From: Methylovulum sp.
Lineage (GTDB): Bacteria; Pseudomonadota; Gammaproteobacteria; Methylococcales; Methylomonadaceae
NCBI RefSeq assembly: GCF_028687615.1
Contig: NZ_JAQTZU010000026.1
Span: 1 to 41,281, forward strand
Direction: 5' to 3'
Length of the DNA stretch: 41,281 bases
The notes under the pieces were generated by a model. That model saw only the letters and a program-made list of their open reading frames with translations. It had not been told where the DNA came from and searched no databases. This document shows positions 1 through 41,281 of this stretch, piece by piece. A program made the translations under genes and the position numbers. The stretch's first letter is position 1. Each line of letters starts with the position of its first letter.

Positions 1-40
1 GGGGATCGTCGAGCTGTCCAAAAATATCTAAAAAATCCAT
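1..40 (-). CDS. 5' end of an unidentified gene, cut by window edge
   Basis: An ATG at 40-38 opens a frame of 13 codons that runs off the left edge (it reads MDFLDIFGQLDDP). A GA-rich stretch with AAGGA about ten bases upstream can serve as ribosome binding site. It would be divergent from the DUF475 gene. Too little is visible to assign a family. Confidence 0.4.
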   Translation of the reverse strand, partial: MDFLDIFGQLDDP

Positions 41-205
41 TTCTCCATCGTCCTTGATCAATTGCTTATGCCGCTATTATCTAAAATTCTGTTGGTTGGG
101 TCGCTATTTTTAATGAGGTAGCCCTGGCCGGAAATCGCCTAAGTATTGATTTTAATATAAATGGACTTATAGTTGCTGGTTAAATTACTTGTTAAGGATT
201 CTTTT

Positions 206-1237
206 ATGCAGCATTTTCGACTTTCTTTTATTGTCACCGCCATTAGTTTGGCAATTGCCTTTTACTGGGGCAGCATTTCTGGTGGTGTGGCGGGCGGCGT
301 GGCGGGGGCGCTCATCGCCATGATTTTGGGGGTGCTGGAAGTCAGCTTGTCATTCGACAACGCCGTGGTCAATGCGTCCATACTTAAACGCATGGACGAA
401 CGCTGGCAGCAATACTTTCTGACCTGGGGGATTTTGATCGCCGTGTTCGGTATGCGCTTATTGTTCCCCATCACCATCGTGGCGATGGCGACGGGCATAG
501 ATTTTATCGGGGTCACGCAAATGGCCTTGCATGAGCCTGCAACCTACGCCCAGCATTTGACCGAATCGCACGTCCAAATCGCCGCGTTTGGAGGCATGTT
601 CCTGCTAATGGTGTTTTTCTCGTTCATTTTTGACGAAAACAAGGAACTGCATTGGTTAGGTTATATCGAGAAAAAAATGGCGGGTTTCGGCAAACTGGAG
701 TCGATTGAAATCATCCTGGCTTTGGGATTGTTGCTGGGAACCCAATACTGGTTGCCTGAAGCCATCCGCCATGAAGCCCTGGTGGCTGGCGTATTTGGCG
801 TGATTTTATACGTCATTGTCGATAGTTTGTCGGCCTTGTTTGAAGATGAGGAAGAAGGCGAAGAACTGGCGGACGTGCTGAAAAAAGGCAGTGTCATGAG
901 CTTTTTGTACCTAGAAGTGTTGGATGCGTCCTTTTCTTTTGACGGCGTCATCGGCGCGTTTGCGATCACCCAAGATGTCGTCATCATCATGCTGGGCTTG
1001 GCGATAGGCGCGATGTTTGTACGGAGTCTGACCGTTTATCTGGTGCGTAAAGGTACGCTGGATGAATATGTGTTTCTGGAACACGGCGCCCACTATGCCA
1101 TCGGCAGCTTGGCGGCGATTATGCTGGTCAGCATGGTGCATGAAATTCCTGAAGTGGTGACGGGCTTGGTTGGCGCGGTGTTGATTGGCTTGTCGGTGTT
1201 TTCATCTATCCGTTATAAAAAAGCCCTTGAAGAATAA
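206..1237 (+). CDS. DUF475 / TerC-like integral membrane protein
   Basis: This is a polytopic inner-membrane protein of 343 residues with about eight or nine hydrophobic segments. Two acidic in-membrane motifs typical of the TerC/DUF475 group are visible: SLSFDNA near residue 51 and SFSFDGV near residue 246, each with an Asp that in TerC relatives is thought to help handle metal ions. A longer frame begins at a TTG at 173. The ATG at 206 is chosen because AAGGA lies seven bases upstream of it and the protein then begins with a normal transmembrane start. A perfect hairpin follows the stop, so it is probably a single-gene unit. The substrate is unknown; a role in metal (Mn or tellurite-type) homeostasis is family-based inference. 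Confidence 0.85.
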   Translation: MQHFRLSFIVTAISLAIAFYWGSISGGVAGGVAGALIAMILGVLEVSLSFDNAVVNASILKRMDERWQQYFLTWGILIAVFGMRLLFPITIVAMATGIDFIGVTQMALHEPATYAQHLTESHVQIAAFGGMFLLMVFFSFIFDENKELHWLGYIEKKMAGFGKLESIEIILALGLLLGTQYWLPEAIRHEALVAGVFGVILYVIVDSLSALFEDEEEGEELADVLKKGSVMSFLYLEVLDASFSFDGVIGAFAITQDVVIIMLGLAIGAMFVRSLTVYLVRKGTLDEYVFLEHGAHYAIGSLAAIMLVSMVHEIPEVVTGLVGAVLIGLSVFSSIRYKKALEE

Positions 1238-1250
1238 CGCATTTGCCAGA

Positions 1251-1283
1251 AGACCTTTCAGGTTTTAGAAACCTGAAAGGTCT
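1251..1283. terminator. Perfect 15-bp hairpin after the DUF475 gene
   Basis: The arms 1251-1265 and 1269-1283 are exact reverse complements around a 3-base loop. There is no long T tract on the plus strand, so it may be a weak terminator or an mRNA 3'-end stabiliser rather than a classic intrinsic terminator. Confidence 0.6.
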
Positions 1284-1317
1284 AGTCACTCATTTCATTA
1301 ACTAGCAGAGATTTTTT

Positions 1318-1746
1318 ATGAGCAACGTATTTAGCTTTACCGGAACCATAGGCCGCGATGCCGAAGTCAGATACACCCCCGCCGGATTGGCGGTGCTGAA
1401 CGTTAATGTCGCCAACAACATCGGTTTTGGCGATAAACAACAAACTTTATGGATACGCGTCGCCTTATTTGGCAAACGCGCCGAAGGCAGTTTGCAGAAC
1501 TACCTGAAAAAAGGCCAACAAGTGTTTGTTTCTGGAGAGCTTTCCATGAACGAATACAAAGCCAACGACGGCAGCATGAAAACCGCCTTGGAATTAAACG
1601 CCAACATCATTGACTTGGTCGGCAAACGCAACGAAGGCGGCACGCCTGTAGGCTCCCCCGCCCCAGGCCGCGCCAGTGCGCCCCAATCCCAAGCACCCAG
1701 CCACGACAATTTCGACGAGCCTTATGATGACGATATTCCATTTTAA
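1318..1746 (+). CDS. ssb: Single-stranded DNA-binding protein
   Basis: This protein coats single-stranded DNA during replication, repair and recombination and recruits partners through its C-terminal tip. The 142-residue product has an N-terminal OB fold (about 1-105, with the family pattern GRDAEVRYTPAG), a Gly/Pro/Ser/Gln-rich linker and the acidic tail ending DDDIPF, the canonical partner-binding tip. It is slightly shorter than E. coli SSB. The ATG at 1318 begins the conserved N-terminus; only a weak purine-rich stretch precedes it. A strong bidirectional terminator follows directly, so the gene is monocistronic here. Confidence 0.95.
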   Translation: MSNVFSFTGTIGRDAEVRYTPAGLAVLNVNVANNIGFGDKQQTLWIRVALFGKRAEGSLQNYLKKGQQVFVSGELSMNEYKANDGSMKTALELNANIIDLVGKRNEGGTPVGSPAPGRASAPQSQAPSHDNFDEPYDDDIPF

Positions 1747-1771
1747 TCGGTGGTTGGTTAGTAGGATGTAA

Positions 1772-1812
1772 AAAAACAAAAAAGCCCATGTTTTATGGGC
1801 TTTTTTGTTTTT
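1772..1812. terminator. Bidirectional intrinsic terminator after ssb
   Basis: A GC stem (1784-1789 with 1795-1800, 5-base loop) is extended by A/T arms (1772-1783 with 1801-1812), giving a T-rich tail on both strands. This is a textbook Rho-independent shape. Confidence 0.85.
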
Positions 1813-1821
1813 GCTACGTTT

Positions 1822-1917
1822 ATAGGATGTGCCGAACGGGAGGCGCATCATTCGCGTTTGTACACTCGACAGACGCGCTTCGTGCCTTTTATGTCCTGTG
1901 GGTACAGCACATCCTAT
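1822..1917. repeat. REP-like intergenic inverted repeat
   Basis: ATAGGATGTGC at 1822-1832 is repeated inverted at 1907-1917, exact over 11 bp, around a GC-rich interior. It sits in the 1813-2260 gene-less stretch. The rest of that stretch (1918-2260) is AT-rich and shows no convincing gene, only short frames without family features. The element resembles dispersed intergenic palindromes, but no second copy is in this window. Confidence 0.45.
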
Positions 1918-2260
1918 GTAGTGCATTTTTTGCGTTGAATTTCCCTAATAGCTGCTTGGGCAAGGATACCCGATAAAAACCGGAAACGGACACTTTCCAT
2001 TTTGTGTGCATGTTTCCAGTCTATTTTTCTTCTGTCATAACTCTTAGATACCCTCTCGGTGTAGCTTCCTTAATATGATTGCCCGATGCCGAACCCAATC
2101 GGACAATAAATCAATACTTATCTTATCGGTATAATTCAGTTCCTTTTAATTAGGGTGTATCAAATTATTTGGCTGCAATGGCTACCGGGAGCCAAATGCG
2201 TTGGGTTTGCCGCGACAAAGTGGGTGCTGATTGGAAACCTGATTTTTTATACTTTTATAA

Positions 2261-3292
2261 TCATCTTGTTTTTGCAAGCTTCGCTTTGACGCCCTGCAAG
2301 CATCTTAACATCCACTGCACCGTGGCAGACCGGAAAATACTCAGATGTTCAATAGGGCGTTGCCCCGTACACCAAAATAATTGCTCCGGTTTGGCGTTGG
2401 TATAAAACTCCACATAGCGTACCCGCTTGAGCAAAAACTCCCGTTCAATCAACAGATAAAGCATCAAGTGGCTAGGGCTGTAAAACGAAAAAGATTCATT
2501 AAAAGTGGTTTTAAGCGTTATTAGCATCTCAGTGTTAATAAGACAAATACGGGAGGCGGCCAATTGGTCATTTATATAAAATTCAATAATTTCTGCTTGC
2601 CCTGTGGTGGCAAACGCTTTTAGGACATCGATATAAAACAACCCTTGAAGATTGGAAGCATGGATGGCGGTGCCTTCCCCGCCTTTCCATCCTGAGGTTT
2701 CGATTTCCCCATAACGCGCCAGGGCGTCTGGCATCTCTTCAATATTTGAAACGATTTTAATTTGGCTGTCCAAGCCATTTTTTTTCAGCCGATTTGAATA
2801 GCTCCTGATGTTTTGCCGTAAGTTTTTCGGGCGTTGTTGCCAGTAATCGGCAAAATTATTGGTGACATCAATATTGATGGTCAAAGCGTGGCTTAAATTA
2901 TCAGTGTAATCCAGGGATTGGGTCAAAAAGGTATAGAGCGGATCTTGGCATAGCACATCTATCATGACCGGCAAACCTGGCAGTACGGCAAACAAGCCGG
3001 GCAACGCTTCTGGATAGCCACACAGCAACGGGGCGATTTGGGTTTGGCTAGGCATAAATGTCCCCCAGACACCCAGTTTTCTAGGTTCTAGCAACAACAA
3101 ATTGCCGCGGTGTCCGGCGGTTGCAGGGTAGACGGCAAGGATCGCTTGCGGATTGCCAAAATGTTTGAGCAGCGCACCGACAAAACGCGAATCAAATAAA
3201 GGGTGGGATTGGTAAAGTTGTTGATTCAGCGCATCCCATTGTCCGGTATATTCAGAAAAAGCAGAGACGGGTAACAGTTTCCAGGTGGTCAT
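2261..3292 (-). CDS. GNAT-fold (BcsL/CelD-like, FemAB-type) protein of the exopolysaccharide locus
   Basis: The 343-residue protein has the layout of the CelD/BcsL acetyltransferase group: a diverged N-terminal half, then a GNAT domain at about 160-310. The central stretch IETSGWKGGEGTA (about residues 196-208) matches the conserved SWKG turn of that group. Members often lie in polysaccharide loci and probably acylate or aminoacylate a sugar or lipid carrier; the substrate here is not known. The start overlaps the stop of the upstream aminotransferase by 4 bp (ATGA), so the two are translationally coupled. Both are divergent from the acyl carrier protein and hydrolase genes. Confidence 0.75.
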   Translation of the reverse strand: MTTWKLLPVSAFSEYTGQWDALNQQLYQSHPLFDSRFVGALLKHFGNPQAILAVYPATAGHRGNLLLLEPRKLGVWGTFMPSQTQIAPLLCGYPEALPGLFAVLPGLPVMIDVLCQDPLYTFLTQSLDYTDNLSHALTINIDVTNNFADYWQQRPKNLRQNIRSYSNRLKKNGLDSQIKIVSNIEEMPDALARYGEIETSGWKGGEGTAIHASNLQGLFYIDVLKAFATTGQAEIIEFYINDQLAASRICLINTEMLITLKTTFNESFSFYSPSHLMLYLLIEREFLLKRVRYVEFYTNAKPEQLFWCTGQRPIEHLSIFRSATVQWMLRCLQGVKAKLAKTR

Positions 3293-4497
3293 GGTTTAGG
3301 CTTTCCTAAAATGTCGCTAAATTGGTCGATGATCCAATCAATTTGCGAGGCGGTAATATTTTGATGGCAGGGTATTTGGAGTAATTGCAATCTATAGCGT
3401 TGGCTAACCGGACAATCACTGGTGGCAAGCTCTTCCCATCGCCAAAGTGGGACGCCGGCATGTTTTAAGCGGTCGAAACCGGACTCCCCAGATTCCAATA
3501 AAACCGGAAACATGTAAGGCACAACATGGGCGGGGAGTTCTGGAAATAGCGGTTTCACATGCGGTATCCCGGCAATGCCCGCCATAAGCCTGGCGTAATT
3601 CCTACGCCTGCTGTCGATGATACTTTGCAAGTGGCTGTATTTCATCAATAGCCGGGACACATCCAAGCCTCTGACGGGCATTAAATCAGGGTCAAACCAA
3701 CTCCACTGCGCTGTTGTTTCTGCTATTGTCGCCGGAGCTGATTGGGGCTGGGGTTTAGGTTTAAGCCTAGTCCGATATTTATCAAGCAGCAAAATGAGCC
3801 GCCCAAGCTTACCTAAACTGCCAAATTCCGCCGCGAGCAATAGCATTTGCAGGGTAGCGTGGAGCTGGCGCCTAAAGTCGGGTTTAATTGTTGCTGTTAT
3901 GCTTGAAGGCAATTTTTCGCCGATCAAAATACCGCCATCAGGGCTGCAAAAAAATTTTCTGACACTAGCGACTGAATAATGGCCGCCAGTACCTAGGGTT
4001 TTGCCTTGGCTGGTCGTGCCAAAAAAGGCGTGGGCACAATCTTCAATTAATTTTAGCTTGTTCGCGTCGCAGAAAGTACGCCAATAATCAATATCTTGCG
4101 GAAAACCAAAATAATGCGGCAATAACAAGGCGCGGACTGGTTTGGTGGCGTCGCCCAATAATTTTTCCAGATGCTTTCGATTTGGCGATAAATCAGCATC
4201 CTGCTGATATAGCAAAACGTCGGCATTCAACCACAATGCAGGTTCAACCATTGAGCCGCAGTGGTAAGCGGGTATCAGCACCGCGCTGTCTGCGTTGACG
4301 CCTGATAAGGCAAAAGCGTGGGCTAAACAAGTCCTGGCGTTGCCAAAAAAAAGGCCTTGTTTAGTAAATACAGAAGCGTGGGTATTGTCGCTGGATTTTA
4401 AATTTAACGTGGAAAAATCAAATACAGGCTGTACGGGCAATTTTGCTTTAGGATAGAATTGAGCAAACGAATTGATGGTGTTAAAGTGGATGGTCAT
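3289..4497 (-). CDS. DegT/DnrJ/EryC1-family PLP aminotransferase
   Basis: The protein (402 residues) has the fold-type I sugar aminotransferase layout. LIEDCAHAF carries the Asp that contacts the PLP ring nitrogen, and SVRKFF about 25 residues later holds the likely Schiff-base lysine, followed by the glycine turn PDGGIL. Relatives transfer an amino group to keto-sugars for surface polysaccharides. The flanking SVRKFF differs from the common HxTKN form, so the substrate class may also differ. It is the first gene of a two-gene minus operon with the GNAT protein. The 131-bp gap to the acyl carrier gene must contain divergent promoters. Confidence 0.8.
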   Translation of the reverse strand: MTIHFNTINSFAQFYPKAKLPVQPVFDFSTLNLKSSDNTHASVFTKQGLFFGNARTCLAHAFALSGVNADSAVLIPAYHCGSMVEPALWLNADVLLYQQDADLSPNRKHLEKLLGDATKPVRALLLPHYFGFPQDIDYWRTFCDANKLKLIEDCAHAFFGTTSQGKTLGTGGHYSVASVRKFFCSPDGGILIGEKLPSSITATIKPDFRRQLHATLQMLLLAAEFGSLGKLGRLILLLDKYRTRLKPKPQPQSAPATIAETTAQWSWFDPDLMPVRGLDVSRLLMKYSHLQSIIDSRRRNYARLMAGIAGIPHVKPLFPELPAHVVPYMFPVLLESGESGFDRLKHAGVPLWRWEELATSDCPVSQRYRLQLLQIPCHQNITASQIDWIIDQFSDILGKPKP

Positions 4498-4628
4498 TTT
4501 AGAGGCAGTTTAGGCTTGGGTGTTCGCATTGTAACTAGATTAAATTGAAATACGCCGATTTTCGCTTACTATTTTTAACGTTTCTAGTTCCTTAGCCCCG
4601 CTTTTTCTTATCATTTAAACTCAATATT

Positions 4629-4877
4629 ATGTCAATAAACGATAGCGTTATAACACTTCTAATAGAGGTTTTCCAGTTTCAGAATAAGGGCTTCCAATTT
4701 TCTACAGACACGCCTTTGCTAGGCTCCATCCCCGAATTTGATTCAATGGCGGTGGTTTCCATCATCACCGCACTGGAAAACCGTTTTGGCTTTATAGTCG
4801 ATGATGATGAAATTGACGCGTCAATATTTGCAACCGTCGGCTCCTTAGTGGCATTTGTCGAGCAAAAACTGGCATGA
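4629..4877 (+). CDS. Acyl carrier protein of the exosortase-A locus
   Basis: This is an 82-residue acidic four-helix carrier protein. The phosphopantetheine attachment site is the Ser in EFDSMAV (about residue 39). Its partner is probably the AMP-forming ligase at 9717-11309, which could load a substrate on the arm, with the PLP decarboxylase and the two hydrolases acting around it. This set recurs in XrtA/PEP-CTERM loci, but the product is not known. The downstream hydrolase starts 13 bp after this stop, so the genes are co-transcribed. Confidence 0.85.
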   Translation: MSINDSVITLLIEVFQFQNKGFQFSTDTPLLGSIPEFDSMAVVSIITALENRFGFIVDDDEIDASIFATVGSLVAFVEQKLA

Positions 4878-4890
4878 ACCCTTGCTTGCT

Positions 4891-5709
4891 ATGAAGCCAT
4901 TATTCATCCCCTGCCAATCGGGGCAGTTGTTTTGTGGATTTTACCCACCCATTAACAATGATGTTAGCCGCGCAATCATCCATATCCCCGCTTTTGCTGA
5001 GGAAATGAACAAATCCCGGCGTATGGTGGCTTTACAGGCACAAGCGTTTGCCCAGCAAGCTTATGCCGTTTTGGTTTTGGACTTGTTCGGTACTGGCGAC
5101 AGTACCGGAGATTTTGGCGACGCAACGTGGGAAATTTGGTTGCAAAATATTGATACCACGATTGCTTGGCTAAGGCAGCAAGGGGCACAATCCATTGATT
5201 TATGGGGATTAAGGGCAGGTGTGTTGTTGGCAATGGATTTTGCCAACCGTACCCGGCATCCCATCGCACACCTCATCGCCTGGCAACCCGTTGTCAATGG
5301 CGATATTTTCCTCACCCAATTTTTACGGTTGCGGGTGGCGGCGGCAATGATGGACAGCAACGCCCCACGGGAAAAAACGGCTGATCTAAAACAACAATTG
5401 TTGGCAGGGCAAGCTTTAGAAGTCGCCGGATATGGGTTAAACCCCGATTTAGCCCGGCCTTTAATGGCATTACGCGCCGAGCAACTGCCATGTCAAACCG
5501 TTAAAGAAATGGCTTTGTTTGAAGTGGTGTCCAACCCGGACACGCCTATTGCCTTGGCCAACACGCAATGGCTTGCCACCTTGCAAGCCCAACACATCAA
5601 TGCTTCGTTGACAAAAATTGTCGGCGACAGCTTTTGGGCCAGCCAAGAAATCAGCGAGGCACCTGATTTGATCACCGCCAGTTGTAAGAAGCTTGGGCAA
5701 TGGCGGTAA
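4891..5709 (+). CDS. Exosortase A system-associated hydrolase 2 (alpha/beta-fold)
   Basis: The protein (272 residues) resembles the XrtA-associated hydrolase 2 family (TIGR03101 type). FGTGDSTGDFGD around residue 70 is the oxyanion/acid-loop signature of serine aminopeptidase-like hydrolases. At the nucleophile elbow the sequence reads WGLRAG, so the usual Ser is Arg; ordinary Ser hydrolase catalysis looks unlikely. A longer frame opens at TTG 4855 inside the carrier gene. The ATG at 4891 is preferred because the alignable part (FIPCQSGQLF) begins right after it. It is in an operon with the carrier protein gene; hydrolase 1 follows after 112 bp. Confidence 0.8.
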   Translation: MKPLFIPCQSGQLFCGFYPPINNDVSRAIIHIPAFAEEMNKSRRMVALQAQAFAQQAYAVLVLDLFGTGDSTGDFGDATWEIWLQNIDTTIAWLRQQGAQSIDLWGLRAGVLLAMDFANRTRHPIAHLIAWQPVVNGDIFLTQFLRLRVAAAMMDSNAPREKTADLKQQLLAGQALEVAGYGLNPDLARPLMALRAEQLPCQTVKEMALFEVVSNPDTPIALANTQWLATLQAQHINASLTKIVGDSFWASQEISEAPDLITASCKKLGQWR

Positions 5710-5821
5710 CGACCATCCACCAATTGCTACTGACAGCCTTACCGCCATCAATACCCCAAACTATTTGAATTCCATCCCGATTTGAACCCCCGGTCTTTAT
5801 GATAACCAAACCAGGCTTATT

Positions 5822-6715
5822 GTGTTAAGCGAGCTTCAAGCGACAGAAAACCTAACTGAAATCCCGGTTATCTTTGCCTGCCAAGGACAAAACCTACACG
5901 GGATTATCCACCAAGCCGATATAAGCGCGGCCCTTGGCGTGTTAATGATCGTGGGTGGCCCACAATACCGGGTCGGCAGCCATCGCCAGTTTGTCTTGCT
6001 GGCGCGCCATCTGGCAGCCCAAGGCATCCCTGTCATGCGTTTCGATGTCCGTGGCATGGGCGACTCACAAGGCCAGCCGCACAATTTCGGGCAAATTGAC
6101 GATGACATACGGGCGGCAAGCGATTATTTTTTTGCCTCCTGCCCGGCACTCAGCCAAGTGGTGCTCTGGGGATTATGTGACGGGGCTTCTGCCGCTTTGT
6201 TTTATGCGTATCAAGATCAACGGGTTAAAGGCATGGTGTTGCTAAATCCGTGGGTATTTACCGAACAAGGTTCAGCCAAGACTTATTTAAGACATTACTA
6301 CCTGCAACGATTTTTTAGCAAGGATTTTTGGCTGAAGGTATTGTCGCTAAAATTCAATTACGCCAGTTCGGTGCTTTCGTTGTGGCGGATAGTGAAGCAA
6401 GCGGCCAGTAAATCCGCAACGCCAGAATCACAACATAAAGTGACAAAAGTCGATGAACATCTCGCCCTGCCGACACGCATGCGCGAATGCCTAAAGCAAT
6501 TTGAATATCCCGTCTTGTTGATCCTTAGCGGACGTGATTTGACCGCCGACGAATTCAAAGAAACCGTTAAAGCTGATCCTGAATGGCAATCTTTGCTGAG
6601 TAACCCGCGCGTTTTTCGCCGTGATTTTGCCGAAGCCGACCATACCTTTTCTTCGGCGGCCTGGCGCGACCAAGTAGCCGAATGGTCATCCGACTGGGTA
6701 AAGAAATTATCATAA
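5822..6715 (+). CDS. Exosortase A system-associated hydrolase 1 (alpha/beta-fold)
   Basis: The 297-residue protein has the hallmark GGPQYRVGSHRQF near residue 42, then RFDVRGMGDS, as in the XrtA-associated hydrolase 1 family (TIGR03100 type). The nucleophile elbow reads WGLCDG, with Cys where most alpha/beta-hydrolases have Ser. A late histidine in EADHTF could complete the triad. The only plausible start upstream of the conserved region is GTG at 5822; the first ATG lies well inside the domain. It probably processes an acyl or thioester intermediate with the carrier protein; this is inference from the company it keeps. Confidence 0.8.
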   Translation: MLSELQATENLTEIPVIFACQGQNLHGIIHQADISAALGVLMIVGGPQYRVGSHRQFVLLARHLAAQGIPVMRFDVRGMGDSQGQPHNFGQIDDDIRAASDYFFASCPALSQVVLWGLCDGASAALFYAYQDQRVKGMVLLNPWVFTEQGSAKTYLRHYYLQRFFSKDFWLKVLSLKFNYASSVLSLWRIVKQAASKSATPESQHKVTKVDEHLALPTRMRECLKQFEYPVLLILSGRDLTADEFKETVKADPEWQSLLSNPRVFRRDFAEADHTFSSAAWRDQVAEWSSDWVKKLS

Positions 6716-6830
6716 TAGAGGCCGCCAAACCTGATACCAGAGAACAAAGAGGCTTTAACCGGTCTGGTTTCCATTAAAAATCACCATAAAATCCACTAGC
6801 CGATCCGATCAAATCCCCCGGAGAGCCGTT

Positions 6831-7820
6831 TTGTCCAATCAAGAAAATCAACCAATGCCAGCGTGTAGCGGGGATCAACCTTTGGTTTCCGTCGTAGTGC
6901 CCGTTTATAACGATGAAAGTACAATCAATGACACGCTTACCAGTATTTTCTCGCAGGATTATAAAAATCTCGAAGTCATCGTCATCAATGACGGCTCCAC
7001 CGACGGCACGGCGGCGATTCTCGACCAGTACCTCGACCAATACAAAGATAGGATTAAAATAATCGACCAAAGCAATGCCGGCTCCGCTGTCGCTAGAAAC
7101 CAAGGGATAAAAACAGCACAAGGCAAATATATTGCTTTCATTGACGCCGATGATCTTTGGGTGCCTTGGAAAATCAGTACCCAAGTTGGCTATCTCGAAC
7201 AGCATCAAGATATTGGCATGGTCTATAACACATGGATAGAGCTGCATGATAGCGCCGATGGTTTGCCTAAAACGCCCCCAAATGCTACCGAATTGGACGC
7301 CATCGCAGAAGAAAAATCAGGCTGGCTTTATACACGTTTGCTGATGGAGTGTATTGTGCATACGTCTTCAGTATTGATAGTAAAGAAAATTTGCGATGAA
7401 GCCGGTGGGTTTGATCCAAACTTACGTCGAGGCCAAGATTATGACTATTGGTTGAGGGCCTCCCAAGCCACTCAAATCATGAAACTAAAAAGTGTTTTAT
7501 CTGCTTACCGGATACACTCCAGCAGCATAACCAAAACCGCACCGCAAAAAAACTTTGAGGCCATGCTTCTAAGCAAAGCCGTGCAAAAATTTGGTTTGCG
7601 TGACAAGGACGGCACGGCAATCGGCAACCCTGTCATGAATAAACGGCTGGCTGATAGTTGGGAGAGTTTTTGTTGGCAAACCTTTGACGCAGGCCAATAT
7701 GCAAAATCTTTTTCCAGTGCGATAGAAATACTCAAGTACAGGCCGCTCTATTACAAAGGCTGGCTATATTTAATCGCTTCATTGGCTAAAATGATTGTCA
7801 ATGCCCCCGCCCGGACTTAA
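6831..7820 (+). CDS. Family 2 glycosyltransferase (GT-A fold)
   Basis: This enzyme transfers a sugar from a nucleotide donor, here most likely to a lipid-linked exopolysaccharide intermediate at the inner membrane. Of the 329 residues, the first ~230 form the GT-A domain: VSVVVPVYND, the nucleotide-binding VINDGSTDGT and the metal-binding IDADD (Asp 105-107). The acceptor side has FDPNLRRGQDYDYWLR. The start is TTG at 6831, supported by GGAG seven bases upstream; an ATG at 6855 is the alternative. Its stop overlaps the stop of the convergent decarboxylase gene by three bases. Confidence 0.85.
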   Translation: MSNQENQPMPACSGDQPLVSVVVPVYNDESTINDTLTSIFSQDYKNLEVIVINDGSTDGTAAILDQYLDQYKDRIKIIDQSNAGSAVARNQGIKTAQGKYIAFIDADDLWVPWKISTQVGYLEQHQDIGMVYNTWIELHDSADGLPKTPPNATELDAIAEEKSGWLYTRLLMECIVHTSSVLIVKKICDEAGGFDPNLRRGQDYDYWLRASQATQIMKLKSVLSAYRIHSSSITKTAPQKNFEAMLLSKAVQKFGLRDKDGTAIGNPVMNKRLADSWESFCWQTFDAGQYAKSFSSAIEILKYRPLYYKGWLYLIASLAKMIVNAPART

Positions 7821-9052
7821 ATCAGCACTTCCGCCGCCTCCGGCTGGCTAAGAAATTTACTAGGGCTGGCGGTATAGCCATAAGCCCCTGATTGGTAAAC
7901 CACCACCAAATCGCCAATTTCCACTTTCGGCAACCGCATTTTGTCGGCAAGGCTGTCTAACGGTGTGCACAACGGCCCGACGATATTGACGTTTTCCAGC
8001 TCCTCGCCAGCCATGTTCGTTCCTATCGCCACTGGATAATTTTTGCGGATGACCTGCCCGAAATTGCCCGATGCCGCCAGGTGATGATGGAGTCCGCCAT
8101 CGACCATCAAAAAAATCTGCCCACGCGAGACTTTTTTATCTATGACTTTTGCCACATAAATCCCCGCTTCACCGACTAGATAACGCCCCAGTTCGATGAC
8201 GATTTCGGTATCGGCTTGCGCGGTTTTGAAGCTTGCCATTGCCACTGCCAGCGCGTTGCCGACTTGGCGGGTGTCCAAGCGCGTTTCCCCAGGGAAATAC
8301 GGAATGCCGTAACCGCCGCCGATATTGAGCTTGCGTATCGGGCCGGGGCAAGCGTCAGCGAGTTGCAATGCGAGTTGCAGGCTTTTTTGCTGGGCTTCAA
8401 TAATTGATTCGGCTTTCAGGTTTTGCGAGCCGCTGTAGATGTGGAAACCTTGAAAATCGAATCCCCGTGTTTTGATATGCAGCAAGGCTTCGGGGATTAA
8501 TTCTTCATCAATGCCAAATTGCTTCGCCCCACCGCCCATTTTCATGCCGGAGGCTTTCAGCTCAAATGCGGGGTTGATACGCAATGCCACGCGTGGCGTG
8601 ATGCCGATTTGCCCGGCAATCCGCGCGAGCGTGTCCAATTCATGGAAGGATTCGGCGTTGATGGTGATGCCGGCCGCCACCGCTTGCCGCAATTCGTCAG
8701 GGCGTTTGCCCGGCCCGGCCATGCTGATGTGCTCGGCGGACATAGTGGTGTCCAGCGCGACTTTCATTTCCCCTGCCGACGCCAGATCAAAACCATCGAC
8801 GATGCTTGCCATGTGTTGCGCCACGGCGGGCATGGGGTTGGCTTTCATCGCGTAATGGATTTTTAACTCCGGCGGCATATCACGGCGCAGTTCGGCGACT
8901 CGTTGCGTCAGTAGCTGGCGGTCATAGGCATAAAACGGTGTGCCGCCGATACGCTGGGCAAGTCGTGATAGCGGAATGCCGCCGATCAGCAATTCGTTGT
9001 TGGAGACGGCGAATTGGGTCATGGGGGCGTGTTGGGGGATAGTTGAGTTCAT
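7817..9052 (-). CDS. PLP-dependent decarboxylase, exosortase A system-associated
   Basis: The 411-residue protein is a fold-type III decarboxylase (alanine-racemase-like barrel plus C-terminal beta domain), related to diaminopimelate and ornithine decarboxylases and matching the XrtA-associated group (TIGR03099 type). Lys70 in HYAMKANP forms the PLP aldimine, GGGYGIPYF binds the phosphate, and CTPLDSL near residue 360 supplies the active-site Cys from the other subunit. A dedicated decarboxylase beside an acyl ligase and carrier protein suggests an amino-acid-derived group for the polysaccharide; the real substrate is unknown. A hicBA module lies between it and the ligase gene. Confidence 0.87.
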   Translation of the reverse strand: MNSTIPQHAPMTQFAVSNNELLIGGIPLSRLAQRIGGTPFYAYDRQLLTQRVAELRRDMPPELKIHYAMKANPMPAVAQHMASIVDGFDLASAGEMKVALDTTMSAEHISMAGPGKRPDELRQAVAAGITINAESFHELDTLARIAGQIGITPRVALRINPAFELKASGMKMGGGAKQFGIDEELIPEALLHIKTRGFDFQGFHIYSGSQNLKAESIIEAQQKSLQLALQLADACPGPIRKLNIGGGYGIPYFPGETRLDTRQVGNALAVAMASFKTAQADTEIVIELGRYLVGEAGIYVAKVIDKKVSRGQIFLMVDGGLHHHLAASGNFGQVIRKNYPVAIGTNMAGEELENVNIVGPLCTPLDSLADKMRLPKVEIGDLVVVYQSGAYGYTASPSKFLSQPEAAEVLI

Positions 9053-9067
9053 CGCTGGTTTAAAATT

Positions 9068-9290
9068 TTACAAAAGTTTTTGTAACTGGTCGCGGGTCAA
9101 ATCACAATCCCGAAGGATTTTAGCAAGCAGGCCAGGGCCGATGGTTTCGTTGCCATGCAGGCACAACGGTTGAGCGTCCATCCGCATGACGAAAGAAATG
9201 ATGGCTGCCTTTAACACGCAATAATTCAAAACCTGTACCAACCAAAACAGCTAAAAGCTTTTTACCTGTTACACTGGGAAACGATGTCAT
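9068..9290 (-). pseudogene. hicA: hicA toxin, frameshifted
   Basis: The first part reads as a HicA (YcfA-like) mRNA interferase: MTSFPSVTGKKLL, then KGSHHFFRH with the catalytic His, up to TVVP. At about 9158 the frame breaks; the next frame carries the expected tail HGNETIGPGLLAKILRD and ends at the TAA 9070-9068. Without the shift the protein would be about 74 residues; as written, translation stops after 56. Its start overlaps the hicB stop (ATGA, 9290-9287). A lost toxin or a sequencing error are both possible. Confidence 0.75.
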
Positions 9291-9502
9291 GCCGCTATTG
9301 AAATCCGTTGAATACCTACAAACTCAAGGGATTCTGATACTTCATCCTGGACTTCAAGACACAATTCAATCGCCTCACGGATACGTTCCATCAATTCGTC
9401 CAGCGATTTGGCCTGGGTATGGCAACCCGCCAATGCAGGTACGGACGCGACAAAATAGCCTTCGGAATCTTTTTCAACAATCACATCAAATTCGCGTGCC
9501 AT
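9287..9502 (-). CDS. hicB: HicB-family antitoxin
   Basis: This is a 71-residue protein of the short HicB type: one partially degraded RNase-H-like fold (FDVIVEKDSEGYFVASVPALAGCHTQAKS pattern, cited here in part) with no DNA-binding domain. It would bind and block the HicA toxin. The gene precedes its toxin and overlaps it by 4 bp. With the toxin frameshifted, the antitoxin may now be without a partner, unless it cross-neutralises the second HicA at 11610-11807. Confidence 0.8.
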   Translation of the reverse strand: MAREFDVIVEKDSEGYFVASVPALAGCHTQAKSLDELMERIREAIELCLEVQDEVSESLEFVGIQRISIAA

Positions 9503-9557
9503 TGTGTAACTCCTTTAATGTTTGGTGGGAATATAAGCATGAAAAATCCTTTAAACC

Positions 9558-9705
9558 TATACTCTGAACGGTCACGATTTCGGTTTTTTTAGGTAGGGTA
9601 CGCTGTGCGTACCTTTTGCATTGATTTTATGATGATTTTTAAAGGTACGCACAGCGTACCCTACGATGGATTGCAAAAACCGAAAACGTGACCGTTTGAA
9701 GTATA
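9558..9705. repeat. Long nested inverted repeat (MITE-like hairpin)
   Basis: The inner arms 9593-9616 and 9641-9664 are exact reverse complements over 24 bp. Outer arms 9567-9589 and 9675-9697 match with only two mismatches, and a further 6-bp match (TATACT at 9558-9563 with AGTATA at 9700-9705) extends the fold. The whole 148 bp can form a cruciform or RNA hairpin. It lies between hicB and the ligase stop, and could act as a terminator, an attenuator or a non-autonomous mobile element. Confidence 0.7.
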
Positions 9706-9716
9706 TTCAACCCTAA

Positions 9717-11309
9717 CTAGCTATTTTCATTGAAAATATTTGCAAACTGCCCAGTCAGTGACTTCCGGTCAATCTTTCCATTGGGATTTTTGGGCAAGCC
9801 CGCTAAGGCGATGACTTTGGCAGGAACCATGAAATTGGGCAATTGGGCTTTGCAGACATTGACAATCGTTTGTCCATCAAAGGCTTCCGGCTCGTCGGCA
9901 CTGACCACGACCACCACCGCTTGCCCCAGAACATCATGTTCAATCCCCAGCGCGGCGGCTTCTTTGGCAAGACCGGAGGCGTAGACGACTTCTTCGATTT
10001 CCGTGGGGCTGACGCGGTAACCGGAGGTTTTGATCATGTCGTCCTTGCGCCCGACGAAATACAAATAGCCTGCTTCATCGCGCGTCACCGTGTCGCCCGA
10101 CCACACGGCGATTTCCGTCAACGGCAATTGTGGCAACTGCCCAGGTGCGGGTTTGAACCGCACCGCCGTGGTGGCCGGGTCATTCCAATACCCCATCGCC
10201 ACCAGCGAGCCACGATGCACCAGTTCGCCCGCCTCGTGCGCGTCGCAAAGGCTGCCATCTTCGCGCACCACCAAAATTTCGGCGTTGGGGATGGCTTTGC
10301 CCATCGAGTCGGGGCGGATGTCGATTTGTTCCGGCGGCAAATAGGTCGAGCGGAACGCTTCGGTGAGTCCGTACATCAGGAAAAAACGGCTGTCCGGCAC
10401 TTTGGCGCGGATCGCCGCCAAAATGGCCTTGGGCATTTTGCCGCCGGAGTTGGTCATATAGCGCAAATGCCCATTGATGCCCTCAGGCCAAGTGACGTTC
10501 GCCAGTTGCGCCCATAGCGGCGGCACGGCGGCAAGTCCGGTGATTTGGTAAGTTTCCATCGCCATCACGACATCACGCGGCAACAGATAATCCAGCAACA
10601 CGCAAGTCGCGCCTTTCAGCAAAGCCGTGGTGAGTTGGTTCAGACCATAATCAAAGCTGAACGGCAACACCGCCAGCAAACGGTCGGCGGCGGTGATGGA
10701 CAAGTATTCACTGACGCTGATCGCGCCTGTAATCAGGTTGCGATGAGAAATCACCACACCTTTGGGTTTGCCTGTACTGCCGGAAGTGTACAAAATCGCC
10801 GCCATGTCGGTGTCGATGGTCGGTGGTGTTTGCAAGGTTTCCGCCGCATTGGCCATAAACCGCTGCCAGCTTATAACGCTTTTGCCCGCCACGGCTTCGT
10901 AGTCGATGTCTTCCGCGTCAGTGATGGCAATGGCCTGCAAATCCGGGCATTCCGCCAGCACTTCGGTTAGCCCAGGCAAGCGGTTTTTCGAGGTGACAAG
11001 GATAGTGACGTTGCAATTGCTGAGGATATAGCCAAGCTGCGCCGCTTTCAGCACCGGATTGACAGGCACAAACACGCCGCCCGCCAGACTAATCGCCAAA
11101 AAACTGCTGACGGTTTCGATTTGTTTAGGCAGGTATACAGCAACCCGTTGTTGCGGCTGCAAATTCAGGGCTTGCAGGGCGCGGGCTTGTTGCTGGACAA
11201 GCTGGCCTAGTTGTTTGTATGTCCAAGTCAATTTTTTATGGACAATCGCCTCGGCATCGGGGCTTATCGCCTGGGTTTCGGTGAGCAGGTGGTGGAATAG
11301 GGTTGGCAT
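9717..11309 (-). CDS. Acyl-CoA ligase (AMP-forming), exosortase A system-associated
   Basis: This enzyme activates a carboxylic acid as acyl-AMP and passes it to CoA or, more likely here, to the acyl carrier protein. The 530 residues show the ANL superfamily motifs in order: YTSGSTGKPKG (174-184), MYGLTEAFRS, SGDTVTRDEAGYLYFVGRKDD, the hinge KTSGYRVSPTEIEE and the catalytic C-terminal lysine in NGKIDRKSL. A longer frame extends upstream to 11570, but that part overlaps hicB and has no family features; the ATG at 11309 begins the normal N-terminus MPTLFHHLL. It matches the TIGR03098 type found with the PLP decarboxylase and hydrolases 1 and 2. Confidence 0.88.
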   Translation of the reverse strand: MPTLFHHLLTETQAISPDAEAIVHKKLTWTYKQLGQLVQQQARALQALNLQPQQRVAVYLPKQIETVSSFLAISLAGGVFVPVNPVLKAAQLGYILSNCNVTILVTSKNRLPGLTEVLAECPDLQAIAITDAEDIDYEAVAGKSVISWQRFMANAAETLQTPPTIDTDMAAILYTSGSTGKPKGVVISHRNLITGAISVSEYLSITAADRLLAVLPFSFDYGLNQLTTALLKGATCVLLDYLLPRDVVMAMETYQITGLAAVPPLWAQLANVTWPEGINGHLRYMTNSGGKMPKAILAAIRAKVPDSRFFLMYGLTEAFRSTYLPPEQIDIRPDSMGKAIPNAEILVVREDGSLCDAHEAGELVHRGSLVAMGYWNDPATTAVRFKPAPGQLPQLPLTEIAVWSGDTVTRDEAGYLYFVGRKDDMIKTSGYRVSPTEIEEVVYASGLAKEAAALGIEHDVLGQAVVVVVSADEPEAFDGQTIVNVCKAQLPNFMVPAKVIALAGLPKNPNGKIDRKSLTGQFANIFNENS

Positions 11310-11376
11310 GGTGGTGGTTCTACTATAAAAAAATCGTATCTTTAATGATGCGTAGCCCAATGGGGTACTTGAAAAC

Positions 11377-11613
11377 TCAGGTGTGAAGCACTTTATCCGC
11401 GTAATCTTTGCCCGCCGTTGCAGGCGGCAAATAATCCCCGTTCTCAAGGAAGCTTGCGATGGTTTCATCGACGATTTCACAAAGTTCGGCAAAGACTTGC
11501 TTTTCGTCAGTACCGTGACAACCACCATAAAAAAGCCCTGGACAACTGCCAACAAAACACTGGTCTGCATCAGACCATTCCACGATTTTTACATATCGGT
11601 ATTTTTCATTCAT
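11377..11613 (-). CDS. hicB: HicB-family antitoxin (second module)
   Basis: This is a 78-residue HicB-like protein: YVKIVEWSDADQCFVGSCPGL is the family opening (seen in part), followed by a helix rich in Glu/Asp. It is not closely similar to the HicB at 9287-9502. It overlaps the upstream toxin gene by 4 bp, here in the order hicA-hicB, the reverse of the first module. Confidence 0.75.
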   Translation of the reverse strand: MNEKYRYVKIVEWSDADQCFVGSCPGLFYGGCHGTDEKQVFAELCEIVDETIASFLENGDYLPPATAGKDYADKVLHT

Positions 11614-11807
11614 TTTTTCGCCTCCGCGATCGCCGCTTCAACCGCCTTTTCTTGATATTTTTTGGCATCATCGCCCGCTTTTCCAGAAATGACCACTGAT
11701 CTTATGAGGAGTGGGTGCATAAAATTTCTATGGCTGCCTTTTTCGCCCCGATTGACGAAACCAGCCTTTTCAAGTTCAGCAATCAATTCTCTGATTTTTT
11801 TGGTCAT
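11610..11807 (-). CDS. hicA: HicA-family toxin (second module)
   Basis: The 65-residue protein has the HicA double-stranded-RNA-binding-like fold: an N-terminal helix IRELIAELEKAGFV, then GEKGSHRNFMHP with the catalytic His, and an ISGKAGDDAKKYQ tail typical of the YcfA subfamily. It would cleave mRNA when not bound by its HicB. The reading frame is intact, unlike the first hicA. The module sits between the ligase gene (67 bp) and parB (44 bp). Confidence 0.8.
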   Translation of the reverse strand: MTKKIRELIAELEKAGFVNRGEKGSHRNFMHPLLIRSVVISGKAGDDAKKYQEKAVEAAIAEAKK

Positions 11808-11851
11808 GAGGTCTGTGAACGATTCGGTGGCACAGTTGCAACCATCTGGTT

Positions 11852-12733
11852 TTATTTGATCTGCCCAATAATCCCGTCCAACTCATCCAAGCTGGTGTAA
11901 GTGATGACCAGTTTGCCACCGCCGTTTTCCTTGTGGTCGATGACTACTTTCGCGCCTAGCTTTGCAGTCAGCTCATTCTGCAAGCGCAAGGTATCGTTAT
12001 CAATGCGTTTTTCTACTGGTGTTTTCGGTTCGGCGTGGCATTGTTTGACCAATTGCTCGGCGGCGCGGACGGTCAGGCCGTCTTTGACTATTTTTTGGGC
12101 GATGGTGAGTTGTTGGCTGTCGCTGAGCGACAATAAGGCGCGGGCATGGCCCATTTCCAATTGCCGGTTAATCAGCAGCTTTTTGACTTCAGGGTTCAGC
12201 TCGATCAGGCGCAACAAATTGGTGATGGTGGTGCGGGATTTGCCCACGGCATCGGCGATTTGCTGGTGGGTCATCGCAAATTCGTCGAGCAATTTGCGTA
12301 AGGCGTCGGCTTCTTCCAGTGGGTTGAGGTCTTCGCGCTGGATGTTTTCGATCAAGGCAATCGCCATTGCGGCACGGTCGTCGATCTCGCGCACCAATAC
12401 CGGCACGTCTTGCAAACCCGCCAATTGCGCGGCCCGCCAACGGCGTTCACCGGCGACAATTTCGTATTTTTCGGCGGCGATTTGGCGCACGACGATAGGC
12501 TGGATAATGCCTTGCGCCCGGATGGAATCGGCCAATTCCTGCAATTTTTCAGGGTTCATATCCTTGCGCGGCTGGTATTTGCCGCGTTGCAGATATTCTA
12601 TCGGCAGGTGTTGGGTCGGGTTGGTCGCCGCTTGGACCGCTTTATCCTCTGTTTCCTTGCCACCGTCTTTCGGCGCAATTTCACCCAATAAAGCATCCAG
12701 CCCACGGCCTAATCCACGTTTTTGTACAGCCAT
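11852..12733 (-). CDS. parB: Chromosome partitioning protein ParB
   Basis: ParB loads at parS sites as a CTP-dependent clamp and stimulates ParA. The 293 residues show the N-terminal ParA-stimulating box RGLGRGLDALLG, the CTPase/N-domain motifs YQPRKDM and GERRWRAAQLAG, the HTH region THQQIADAVGKSRTTITNLL and a C-terminal dimer domain. The frame extends 25 codons further upstream, but the ATG at 12733 immediately precedes the conserved box and is the likely start. No consensus parS palindrome was spotted nearby. The gene is separated from parA by an extra small gene. Confidence 0.92.
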   Translation of the reverse strand: MAVQKRGLGRGLDALLGEIAPKDGGKETEDKAVQAATNPTQHLPIEYLQRGKYQPRKDMNPEKLQELADSIRAQGIIQPIVVRQIAAEKYEIVAGERRWRAAQLAGLQDVPVLVREIDDRAAMAIALIENIQREDLNPLEEADALRKLLDEFAMTHQQIADAVGKSRTTITNLLRLIELNPEVKKLLINRQLEMGHARALLSLSDSQQLTIAQKIVKDGLTVRAAEQLVKQCHAEPKTPVEKRIDNDTLRLQNELTAKLGAKVVIDHKENGGGKLVITYTSLDELDGIIGQIK

Positions 12734-12787
12734 TGCTTTGCTACTTGTTTGTTTTAAGTGATTGGAAAAAGGCAGGGCCATACTGGG

Positions 12788-12812
12788 CGGGATGGATTTG
12801 CCACCCATCCCG
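12788..12812. other. Hairpin between the small par gene and parB
   Basis: CGGGATGG (12788-12795) and CCATCCCG (12805-12812) are exact inverted arms around a 9-base loop. There is no T tract on the coding strand. It could modulate read-through from parA into parB. Confidence 0.4.
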
Positions 12813-12839
12813 ATGTGAGTAATGGCCGATTGGATGGAA

Positions 12840-13121
12840 TCAATGCAAATCAGCGCGGATGATCAATTCAAATTCCAGCAGCAAAATTCTCAGGGCTTCG
12901 GCTTCTTTTAAAAGCTGTAAGCACTCAGTCCGCAAAGCGTCATTGGATGTTTGCGTATTTTCCGCAGGCTTGCCTTTTTCGGCAGGGTCGGCAGGGTTTG
13001 CATCGGCAGGGTTTGTAGAGGTTGAATGCAAGGCGTCCATGGATTGCGTGTCAGCCAACAGCACTTCAAGCCCTCTGCCCAAGCCACGTTTTTTTTCAGT
13101 CAAGTGATTATTTTTTTTCAT
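12840..13121 (-). CDS. Small protein with a ParB-like N-terminal box, between parA and parB
   Basis: The 93-residue protein opens MKKNNHLTEKKRGLGRGLEVLL, of which KRGLGRGLEVLLAD (10-23) copies the ParA-stimulating N-terminus of ParB. Then comes a Pro/Ala/Asn-rich disordered linker with NPADANPADPAEK and a short amphipathic helix (about 65-90, leucine and glutamate rich). There is no CTPase or HTH domain. The start lies 14 bases inside the parA 3' end, so it is coupled to parA. I infer that it contacts ParA, perhaps as a competitor or adaptor; a decayed parB duplication is the alternative. Confidence 0.7.
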   Translation of the reverse strand: MKKNNHLTEKKRGLGRGLEVLLADTQSMDALHSTSTNPADANPADPAEKGKPAENTQTSNDALRTECLQLLKEAEALRILLLEFELIIRADLH

Positions 13122-13875
13122 TTTGTATCATTTCATCGGCGAGGGACGTATAAGCCGTAGCTCCACGCGAGCTTTTGTCATAAGCCAATATGGGCAAACC
13201 ATGACTGGGCGCTTCAGCCAAACGGATATTTCTGGGTATGCAAGTCCTAAAAACTTGATCGCCAAAATAGCGCAGCAATTGCTCGGATACGTCTTTGGTC
13301 AAACGGTTGCGGTCATCGAACATGGTGCGCAGTATGCCTTCCAAATACAGGCCGGGATTGACCGTGCTTTGGATGTTTTTCAGTGTCCCCATCAGCGCCG
13401 ACAAGCCTTCCAGAGCGTAATACTCGCATTGCACCGGAATCAACAGGCTATTGGCGGCGACCATCGCATTTAAGGTCAGCATGTTCAGCGATGGCGGGCA
13501 GTCGATCAGGATGTAATCGTATTGCATGGTAACTTGCGTCAAGGCATAGCGCAGACGCAATTCTTTCCGGTCGGCATTCATCAATTGCACTTCGGCGGCG
13601 GTCAAATCGGCATTGCCCGGAATGACCGAGAATCCCAATTCTGGGCGCACCACCGCCGCCGCGCTGACTGGCACATCTTCCATCAGCACATCATAACTGG
13701 AGTAACTGATGTCTTCTTTATCAACACCACAACCCATGGCGGCATTACCTTGCGGATCAAGATCCACCAATAAGACGCGGCGATTGGCTGCGGCCAATGA
13801 AGCCGCCAAGTTGACGCTGGTTGTTGTTTTGCCTACGCCGCCTTTTTGATTGGTGACGGCAATTATTTTTCCCAC
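13108..13875 (-). CDS. parA: Chromosome partitioning ATPase ParA
   Basis: ParA forms DNA-bound ATP dimers that pull ParB-parS complexes apart during segregation. The 255-residue MinD/ParA-type protein carries the deviant Walker A KGGVGKTT at 11-18 (signature Lys11 and Lys16), Walker A' LLVDLDPQGN and Walker B ILIDCPP. The length is normal for a chromosomal Soj. It starts 4 bp after the rsmG stop and is followed by the overlapping small gene, then parB. Confidence 0.93.
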   Translation of the reverse strand: MGKIIAVTNQKGGVGKTTTSVNLAASLAAANRRVLLVDLDPQGNAAMGCGVDKEDISYSSYDVLMEDVPVSAAAVVRPELGFSVIPGNADLTAAEVQLMNADRKELRLRYALTQVTMQYDYILIDCPPSLNMLTLNAMVAANSLLIPVQCEYYALEGLSALMGTLKNIQSTVNPGLYLEGILRTMFDDRNRLTKDVSEQLLRYFGDQVFRTCIPRNIRLAEAPSHGLPILAYDKSSRGATAYTSLADEMIQNEKK

Positions 13876-13879
13876 TTAC

Positions 13880-14509
13880 TTACCTCGGTTGGTCTAGCGT
13901 TTCTACCCGTATCAGGCATCTTTCGGCGGCAATGCCAGGCACGTTGATGGGGATCAGTGTTGTTTTAGCGGAAACTTGCGCCGATTCCGCCTCGGCTTGT
14001 TGGCCTTTCATGGCTAATAGCACACCGTTTTCCGCCAGCAAATGGGCGGTCAAGGCGATAATGTCCGGCAAACTGGCAAAGGCCCGTGTGAGGATGGAGT
14101 CAAAACCTTGTGTTGGTTGATAATCTTCCACCCGTTGATGGCAGACAGTAACATTTTTCAGTTTCAGTTCCAAGACGGCTTGCTGCACAAAACGGGTTTT
14201 TTTCGCATTGCAATCCAGCAAAGTGAATTCGCGTTCGGGACAGCAAACCGCCAACGGAATGCCCGGAAGCCCCGCCCCCGTACCGATGTCGATGATGCGT
14301 GTGCCGTGCAAATGCGGCAAAATCGCCAGGCTGTCCAGCAAATGCAGCCCGACCATTTCTTCTTTTTTACGGATGGCGGTGAGGTTATAGGCTTTGTTCC
14401 ATTTTTCGATCAGGGCGATAAAGTCCAGTAAGGATTTGATGGCGGGCGGCTCCAAGGGCAAATCCAACGCCCTTAAGCCTTCTAGCAATTCTTGTCCGCA
14501 ATTATCCAT
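13880..14509 (-). CDS. rsmG: 16S rRNA (guanine527-N7)-methyltransferase
   Basis: RsmG methylates G527 of 16S rRNA using S-adenosylmethionine. The 209-residue product has the class I methyltransferase SAM loop DIGTGAGLPGIPLA, LLDCNAKK as motif II and the N-terminal family pattern WNKAYNLTAI followed by LLDSLAI. Its ATG shares one base with the mnmG stop (TGATG), so translation is coupled. The mnmG-rsmG-parA order is widely conserved. Confidence 0.93.
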   Translation of the reverse strand: MDNCGQELLEGLRALDLPLEPPAIKSLLDFIALIEKWNKAYNLTAIRKKEEMVGLHLLDSLAILPHLHGTRIIDIGTGAGLPGIPLAVCCPEREFTLLDCNAKKTRFVQQAVLELKLKNVTVCHQRVEDYQPTQGFDSILTRAFASLPDIIALTAHLLAENGVLLAMKGQQAEAESAQVSAKTTLIPINVPGIAAERCLIRVETLDQPR

Positions 14510-16380
14510 CAGGCAGATTTTTTCTTTAAATAAACCAGCAACAGGGAAATTGCCGCCGGGGTGATGCCTTGGATGCGGGAAGCTTGCCCCAAGGTTTCAG
14601 GCCGTTGTTTACGGAGTTTTTCACTAAGCTCATTCGATAAGCCAGGAATACCTTGATAATCCAAGCTTTCCGGCAGTTTCAAATGGTCATGACGCAAGGA
14701 TTTGTCAATTTCGGACTGCTGCCTGACGATATAGCCCGCGTATTTTGCCTGTATTTCCGCCTGTTCGCTGACTGCTTCAGGAATTTCCCCACAGTCAGGC
14801 AAAAAATTCAGCAATTGCAAAACGTCAACTTCAGGGCGGCGCAACAATTCCATCAAGTTGGCTTCTTTTAACAAGGGCTTGCCCCAGTAGGTCTCCACTT
14901 GCAAGGCTGCTTCGCTTTCTGCCCTTATCCAGGTCTTTTTCAAGGTATCTTGTAAGCTGGTGACGGCGTCACGTTTGCTGACAAACGCCTGCCAACGGTC
15001 ATCATCGACCAAGCCCAGTTCACGCCCTTTTTCAGTCAAACGCAAATCGGCATTATCTTCCCGCAACAACAAGCGGTATTCGGCGCGGCTGGTGAACATG
15101 CGGTACGGCTCTTGGGTTCCGCGCGTGATCAAATCATCAATCATCACGCCGATATAGGCTTCATCCCGCGCCGGACACCAGCTTTCCAGCCCCAACACTT
15201 GCCGGGCCGCATTCAAGCCGGCAATCAAGCCTTGCGCCGCAGCTTCTTCATAGCCGGTGGTGCCGTTGACTTGGCCGGCGAAAAACAGGCCGTCCAAGTG
15301 TTTGGTTTCCAGCGACATTTTCAAATCGCGCGGGTCGAAGAAGTCATATTCAATCGCATAACCTGGGCGGATGATTTCGGCATTCTCAAATCCTGGCATC
15401 GAGCGCACAAAATCGTATTGCACATCGAACGGCAAGCTGGTGGAAATACCGTTCGGGTAAATTTCGTGGGTATCCAGCCCTTCCGGTTCGATAAAAATCT
15501 GGTGTGAATCGCGGTCGGCGAAACGCACAATTTTGTCTTCTATCGACGGGCAATAACGCGGGCCTATGCCTTCGATCACGCCGGAATACAAGGGTGAACG
15601 ATCCAGCCCCGCACGGATGATGTCATGGGTTTGCTGCGTGGTGCGGGTGATATGGCAAGGGATTTGCCGTGGATGCTGTCCGCGTTTGCCCATGAACGAA
15701 AACACGGGGACGGGCGTGTCGCCATGCTGCTCTTGTAGCTGGCTGAAATCTATCGTGCGCCCGTCTATGCGCGGCGGTGTGCCGGTTTTTAAGCGGTCGA
15801 TGCGGAACGGCATTTCCCGCAAACGTTCCGCCAAGGCAATCGACGCCGGATCACCCGCACGTCCACCGCTATAATTTTCCAGGCCGATATGGATTTTACC
15901 GCCCAAAAACGTACCGGTCGTCAACACCACGGCTTTGGCTTTAAAATCCAGGCCCATTTGGGTTTTGACACCGGCGACGCGGTTGTTTTCAACGATCAAA
16001 TCGGCAACGGTTTGTTGAAATAAGGCCAAGTCCGGCTGGTTTTCCAACACGCCCCGAACCGCTTGCTTGTACAACTTACGGTCGGCTTGCGCACGGGTCG
16101 CCCTGACCGCAGGGCCTTTGCTGGCATTCAAGGTACGGAACTGGATACCGCCCACATCTATGGCTTTCGCCATAATCCCACCCAGCGCATCCACTTCTTT
16201 GACCAAATGGCCTTTGCCGATGCCGCCTATCGCGGGGTTGCAGCTCATTTGCCCCACCGTGTCGAGATTTTGAGTCAGCAACAAGGTCTTCGCCCCACAT
16301 CGCGCCGCCGCCAAGGCCGCCTCGGTTCCGGCATGTCCGCCACCGACCACAATCACATCAAAATCTTTTTTGAACTTCAT
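14509..16380 (-). CDS. mnmG: tRNA uridine 5-carboxymethylaminomethyl modification enzyme MnmG
   Basis: With MnmE, MnmG modifies U34 of several tRNAs using FAD. The 623-residue protein has the dinucleotide-binding motif [12 protein letters not shown] near the N-terminus, the GidA signatures [12 protein letters not shown] and [17 protein letters not shown], and the helical C-terminal domain with KYAGYI. The length is standard. The gene is divergent from the small basic-protein gene at 16454, with the promoter region in 16381-16453, which contains a small inverted repeat (around TGCGCT/AGCGCA). Confidence 0.94.
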
Positions 16381-16453
16381 GGTTTTTGCTTTACTCTGTT
16401 CTGTGCGCTAAACAGCGCAGGTCGAAAATGTTTTATATTATAAGAGGTAATCC

Positions 16454-16654
16454 ATGAAAAAACGTAAAAATCAACGCCAATTGGACAGTTTGCCGCAGCA
16501 AAATCCCGTTGCCAAATTCGCCCACCAATTCAATAAAACCCAGGCTTTCTGTGATAAAACCCAATATCGCCGCAAAGCCAAACACTCGAAGCAGGAGGCT
16601 TCTGCAAACATTTTAACAACCAGAATGTTTGCACAAGCTTTTTGCTTCGTTTAA
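16454..16654 (+). CDS. Small basic conserved protein (DUF7230-like), C-terminally extended
   Basis: This is a 66-residue, Lys/Arg/Gln-rich protein. The core NPVAKFAHQFNKTQAF, then KTQYRRKAKH, resembles small gammaproteobacterial proteins I associate with DUF7230; the function is unknown, and a basic nature suggests RNA or ribosome contact. AGAGG seven bases upstream supports the ATG. The last ~20 residues are encoded by a large inverted repeat (16587-16649) and look unrelated to the core, so the original protein probably ended sooner. Confidence 0.6.
   Translation: MKKRKNQRQLDSLPQQNPVAKFAHQFNKTQAFCDKTQYRRKAKHSKQEASANILTTRMFAQAFCFV
16587..16649. repeat. 63-bp hairpin overlapping the end of the small basic gene
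   Basis: GCAAACATT and AATGTTTGC form a perfect inner stem, and CGAAGC...GGCTT pairs with AAGCTT...GCTTCG outside it (12 of 15 positions). The hairpin is followed by TTT. It could terminate transcription, and it encodes the odd C-terminal extension of the small gene. Confidence 0.55.
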
Positions 16655-16736
16655 TTCGAAGTGGTATTGGTACGTTAAATTCGGCTCAATTGTAAAATTT
16701 CTGCACAACTAAAAACGCTAAACCCCTGCTCCATCT

Positions 16737-17540
16737 TCAATAACCGTTGGTCCCCCCATCCAAACCAATCAGCGGTTCAAGAAGATGGCTGACCTGTGAG
16801 CTAACCCGCCCATCGGGATACAGTTGGATATGGCGGTAAGCAGGTGAAGCGTCATCCAATGCGAACTCTACGCTTTTGGGTTTGAATTGGAAACAAGTTG
16901 ACGGTGTGCCCAACACCCGCAAGCTTGGAGTTTGTTTATCCATTGATTGGTGGATATGTCCGTTGAGAACCACTTTAGCCTGCGGGTATTGTCCAACTAA
17001 AGCTAAAAAATCTCCGCTATTGGTAATCATCATGGTGTCCATCCAGACACTTTCCGTCGCTAAAACATGATGATGCACGGCAATCAATGCGTATTGGCCT
17101 GGATACTGGCTTAAACACCGGTCAAGGAATGCCAATTCTTCTGACGGCAAAAAACCGCCTTCTTCACCAATAATCTGGCTATTTAGGCTAATAATTTGCC
17201 AATTCTTTAAAAACAATTGCTTACGGCAATTTACCAGCCTGGTGTTGAGGATTTTTTGCATTAGCGCGTAATCATCATGATTGCCGGGCAAACACACACA
17301 CGGAGTACCGTAGCCAGTTATGTGCTCCAAAACGTATTGATAGCTTTCCATCACCGGTTGTTGTGCAATATCGCCGGTGAGCATAATCAAATCAAAAGTT
17401 TTTCTTTCAGCGAACGCCTGCGCCAACACTGCCCGAAAATAATAGGCGGTATCAACGCCAAGCAAGGTGGCAGATGGAGTGGCGAGGATATGGGTATCGG
17501 ATAACTGCAATATCGACAGGCATTCGGTAGATAATGTCAT
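16737..17540 (-). CDS. cpdA: 3',5'-cyclic-AMP phosphodiesterase (Icc/CpdA-type metallophosphoesterase)
   Basis: This enzyme hydrolyses cAMP to AMP, or acts as a related metallophosphoesterase. The 267 residues display all metal-binding blocks: LSDTH (Asp15, His17), LTGDI (Asp57), GNHDD (Asn87, His88), AVHHHVLA and GHIHQS. The order and length fit the CpdA family. It starts 8 bp after argA on the same strand and is probably co-transcribed with it. Confidence 0.87.
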   Translation of the reverse strand: MTLSTECLSILQLSDTHILATPSATLLGVDTAYYFRAVLAQAFAERKTFDLIMLTGDIAQQPVMESYQYVLEHITGYGTPCVCLPGNHDDYALMQKILNTRLVNCRKQLFLKNWQIISLNSQIIGEEGGFLPSEELAFLDRCLSQYPGQYALIAVHHHVLATESVWMDTMMITNSGDFLALVGQYPQAKVVLNGHIHQSMDKQTPSLRVLGTPSTCFQFKPKSVEFALDDASPAYRHIQLYPDGRVSSQVSHLLEPLIGLDGGTNGY

Positions 17541-17548
17541 CGTCAGGG

Positions 17549-18862
17549 CTATTCAATGTCTTTACAAAGAACCTTGGAATTTCTTTGTGGGTTATAAAGT
17601 GCCTTAAGCGGCTCAGGAAGATTGCTAAGATCTGACGATATAAAACCTCGCTCGATAAACCAGTGTACCGTTTGCGTCGATAAAACAAATAATTTTTTCA
17701 GGTTAAGCTGTTTGGCTTTACGGCAGGCATGGTCTAACAGACGATTTGCACGGGCGGAACGTTGATAATTTGGATGCACGGCAAGACAAGCCAAAATCCC
17801 AAAATGCCGTTGCAAATAGGCATGCAAGGCAATACAGCCAATAATCAGGCCGTCGCGCTCGATCACAAAATAATCGGCAATTTCCATTTCTATTTTTTCC
17901 CTGGAACGTTTCGCCAGTATCCCTTGTTGCTCTAGCGGCTTGATCAGTTCCAAAATACCGCCAATGTCGTTCATGATAGCAGGACGTAAATCTTCAAACG
18001 GCGTAGAACTGACCAAGGTACCGATACCATCACGCGTGAACAGTTCCAATAACAATGCCCCATTTTGGAGCCGATTGATTAAATGTACCCGTGCAATCCC
18101 TGAATTACAAGCATGAATTGCGGCTTTCAGAGGCAAGCTAATAATTTCATGAAGATTTTTATGTTCGTCAAGAAAAGCGGTGACCTCGGCTGTGGTCATT
18201 TGCTGGATTTTTTCGCCGCTGTCAGGATGGCAACAATTTTGTTCCGTCAACAAAACCAATTTTTCCGCTTTTAAGGCGATAGCCACGGCGGTCGCCACTT
18301 GTTCGGCGGACAGGTTAAAAATCTCCCCGCTGGGCGAATAACCAATCGGCGAAATCAGCACGACATTGTCTTGGTCAAGTTGCTGGTGGATCGCCTCGCT
18401 ATCAATCCGGCGCACTTCCCCCGTATGGCAATAATCTATGCCATCAATGATTCCCAAGGGCTTGGCAGTGACAAAATTGCCCGACGCGACCTTGATTTTC
18501 GCCCCCGCCATCGGCGAATTCGCCAAGCCTAGCGACAACAACGCCTCAATTTCAACGCGCACCAGGCCCGCCGCTTCCTTCACGGCTTGCAAGGCTAAAC
18601 CATCGGTAATCCGCAGATGATTATGGAAGCGTGGTGGTGCGGAGTTTTGCAGACGTTGGTCGATTTGCGGACGGATGCCATGCACCAGCACCAGGCGGAT
18701 GCCTAAGCTATTGAGCAAGGCAAAATCATGGACATGGTGTTCAAAATCAGCCGCCAACACCGCTTCGCCACCAAACGAGATAACAAAGGTTTTGTTACGA
18801 TGGGCGTGGATGTAAGGGGAAGAAGAGCGGAACCAGTTGACGAATTCGTGGGGTACAGTCAT
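17549..18862 (-). CDS. argA: N-acetylglutamate synthase
   Basis: ArgA catalyses the first step of arginine synthesis, acetyl-CoA plus glutamate to N-acetylglutamate. The 437-residue protein has an N-terminal amino-acid-kinase-like domain (about 20-280, with FVISFGGEAV and LVLVHGIRPQ), which usually senses arginine, and a C-terminal GNAT domain (about 290-430) with CLAVHPNYQRSARANRLL as the acetyl-CoA loop. This is the classic gammaproteobacterial fused form. The ATG at 18862 fits the family N-terminus VNWFRSSSPYIH. Confidence 0.93.
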   Translation of the reverse strand: MTVPHEFVNWFRSSSPYIHAHRNKTFVISFGGEAVLAADFEHHVHDFALLNSLGIRLVLVHGIRPQIDQRLQNSAPPRFHNHLRITDGLALQAVKEAAGLVRVEIEALLSLGLANSPMAGAKIKVASGNFVTAKPLGIIDGIDYCHTGEVRRIDSEAIHQQLDQDNVVLISPIGYSPSGEIFNLSAEQVATAVAIALKAEKLVLLTEQNCCHPDSGEKIQQMTTAEVTAFLDEHKNLHEIISLPLKAAIHACNSGIARVHLINRLQNGALLLELFTRDGIGTLVSSTPFEDLRPAIMNDIGGILELIKPLEQQGILAKRSREKIEMEIADYFVIERDGLIIGCIALHAYLQRHFGILACLAVHPNYQRSARANRLLDHACRKAKQLNLKKLFVLSTQTVHWFIERGFISSDLSNLPEPLKALYNPQRNSKVLCKDIE

Positions 18863-18957
18863 TGGGTATGTGTGGGATGGTTCATATAAATTGCGTAGCC
18901 CGTATGGCGCGATAGCGGAATACGGATTCTACATCAAACACCCTATTTCGTTGCACT

Positions 18958-19227
18958 TCATACAGGCTTGCTTTGTGCATACTTGAATTTAAAAGCTGGC
19001 ATATAGGTAATATCACCAACGTAGACTTGATCGGGTCGGCTCACCTTAAATTCACGATCCAGAAAATTCGGTGAAATAGGCTTGTCATGTTTAGAATCGG
19101 TGGTCGCTTTAAACTTACGCTTGGTTTGGGCAATGGGTTTGTCGCTCTCATTGGCCAGCTTGACGGCTGGCTCTCTAAATCCGGCGGTATACATCAAACA
19201 CCCATGCAAGCCGTTCAAAAATGGCAA
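18958..19227 (-). pseudogene. IS3-family transposase (OrfB) remnant
   Basis: A piece of an IS3/IS150-type OrfB is readable: KRKFKATTDSKHDKPISPN, then a linker and PDQVYVGDITYMPA, the entry to the DDE domain. Nothing before or after belongs to the same protein, so the element is truncated on both sides. It lies just 5' (in plus coordinates) of the minus-strand attC. A short REP-like motif (CCGTAT 18900-18905 / ATACGG 18920-18925) sits between it and argA. Confidence 0.65.
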
Positions 19228-19326
19228 GAAGATAAGCCTGGGTTGTTTGTTAAAAGGTTTATTATCAGGCGGGACTTGACATCAAGGGTTATATTTTCTC
19301 ACACTGGGAAGGTTAATGCACTTTGC

Positions 19327-19443
19327 GCCCAACGTTACGGGGCGTGCCGCTAACGAAAGCCAAACGAAGCCGCCGGACCTTGATAAAAATGAAATTTTAA
19401 AACCGCCAACGGGCGGCGCGTCCCTTTAACTGGCTTGTTGGGC
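19327..19443 (-). other. Integron attC site, minus orientation
   Basis: Read on the minus strand, the site begins GCCCAAC, ends GTTGGGC, and has the same internal blocks (AAAGGGACGCGCCGCCCGT; TTTCGTTAGCGGC) as the four plus-strand sites at 37418-41096. Compared with those it lacks five bases in the CCCCTTACCGTAAC block. The cassette genes lie immediately upstream on the same strand (19490-19996), as expected for a real cassette. Confidence 0.75.
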
Positions 19444-19489
19444 ATTCAGCACGACGCATTAAAGCGGATAAGGGTAAACCCAAAACAAT

Positions 19490-19720
19490 TTAGGCCTGTG
19501 CATAAAAAACATGCTCGATAACTTGAGCAGGAAGAGTAATTCTATCGAATAAAGATGCCGGATATAAAAAATCCTCGCCAGATTCATCAATCACCCGAAT
19601 TTGGTTATGTTTTTCTGCCTCAGCATCCGCCAAAATTTCATAGAGCTTACGGGGTTCCAATGAAACTTCATAGCCACGGTTATTGATACAGATTACGAAT
19701 TCGTGTTTGTGTTTGTTCAT
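19490..19720 (-). CDS. Hypothetical cassette protein
   Basis: This 76-residue protein of unknown function is acidic and contains VSLEPRKLYEIL and IRVIDESGEDFLYPASLF. It looks like a small soluble beta-alpha protein; I do not recognise a family. It overlaps the preceding (degraded) gene by 4 bp and ends 47 bp before the attC, which makes it the last gene of an integron cassette. Confidence 0.65.
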   Translation of the reverse strand: MNKHKHEFVICINNRGYEVSLEPRKLYEILADAEAEKHNQIRVIDESGEDFLYPASLFDRITLPAQVIEHVFYAQA

Positions 19721-19996
19721 GATTGTGTGTCAATGTAACGTTTAATTTTAAATTCCCGTTTGCCAATGCCCGATGCTTCGTACCAATGAATTTCTGCTTC
19801 GCGGAGCGTTCCATCTTGCAAACGCACTGTGGCAAAGCCCTTACGCTTACGCCATAAACCCCTGCCCATGAATTTTACGAAGCCTTGGTAACTACCTAAT
19901 GCCTGAGCCACGAGCAAAAGTTTCGGGATGCCTAATATTGCCAATAATTTCAAATTCCATTTTGGGATTGTAGCGCAATACATCAGAAACGCCCAA
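19717..19996 (-). pseudogene. Conserved hypothetical cassette gene, broken by a stop and a frameshift
   Basis: One frame reads DVLRYNPKMEFEIIG, then RHPETFARGSGIR and an in-frame TAG, then LPRLRKIHG. The rest (WRKRKGFATVRLQDGTLRE, then IHWYEASGIGKREFKIKR) is in another frame. Together they resemble a small conserved protein family of unknown function ending in HWYEAxGIGxKxFKIKR. An apparent ATG frame from 19983 only joins an unrelated start to the true C-terminal half. The gene has decayed, or the start has been remodelled. Confidence 0.55.
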
Positions 19997-20128
19997 AGTT
20001 ACAGAAATCCGTAGATGTTGCACAAGGGCGACAAAACCAACATGCAGGAAAAACAGATTGAAACAATTGCTGCCTTTCCGCTGTGAGAAATAGTCAAATC
20101 TGGTGTATGGTCGGCCTGAATCAGGCGG

Positions 20129-20281
20129 TCATCTGCTGATTTCGGCGGCCAGCGTCAGATGAAACACCAAGCCCAGTAATGTATTCCTCGACACGCAATT
20201 CTTGGTGCGGGTGGTCCGATGCCGGATTGTGGCAAAGGTCGATTCAATCGGGTTCGTCGTGCGGATGTGTAGCCAGTGCTC
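20129..20281 (-). pseudogene. IS256-family transposase C-terminal remnant
   Basis: Minus-strand translation gives EHWLHIRTTNPIESTFATIR, then RTTRTKN and a helix ending LAAEISR before the stop at 20131-20129. The RTTNPIESTFAT block is diagnostic for mutator/IS256 transposases. Only the last ~50 residues remain. Its 5' boundary is joined directly to an IS110-like piece on the other strand. Confidence 0.7.
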
Positions 20282-20326
20282 GGCGGGAAAATGGGATACA
20301 AACTACGTTACTGCGTAACGTCAGTT

Positions 20327-20479
20327 CATAATATCCGCAAAGAGTTGGTTGATAAACTCACTGCGCTGGTCAACCAAACGCGCGGCTTGTTGAGTAAAAG
20401 AGGCATTGTTATCAACCAAGGTATTACGCAAGTTAGACAGCAATTATCCTTGATATTGGAAGATGCTAAAATGGCTTAA
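20327..20479 (+). pseudogene. IS110-family transposase internal fragment
   Basis: The frame reads LVDKLTALVNQTRGLL, then GIVINQGITQVRQQL and LILEDA, the region between the DEDD and Tnp_20 domains of IS110 transposases. Both flanks are missing, and it ends at a chance TAA. A slightly longer open frame begins at 20276 but its first residues belong to the neighbouring IS256 piece read backwards. Confidence 0.65.
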
Positions 20480-20513
20480 CTACCTTAAGTCGTGAACTGT
20501 TTGCCGGGCAATG

Positions 20514-20653
20514 AAATGACCGGCAATTATGCGCTGATATTGCCGTTGTTTGTCGCCTGCTTTACCGCATTGCTTATTACCGACTGGCTGGAAAGTCCAC
20601 CCGTTTATGAGGCGTTGCTGGAAAACAATTTGCGAAAAGAACAGATTCAGTGA
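20514..20653 (+). pseudogene. C-terminal remnant of a CLC-type chloride channel/transporter
   Basis: EMTGNYALILPLFVACFTA, then LESPPVYEALLE and a TGA at 20651-20653, matches the last transmembrane part and tail of CLC proteins (ExTGxYxLILP and PIYEALLE motifs). The first ~85% of the gene is absent. It ends 64 bp before the antiporter gene, so a CLC gene may once have stood next to it before the IS pieces arrived. Confidence 0.65.
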
Positions 20654-20717
20654 TTACTTCATTGAATTCACCTAAAATTAACTGCATTGCCAATCCGCAC
20701 TAACCTAGGAGACAGAT

Positions 20718-21884
20718 ATGGAATCTTACCGTATAGCGCTATTTGTGATCGCTCTTGTGGCGGCTCTCGCACCCTTGCTTGCCAGCATGCCCACCCGCTT
20801 TCGCATGCCGGTCGTGGTGGCTGAAATGCTGCTAGGAATGATTATAGGCCCCCATATTTTCAACTGGGTAACCCCGGATGGCTTAGTGGGTATGTTAGGT
20901 GAGCTAGGTTTGACCTTTTTGCTGTTCATGGTGGGCTTGGAAATCAATCTCGGCGAAATTCAAGGCAAGCCCTTGACGCTGGCCGTCGGAGGCTGGTTTC
21001 TTTCTTTTATTGTTGCCATGATTTGCATGTATCTCGTCCATGCCATCGGTCTGATTCAAGCGCCGCCGTTATTGGCCGCCGTGGCTTTGTCGACCACCGC
21101 GCTCGGTATATTGGTTCCCATACTACGGGATGATGGTACTTTGGCTACGGACTTCGGCAAATTGCTTCTGTCGGCCGCGGCGATGGGTGAATTCGGCCCA
21201 TTGATGGTCATCTCCTTGCTGATCATCCCGGCGCATAGTACGTCTTTACATACCGTCTTCATCGTGGCTTTTGTGGGCATTACCTGTTTGATTGCGGCTA
21301 CGGCTGTCCGCGCCCGGTCTTCCGCGGTGATCGACATCCTGGCCAAAACCATGCAAAGCAGCGGCCAATTGCCGGTTCGTCTCTGTATTGCTCTCCAGGC
21401 TTTGTTAGTGGTTTTAGCCGGTGAGTTTGGGATGAATGTAGTGGTTGGCGCGTTTGCGGCCGGCATGGTGGTGGGCATGGCCAGTAAAGGCGAAGGCGGT
21501 GTGCTGCTCCGGCAGAAGCTGGATGCCATCGGCTATGGCTTTTTAATTCCCATTTTTTTCATCATCGCCGGCATGAAATTTGACATTGCCGCGCTGTGGG
21601 CGAATCCGTTGGCATCCGTCCAGATCATCAGCCTATTGGGTTTGCTCGTCGTGGTGCGCGGAGCGCCGGTCTTGCTTTACCGTCAAGTTTTATCTTCAGC
21701 CGATCGGCTGCCTTTTGCCCTTTATTCCGCCACGGGCTTACCGATGATCGTCATCATTTCAGAAATCGGCGTCTCGTCCGACCTTATGTTGCCGGATCGG
21801 GCGGCCGTTCTGGTTAGTGCCGGCATGATTTCCGTATTACTGTTTCCTATGATTGCCGAAAGGATGAGACAAGATAACAAATGA
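20718..21884 (+). CDS. CPA2-family cation:proton antiporter (Kef-like, no TrkA domain)
   Basis: This is an inner-membrane Na+(K+)/H+ exchanger. The 388 residues carry about 11-12 transmembrane segments; MPVVVAEMLLGMIIGP and LLFMVGLEINL are typical of the Na+/H+ exchanger domain of KefB/KefC and GerN relatives. No nucleotide-binding TrkA-N domain follows, so this is the short form. A strong AGGAGA lies 6-7 bases before the ATG. It points toward the hipA gene, with 192 bp of gene-less convergent space between. Confidence 0.85.
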   Translation: MESYRIALFVIALVAALAPLLASMPTRFRMPVVVAEMLLGMIIGPHIFNWVTPDGLVGMLGELGLTFLLFMVGLEINLGEIQGKPLTLAVGGWFLSFIVAMICMYLVHAIGLIQAPPLLAAVALSTTALGILVPILRDDGTLATDFGKLLLSAAAMGEFGPLMVISLLIIPAHSTSLHTVFIVAFVGITCLIAATAVRARSSAVIDILAKTMQSSGQLPVRLCIALQALLVVLAGEFGMNVVVGAFAAGMVVGMASKGEGGVLLRQKLDAIGYGFLIPIFFIIAGMKFDIAALWANPLASVQIISLLGLLVVVRGAPVLLYRQVLSSADRLPFALYSATGLPMIVIISEIGVSSDLMLPDRAAVLVSAGMISVLLFPMIAERMRQDNK

Positions 21885-22076
21885 ATTAATGAAAAACTTG
21901 CCGAGTTTGCGGAACTTATTGTTTGGTTATAAAAAATAGGCTAAAAACGTTTTAAAATAATAGCTTCTTTAGATATTTTTCGGCTGCGTTGGCGTGGATC
22001 CCTCAACTTGAACGGAACGTTAGTTCACGCCGCCTTCAGGATAAAAACACTTTGTCTAAACTCGCACCGCCTATTT

Positions 22077-23414
22077 TCACTTCAGCAAGTCAACAGAAAC
22101 CTTAGGGATTTCAACCGCAAGCTTTTGGGCGTTGCCGCATTGCTGCAAAAAAATGGCTTCTATCCCCTCCAGCACAGAGAATTCGGCACCCAGTTCCAAC
22201 AATCCGTCCCTCAATCCCGGCCAGACTGTACAAATCTTGTCCGCCAATTGTGTCAATTCGCGGCTGACCAGTTTGGGATTGAGCCGGCATTCATACGCCA
22301 TCAACGCCCAGTCATAGGCCGTCAACGCGGTGGGGTTAAAATTGTCGCCAATCGCCATCGCCAGGGTATCGGATATGCCGTCCCCGGCATAGCGCAAACA
22401 GCAGACCAAATCATAAGCCGGTGCCAGGCTCAAGCCGCCTGTGTCCATGAAAAACGACAGGTTTTTGCCGTGGGCATCGGTGTTGCCGATCAACACCTGA
22501 AAGATCGCCCAACGTAACAAGGCCAAGCGGTCGACCGCCGGTTTTGAGCTGGCTTGGGTCAACAAGGCAAACAGCTTGGGCAAAGACGCCCCATCGCGCA
22601 GATGTTGCACATCGCGGCCATCGCCATAAGGGCGTTCATATTTCATGCTGACACCGAGACCTAAGGCTTGGCAGCCATCAATGCAGTGGAGCCGCTGCAC
22701 ACCGTCGGCCTTGCTGATCCGGTCAAAGCGGCGGATCAATACTACGGGTTCGGGTAGCCATTCCAGGCGGATGTCCGCCGTTGGCAAACCCACGGCCTGG
22801 GCCAGGCGCATACAAGCCAGTTCATTGCTGGTCATGCCTTGCAGGCGGGTGCGTAGCGGTTCGGGTTTGAGGATATGGGTGGAGGCCAAGCGGTCGCCAT
22901 CGACCAGATACCAGTGCCGGTTTTCTTCCAACACGGCAATTTTATCCTGGTGTCCGGCAATCGACAGCCTGACTTTGCCGTCCCAGACGGTGAACGCCTC
23001 TTGCGGGCGCGAGCGGATGCGTTGGGACAATTCATCCCGGCTGAGCAAGCGTTTTGTGGTTTCCCGGTGGGCGGGTGATAGCGGATCAGCCAAACTGAGC
23101 GACAACGCCCCGGCGGTTTCTTGCCCCAAGGCGATCAGCAAACCCATCAGGTTGGATTTAGAGACTTTGTTGGCTTGCGCGGCATCGTCCAACGCCTGGC
23201 CTTCCGGCAACAGATTCTGGAAAAACTGCCGCACGGCGGCACTGTGTTGTTCGGGTGTGATTGCTCCGGCAGCCAGGGGCAAGGCCGGGCTTAACGGGAA
23301 GCGGATGTCTTTTGCCAGCCAATCCGGTGCATAAGCAAAAGCAAACAGGCCGCTGCCGCTGTCCAGACTGAGCCAGCCGAGCAACTCCCCGTTGGCTTTA
23401 ACGTCCAGCTTCAT
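22077..23414 (-). CDS. hipA: HipA-family serine/threonine kinase toxin
   Basis: HipA toxins phosphorylate glutamyl-tRNA synthetase or similar targets and stop growth. The 445-residue protein has the N-terminal HipA couple domain (GELLGWLSLD; FPLSPALPL), then the kinase lobe with IAGHQDKIAVL and the catalytic NTDAHGKNLSF block near residue 308 and AYDLVC as the metal-binding Asp. The start overlaps hipB by 4 bp (ATGA). The reading frame is full length. Confidence 0.9.
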   Translation of the reverse strand: MKLDVKANGELLGWLSLDSGSGLFAFAYAPDWLAKDIRFPLSPALPLAAGAITPEQHSAAVRQFFQNLLPEGQALDDAAQANKVSKSNLMGLLIALGQETAGALSLSLADPLSPAHRETTKRLLSRDELSQRIRSRPQEAFTVWDGKVRLSIAGHQDKIAVLEENRHWYLVDGDRLASTHILKPEPLRTRLQGMTSNELACMRLAQAVGLPTADIRLEWLPEPVVLIRRFDRISKADGVQRLHCIDGCQALGLGVSMKYERPYGDGRDVQHLRDGASLPKLFALLTQASSKPAVDRLALLRWAIFQVLIGNTDAHGKNLSFFMDTGGLSLAPAYDLVCCLRYAGDGISDTLAMAIGDNFNPTALTAYDWALMAYECRLNPKLVSRELTQLADKICTVWPGLRDGLLELGAEFSVLEGIEAIFLQQCGNAQKLAVEIPKVSVDLLK

Positions 23415-23710
23415 AGCGGCGGTTGGGTCAGCTCAGCCAAACGCCGGCGGGCATTATCGCGTTGCGATTGCGGCAGGACGAACAGCGACACCCCCAAGCC
23501 TTGCGCCACTTGCAGAATTTTGCCAATACTGACCCCCGGCTGGCCGGTTTCAATATCAATCAAGGTCTGCAAGGCAACGCCAATGCTTAAGGCGGCATCG
23601 ACTTGGCGCATACCCGCCTGGGTGCGGGCGGCACGGATCGCCGCACCCAAGGTGGCAGGGCTATCAAGACAAGGATCGGCAGGAAAGGCTGTAGGGATGA
23701 CACGCTTCAT
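23411..23710 (-). CDS. hipB: HipB-family HTH antitoxin
   Basis: HipB binds HipA and represses the operon. The 99-residue protein has a Xre/Cro helix-turn-helix (about 20-75: AIRAARTQAGMRQVDAALSI, then DIETGQPGVSIGKIL). The ATG at 23710 is preferred over the TTG four codons upstream because GGAG lies six bases before it. A consensus promoter and two matching palindromic operators lie just upstream. Confidence 0.88.
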   Translation of the reverse strand: MKRVIPTAFPADPCLDSPATLGAAIRAARTQAGMRQVDAALSIGVALQTLIDIETGQPGVSIGKILQVAQGLGVSLFVLPQSQRDNARRRLAELTQPPL

Positions 23711-23729
23711 ATAATTCTCCAATACTGGA

Positions 23730-23758
23730 TTTATAGAGGCAATGTCTTATCATGTCAA
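23730..23758 (-). promoter_or_regulatory. Sigma-70 promoter of hipBA
   Basis: On the minus strand TTGACA (23758-23753) is followed after exactly 17 bases by TATAAA (23735-23730), about 20 bases before the hipB ATG. This is a near-perfect sigma-70 promoter. Confidence 0.8.
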
Positions 23759-23760
23759 TT

Positions 23761-23831
23761 AAAATCTACTTTAATAGATTTTATTAATTATGATAGGTAG
23801 TCATTTGTTAAAATCCATTATAGTGGATTTT
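23761..23831. promoter_or_regulatory. Two palindromic operators upstream of hipBA
   Basis: Two 22-bp palindromes share the form AAAATCYA-N6-TRGATTTT: 23761-23782 and 23810-23831. Their centres are 49 bp apart. The first begins two bases from the -35 box. The layout resembles HipB operators of other bacteria (short arms, spaced along the DNA), so HipB autorepression is the simplest reading. Confidence 0.65.
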
Positions 23832-23917
23832 ATTGATTGCCGAATGATCCTTCTAGGCGTTGTTATCTGAACATTAGCTACATAGGCGTTAGGGGAACAA
23901 GGCTTGGCATAAGGACA

Positions 23918-24190
23918 TCACGACTGGAGACTCTTACGGTAATCCTGCACGGCATCGCGGATCTTCCCCAACAAGCCGAGCTGTTTTCGGATGTCGGCAA
24001 ATTCCGTTTCCAGTTCTTCCACCAACTCGGCCTCCCATTGGGGCTCGCCTTTCAGGAAATTCCCCAATGGATAGCGGTAGCCCGCGCCTTTTTTGAGATA
24101 CTGGGCGATGGATTTGGCCTGGCCGTTTTGACGGATCAACGCCTGCATCTGTTGGCGTTTCTGTTTTCTTGCCTTGCTTTTTAAAATCAC
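23918..24190 (-). CDS. Small charged hypothetical protein
   Basis: This 90-residue protein is rich in Lys, Gln and Arg: a basic N-terminus KSKARKQKRQQMQALIRQ, then GYRYPLGNFLKG and a coiled-coil-like helix ELETEFADIRKQLGLL. No family was recognised. The start is a GTG without a clear ribosome binding site. An overlapping frame from 24194 lacks such order and is taken as a shadow. It looks like an accessory gene of a mobile or toxin-antitoxin region. Confidence 0.5.
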   Translation of the reverse strand: MILKSKARKQKRQQMQALIRQNGQAKSIAQYLKKGAGYRYPLGNFLKGEPQWEAELVEELETEFADIRKQLGLLGKIRDAVQDYRKSLQS

Positions 24191-24380
24191 TCAAAAGCAG
24201 CCGTAGACAATGTGCAAAATGACGTTTGGCTGAAGGGTAAAAACCGACCCACTGCTGTCATAGAAGCCAGATTGACGAATGGCTGCACGCTCACCTAAAG
24301 CTGTCCTTGATATTAATTGACTTACTGCCAGCATAACAACTGAAAAAATAAGTCGTTTTGACTTTATTAATCGGAGTAAT

Positions 24381-24830
24381 ATGATATGCGATATGAAAAT
24401 ACCCCGTGTTGTTTTGGATACCAACGTTCTCGTCGCCGCATCACGAAGCCGGAATGGAGCTTCGTTTGCATTGCTATTGGCGCTAAAAAACGGTCAATTT
24501 ATAGCACTGGCGTCGGTGCCGCTGATGCTGGAATACGAAGCTGTGCTGAAGCGACCAGAACAATTGGCTGTCAGCGAACGAACCGAGGCTACGACCGATG
24601 CCTTCCTGGACGCACTGTCGTTATTTATTGAACCCGTACACCTGCATTACCTTTGGCGACCACAATTACGCGACCCGGCTGACGAGATGGTACTGGAAAC
24701 CGCATTAAATGGCCGTGCCGAAGTGCTGGTGACCTTGAATACTGCTGATTTTGTTCCAGCCAGCCATTTTCGACTGCCGGTGTTGACCCCAGGCGCTTTT
24801 TTGCGCCAACTGCAAGAGGAGAATACCTGA
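24381..24830 (+). CDS. PIN-domain toxin (putative ribonuclease)
   Basis: The 149 residues show the PIN fold acidic set: VVLDTNVLVAA (Asp near 10), a central Glu in LMLEYEAVL, DPADEMVLETAL and TLNTADF. This matches the PIN family of putative toxin components (TIGR00305 type). GGAG lies four bases before the ATG at 24381; a second in-frame ATG at 24393 would have poorer spacing. The gene precedes its antitoxin, with TGATG coupling, the reverse of the usual order. Confidence 0.82.
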   Translation: MICDMKIPRVVLDTNVLVAASRSRNGASFALLLALKNGQFIALASVPLMLEYEAVLKRPEQLAVSERTEATTDAFLDALSLFIEPVHLHYLWRPQLRDPADEMVLETALNGRAEVLVTLNTADFVPASHFRLPVLTPGAFLRQLQEENT

Positions 24831-25069
24831 TGACTAACTATGCGTTGCGCGTCCCCGAATCTCTGTTTTCTTACGCCCGCAAGGTGGCGGAGGAAGAGCA
24901 TGTATCAATGAACCAGTTTTTCGTCATGGCCATTGCCGAAAAGGTTTCCGCATTGAAGACCGAGACCTATTTTCGTGAGCGACAATCTCGAGGCGAACTC
25001 AATGCTTTTGACACCTGGCTCAACGCCAGTCCAGATAGAGAACCGATGGCAGGCGATGAACTGACTTGA
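24830..25069 (+). CDS. Antitoxin partner of the PIN toxin (ribbon-helix-helix/HicB-like C-terminal type)
   Basis: The 79-residue protein opens YALRVPESLFSYARKVA, then EEHVSMNQFFVMAIAEKVSAL, a ribbon-helix-helix pattern: a beta strand, helix A, a turn and helix B. Such antitoxins bind the operon DNA through the RHH domain and block the PIN toxin by a C-terminal tail. The ATG shares a base with the toxin stop. Confidence 0.75.
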   Translation: MTNYALRVPESLFSYARKVAEEEHVSMNQFFVMAIAEKVSALKTETYFRERQSRGELNAFDTWLNASPDREPMAGDELT

Positions 25070-25364
25070 CCTCCTGATAGGTATCCACAAAAGGGTAAAA
25101 TGGCTATTGAAGGTGGTAAATGTTGAACGTGTTTTTTGTCCATAACAAAATAAGTGGGTAAAAATTGGGTAAACAGGATATGCAAGGATACAGGCACAAA
25201 CTAATAGGCCATTGCCTGCGATTGATAGTTTATTCCTTAACTGTGGGCAGTTACACCAGAGCGTGGGAACCCATAACTTCTGATGTCTTTTGCGGCGGCC
25301 ACTTTGACGTCAGGCATGGTTTACCCCTCCCATGTTATGAAATAATGTATAATTGCCCGCTGTT

Positions 25365-25550
25365 ATGCGAATGGCGGGTAAGCTTGGCATATATTTTCAT
25401 CATCCCAGTGACGCCGCACAATTATCCCTTCTGATGCCTGACCAAACCCATAAGCTTTTTCAGTATCGGGATATTGCCATCCAAGCGGCTAAACGCCTAT
25501 GCCTAAGAATGATGGATATGGGCGTGATCAAAAACCTACCTATGGCGTAG
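25365..25550 (+). CDS. Uncertain small ORF upstream of mlaE
   Basis: A 61-codon frame (opening MRMAGKLGIYFHH) ends 39 bp before mlaE. No family is recognised and no ribosome binding site is clear. It is in the 25070-25589 stretch, which otherwise shows only a TATAAT at 25348-25353 without a matching -35 box. In most gammaproteobacteria the mlaF ATPase gene would stand at this place; nothing of mlaF is visible. Confidence 0.25.
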   Translation: MRMAGKLGIYFHHPSDAAQLSLLMPDQTHKLFQYRDIAIQAAKRLCLRMMDMGVIKNLPMA

Positions 25551-25589
25551 CCATATCACCTAACATCGACTGTAAAGCCGCTATCAACG

Positions 25590-26372
25590 ATGATTCAATT
25601 GCTACAGAATTTGGGGAAAAGCACCCGATCCAGTTTTACTAAACTGGGACGGGCGACTTTCTTTCTGCTACAAACCCTGTCAGGTATTTTAAGTGTCTTG
25701 TTGAGACCGCGTTTATTGCTGAACCAACTGTATTCGGTGGGAGTGCTCTCGTTTCTGATCATTACCGTATCCGGCTTGTTTGTCGGCATGGTATTGGGCT
25801 TGCAAGGCTATTACACGCTGTCTGATTTTGGTGCGGAAGCGACCTTGGGCGTGATGGTCTCGGCTTCTTTGGTGCGCGAGTTAGGGCCGGTGGTTTCCGC
25901 CCTATTGTTTGCGGGTAGGGCCGGGTCGGCGTTGACCGCTGAAATCGGCTTGATGAAAGCCACCGAGCAGTTGTCAGGCATGGAAATGATGGCGGTTGAT
26001 CCGGTCAGGCGCATCATTTCCCCGCGTTTTTTGGCAGGGTGTTTGTCCATGCCATTATTGGCGGCGATATTCAGTGCCGTCGGCATTGTCGGCGGGCAAT
26101 TGATCGGCTCCGGCTTGTTGGGTGTCGATGAAGGTGCTTACTGGTCACAAATGCAGGCCAGTATTGATTTTCAGGATGACATTCTTAATGGTGTCTTCAA
26201 AAGTTTTGTGTTTGGCTGGGTGACCTCATGGATTGCCTTGTTTGAAGGTTACGACGCCATCCCCACGTCGGAGGGGGTCAGCCGCGCTACAACACGTACC
26301 GTGGTCAATTCTGCATTCAGTATTTTAGGCCTTGATTTTATTCTTACCGCTCTCATGTTTGGAGACAATTAA
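25590..26372 (+). CDS. mlaE: Phospholipid-transport ABC permease MlaE
   Basis: MlaE is the inner-membrane permease of the Mla system, which keeps the outer-membrane lipid asymmetry. The 260-residue protein has five to six hydrophobic helices; the family core LVRELGPVVSALLFAGRAGSALTAEIG (quoted in part: RELGPVVSALLFAGRAG) is intact. It needs an MlaF ATPase, which is not encoded next to it. mlaD follows after one base. Confidence 0.92.
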   Translation: MIQLLQNLGKSTRSSFTKLGRATFFLLQTLSGILSVLLRPRLLLNQLYSVGVLSFLIITVSGLFVGMVLGLQGYYTLSDFGAEATLGVMVSASLVRELGPVVSALLFAGRAGSALTAEIGLMKATEQLSGMEMMAVDPVRRIISPRFLAGCLSMPLLAAIFSAVGIVGGQLIGSGLLGVDEGAYWSQMQASIDFQDDILNGVFKSFVFGWVTSWIALFEGYDAIPTSEGVSRATTRTVVNSAFSILGLDFILTALMFGDN

Positions 26373-26373
26373 C

Positions 26374-26844
26374 ATGCAGCACACTAGCACTCAGGATACC
26401 CTTGTTGGACTGTTTGTCGCAGCAGGGATTGCCGGACTGTTTTTTCTGAGCTTTCAAGTCAGTAACTTAAGTTCTTTTACTCAACAAGACACATACACGT
26501 TGACCGCCCGTTTTGAAAATTCCGGCGGATTAAAAGTCAAATCGCCCGTGTCGGCGGCAGGCGTTAAAATCGGCCAGGTCAGCGGCATTAGTTTTGATCC
26601 GAAAACCTACCAGTCCGTGGTTGTCATGAAAATTGACTCGCAGTACAACACCTTGCCCGATGACACGACGGCCAGCGTCTTTACCGCCGGATTGTTGGGC
26701 GAGCAATACGTCAGCCTGGAGCCGGGCGGTTCAGATGCTTTCCTGAAAGATAATGGCAGCATTGATATTACCCAGCCCGCCATCATCCTTGAAAAAGCCA
26801 TTGGACAATTCCTGTTCAAATCGGCATCGGAAGAAAAAAAGTGA
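26374..26844 (+). CDS. mlaD: Outer-membrane lipid asymmetry protein MlaD (MCE domain)
   Basis: MlaD is an inner-membrane anchored periplasmic lipid-binding hexamer subunit. The 156 residues give an N-terminal anchor (about 8-28: LVGLFVAAGIAGLFFLSF) and one MCE domain with FENSGGLKVKSPVSAAGVKIG and AGLLGEQYVSLEPGG. The frame runs further upstream to 26332, but GGAGA eight bases before the ATG at 26374 decides the start. It overlaps the STAS gene by 4 bp. An mlaC gene, usually next, is missing. Confidence 0.92.
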   Translation: MQHTSTQDTLVGLFVAAGIAGLFFLSFQVSNLSSFTQQDTYTLTARFENSGGLKVKSPVSAAGVKIGQVSGISFDPKTYQSVVVMKIDSQYNTLPDDTTASVFTAGLLGEQYVSLEPGGSDAFLKDNGSIDITQPAIILEKAIGQFLFKSASEEKK

Positions 26845-27155
26845 GTTGCCTGCAAATTATTGATGAAGGCGGCGGACGTTTTGCGGTCAACGGTGACCTG
26901 ACCTTCATAACCATTGCCAAAGACACGGTCAAGTCGCTGACATTTTTAGCTTCGGCAAAAAACATCACCATTGACTTAAGCCGCGTCACCAATACTGACA
27001 GTGCCGGACTTGCGCTGATGATAGAGTGCATTAAACAGGCGCGTAGCAATAAGACAGCGCTTAAGTTTTGTAATATCCCTAAGCAGTTGCTGAATCTTGC
27101 CAAGATCAGCGGTCTCGACGAACCCCCTTATTTTACTAGCCAGCTTGAAAACTGA
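26841..27155 (+). CDS. mlaB: STAS-domain protein MlaB-like
   Basis: This 104-residue STAS-fold protein is the regulatory subunit expected to bind the MlaF ATPase. The STAS signature is visible: IDLSRVTNTDSAGLALMIE, with the conserved D(T/S)S-type loop. The start is a GTG that overlaps the mlaD stop (GTGA). It directly follows mlaD, so the periplasmic MlaC gene is absent here. Confidence 0.82.
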   Translation: MSCLQIIDEGGGRFAVNGDLTFITIAKDTVKSLTFLASAKNITIDLSRVTNTDSAGLALMIECIKQARSNKTALKFCNIPKQLLNLAKISGLDEPPYFTSQLEN

Positions 27156-27198
27156 TTCAGCTTGCTTACAATTTATTTTTTATAAATCAATAATATAA

Positions 27199-28473
<1,275 letters not shown>

Positions 28474-28483
28474 AGGTTGTACT

Positions 28484-29110
28484 ATGTTGACGATAGCTGT
28501 ATCCAAAGGCCGCATTTACGAAGAAGCCCTGCCGTTCTTGGCGGAAGCGGGCATCGTGCCGACCGACGACCCCGACAAATGCCGCAAGCTTATCCTGCAA
28601 ACCACGCGCCCCGATGTGCAACTGGTCATCATCCGCGCCACCGACGTGCCGACGTTCGTCGAATACGGCGCGGCGGATTTAGGGATTGCCGGAAAAGACG
28701 TGCTGCTTGAACACGGCACGGAAGCTTTGTACGAGCCGCTGGATTTGAACATCGCCCGTTGCCGATTGATGACCGCCGCCCACAAAGACGCGCCGCCCAT
28801 CACCGGACGCGTGCGTGTCGCCACCAAATACGTCAAAACCGCACAACGCTATTTCGCCAGCCTGGGCATACAAGCGGAAATCATCAAACTCTACGGCTCC
28901 ATGGAGCTTGCCCCATTAGTAGGCTTGGCCGATTGCATCGTCGATTTGGTCGATACCGGCAACACCTTAAAAGCCAATGATCTGGAACCACGCGAATTGA
29001 TCATGAACATCAGCTCCCGCTTGGTGGTCAACAAAGCCGCGATGAAAATGAAGAACGCCGCCATTGCCGAGTTGTTGGCGCAGTTTGAGCAGACATTGGC
29101 GAAACGATAA
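28484..29110 (+). CDS. hisG: ATP phosphoribosyltransferase, short form
   Basis: HisG performs the first step of histidine synthesis, ATP plus PRPP to phosphoribosyl-ATP. The 208 residues ([47 protein letters not shown] as the PRPP-binding loop) represent the short form, which lacks the regulatory C-terminal domain and depends on HisZ; no hisZ is in this window. The usual next gene, hisD, is separated by 2.6 kb of foreign-looking DNA. Confidence 0.94.
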
Positions 29111-29135
29111 CACATTGATATGGGGGTAAGCTGTT

Positions 29136-29363
29136 ATGGTAACTATAGAGCTTGAAGATGAAACAGCATTGGTACTTAACAAGCTAGCGAGCCATGAACA
29201 TCTTCAACCTGAACAATTGATTAAGAAACTACTGAACAGCTACGCCGCATCAAGTAAAAAATCCGAGCTGTTAATTGATATTGTGAATGAATTGCCCGAT
29301 TTGCCATCATTTAAAAATGATCCTTTAGCCATTCAAAACGATATGCGTAATGAGTGGAATTAA
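29136..29363 (+). CDS. VapB-like antitoxin
   Basis: This 75-residue acidic protein has an N-terminal MVTIELEDETALVLNKLA, then LQPEQLIKKLLNSYA, resembling a small DNA-binding dimerisation domain, and a tail with WN at the end that could block the toxin. It overlaps the PIN toxin gene by 14 bp. GGGGGTAAG precedes the ATG. Assignment rests mainly on the partner gene. Confidence 0.65.
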   Translation: MVTIELEDETALVLNKLASHEHLQPEQLIKKLLNSYAASSKKSELLIDIVNELPDLPSFKNDPLAIQNDMRNEWN

Positions 29364-29721
29364 ATACTTGCTCGATACCAATATCATTATCGGCATGTAT
29401 CAAAGATCGTCTGCGGTATTGGCACTTTTGGCAGATAAAAACATAAGCATTAACGAATGCGCCTACTGTTCCATCACAAAAATGGAATTGTTAAGTTTTT
29501 CTACTATTACGGAATCAGAAACAGTGGCTATTAATAGCTTATTGGATCGAATGGCATATTTAAGCATCGATGACAAAATCGAAGAACTCGCTATCAAGTT
29601 TAGGCGCACCCATAAAACCAAATTGCCTGATTCAATTATTGCAGCCAGCGCACAAGCCTATCATATTGAATTACTTACACTCGATAAAAAGTTGGCGGCT
29701 AAAGTCAATCTGATTGAATGA
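29350..29721 (+). CDS. vapC: VapC-like PIN-domain toxin
   Basis: This 123-residue PIN ribonuclease starts YLLDTNIIIGMYQ (Asp near 9), with a conserved Glu in ITKMELLSF, KLPDSIIAASA as the C-terminal Asp block and LLTLDKKLAA. The layout is that of VapC toxins, which cut tRNA or rRNA. It is immediately downstream of the antitoxin, with overlap. The module is the first part of the insert between hisG and hisD. Confidence 0.83.
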   Translation: MSGIKYLLDTNIIIGMYQRSSAVLALLADKNISINECAYCSITKMELLSFSTITESETVAINSLLDRMAYLSIDDKIEELAIKFRRTHKTKLPDSIIAASAQAYHIELLTLDKKLAAKVNLIE

Positions 29722-29805
29722 TAAAGAACCACCTAATCGACAGATTCGGAATACCCTTGGAAAATCGAAGATTTACTATAAATCAACCTAAAAACTAAGC
29801 GCATC

Positions 29806-31167
29806 ATGGAAAAATTAGTCATCGACAACTTTCTTGCCATTGAACATGCGGAAATTGAGATTAAGAAAATCAATCTCTTCATCGGCCCGCAAGCGCAAGG
29901 GAAGAGTTTGATTTCTAAGTTGATTTATTTTTTTAAGGAATATCCGCAGACGTTGATTGAAGCGGTCTATCGTGGCATGACTACCAAGGAAGGTTGCGAT
30001 AAACTGGCTTTAACTAAATTCAAAAAGATTTTTCCTGAATATACTTGGGAAAATCAAAAGTTTATTGTTTCTTACTCAAACAAATATTATTCGGTCTCAA
30101 TTGCTAATCGCTTGGTAGATAATCAAAATGAATCTTCATCCCAACTTCTTTTGGAATTAAACAGCAATTTTATTATCCGTGATGTTTTTTTTCATTTAAA
30201 AGATGCTCGAGATCAAGACCCCTATTTAGATGGTCGATTTGATATAAAAAAAGCCATTCACAACCCATTATTTTTTAAAGGAAAAAATAGAAATTTAAAT
30301 ATACTGTTGGCTGAGTCATTTTCATTCTTGGAAGCAGTTTTAATTGATATTTTATTTGAAAATAATCCAAAACCTTATTTAGAAAGAGTTTTTTACATTC
30401 CGGCTGGCCGCTCTTTTTTCGCCAATTTGGACAAGAGTATTTTTTCTTATCTCAGTTCAGAAATAAAAATAGATTATTTTTTAACTCGGTTTGGAAAACA
30501 TTATGAACAAGCAAGACAATATATAGAAAAATGGCCTCACAAAGAACGGACAAGCTCTGCCATTAAGAAAATTATTGGTGGTGATTTTGCATTTGAGGAA
30601 GGCAAAGATTGGATTATCAATGAAAAAGGTAAAATCGATATTGCCGATGCCTCATCTGGACAGCAAGAAGCTTTGCCGTTGGTAGTGCTTTTGTCAACAG
30701 AGCCTTATAGACGAGGTTCTTATATTGCCTGTCATTTTATAATTGAAGAACCTGAAACACATCTGTTCCCTGTATCCCAAAATGAAATGGTTTTACTGGT
30801 TGCTAATGCTTACAATTATTTGAAGGAACTAAGTGGAAAAGAAAATCTTGTCATCAATGGCTTCAATTCCTTTACGATAGCCACTCACAGCCCCTACATC
30901 CTGACCGCCTTCAACAACCTCATCCAAGCGGGTAATGTCGCAGCATCAAAAAACTACCAAGATTTGGACGCGCTCCGCGAAGTCGTCCCGGAATCTGAAT
31001 GGGTGGATTTTAACGATGTGACGGCTTATGTTGTCAATAACGGCACGGTAAAATCCATCCTTAACCAAGAATTGAAATTGATTGATGCCAATATGATTGA
31101 TGAGGTCTCAGAGCATTTTGCCTACCTATTTGAAAAATTAACTTTCATGGAAGATATTGATGGATGA
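29806..31167 (+). CDS. AAA/ABC-type ATPase (OLD/AAA_15-like), candidate defence protein
   Basis: The 453-residue ATPase of the OLD/RecF-like group begins KLVIDNFLAIEHAEIEIKKI, followed by the Walker A GPQAQGKS (27-34), an ABC-like signature DASSGQQEALP near 280, Walker B FIIEEPETHLFP near 310 and the switch His in IATHSPYIL near 360. There is no TOPRIM domain after the ATPase, unlike full OLD nucleases. The gene is AT-rich with many AAA, ATT and TTT codons, unlike murA and hisD on both sides. It overlaps the next gene by 8 bp, and I infer a two-protein system. Confidence 0.8.
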   Translation: MEKLVIDNFLAIEHAEIEIKKINLFIGPQAQGKSLISKLIYFFKEYPQTLIEAVYRGMTTKEGCDKLALTKFKKIFPEYTWENQKFIVSYSNKYYSVSIANRLVDNQNESSSQLLLELNSNFIIRDVFFHLKDARDQDPYLDGRFDIKKAIHNPLFFKGKNRNLNILLAESFSFLEAVLIDILFENNPKPYLERVFYIPAGRSFFANLDKSIFSYLSSEIKIDYFLTRFGKHYEQARQYIEKWPHKERTSSAIKKIIGGDFAFEEGKDWIINEKGKIDIADASSGQQEALPLVVLLSTEPYRRGSYIACHFIIEEPETHLFPVSQNEMVLLVANAYNYLKELSGKENLVINGFNSFTIATHSPYILTAFNNLIQAGNVAASKNYQDLDALREVVPESEWVDFNDVTAYVVNNGTVKSILNQELKLIDANMIDEVSEHFAYLFEKLTFMEDIDG

Positions 31168-31660
31168 CCCATGTGAAATAGTGGGGCATACAAAAATTGT
31201 ATTTAAAGATGAAGAACATCGTGAATGCAAATCCCAATTTATTATGGAAAATGAAGGGAAACGCGAAATTAGAAAATGCAAAATTGACGGTAAAAATAGT
31301 ATTTTTGAAAACGATGTTCTTGCAAATGGTGTCCTTTTCAAAAAATGCGATTGGCTTGCGATTGATGTGGAAACAAAACTTGAAATCTATATTGAGTTGA
31401 AAAGTACCTACGATGTTAAAGCTGGTGTAAATCAAATAAAAAACACTATCGATAAGTTGTCGGAAAAAAAGGAATTGCAAGAACTGCGGGATAATAAAAG
31501 CAAGTTTTTGAAAATTGGGTACATCATACATTCGTCAAGGATTCCGAAATTGGAAGTAAAACATCAAACTCTAATCGAAGAAGCTAAACGTACTCACAGA
31601 TTAAAGTTGCGGTTTAGAAAAACGCCACACACAGAAGAAATAACAGATGTAATCAAATAA
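31160..31660 (+). CDS. Candidate PD-(D/E)XK nuclease-like partner of the ATPase
   Basis: The 166-residue protein has a CDWLAID strand followed by IYIELKST, a spacing of Asp and ExK that fits a PD-(D/E)XK nuclease core (Asp of CDW; Glu and Lys of ELK), with an upstream Glu-rich helix and a downstream helix AGVNQIKNTIDKL. No other domain is recognised. The ATG at 31160 is used; the TTG one codon before is less likely. It overlaps the ATPase stop by 8 bp, so both are made together. The nuclease assignment is inferred from the motif only. Confidence 0.6.
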   Translation: MDDPCEIVGHTKIVFKDEEHRECKSQFIMENEGKREIRKCKIDGKNSIFENDVLANGVLFKKCDWLAIDVETKLEIYIELKSTYDVKAGVNQIKNTIDKLSEKKELQELRDNKSKFLKIGYIIHSSRIPKLEVKHQTLIEEAKRTHRLKLRFRKTPHTEEITDVIK

Positions 31661-31724
31661 ATGCTCCGGCTCTCGGATCGCTAAATGTTTTCACTTATTA
31701 AAAGCCCTGTTTAAATAATTTTGT

Positions 31725-33041
31725 ATGCCTATCACCATCAAAAAACTCACCACCCAATCCCCAGACTTCAACCAACAACTAAACCAACTGTTAGCCTGGG
31801 ACGAAACCGATGACTTGGACATCCAACAACGGGTCTTAGCCATCCTCGCCGATGTCCGCAAAAATGGTGATGAAGCCGTCATCAACTACACCAACCGCTT
31901 CGACCACCGCAGCATCAGCAATGCCAACGAATTGGAATTGTCCAAAACCGCATTGAAAGCCGCGTGGGAGAACCTGCCCGCCGCGCAATCCGAAGCGTTG
32001 CAAACCGCCGCCGGGCGTATCCGCGCCTATGCCGAGCATCAAAAAATGCAATCGTGGCAATATGAAGAAGCGGACGGTACGGTGCTGGGGCAAAAAATCA
32101 CGCCGTTGGACAGCGTAGGTTTATATGTGCCGGGTGGTAAGGCGGCTTACCCGTCTTCCGTGTTGATGAACGCGATTCCTGCCAAAGTCGCGGGCGTGGC
32201 GGATTTGATTATGGTGGTGCCTACACCGAATGGCGAGACCAACGGATTGGTCTTGGCGGCGGCCTATATCGCTGGCGTAGACCGTGTGTTCAGCATCGGC
32301 GGCGCACAAGCGGTGGCGGCCTTGGCGTATGGCACGGCGACCATCCCGAAAGTCGCCAAAATCGTCGGCCCTGGTAATATTTATGTCGCCACGGCGAAAA
32401 AACTGGTGTTCGGGCAAGTCGGCATCGACATGATTGCCGGGCCTTCAGAAATTTTGGTGATTTGCGACGGCAAGACCAACCCGGATTGGATTGCGATGGA
32501 TTTGTTTTCGCAAGCCGAGCATGACGAAAACGCCCAGTCGATTTTATTGAGTGACGACGCGGATTTTCTTGCCGCCGTCGAAACCAGCATCAACAAATTG
32601 CTGCCAACGATGGAACGCGCCGACATTATCCGCGTTTCGTTAAGTACACGCGGGGCATTGATAAAAGTCCAAAACCTTGATGAAGCGGTGGAGGTCGCCA
32701 ACCTCATCGCACCGGAACATTTGGAATTGTCGGTGGCAAACCCTGAAAGCCTGTGCGAAAAAATCCGCCACGCCGGGGCGATTTTCATGGGCCGTTACAC
32801 CGCCGAAGCCTTGGGCGATTATTGCGCCGGCCCCAACCATGTTTTGCCGACCTCCAGCACCGCACGTTTTTCGTCACCGCTGGGTGTGTATGATTTCCAA
32901 AAACGCACCAGCCTGATTAACTGCTCGGAATCCGGCGCGGACAAACTGGGCAAAATCGCTTCGGTGTTGGCGCGGGGTGAGAGCCTGACCGCCCATGCCC
33001 GCTCGGCGGAATATCGCATTAAGGCAAGCCGCAAACAATAA
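31725..33041 (+). CDS. hisD: Histidinol dehydrogenase
   Basis: HisD performs the last two oxidations of histidine synthesis, histidinol to histidine with NAD+ and zinc. The 438-residue sequence shows [29 protein letters not shown] and [12 protein letters not shown], then the zinc and catalytic residues in GPNHVLPT. The length is normal. Codon use (many GCC, GGC) matches murA-hisG and contrasts with the insert before it. Confidence 0.95.
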
Positions 33042-33074
33042 ACCGCCACAGATTCGCAACAACTGATTAATCAT

Positions 33075-33166
33075 TTGTCCACGAAATACACTAAAAGCAC
33101 GAAAAACATCACAAATTGATATGTTTTCTTGATTTTTTCGTGTTTTTCGTGTTTTTCGTGGACAAT
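33075..33166. repeat. Inverted repeat with tandem TTTTTCGTG units after hisD
   Basis: TTGTCCACGAAA at 33075-33086 is exactly inverted at 33155-33166, and the right arm holds three tandem copies of TTTTTCGTG (33133-33160). The left arm carries degenerate counterparts (CACGAAAAA). It can form a long hairpin and probably terminates the his transcript or is a dispersed repeat. Confidence 0.6.
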
Positions 33167-33270
33167 GTTTTTTCTTTTTGCCTAAATAAACCATAACCGA
33201 CACCCGCCATCGAAAATCGCTTGCATTTACGATGATGGGCGTTACCCTGTTTAGGGCCTGTGCCAACCTC

Positions 33271-33314
33271 AAAACCACGCCGGACACGCATACGATAGTG
33301 GCCTGCGTGGTTTT
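33271..33314. other. Hairpin before pmbA
   Basis: AAAACCACGC (33271-33280) and GCGTGGTTTT (33305-33314) are perfect inverted arms around 24 bases, about 35 bp before the pmbA start. The T run at its right end makes it a possible terminator or leader structure. Apart from this and the preceding repeat, the 33042-33348 gap shows nothing. Confidence 0.5.
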
Positions 33315-33348
33315 ATGCTTTTAGCCTAACGCCAAAAAAGGACAACCT

Positions 33349-34680
33349 GTGCAACCACAAGAACAAATCAACGAACTAAAAAATATCGTCCAAAACCTGC
33401 TGGACGAAGCCGCTCGCCAAGGCGCTGCGGCCGCCGAAGCGGGCTTGAGCCAAGAAAACGGTTTGTCAATTTCCGTGCGCCTGGGCGAGGTCGAAACCAT
33501 CGAACACCATTGCGACCAAGGCTTGGGCATCACCGTGTATTTCGGGCAACGCAAAGGCTCGGCCAGCACCAACGACTTGTCGCCCGAAGCGATTAAAGAG
33601 ACCGTCAGCGCGGCATGTAGCATCGCCCGTTACACCAGCGAAGACGAATTCGCCGGTTTGCCAGATAACGCTCTGTTGCAAACTGAATTCCCCGATTTGG
33701 ATTTATACCATCCGTGGCAAGTCAGTGCCGGGCAAGCGATTGCCTTGGCGATTGAGTGCGAAGACGCGGCGCGGGGCTACCATGCTGAAATCAGCAATTC
33801 CGAAGGCGCGTCGGTCAACACCCACCAAGGCATCCGCGTCTTAGGCAACACGCTGGGCTTTTTGCAAGGCTATGCGTCCACCCGCCATTCCTTGAGCTGT
33901 TCGGTGCTGGCGCAACGCGGCGACAGTATGCAGCGCGATTATTGGTACACCGTCGCCAGAAATGCGGAGTTGTTGGAGCCGGCGGTCAGTGTCGGTATCA
34001 AAGCGGGCGAGCGCACTGTACGACGCTTGGGCGCACGGTCATTAAGCACCCGCCAATGTCGGGTGTTGTACAGCGCGGAAATCGCCAGCAGTTTGTTAGG
34101 TTCATTTATCGGCGCCATCAGTGGCGGCAATTTATACCGCAAATCTTCGTTTTTGCTGGATGCATTGGGTACGCAAATCTTCCCTGACTTTGTCCATATC
34201 CACGAACAGCCTTACCTGCTAGGCGCATTAGGCAGCGCAGCTTATGACGGCGAAGGCGTGGCGACTAAAGCCCGCGATTTAGTTAGTGGCGGTGTGTTGC
34301 AAGGCTATGTGTTGGGCACTTATTCGGCGCGGAAACTGGGCTTGCAAAGCACCGGCAATTCCGGCGGCGTACACAACCTGACCATCACTCCCGGCGAACA
34401 GGATTTTGCCGCGATGCTCAAACAACTGGACACAGGCTTGCTGGTCACGGAATTGATGGGGCAGGGCGTGAACATGGTCACGGGCGATTATTCACGCGGC
34501 GCGGCGGGTTTTTGGGTGGAAAACGGCGTGATCCAATATCCGGTCGAAGAAATCACCATCGCGGGAAATTTGAAAGACATGTTCAAGCAGATTGTCGCCA
34601 TCGGCAATGATGTCGATTATCGCGGCAACATCCGTACCGGGTCGATCTTGCTTGAGAAAATGTCGGTGGCCGGGGAATAA
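33349..34680 (+). CDS. pmbA: Metalloprotease subunit PmbA (TldE)
   Basis: PmbA pairs with TldD in a Zn protease that processes peptides such as microcins and degrades antitoxins like CcdA. The 443-residue protein has the PmbA/TldD fold: GLSISVRLGEVETIEHHCDQGL (in part: SVRLGEVETIE), GITVYFGQRKGSAST, and the C-terminal GNSGGVHNLTITPG and GNDVDYRGNIRTGSILLEKMSVAG (in part). The start is GTG at 33349, supported by AGGA six bases upstream. tldD is not in the window. Confidence 0.92.
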   Translation: MQPQEQINELKNIVQNLLDEAARQGAAAAEAGLSQENGLSISVRLGEVETIEHHCDQGLGITVYFGQRKGSASTNDLSPEAIKETVSAACSIARYTSEDEFAGLPDNALLQTEFPDLDLYHPWQVSAGQAIALAIECEDAARGYHAEISNSEGASVNTHQGIRVLGNTLGFLQGYASTRHSLSCSVLAQRGDSMQRDYWYTVARNAELLEPAVSVGIKAGERTVRRLGARSLSTRQCRVLYSAEIASSLLGSFIGAISGGNLYRKSSFLLDALGTQIFPDFVHIHEQPYLLGALGSAAYDGEGVATKARDLVSGGVLQGYVLGTYSARKLGLQSTGNSGGVHNLTITPGEQDFAAMLKQLDTGLLVTELMGQGVNMVTGDYSRGAAGFWVENGVIQYPVEEITIAGNLKDMFKQIVAIGNDVDYRGNIRTGSILLEKMSVAGE

Positions 34681-34710
34681 TTTTAGGGCATTTTTAACTA
34701 GGGGACAGCC

Positions 34711-35295
34711 ATGTCAGCAAATTTACAAATCAAGACTTTTTGGATGAGTGAAGACGAATACCTGGAAGGTGAGTTAATCAGCGAAACCAAGCATGAGTAC
34801 ATAGACGGTGAAGTGTTCGCAATGGCGGGCGCAAGCCGTAACCATGAACGCATCGCCGGGAATATTTATCGGCATTTGGGCAACCATTTGCAAGGCAAAC
34901 CCTGCGAACCATTCAGCTCCGACCTGAAAGTCAAAGTTGGCAGCAAGTTTTTCTACCCCGATGCGATGGTGGTTTGTGATGAGCCAAACCCGCACAGCTA
35001 TTACAGCCAATCACCGACGCTGATTGTGGAAGTGTTGTCAAAAAGCTCGCGGCGCATGGACGAAACCACCAAACGCCTGGCCTACCAAAGCATCCCCAGC
35101 TTGCAAGAATATGTGCTGATCGAGCAGGATTTTGTTGATGTTGAAGTCTGCCGCCTTAGCCAGGGCTGGGTTTCCGAGCATTATTTCTGGGGCGATAGCG
35201 TGTGTTTTGAGTCGGTCGGCCTGACGCTGACTGTCGCTGAGATTTATGATCGGGTGGATAATGAAGAGGTGCTGGGGTTGTTGCAGCAAGAATAG
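34711..35295 (+). CDS. Uma2-family (DUF820) PD-(D/E)XK nuclease-like protein
   Basis: The 194-residue protein belongs to the Uma2/DUF820 group, common in cyanobacteria and some gammaproteobacteria. Typical blocks are SETKHEYIDGEVFAMAGAS, LKVKVGSKFFYPDAMVVC and LIVEVLSKSSRRMDETTKRLAYQ, which carry the nuclease-core Asp and ExLS variant. The function is unknown. GGGGAC lies before the ATG. It is downstream of pmbA, 30 bp away, and just before the split gene at 35346. Confidence 0.88.
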   Translation: MSANLQIKTFWMSEDEYLEGELISETKHEYIDGEVFAMAGASRNHERIAGNIYRHLGNHLQGKPCEPFSSDLKVKVGSKFFYPDAMVVCDEPNPHSYYSQSPTLIVEVLSKSSRRMDETTKRLAYQSIPSLQEYVLIEQDFVDVEVCRLSQGWVSEHYFWGDSVCFESVGLTLTVAEIYDRVDNEEVLGLLQQE

Positions 35296-35426
35296 GATTT
35301 GAATCCGCGACAAAGCGTTATCTCTGTTTAAAATAAGGAAAGGCAATGTTTGTATCTCGTTTATAGTGGACCCCGAAATCCAGACAGTAGTTTAAGCCAT
35401 ACTCTGATCCAAAATTGAGACAGAAA

Positions 35427-35726
35427 ATGGGTGAAAGCAAACGCAAGGTATTTACGGGAACCCAAAAAGCCAAGGTTGCCCTAGAAGCGATCAAAGGCAT
35501 GGGGTACACCCGAAGGTGAGTCAATGGAAAAAAGAGCTACTGGAAAATGCCGGCAGCTTGTTTGAAGGTAAACGAGGGCCCAAAGTGGCCGACGCACAGA
35601 GCGGCCCTGACCGGTTATACGCCAAGATTGGGCAGTTGGATATGGAGCTGGATTGGCTTATACCCTCTGTACCCTCTGGGGCATAAAGGGCACAAGAAAA
35701 AAAGTCTGGGCTCAGCCTTTAACTGA
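35427..35726 (+). pseudogene. IS3 orfA remnant
   Basis: MGESKRKVFTGTQKAKVALEAIKG is followed by a deletion and frameshift; the other frame then gives GVHPKVSQWKKELLENAGS and LYAKIGQLDMELDWL, the leucine-zipper tail of OrfA. The expected end is at the TGA 35724-35726. The A7G run at 35697-35704 is the classical -1 slippery site for making OrfAB. An insertion of 34 nt (35660-35693) precedes it. Confidence 0.75.
35660..35693. repeat. Micro-insertion 1 (34 nt) in the IS3 transposase
   Basis: Extra bases between the codons for LDWL and KKK. Contains TACCCTCTG twice in tandem and ends GGGCAC. Taking it out restores the family reading LDWLKKK at the frameshift site. Confidence 0.6.
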
Positions 35727-35899
35727 ACGCCAGAGTTGGATAGAACCCAATGATGCGGTTGCATTATCAACGCAATGCAGGCTTCTTAAGGTCACACGTC
35801 CAGTCGTTTATGAGCAGAACAAGCGTTTGTTGAAAGCGCCGGATCAGGATGAGCTCGTGTTATTGCGCTTGTTGGATGAAGAGTACACGCGACCCCCGT

Positions 35900-35921
35900 C
35901 GCCTAAAGCGCCTACTGTTGG
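35900..35921. repeat. Micro-insertion 2 (22 nt), copy a
   Basis: The extra 22 bases begin CGCCTAAAGCG and hold CGCCTA twice. Removing them restores PPFYGSRRM, the normal IS3 sequence. It is the exact reverse complement of 36211-36232. Confidence 0.75.
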
Positions 35922-36000
35922 TTTATGGTTCACGCCGTATGAAGGAATACCTGAGTGAATGCGGCTATAGCGTCAACCGCAAGCGGGTGCAGAAACTCAT

Positions 36001-36017
36001 ACCCTCAGGGCACAAGT
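36001..36017. repeat. Micro-insertion 3 (17 nt)
   Basis: The extra bases ACCCTCAGGGCACAAGT interrupt KL-MQKLGL. They share ACCCTC and AGGGCACAAG with the region of micro-insertion 1. Confidence 0.6.
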
Positions 36018-36210
36018 GCAAAAACTGGGCTTGGTCGGCATGTCCCCCGGCCCGAATACCCGCAAACCGCATCCGCAGCACAAGGTTTACCCCTACCTGC
36101 CGGCGTTGAGATTACCCGGCCCAATCAGGTCTGGAGCACTGGCATCACTTATATCCGGCTGCCGCGCGGATTTGTTTATCTGGCCGCGATCATCGACTGG
36201 TACAGCCGCA

Positions 36211-36232
36211 CCAACAGTAGGCGCTTTAGGCG
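36211..36232. repeat. Micro-insertion 2 (22 nt), copy b, inverted
   Basis: Exact reverse complement of 35900-35921, inserted between the codons for WYSRK and VLSW. Removing it restores DWYSRKVLSWRLS, the family consensus, so the borders are certain to within a base. Confidence 0.75.
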
Positions 36233-36411
36233 AGGTGCTGTCATGGCGGCTGTCGAATACGATGGATGCCGGATTTTGCGTGGACAGTCTGGAAGAGGCC
36301 ATCACGCTATACGGCACACCGGCTATTTTTAACACCGACCAAGGCGCCCAGTTTACCAGCGATGCCTTTACCGGTGTGTTACTGAAGAACAACATCACCA
36401 TCAGCATGGAC

Positions 36412-36460
36412 AGATATTTGCTCCTGCAATATCTGCATTTCCCACATCCATGTGGGTCAT
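36412..36460. repeat. Micro-insertion 4 (49 nt) with two hairpins
   Basis: The extra bases interrupt ISMD-GRGRALDN. They contain AGATATT (36412-36418) with AATATCT (36428-36434) and CCCACA (36441-36446) with TGTGGG (36451-36456), two small perfect stems. Confidence 0.65.
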
Positions 36461-37317
36461 GGGCGAGGCCGGGCGCTGGACAACATTTTTGTCGGGCGCT
36501 TGTGGCGGACCGTGAAATACGAAGAAGTGTATTTAAAGCAGCACGGCAACCTGCCGGACTTGTTGATGGGATTGACGCAGTACTTCCAATTCTATAACCA
36601 GGAACGCCGGCATCAATCACTGGCTTACAAAACGCCCGATGAAGTCCATAAAACGGCTATCGGCGGCGGTGCAAAGATTGTGGATAAATTTAATGATACG
36701 GGTGAGGCATCAGAACCCGTACAACAAAATCGGGACGGCGCCGTTCAGCTGGAGTGCTAATTGAGTTCTATCTTAACACAGGTGTTTTTTGTCTGGGTTT
36801 TGGGGGCCACTTTAATTTATCATGAAATTACTGAACGGATGAATGATAGAAATGATGGGTTCTGTCATTCTGTTTTAGCGACATTGAAAAACGAAAAATT
36901 ACAAATTCTTAAGGATGCACAGAGTAATCCTAGAATGCTTGCAACATGGCTGTATGAAAACCAAGGTGAAATGCGTTTTGGTTCTGAAAACAGATTATTC
37001 CTTGTGCTTGTTGATTCAGATGGTTTTAATAGCTCTTGGAAATTGAAGCGAAATCTTGACCTGCTAGAACCGACAATTACGAAATATCTCGATAACTTCA
37101 AAAGCAAAAAAATGGAAGATTTGAAAGTCACTTTTGGTTACAAAGGAAAACCGCAAGTTTTTACTGCCTTGGCAGATGTGATTTTTGTAGTCAGGTAGGG
37201 TGAACAAGCTTTTTTGACCACCGTTTACAACACCCAAGCTTAAAGCTTTAAATAAACGGAACGGATGGAGTTGATTGTTACACAAATTTTTCCACGCTGC
37301 TTTGGTTTTGTTTCGTT

Positions 37318-37538
37318 GGTAAAGTCCGGTTATTGCAGGGTTAGGCGTTAGTCGCACATCGGGGCAAACTGGTCTGCTTTTGTTGGTGGTTGCTGAGCTT
37401 TGGCGGGTATTGCCTGGCCTAACAAGTCAGTCAAAGGGACGCGCCGCCCGTTGGCGGTTTTGAAGTTTGGTTTTTTTCAAGGTTCGGTGGCTTCGTTTCG
37501 CTTTCGTCAGCGGCGTGCCCCTTACCGTAACGTTAGGC
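37318..37538 (+). repeat. 221-bp direct repeat, copy 1 (contains an attC)
   Basis: From GGTAAAGTCCGG to the end of the attC, this segment matches 39919-40139, which has the same length of 221 bp. Similarity is highest in the attC half. The 120 bp before it (37199-37317) are AT-rich with no gene. Confidence 0.7.
37418..37538 (+). other. Integron attC site 1
   Basis: Begins GCCTAAC, ends GTTAGGC (R'' and R' core sites) and has internal pairing blocks AGGGACGCGCCGCC with GGCGGTT... and AGCGGCGTGCCCCTTACC. The length of 121 bp fits large VCR-like sites. It follows the split gene at 35346-37198 and precedes the aldehyde dehydrogenase cassette. Confidence 0.82.
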
Positions 37539-37649
37539 TTTTTTATAGCCCGTCCTAATCAGCAACGAAAAAAAACACTTCATCTCAAATCAACAGCAAG
37601 CTGTTAAAATCATCAGGTTACTTTCATTCACCCCTGATTAGGAGAAATC

Positions 37650-39170
37650 ATGCTTTATATTGCCCCCAACCAACCTGATAGCAAAATCCAATTCAAAGCG
37701 TGTTACGGTAATTTTATTGGCGGCAACTGGGTTGCACCCGTTAAAGGCCAGTATTTTGACAATTTAAGCCCTGTCAACGGTGAAGTGTTCTGCCAAATAC
37801 CCCGCTCCTCTGCTGAGGATATAGAGTTGGCACTGGATGCAGCCCATGCAGCACGGGAAGCTTGGGGCAAAACCTCAGTCACAACCCGTTCCAATATACT
37901 GCTGAAAATCGCCGACCGACTCGAAGCGAATCTTGAACTATTAGCCATTGCTGAAACTTGGGACAACGGCAAGCCCATACGCGAAACCCTCGCCGCTGAT
38001 GTTCCGTTGGCAGTCGATCATTTCCGTTATTTTGCCGGTTGTATTCGCGCCCAGGAAGGCTCGATTGGTGAAATTGATGAAAACACCGTGGCCTATCATT
38101 TTCATGAACCGCTCGGTGTGGTTGGGCAAATCATTCCGTGGAATTTCCCGTTACTGATGGCTTGCTGGAAACTGGCTCCCGCCTTAGCCGCCGGTAATTG
38201 TGTGGTGATGAAACCCGCCGAGCAAACACCCGCGTCGATTTTGGTGATGATGGAACTCATTGGTGATTTATTGCCTGCGGGTGTGGTGAATATTGTCAAC
38301 GGTTACGGTGTGGAAGCAGGTCAGGCATTAGCCACCAGCAAGCGCATTGCAAAAATTGCGTTCACGGGCTCAACGCCTGTCGGTTCGCACATCTTAAAAT
38401 GCGCGGCTGAAAATATTATCCCTTCAACCGTTGAGTTGGGCGGTAAATCACCGAATATCTTTTTTGCGGATGTTTTGGATCAGGAAGATGCGTTTGTCAG
38501 CAAATGTGTTGAAGGTGCAATGTTGGCATTTTTTAATCAAGGCGAAGTCTGCACTTGCCCTTCACGCTTGTTGATTCAAGAATCCATCTATGATGAATTT
38601 ATCGCCAAAGTCATTGCCCGCGCCAAACAAATTAAACGTGGCAATCCGTTGGATACCGAAACCATGGTAGGCGCACAAGCCTCTAAGCAACAATTTGATA
38701 AAATTTTGAGCTATATCGAAATCGGCAGGAATGAAGGTGCTGATGTTTTAACCGGCGGCAATGTCGCGTCGATAAGCGGTGGATTTTTAGGAGGCTATTA
38801 TATTGAGCCAACGATTATGAAGGGCAGCAATAACATGCGTATCTTTCAGGAGGAAATTTTCGGCCCAGTCATTGCGGTAACGGTATTTACCGATGAAGCG
38901 GAAGCCTTGGCGATTGCTAACGATACGCAATTTGGCTTAGGCGCGGGTGTATGGACACGCGATATGAACCGCGCATACCGCATGGGGCGAGGCATTCAAG
39001 CAGGTCGTGTGTGGACGAATTGTTATCATCATTACCCAGCCCATGCCGCATTCGGTGGCTATAAAAAGTCAGGCGTGGGACGTGAAAATCATAAAATGAT
39101 GTTGGATCATTACCAGCAAACCAAAAATATGCTGGTCAGTTATGACATCAATCCGCTAGGTTTTTTCTAA
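37650..39170 (+). CDS. NAD-dependent aldehyde dehydrogenase (AldB/ExaC acetaldehyde type), in an integron cassette
   Basis: This enzyme oxidises aldehydes, probably acetaldehyde, to the acid with NAD(P)+. The 506 residues show the Rossmann motif [31 protein letters not shown], the catalytic Glu262 in VELGGKSPN and Cys301 in [13 protein letters not shown]. The ending [16 protein letters not shown] is characteristic of ExaC/AldB-type enzymes. AGGAGA seven bases before the ATG is a strong ribosome binding site, so it carries its own translation signals. It is flanked by attC sites 1 and 2, and 1.5 kb makes it a large cassette gene. Confidence 0.93.
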
Positions 39171-39245
39171 GATATAAGGCAGCGTTCGGTGTGTGGTTTG
39201 GTTTTTTACTCGGTGTTGGGTTTAGCTACATTGCATAGTTTGGCG

Positions 39246-39369
39246 GCCTAATATTACGCTCAAGCGGGATGCGCCTTTTCGTGGCGGTTTTGAAGATTTG
39301 AAGTTTTTTCAGCTTTGGTGGTTTCGCCAGTCTTCCGTGACAGGCGAGCCCCTTAGCTTTACGTTAGGC
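39246..39369 (+). other. Integron attC site 2 (diverged)
   Basis: Begins GCCTAAT (one base off the core consensus), ends GTTAGGC. The interior still shows GCGGGATGCGCC, CGTGGCGGTTTTGAAG and GAGCCCCTTAGCTTTAC. Located 75 bp after the aldehyde dehydrogenase stop, as expected for that cassette. Confidence 0.7.
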
Positions 39370-39918
39370 TGTTCTGGGGTGAAGGGTTCAAGTTTCGGTT
39401 TGCCTTCGTCAGCTTCGGTGGTGACGGGCAAGTTTTTGGGTTTGGTTCGGGCTGCCGTTTTTCATTTGCAGCTTGGCTTTAGCTTTTGCCTTGTCTGGCT
39501 TTAGCTTCGGTTTGCTCAGTTGGCTACTTTTTTTGGCAGGCTTGGCGGGTTAAGTGGTTGGTTTCCGTTGCTCTCCAAAACTCGGTTTTAGGTTTGGCTT
39601 TGTTGGTTTCGGCGTTTACCTGAATCTCTGCCGGCAACAGTTAGCTTTTGTCAGGTGGTGCTTCCTGCCCACCTTTGTGGTTATTGGCTCTTTTAGTTGG
39701 CATTTTTGGTCGGGCTTGGGCTTTTGTTGCGTTTTTGGCCTGGTTGCTTTCGTCCTTGCCGCTTCTGCCTGCAAGCTGGGTTTGGCTTCAGGTTGTTTTG
39801 TGCGGCGCGTTAGCGGTAAGCAAGCCGTTCGTGTCGGCTCTGGCGTTTCTACTTTTTGGGTCTTGGTTGTTTACCGGTTGCCCCCATCTTTTTCAAGTTG
39901 CCCACGTTTGGCTCCGGT
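39370..39918. other. Gene-less, strongly G+T-rich stretch of the cassette array
   Basis: No convincing gene. The plus strand is poor in A and C; for example, 39421-39480 holds 5 A and 10 C in 60 bases. Words such as TTTGGCTT and GGTTTCG recur. Open frames (39554-40111, 39648-39923) give Trp/Leu/Phe/Val-rich, family-less proteins and one runs through the next attC, so they are treated as products of the base skew. Confidence 0.6.
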
Positions 39919-40139
39919 GGTAAAGTCCGGTCATCGTTGGGTTTGGCGTTCGCCGTACATCGGGGCAAATCAAGCTGTTTTGGTAGGTGGCGGTTTAGCT
40001 TTGGTTGTATTGCTGAGACTAACAAGTCAGTTAAAGGGATGCACCGCCCGTTGGTGGTTTTGGAATTTGGTTTTTTATCAAGGTTCGGCGGCTTCGTTTC
40101 GCTTTCGTTAGCGGCGCGCCCCTTACCGTAACGTTGGGC
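39919..40139 (+). repeat. 221-bp direct repeat, copy 2 (contains an attC)
   Basis: Matches 37318-37538 end to end, with scattered differences (for example GTTTGGCGTTCGCCG against GGTTAGGCGTTAGTCG), and includes attC site 3. Confidence 0.7.
40017..40139 (+). other. Integron attC site 3
   Basis: Begins GACTAAC (one off-consensus base in the left core), ends GTTGGGC. The interior is nearly the same as site 1: AGTTAAAGGGATGCACCGCC, TTTCGTTAGCGGC, GCGCCCCTTACCGTAAC. The cassette gene at 40154 starts 14 bp after it. Confidence 0.8.
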
Positions 40140-40153
40140 ATTCAGGAATAAAA

Positions 40154-40921
40154 ATGAAGCTATCACTCCGCTTTGTAGGTTTTGCCGGATTTATGCTGTT
40201 CGCATTCGTGTTTGTTGCCACCTTCTTGTCGCCCATCCACTTTGAGCAAGCTGGTAAGGAGTTTATCCGCACTCAAGTGGAAGCCAAGGTTCGCAATAAA
40301 TTTGAAAATCTTCTTCATCCGTCTCTTGAGAAAGCCGCAGGCTTCCTCGCTAAACAGTATCAAGGCGAAATTGCCAGTCTTCAGCAAGCCCTCAAAGAAG
40401 GTCTATCCGAGAAGGTGACCGCCGTTGTCGCACAGATGGGCGATCTCAGTTGTGAGTGCCGCAAGAAGCTCGCTGGCAATATCCGGCAGGGCTTTGATTG
40501 GCGCATGACTTCCCTCAGTCAAGCGCAGTCTAATCTAGTTGCGCTAATTCAAGGCAAATACGCTGAGGTTGTCGAAAAACTATTGCTTGACATTAGGATA
40601 TTCTCAGGTACAAACGCTGTTGTGTTCGGGCTTCTGGTCATTGCCTCGTTTCTAAAAGAGCGTGCCGTTGCACAACTATTCTTGCCGGGTAGCCTATTGT
40701 TTACGGCTACGCTGTTCAGCACTTATTTTTATCTCTTCGAGCAAAATTGGTTTTTCGCCATTATTTTTAACAATTACATAGGCTATGGGTACATTGCGTA
40801 TGTGTCTGTGGTGTTTCTGTTCTTGTGTGATGTTGTTTTGAACAGGGCAAGGGTTTCTACCGAAATAATGAACCAGGCTTTTAGTGCCATCGGTAGCGGG
40901 GTATCGCTTACCTCATGCTGA
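40154..40921 (+). CDS. Cassette-encoded multi-pass membrane protein, unknown function
   Basis: The 255-residue protein has an N-terminal transmembrane segment (about 5-27), a long helical, partly coiled-coil soluble region (about 35-145: EAKVRNKFENLLHPSLEKAA, in part) and three or four further membrane helices (about 150-235). A CECRK pair sits in the soluble part. I do not recognise a family. AGGAA seven bases before the ATG; the gene lies between attC sites 3 and 4 with only 14 and 54 bp of spacer, a classic single-gene cassette. A sensor or channel-like role is possible but unsupported. Confidence 0.75.
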   Translation: MKLSLRFVGFAGFMLFAFVFVATFLSPIHFEQAGKEFIRTQVEAKVRNKFENLLHPSLEKAAGFLAKQYQGEIASLQQALKEGLSEKVTAVVAQMGDLSCECRKKLAGNIRQGFDWRMTSLSQAQSNLVALIQGKYAEVVEKLLLDIRIFSGTNAVVFGLLVIASFLKERAVAQLFLPGSLLFTATLFSTYFYLFEQNWFFAIIFNNYIGYGYIAYVSVVFLFLCDVVLNRARVSTEIMNQAFSAIGSGVSLTSC

Positions 40922-40975
40922 ATAATGTTCAAAAGCCATTAAGCGGGCAACACTTAGCTTGGTGGGTGTTGTTTA

Positions 40976-41096
40976 GCCCAACAAGCCGGTTAAAGGGACG
41001 TGCCGCCGTTCCGGCAGGCGAAGTTAGTTTTTTTCACAGGTAAGCGGCTTTGCTGTAGGCCATAGGGCGGGCAGCCCCCTTACCGTAACGTTGGGC
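40976..41096 (+). other. Integron attC site 4
   Basis: Begins GCCCAAC, ends GTTGGGC; AAAGGGACGTGCCGCC and CAGCCCCCTTACCGTAAC are conserved, while the central loop differs from sites 1 and 3. The last cassette of the window begins 10 bp later. Confidence 0.82.
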
Positions 41097-41106
41097 TTCT
41101 CGATAA

Positions 41107-41281
41107 ATGGCTAATATCTGTATAATTTTTGATTTGGACGGTACGCTCGTTGACAGTGAGGGACTTTGCAATCAAGCGTTTCTCGATCTGCTTCCACAAT
41201 TGAATGATACTGTAGAGTCATTGATCCAGCGGTATCGCGGCAAAAAGCTAGCCTCAATTCTTGTTGATATTGAAAGTCGGC
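41107..41281 (+). CDS. HAD-superfamily hydrolase (phosphoglycolate-phosphatase-like), 5' part
   Basis: The first 58 residues are visible: IIFDLDGTLVDSEGL is HAD motif I with the nucleophile Asp and the acid/base Asp two residues on, followed by the helical cap start. It resembles PGP/beta-phosphoglucomutase-like phosphatases. The ATG comes 10 bp after attC site 4, as in cassette genes; the rest lies beyond the right edge. Confidence 0.85.
   Translation, partial: MANICIIFDLDGTLVDSEGLCNQAFLDLLPQLNDTVESLIQRYRGKKLASILVDIESR

Follow-up and report, generated by a model that had tools for sequence, protein, structure and literature searches.

The transposase gene of a decayed insertion sequence (IS) in Methylovulum sp. 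carries five extra segments, which most probably represent six insertion events from three families of very small dispersed mobile repeats (a 22-mer, a 17/18-mer and a 49-mer double hairpin). That the units are mobile small dispersed repeats is very likely in our judgement: they have empty sites, duplicate no target in the pairs compared, prefer particular targets, lie nested and are present in many genomes. At 17-49 nt they appear to rank among the smallest mobile DNA known, and the machinery that moves them is unidentified. The three families, the self-nesting, the target preferences and the spread over many genomes go beyond the original prediction, which had described the five segments and an inverted pair of 22-mers among them. 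Positions refer to the window, the whole stretch of 41,281 nucleotides that was analysed.

Inserts in an IS3-type element

The element that hosts all inserts (Table 1) gives rve and rve_3 Pfam matches in three fragments of broken frames, one of them under the Pfam cut-off (29.8 vs 32.6 bits); through these the DDE integrase core, an IS3-type feature, is present. Its ends are set by an imperfect inverted repeat (TATAGTGG.../...CCACTTTA), and its extent equals that of the match to a second copy on contig C42, which is 99% identical over 1453 nt and has every insert. Plasmid relatives of about 65% identity are annotated as IS3-like, ISPpu29 family. A Uma2-family gene (PF05685, 34711-35295) lies directly upstream of the IS.

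Table 1. The IS and the repeat units inserted in it, in window coordinates; the caret marks the insertion point.
Feature	Position	Strand	Remarks
Decayed IS3-type insertion sequence, host of all inserts	35362..36814	+	Relatives and own-genome copies align
36-nt insert: outer 18-mer TACCCTCTGGGGCACAAG, broken by the nested 18-mer	35661..35696	+	Outer halves 35661-35669 and 35688-35696
Nested 18-mer TACCCTCTGGGGCATAAA	35670..35687	+	Stands alone elsewhere, e.g. L287 in GTAGGGTACGCTG^TGCGTACCTT
22-mer copy a, CGCCTAAAGCGCCTACTGTTGG	35900..35921	+	In CCCGT^TTTATGG
17-mer of the 18-mer family, TACCCTCAGGGCACAAG	36000..36016 or 36001-36017 (1-nt ambiguity)	+	In CTCA^TGC
22-mer copy b, opposite orientation	36211..36232	-	In GCACCT^TGCGGC (22-mer strand); C8 copy L011 empty there
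49-mer double-hairpin element	36410..36458 (1-nt ambiguity)	+	In AGCATGG^ATGG

The IS was aligned with elements of related genomes (L057, L059, L060, L061 and L062) and with the own-genome copies L010 and L011. Every one of the five segments has an empty counterpart among these relatives and copies and is thus a real insert, as had been read from the window. L057, L061 and L062 are without all five, the 17-mer site included; L059 and L060 have the 17-nt insert and lack both 22-mers and the 49-mer. The reading would have failed had an intact relative already carried the segments, but L061, with a stop-to-stop stretch of 366 codons, has none of them. The corresponding stretch is 324 codons in L062 and shorter in L057, L059 and L060, so several of the relatives are broken too.

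The first insert, taken at first for 34 nt at 35660-35693, is a 36-nt composite of two 18-mers in which the outer is split after its ninth base by the second; each of the two is also found singly elsewhere. Its empty site, GGCTTA^AAAAAAAGTC, is present in L057, L060, L061 and L062, allowing single-base differences. The insert itself precedes an A-run, which in IS3 elements is the region of frameshifting. The same site in L059 holds a different member of the 18-mer family (TACCC...GGGCAC), and L060, 93% identical to L059, is empty there. At 36 nt this insert is a multiple of three, and the claim that no insert is one survives only for the other four (22, 17, 22 and 49 nt). The two 22-mers are indeed exact reverse complements; the sequence comparison returns a 24-nt match because both copies sit between T and T. 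The 49-mer had been placed at 36412-36460 and is shifted in Table 1, and the two small stems ascribed to it form a double hairpin (fold z-score -5.27).

A partial IS copy on contig C8 (L011) has the 49-mer and an empty second 22-mer site, so either the inserts were not acquired all at once or one has since been cleanly lost. In the IS of another genome (L071 of G059) a 49-mer is inserted at the same place of the element. Such parallel insertions at one IS site suggest target choice, with exchange between IS copies as the alternative. A match on C35 (query 377-427) was considered as a further insert and rejected, since it shows no gap relative to the relatives and is IS sequence.

Copies, empty sites and host repeats

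The 22-mer occurs at 47 places in the window's genome (up to three mismatches) and the reversed-pattern control at none, which bears out the argument that matched insertions are not a product of chance; with the window's own version as the pattern, the counts are 40 places versus one. The further copies that the prediction had called for were found in quantity, in the own genome and in others (41 of the 101 genomes searched). At up to one mismatch, the outer 18-mer is found at 39 places in the own genome and in 26 of the 101 genomes. For the 49-mer core (up to three mismatches for the genome count) the figures are five places, four of them within IS copies, and 16 genomes. One syntenic gap measures about 455 nt with two 22-mers in the own genome versus 75 in G019 and 80 in G006; other repeats also contribute to its length.

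A scan of genome contigs with the exact 22-mer, A or T being allowed at position 8, yields at least 117 stretches, nearly all titled Gammaproteobacteria. Eight titles among the 117 stretches listed name groups outside Proteobacteria and may reflect contamination or mislabelled MAGs. As the scan is exact, the identity of the unit in it is a matter of selection; the free evidence lies in the flanks, which are unrelated among the matches listed (127 rows after removal of those with identical flanks), and in the sequence conservation, which stops at the ends of the 22-mer. The matches listed include contigs titled as strains: Methylobacter tundripaludum SV96, Methylotuvimicrobium buryatense 5G, Methylomicrobium sp. 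wino1 (complete genome), Spongiibacter pelagi KMU-158 and Oceanospirillum beijerinckii DSM 7166. These carriers leave next to nothing of the idea that the inserts are artefacts of assembly or sequencing, for which one could cite the 56 contigs of the window's genome and the many carriers titled MAG.

Phage carriage was considered and dropped, the 22-mer pattern having no match in viral_contigs. Plasmid carriage was likewise not supported: a 106-base query (host repeat plus 22-mer) had three partial matches, each confined to its host part. Plasmids NZ_CP093250.1 and NZ_CP133280.1 have host-repeat matches of 41 and 27 nt beneath pglX annotations.

Empty and filled sites are clearest in repeats that host the 22-mer. 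A REP host has 26 places, 19 empty and seven with exactly the 22-mer, and no other spacing within 0-26 nt is seen at these 26. The host TTCGTGT...TTTCGTGGA is represented by 91 rows: one base separates its halves in 55 (our own count), an exact 22-mer stands at that point in six and an altered one in two, and 28 rows have other spacings, some overlapping the rows already counted. No target duplication is found in the empty/filled pairs of the IS alignment, the REP host or the TTCGTG host. Within the own genome, three host repeats account for 30 of 38 22-mer rows, 10 apiece, and other contexts for eight, two of which are this IS (38 of 41 matches kept after identical 30-nt flanks were dropped; the C42 IS pair is not in the locus list). 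At 33137-33162 the window has an empty copy of a genome-wide repeat, TTCGTGTTTTTCGTGTTTTTCGTGGA, that hosts the 22-mer elsewhere. In an 841-kb sample, five of 20 22-mer places fall inside frames of at least 120 codons, two of the five in IS copies; such frames, counted in all six reading frames and with GTG and TTG allowed as starts, make up 82% of the sample.

The number of 22-mers overstates the number of insertions, part of it arising from duplicated host repeats with the 22-mer inside. Twenty copies of G020, all of one variant (of 28 places), fall into three flank classes; 20 of the 93 copies of G034 fall into five, and 20 of the 28 of G047 into six. This copying of composites, together with the chance that same-site insertions in the IS of two lineages are exchanges between IS copies, is what can be said for old, immobile repeats that were spread by recombination, gene conversion or slippage and appear as inserts through decay. 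We regard that account as very improbable: one unit recurs in unrelated contexts and in IS coding sequence, with clean empty sites, whereas events driven by homology would bring their flanks along. The original proposal of a micro-element able to insert in either orientation agrees with the many further copies in unrelated contexts with empty counterparts. Its companion, a templated insertion process, cannot be excluded as a mechanism, but a precise, recurring unit is a better fit to a mobile element.

Target preferences and nesting

The 22-mer target, GCNT^TRC, was derived from 82 nonredundant junctions of 162: T at -1 in 72 and at +1 in 67, a purine at +2 in 69, G at -4 in 54, C at -3 in 51 and C at +3 in 42. 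Over the 10 nt shown, flank information drops below 0.1 bit at position 7 on the left and position 6 on the right and stays there further out. The 18-mer target is A^TG (36 nonredundant of 52 junctions), with A at -1 in 29, T at +1 in 20, G at +2 in 24 and T at +2 in none of the 36. The junction sets leave out copies that contain N or lie close to an end, as well as repeated 14+14 flanks; clustering was at 17 of 24. Among 43 rows of the 49-mer, 25 have a left flank that equals GCATGG or departs from it by one change, and ATG follows on the right in 21 of these 25. A single host repeat contains most of the rows and the IS copies of the own genome supply four, so the rows are not independent. 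The site of the 49-mer in the IS resembles its target, GCATGG^ATG.

Agreement at the other IS sites is partial: 22-mer copy a is without the G at -4 and the purine at +2, copy b without the G at -4, and the main own-genome hosts of the 22-mer also match the motif in part only. One of the three 18-mer-family sites in the IS, that of the 17-mer, fits A^TG; the 36-nt insert stands in A^A and its nested 18-mer in G^G. Hairpin loops were considered as a general target of the 22-mer and rejected, as stems of at least 6 bp stand at a minority of junctions (17 of 162; 5 of the 82 nonredundant) compared with 0.9% of mismatched flanks (0.8% for the nonredundant set). Stem centres shifted by 1-2 nt score equally, and a +6 shift still gives 7% of the 162.

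Nesting is observed within and between families. An 18-mer lies in an 18-mer in the 36-nt insert, and a 22-mer lies in an inverted 22-mer at four loci of G047 (L408, L410, L418 and L420). The 18-mers are found within a AGACCTGTCAGGTTT palindrome and within a REP, and a single hub repeat, read by eye as TCGGCAACTGCTCCTGCGTTGCTCTACCTCCTGCATCCATGCAGTCG, hosts 22-mer, 18-mer and 49-mer. The window itself has an inverted pair of GTAGGGTACGCTGTGCGTACC REPs (9593-9613 and 9644-9664); this REP hosts an 18-mer at L287:11734.

Possible routes of movement and related systems

Movement is inferred to proceed by copy-type insertion driven in trans, the units being too short to encode anything; the analysis turned up no mobilising gene and caught no insertion in progress. 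Each unit enters DNA whole, with fixed ends, in either orientation and without target duplication. Insertion favours a short target (GCNT^TRC for the 22-mer, A^TG for the 18-mer, the vicinity of GCATGG^ATG for the 49-mer), and the units often enter other small repeats, sometimes copies of their own family.

Passage through RNA copies and reverse transcription is an unlikely route, although not a negligible one. It is in keeping with the structure of the 49-mer: in a set of 44 distinct copies, pairing reaches 89% in hairpin 1, where 7 of 10 pairs show double changes, and 91% in hairpin 2, where 4 of 6 do, compared with 28-51% pairing and 1-6 (hairpin 1) or 1-3 (hairpin 2) double-change pairs in slid controls. 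The search pattern fixed part of the stems, so this copy set favours the structure. RVT_1 matches are also present in several copy-rich genomes, such as G003, G019, G020, G029 and G047. There is, on the other side, no supported fold for the 22-mer: 56 of 200 shuffles match its fold (31 of 200 for the other strand), and among 54 variants a 3-bp stem is 91% paired with a double change in one of three pairs, slid versions giving 0-2. Moreover, no RVT_1 match is found in the window's genome (99.96% complete, 47 22-mers and 39 18-mers) or in G034 (99% complete, 93 22-mers), with the reservation that a reverse transcriptase may have been lost or have diverged.

Still less credible to us is the view of the inserts as REP/REPIN-type repeats that Y1 (RAYT) transposases mobilise. 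GTAG does occur within the other strand of the 22-mer, a GTAG REP is a frequent host of it, and Y1_Tnp matches are found in the window's genome and in 85 of the 101 genomes searched. The GTAG of the 22-mer is internal, however, not terminal, and none of four element patterns occurs in the four loci scanned around Y1_Tnp matches of the own genome (L086, L087, L088 and L090). Only 6 of 40 22-mer places have a neighbour within 400 nt (our own count), unlike REP doublets. Y1_Tnp matches are lacking in G003 (27 copies, 100% complete), in G047 (28 copies, control 1, 99% complete) and, with fewer copies, in G002, G005 and G100.

Two of the Y1_Tnp loci have repeats beside the match. At L086:1-800 (G000:C2), tandem units of about 49 nt with CCCCGCCGGGG palindromes stand beside the match C2:1029-1373, an arrangement suggestive of a RAYT accompanied by repeats of its own. 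In L087 (G000:C56) a Y1_Tnp frame of 261 aa is followed by REP-like palindromes such as CGCATTACGCTATCGCTAATGCGCCCTAC; one half of this resembles the 22-mer strand GTAGGCGCATTAGGCG, and on that resemblance alone an origin of the 22-mer here is possible.

RVT_1 has no match in some copy-rich genomes and Y1_Tnp none in others, so neither family is common to all; G019, G020 and G029 have both. The enzyme-family search may miss divergent members, and copies may outlast their mover. The likeliest mechanism, which we propose tentatively and at less than even confidence, is strand transfer at the DNA level: an unidentified enzyme, not a RAYT, would insert a short copy into a target that is nicked or single-stranded.

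To our knowledge the movement of cyanobacterial small dispersed repeats (SDR), too short for two ends and a gene, is unexplained. That of mitochondrial GC clusters is likewise open (PMC4478555). With units, empty sites and target motifs resolved here to single bases, with several carriers whose titles name strains, and with the field narrowed by where two candidate enzyme families do and do not occur among 101 genomes, the question of movement can be put to a direct test. An ecology, hosted by Gammaproteobacteria, of 17-49-nt elements with their own target preferences, nesting and lineage-to-lineage spread, moved by an enzyme class distinct from reverse transcriptases and Y1 transposases, would be the smallest class of target-specific mobile DNA, which we offer as a possibility that the evidence does not yet favour. 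No report on these units was found among the openly licensed papers searched, nor any occurrence of six element strings in them.

The units share with GTAG REPs and REPINs that they are short, mostly intergenic repeats (PMC3733652, PMC3116915). REPs are also described inside palindromes and inside genes (PMC3733652), so nesting as such has precedent. The 22-mer differs in having no terminal GTAG plus hairpin and no linked RAYT (four Y1 loci scanned), and the REP is here the target; close inverted doublets do not predominate, the only inverted pairs being those of the two IS copies. Unlike a MITE, the units show no target duplication in empty/filled pairs, and the 22-mer has no inverted ends on direct reading. 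A repeat of about 115 nt at L302 (~4711-4828) is MITE-like, with inverted ends AGGATTTGGC...GGCCAAATCCT, a CCTGACAGGTTT palindrome mid-way and, among the matches listed, 14 further copies in the same genome (93-100%). Yeast mitochondrial GC clusters are similar in that they are short, palindromic (as is the 49-mer), proliferating and merging, with the mechanism open and an RNA/reverse-transcription route suspected in part (PMC4478555); the units described here are in bacterial chromosomes. Sponge hairpin elements appear to be comparable short elements (PMC2800124).

PMC2884548, which cites Elhai et al. 2008, mentions small dispersed repeats of about 20 bp as possibly mobile. The present units differ from the cyanobacterial SDR in phylum, in the lengths of the 17/18-mer and the 49-mer, which fall outside about 21-27 nt, in forming three families with their own target preferences, and in the 22-mer having no supported fold. 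Cyanobacterial SDR units are said to be about 21-27 nt long, dispersed and without coding capacity, to be nested in other repeats and in themselves, and to be probably mobile by an unknown mechanism; some families reportedly share a secondary structure with compensatory changes, and RNA copying with reverse transcription is said to have been suggested for them. The likeness is one of analogy: the 22-mer is in the same size range, dispersed (47 places) and non-coding, the units lie in other repeats and in themselves, and in these respects they resemble the cyanobacterial SDR.
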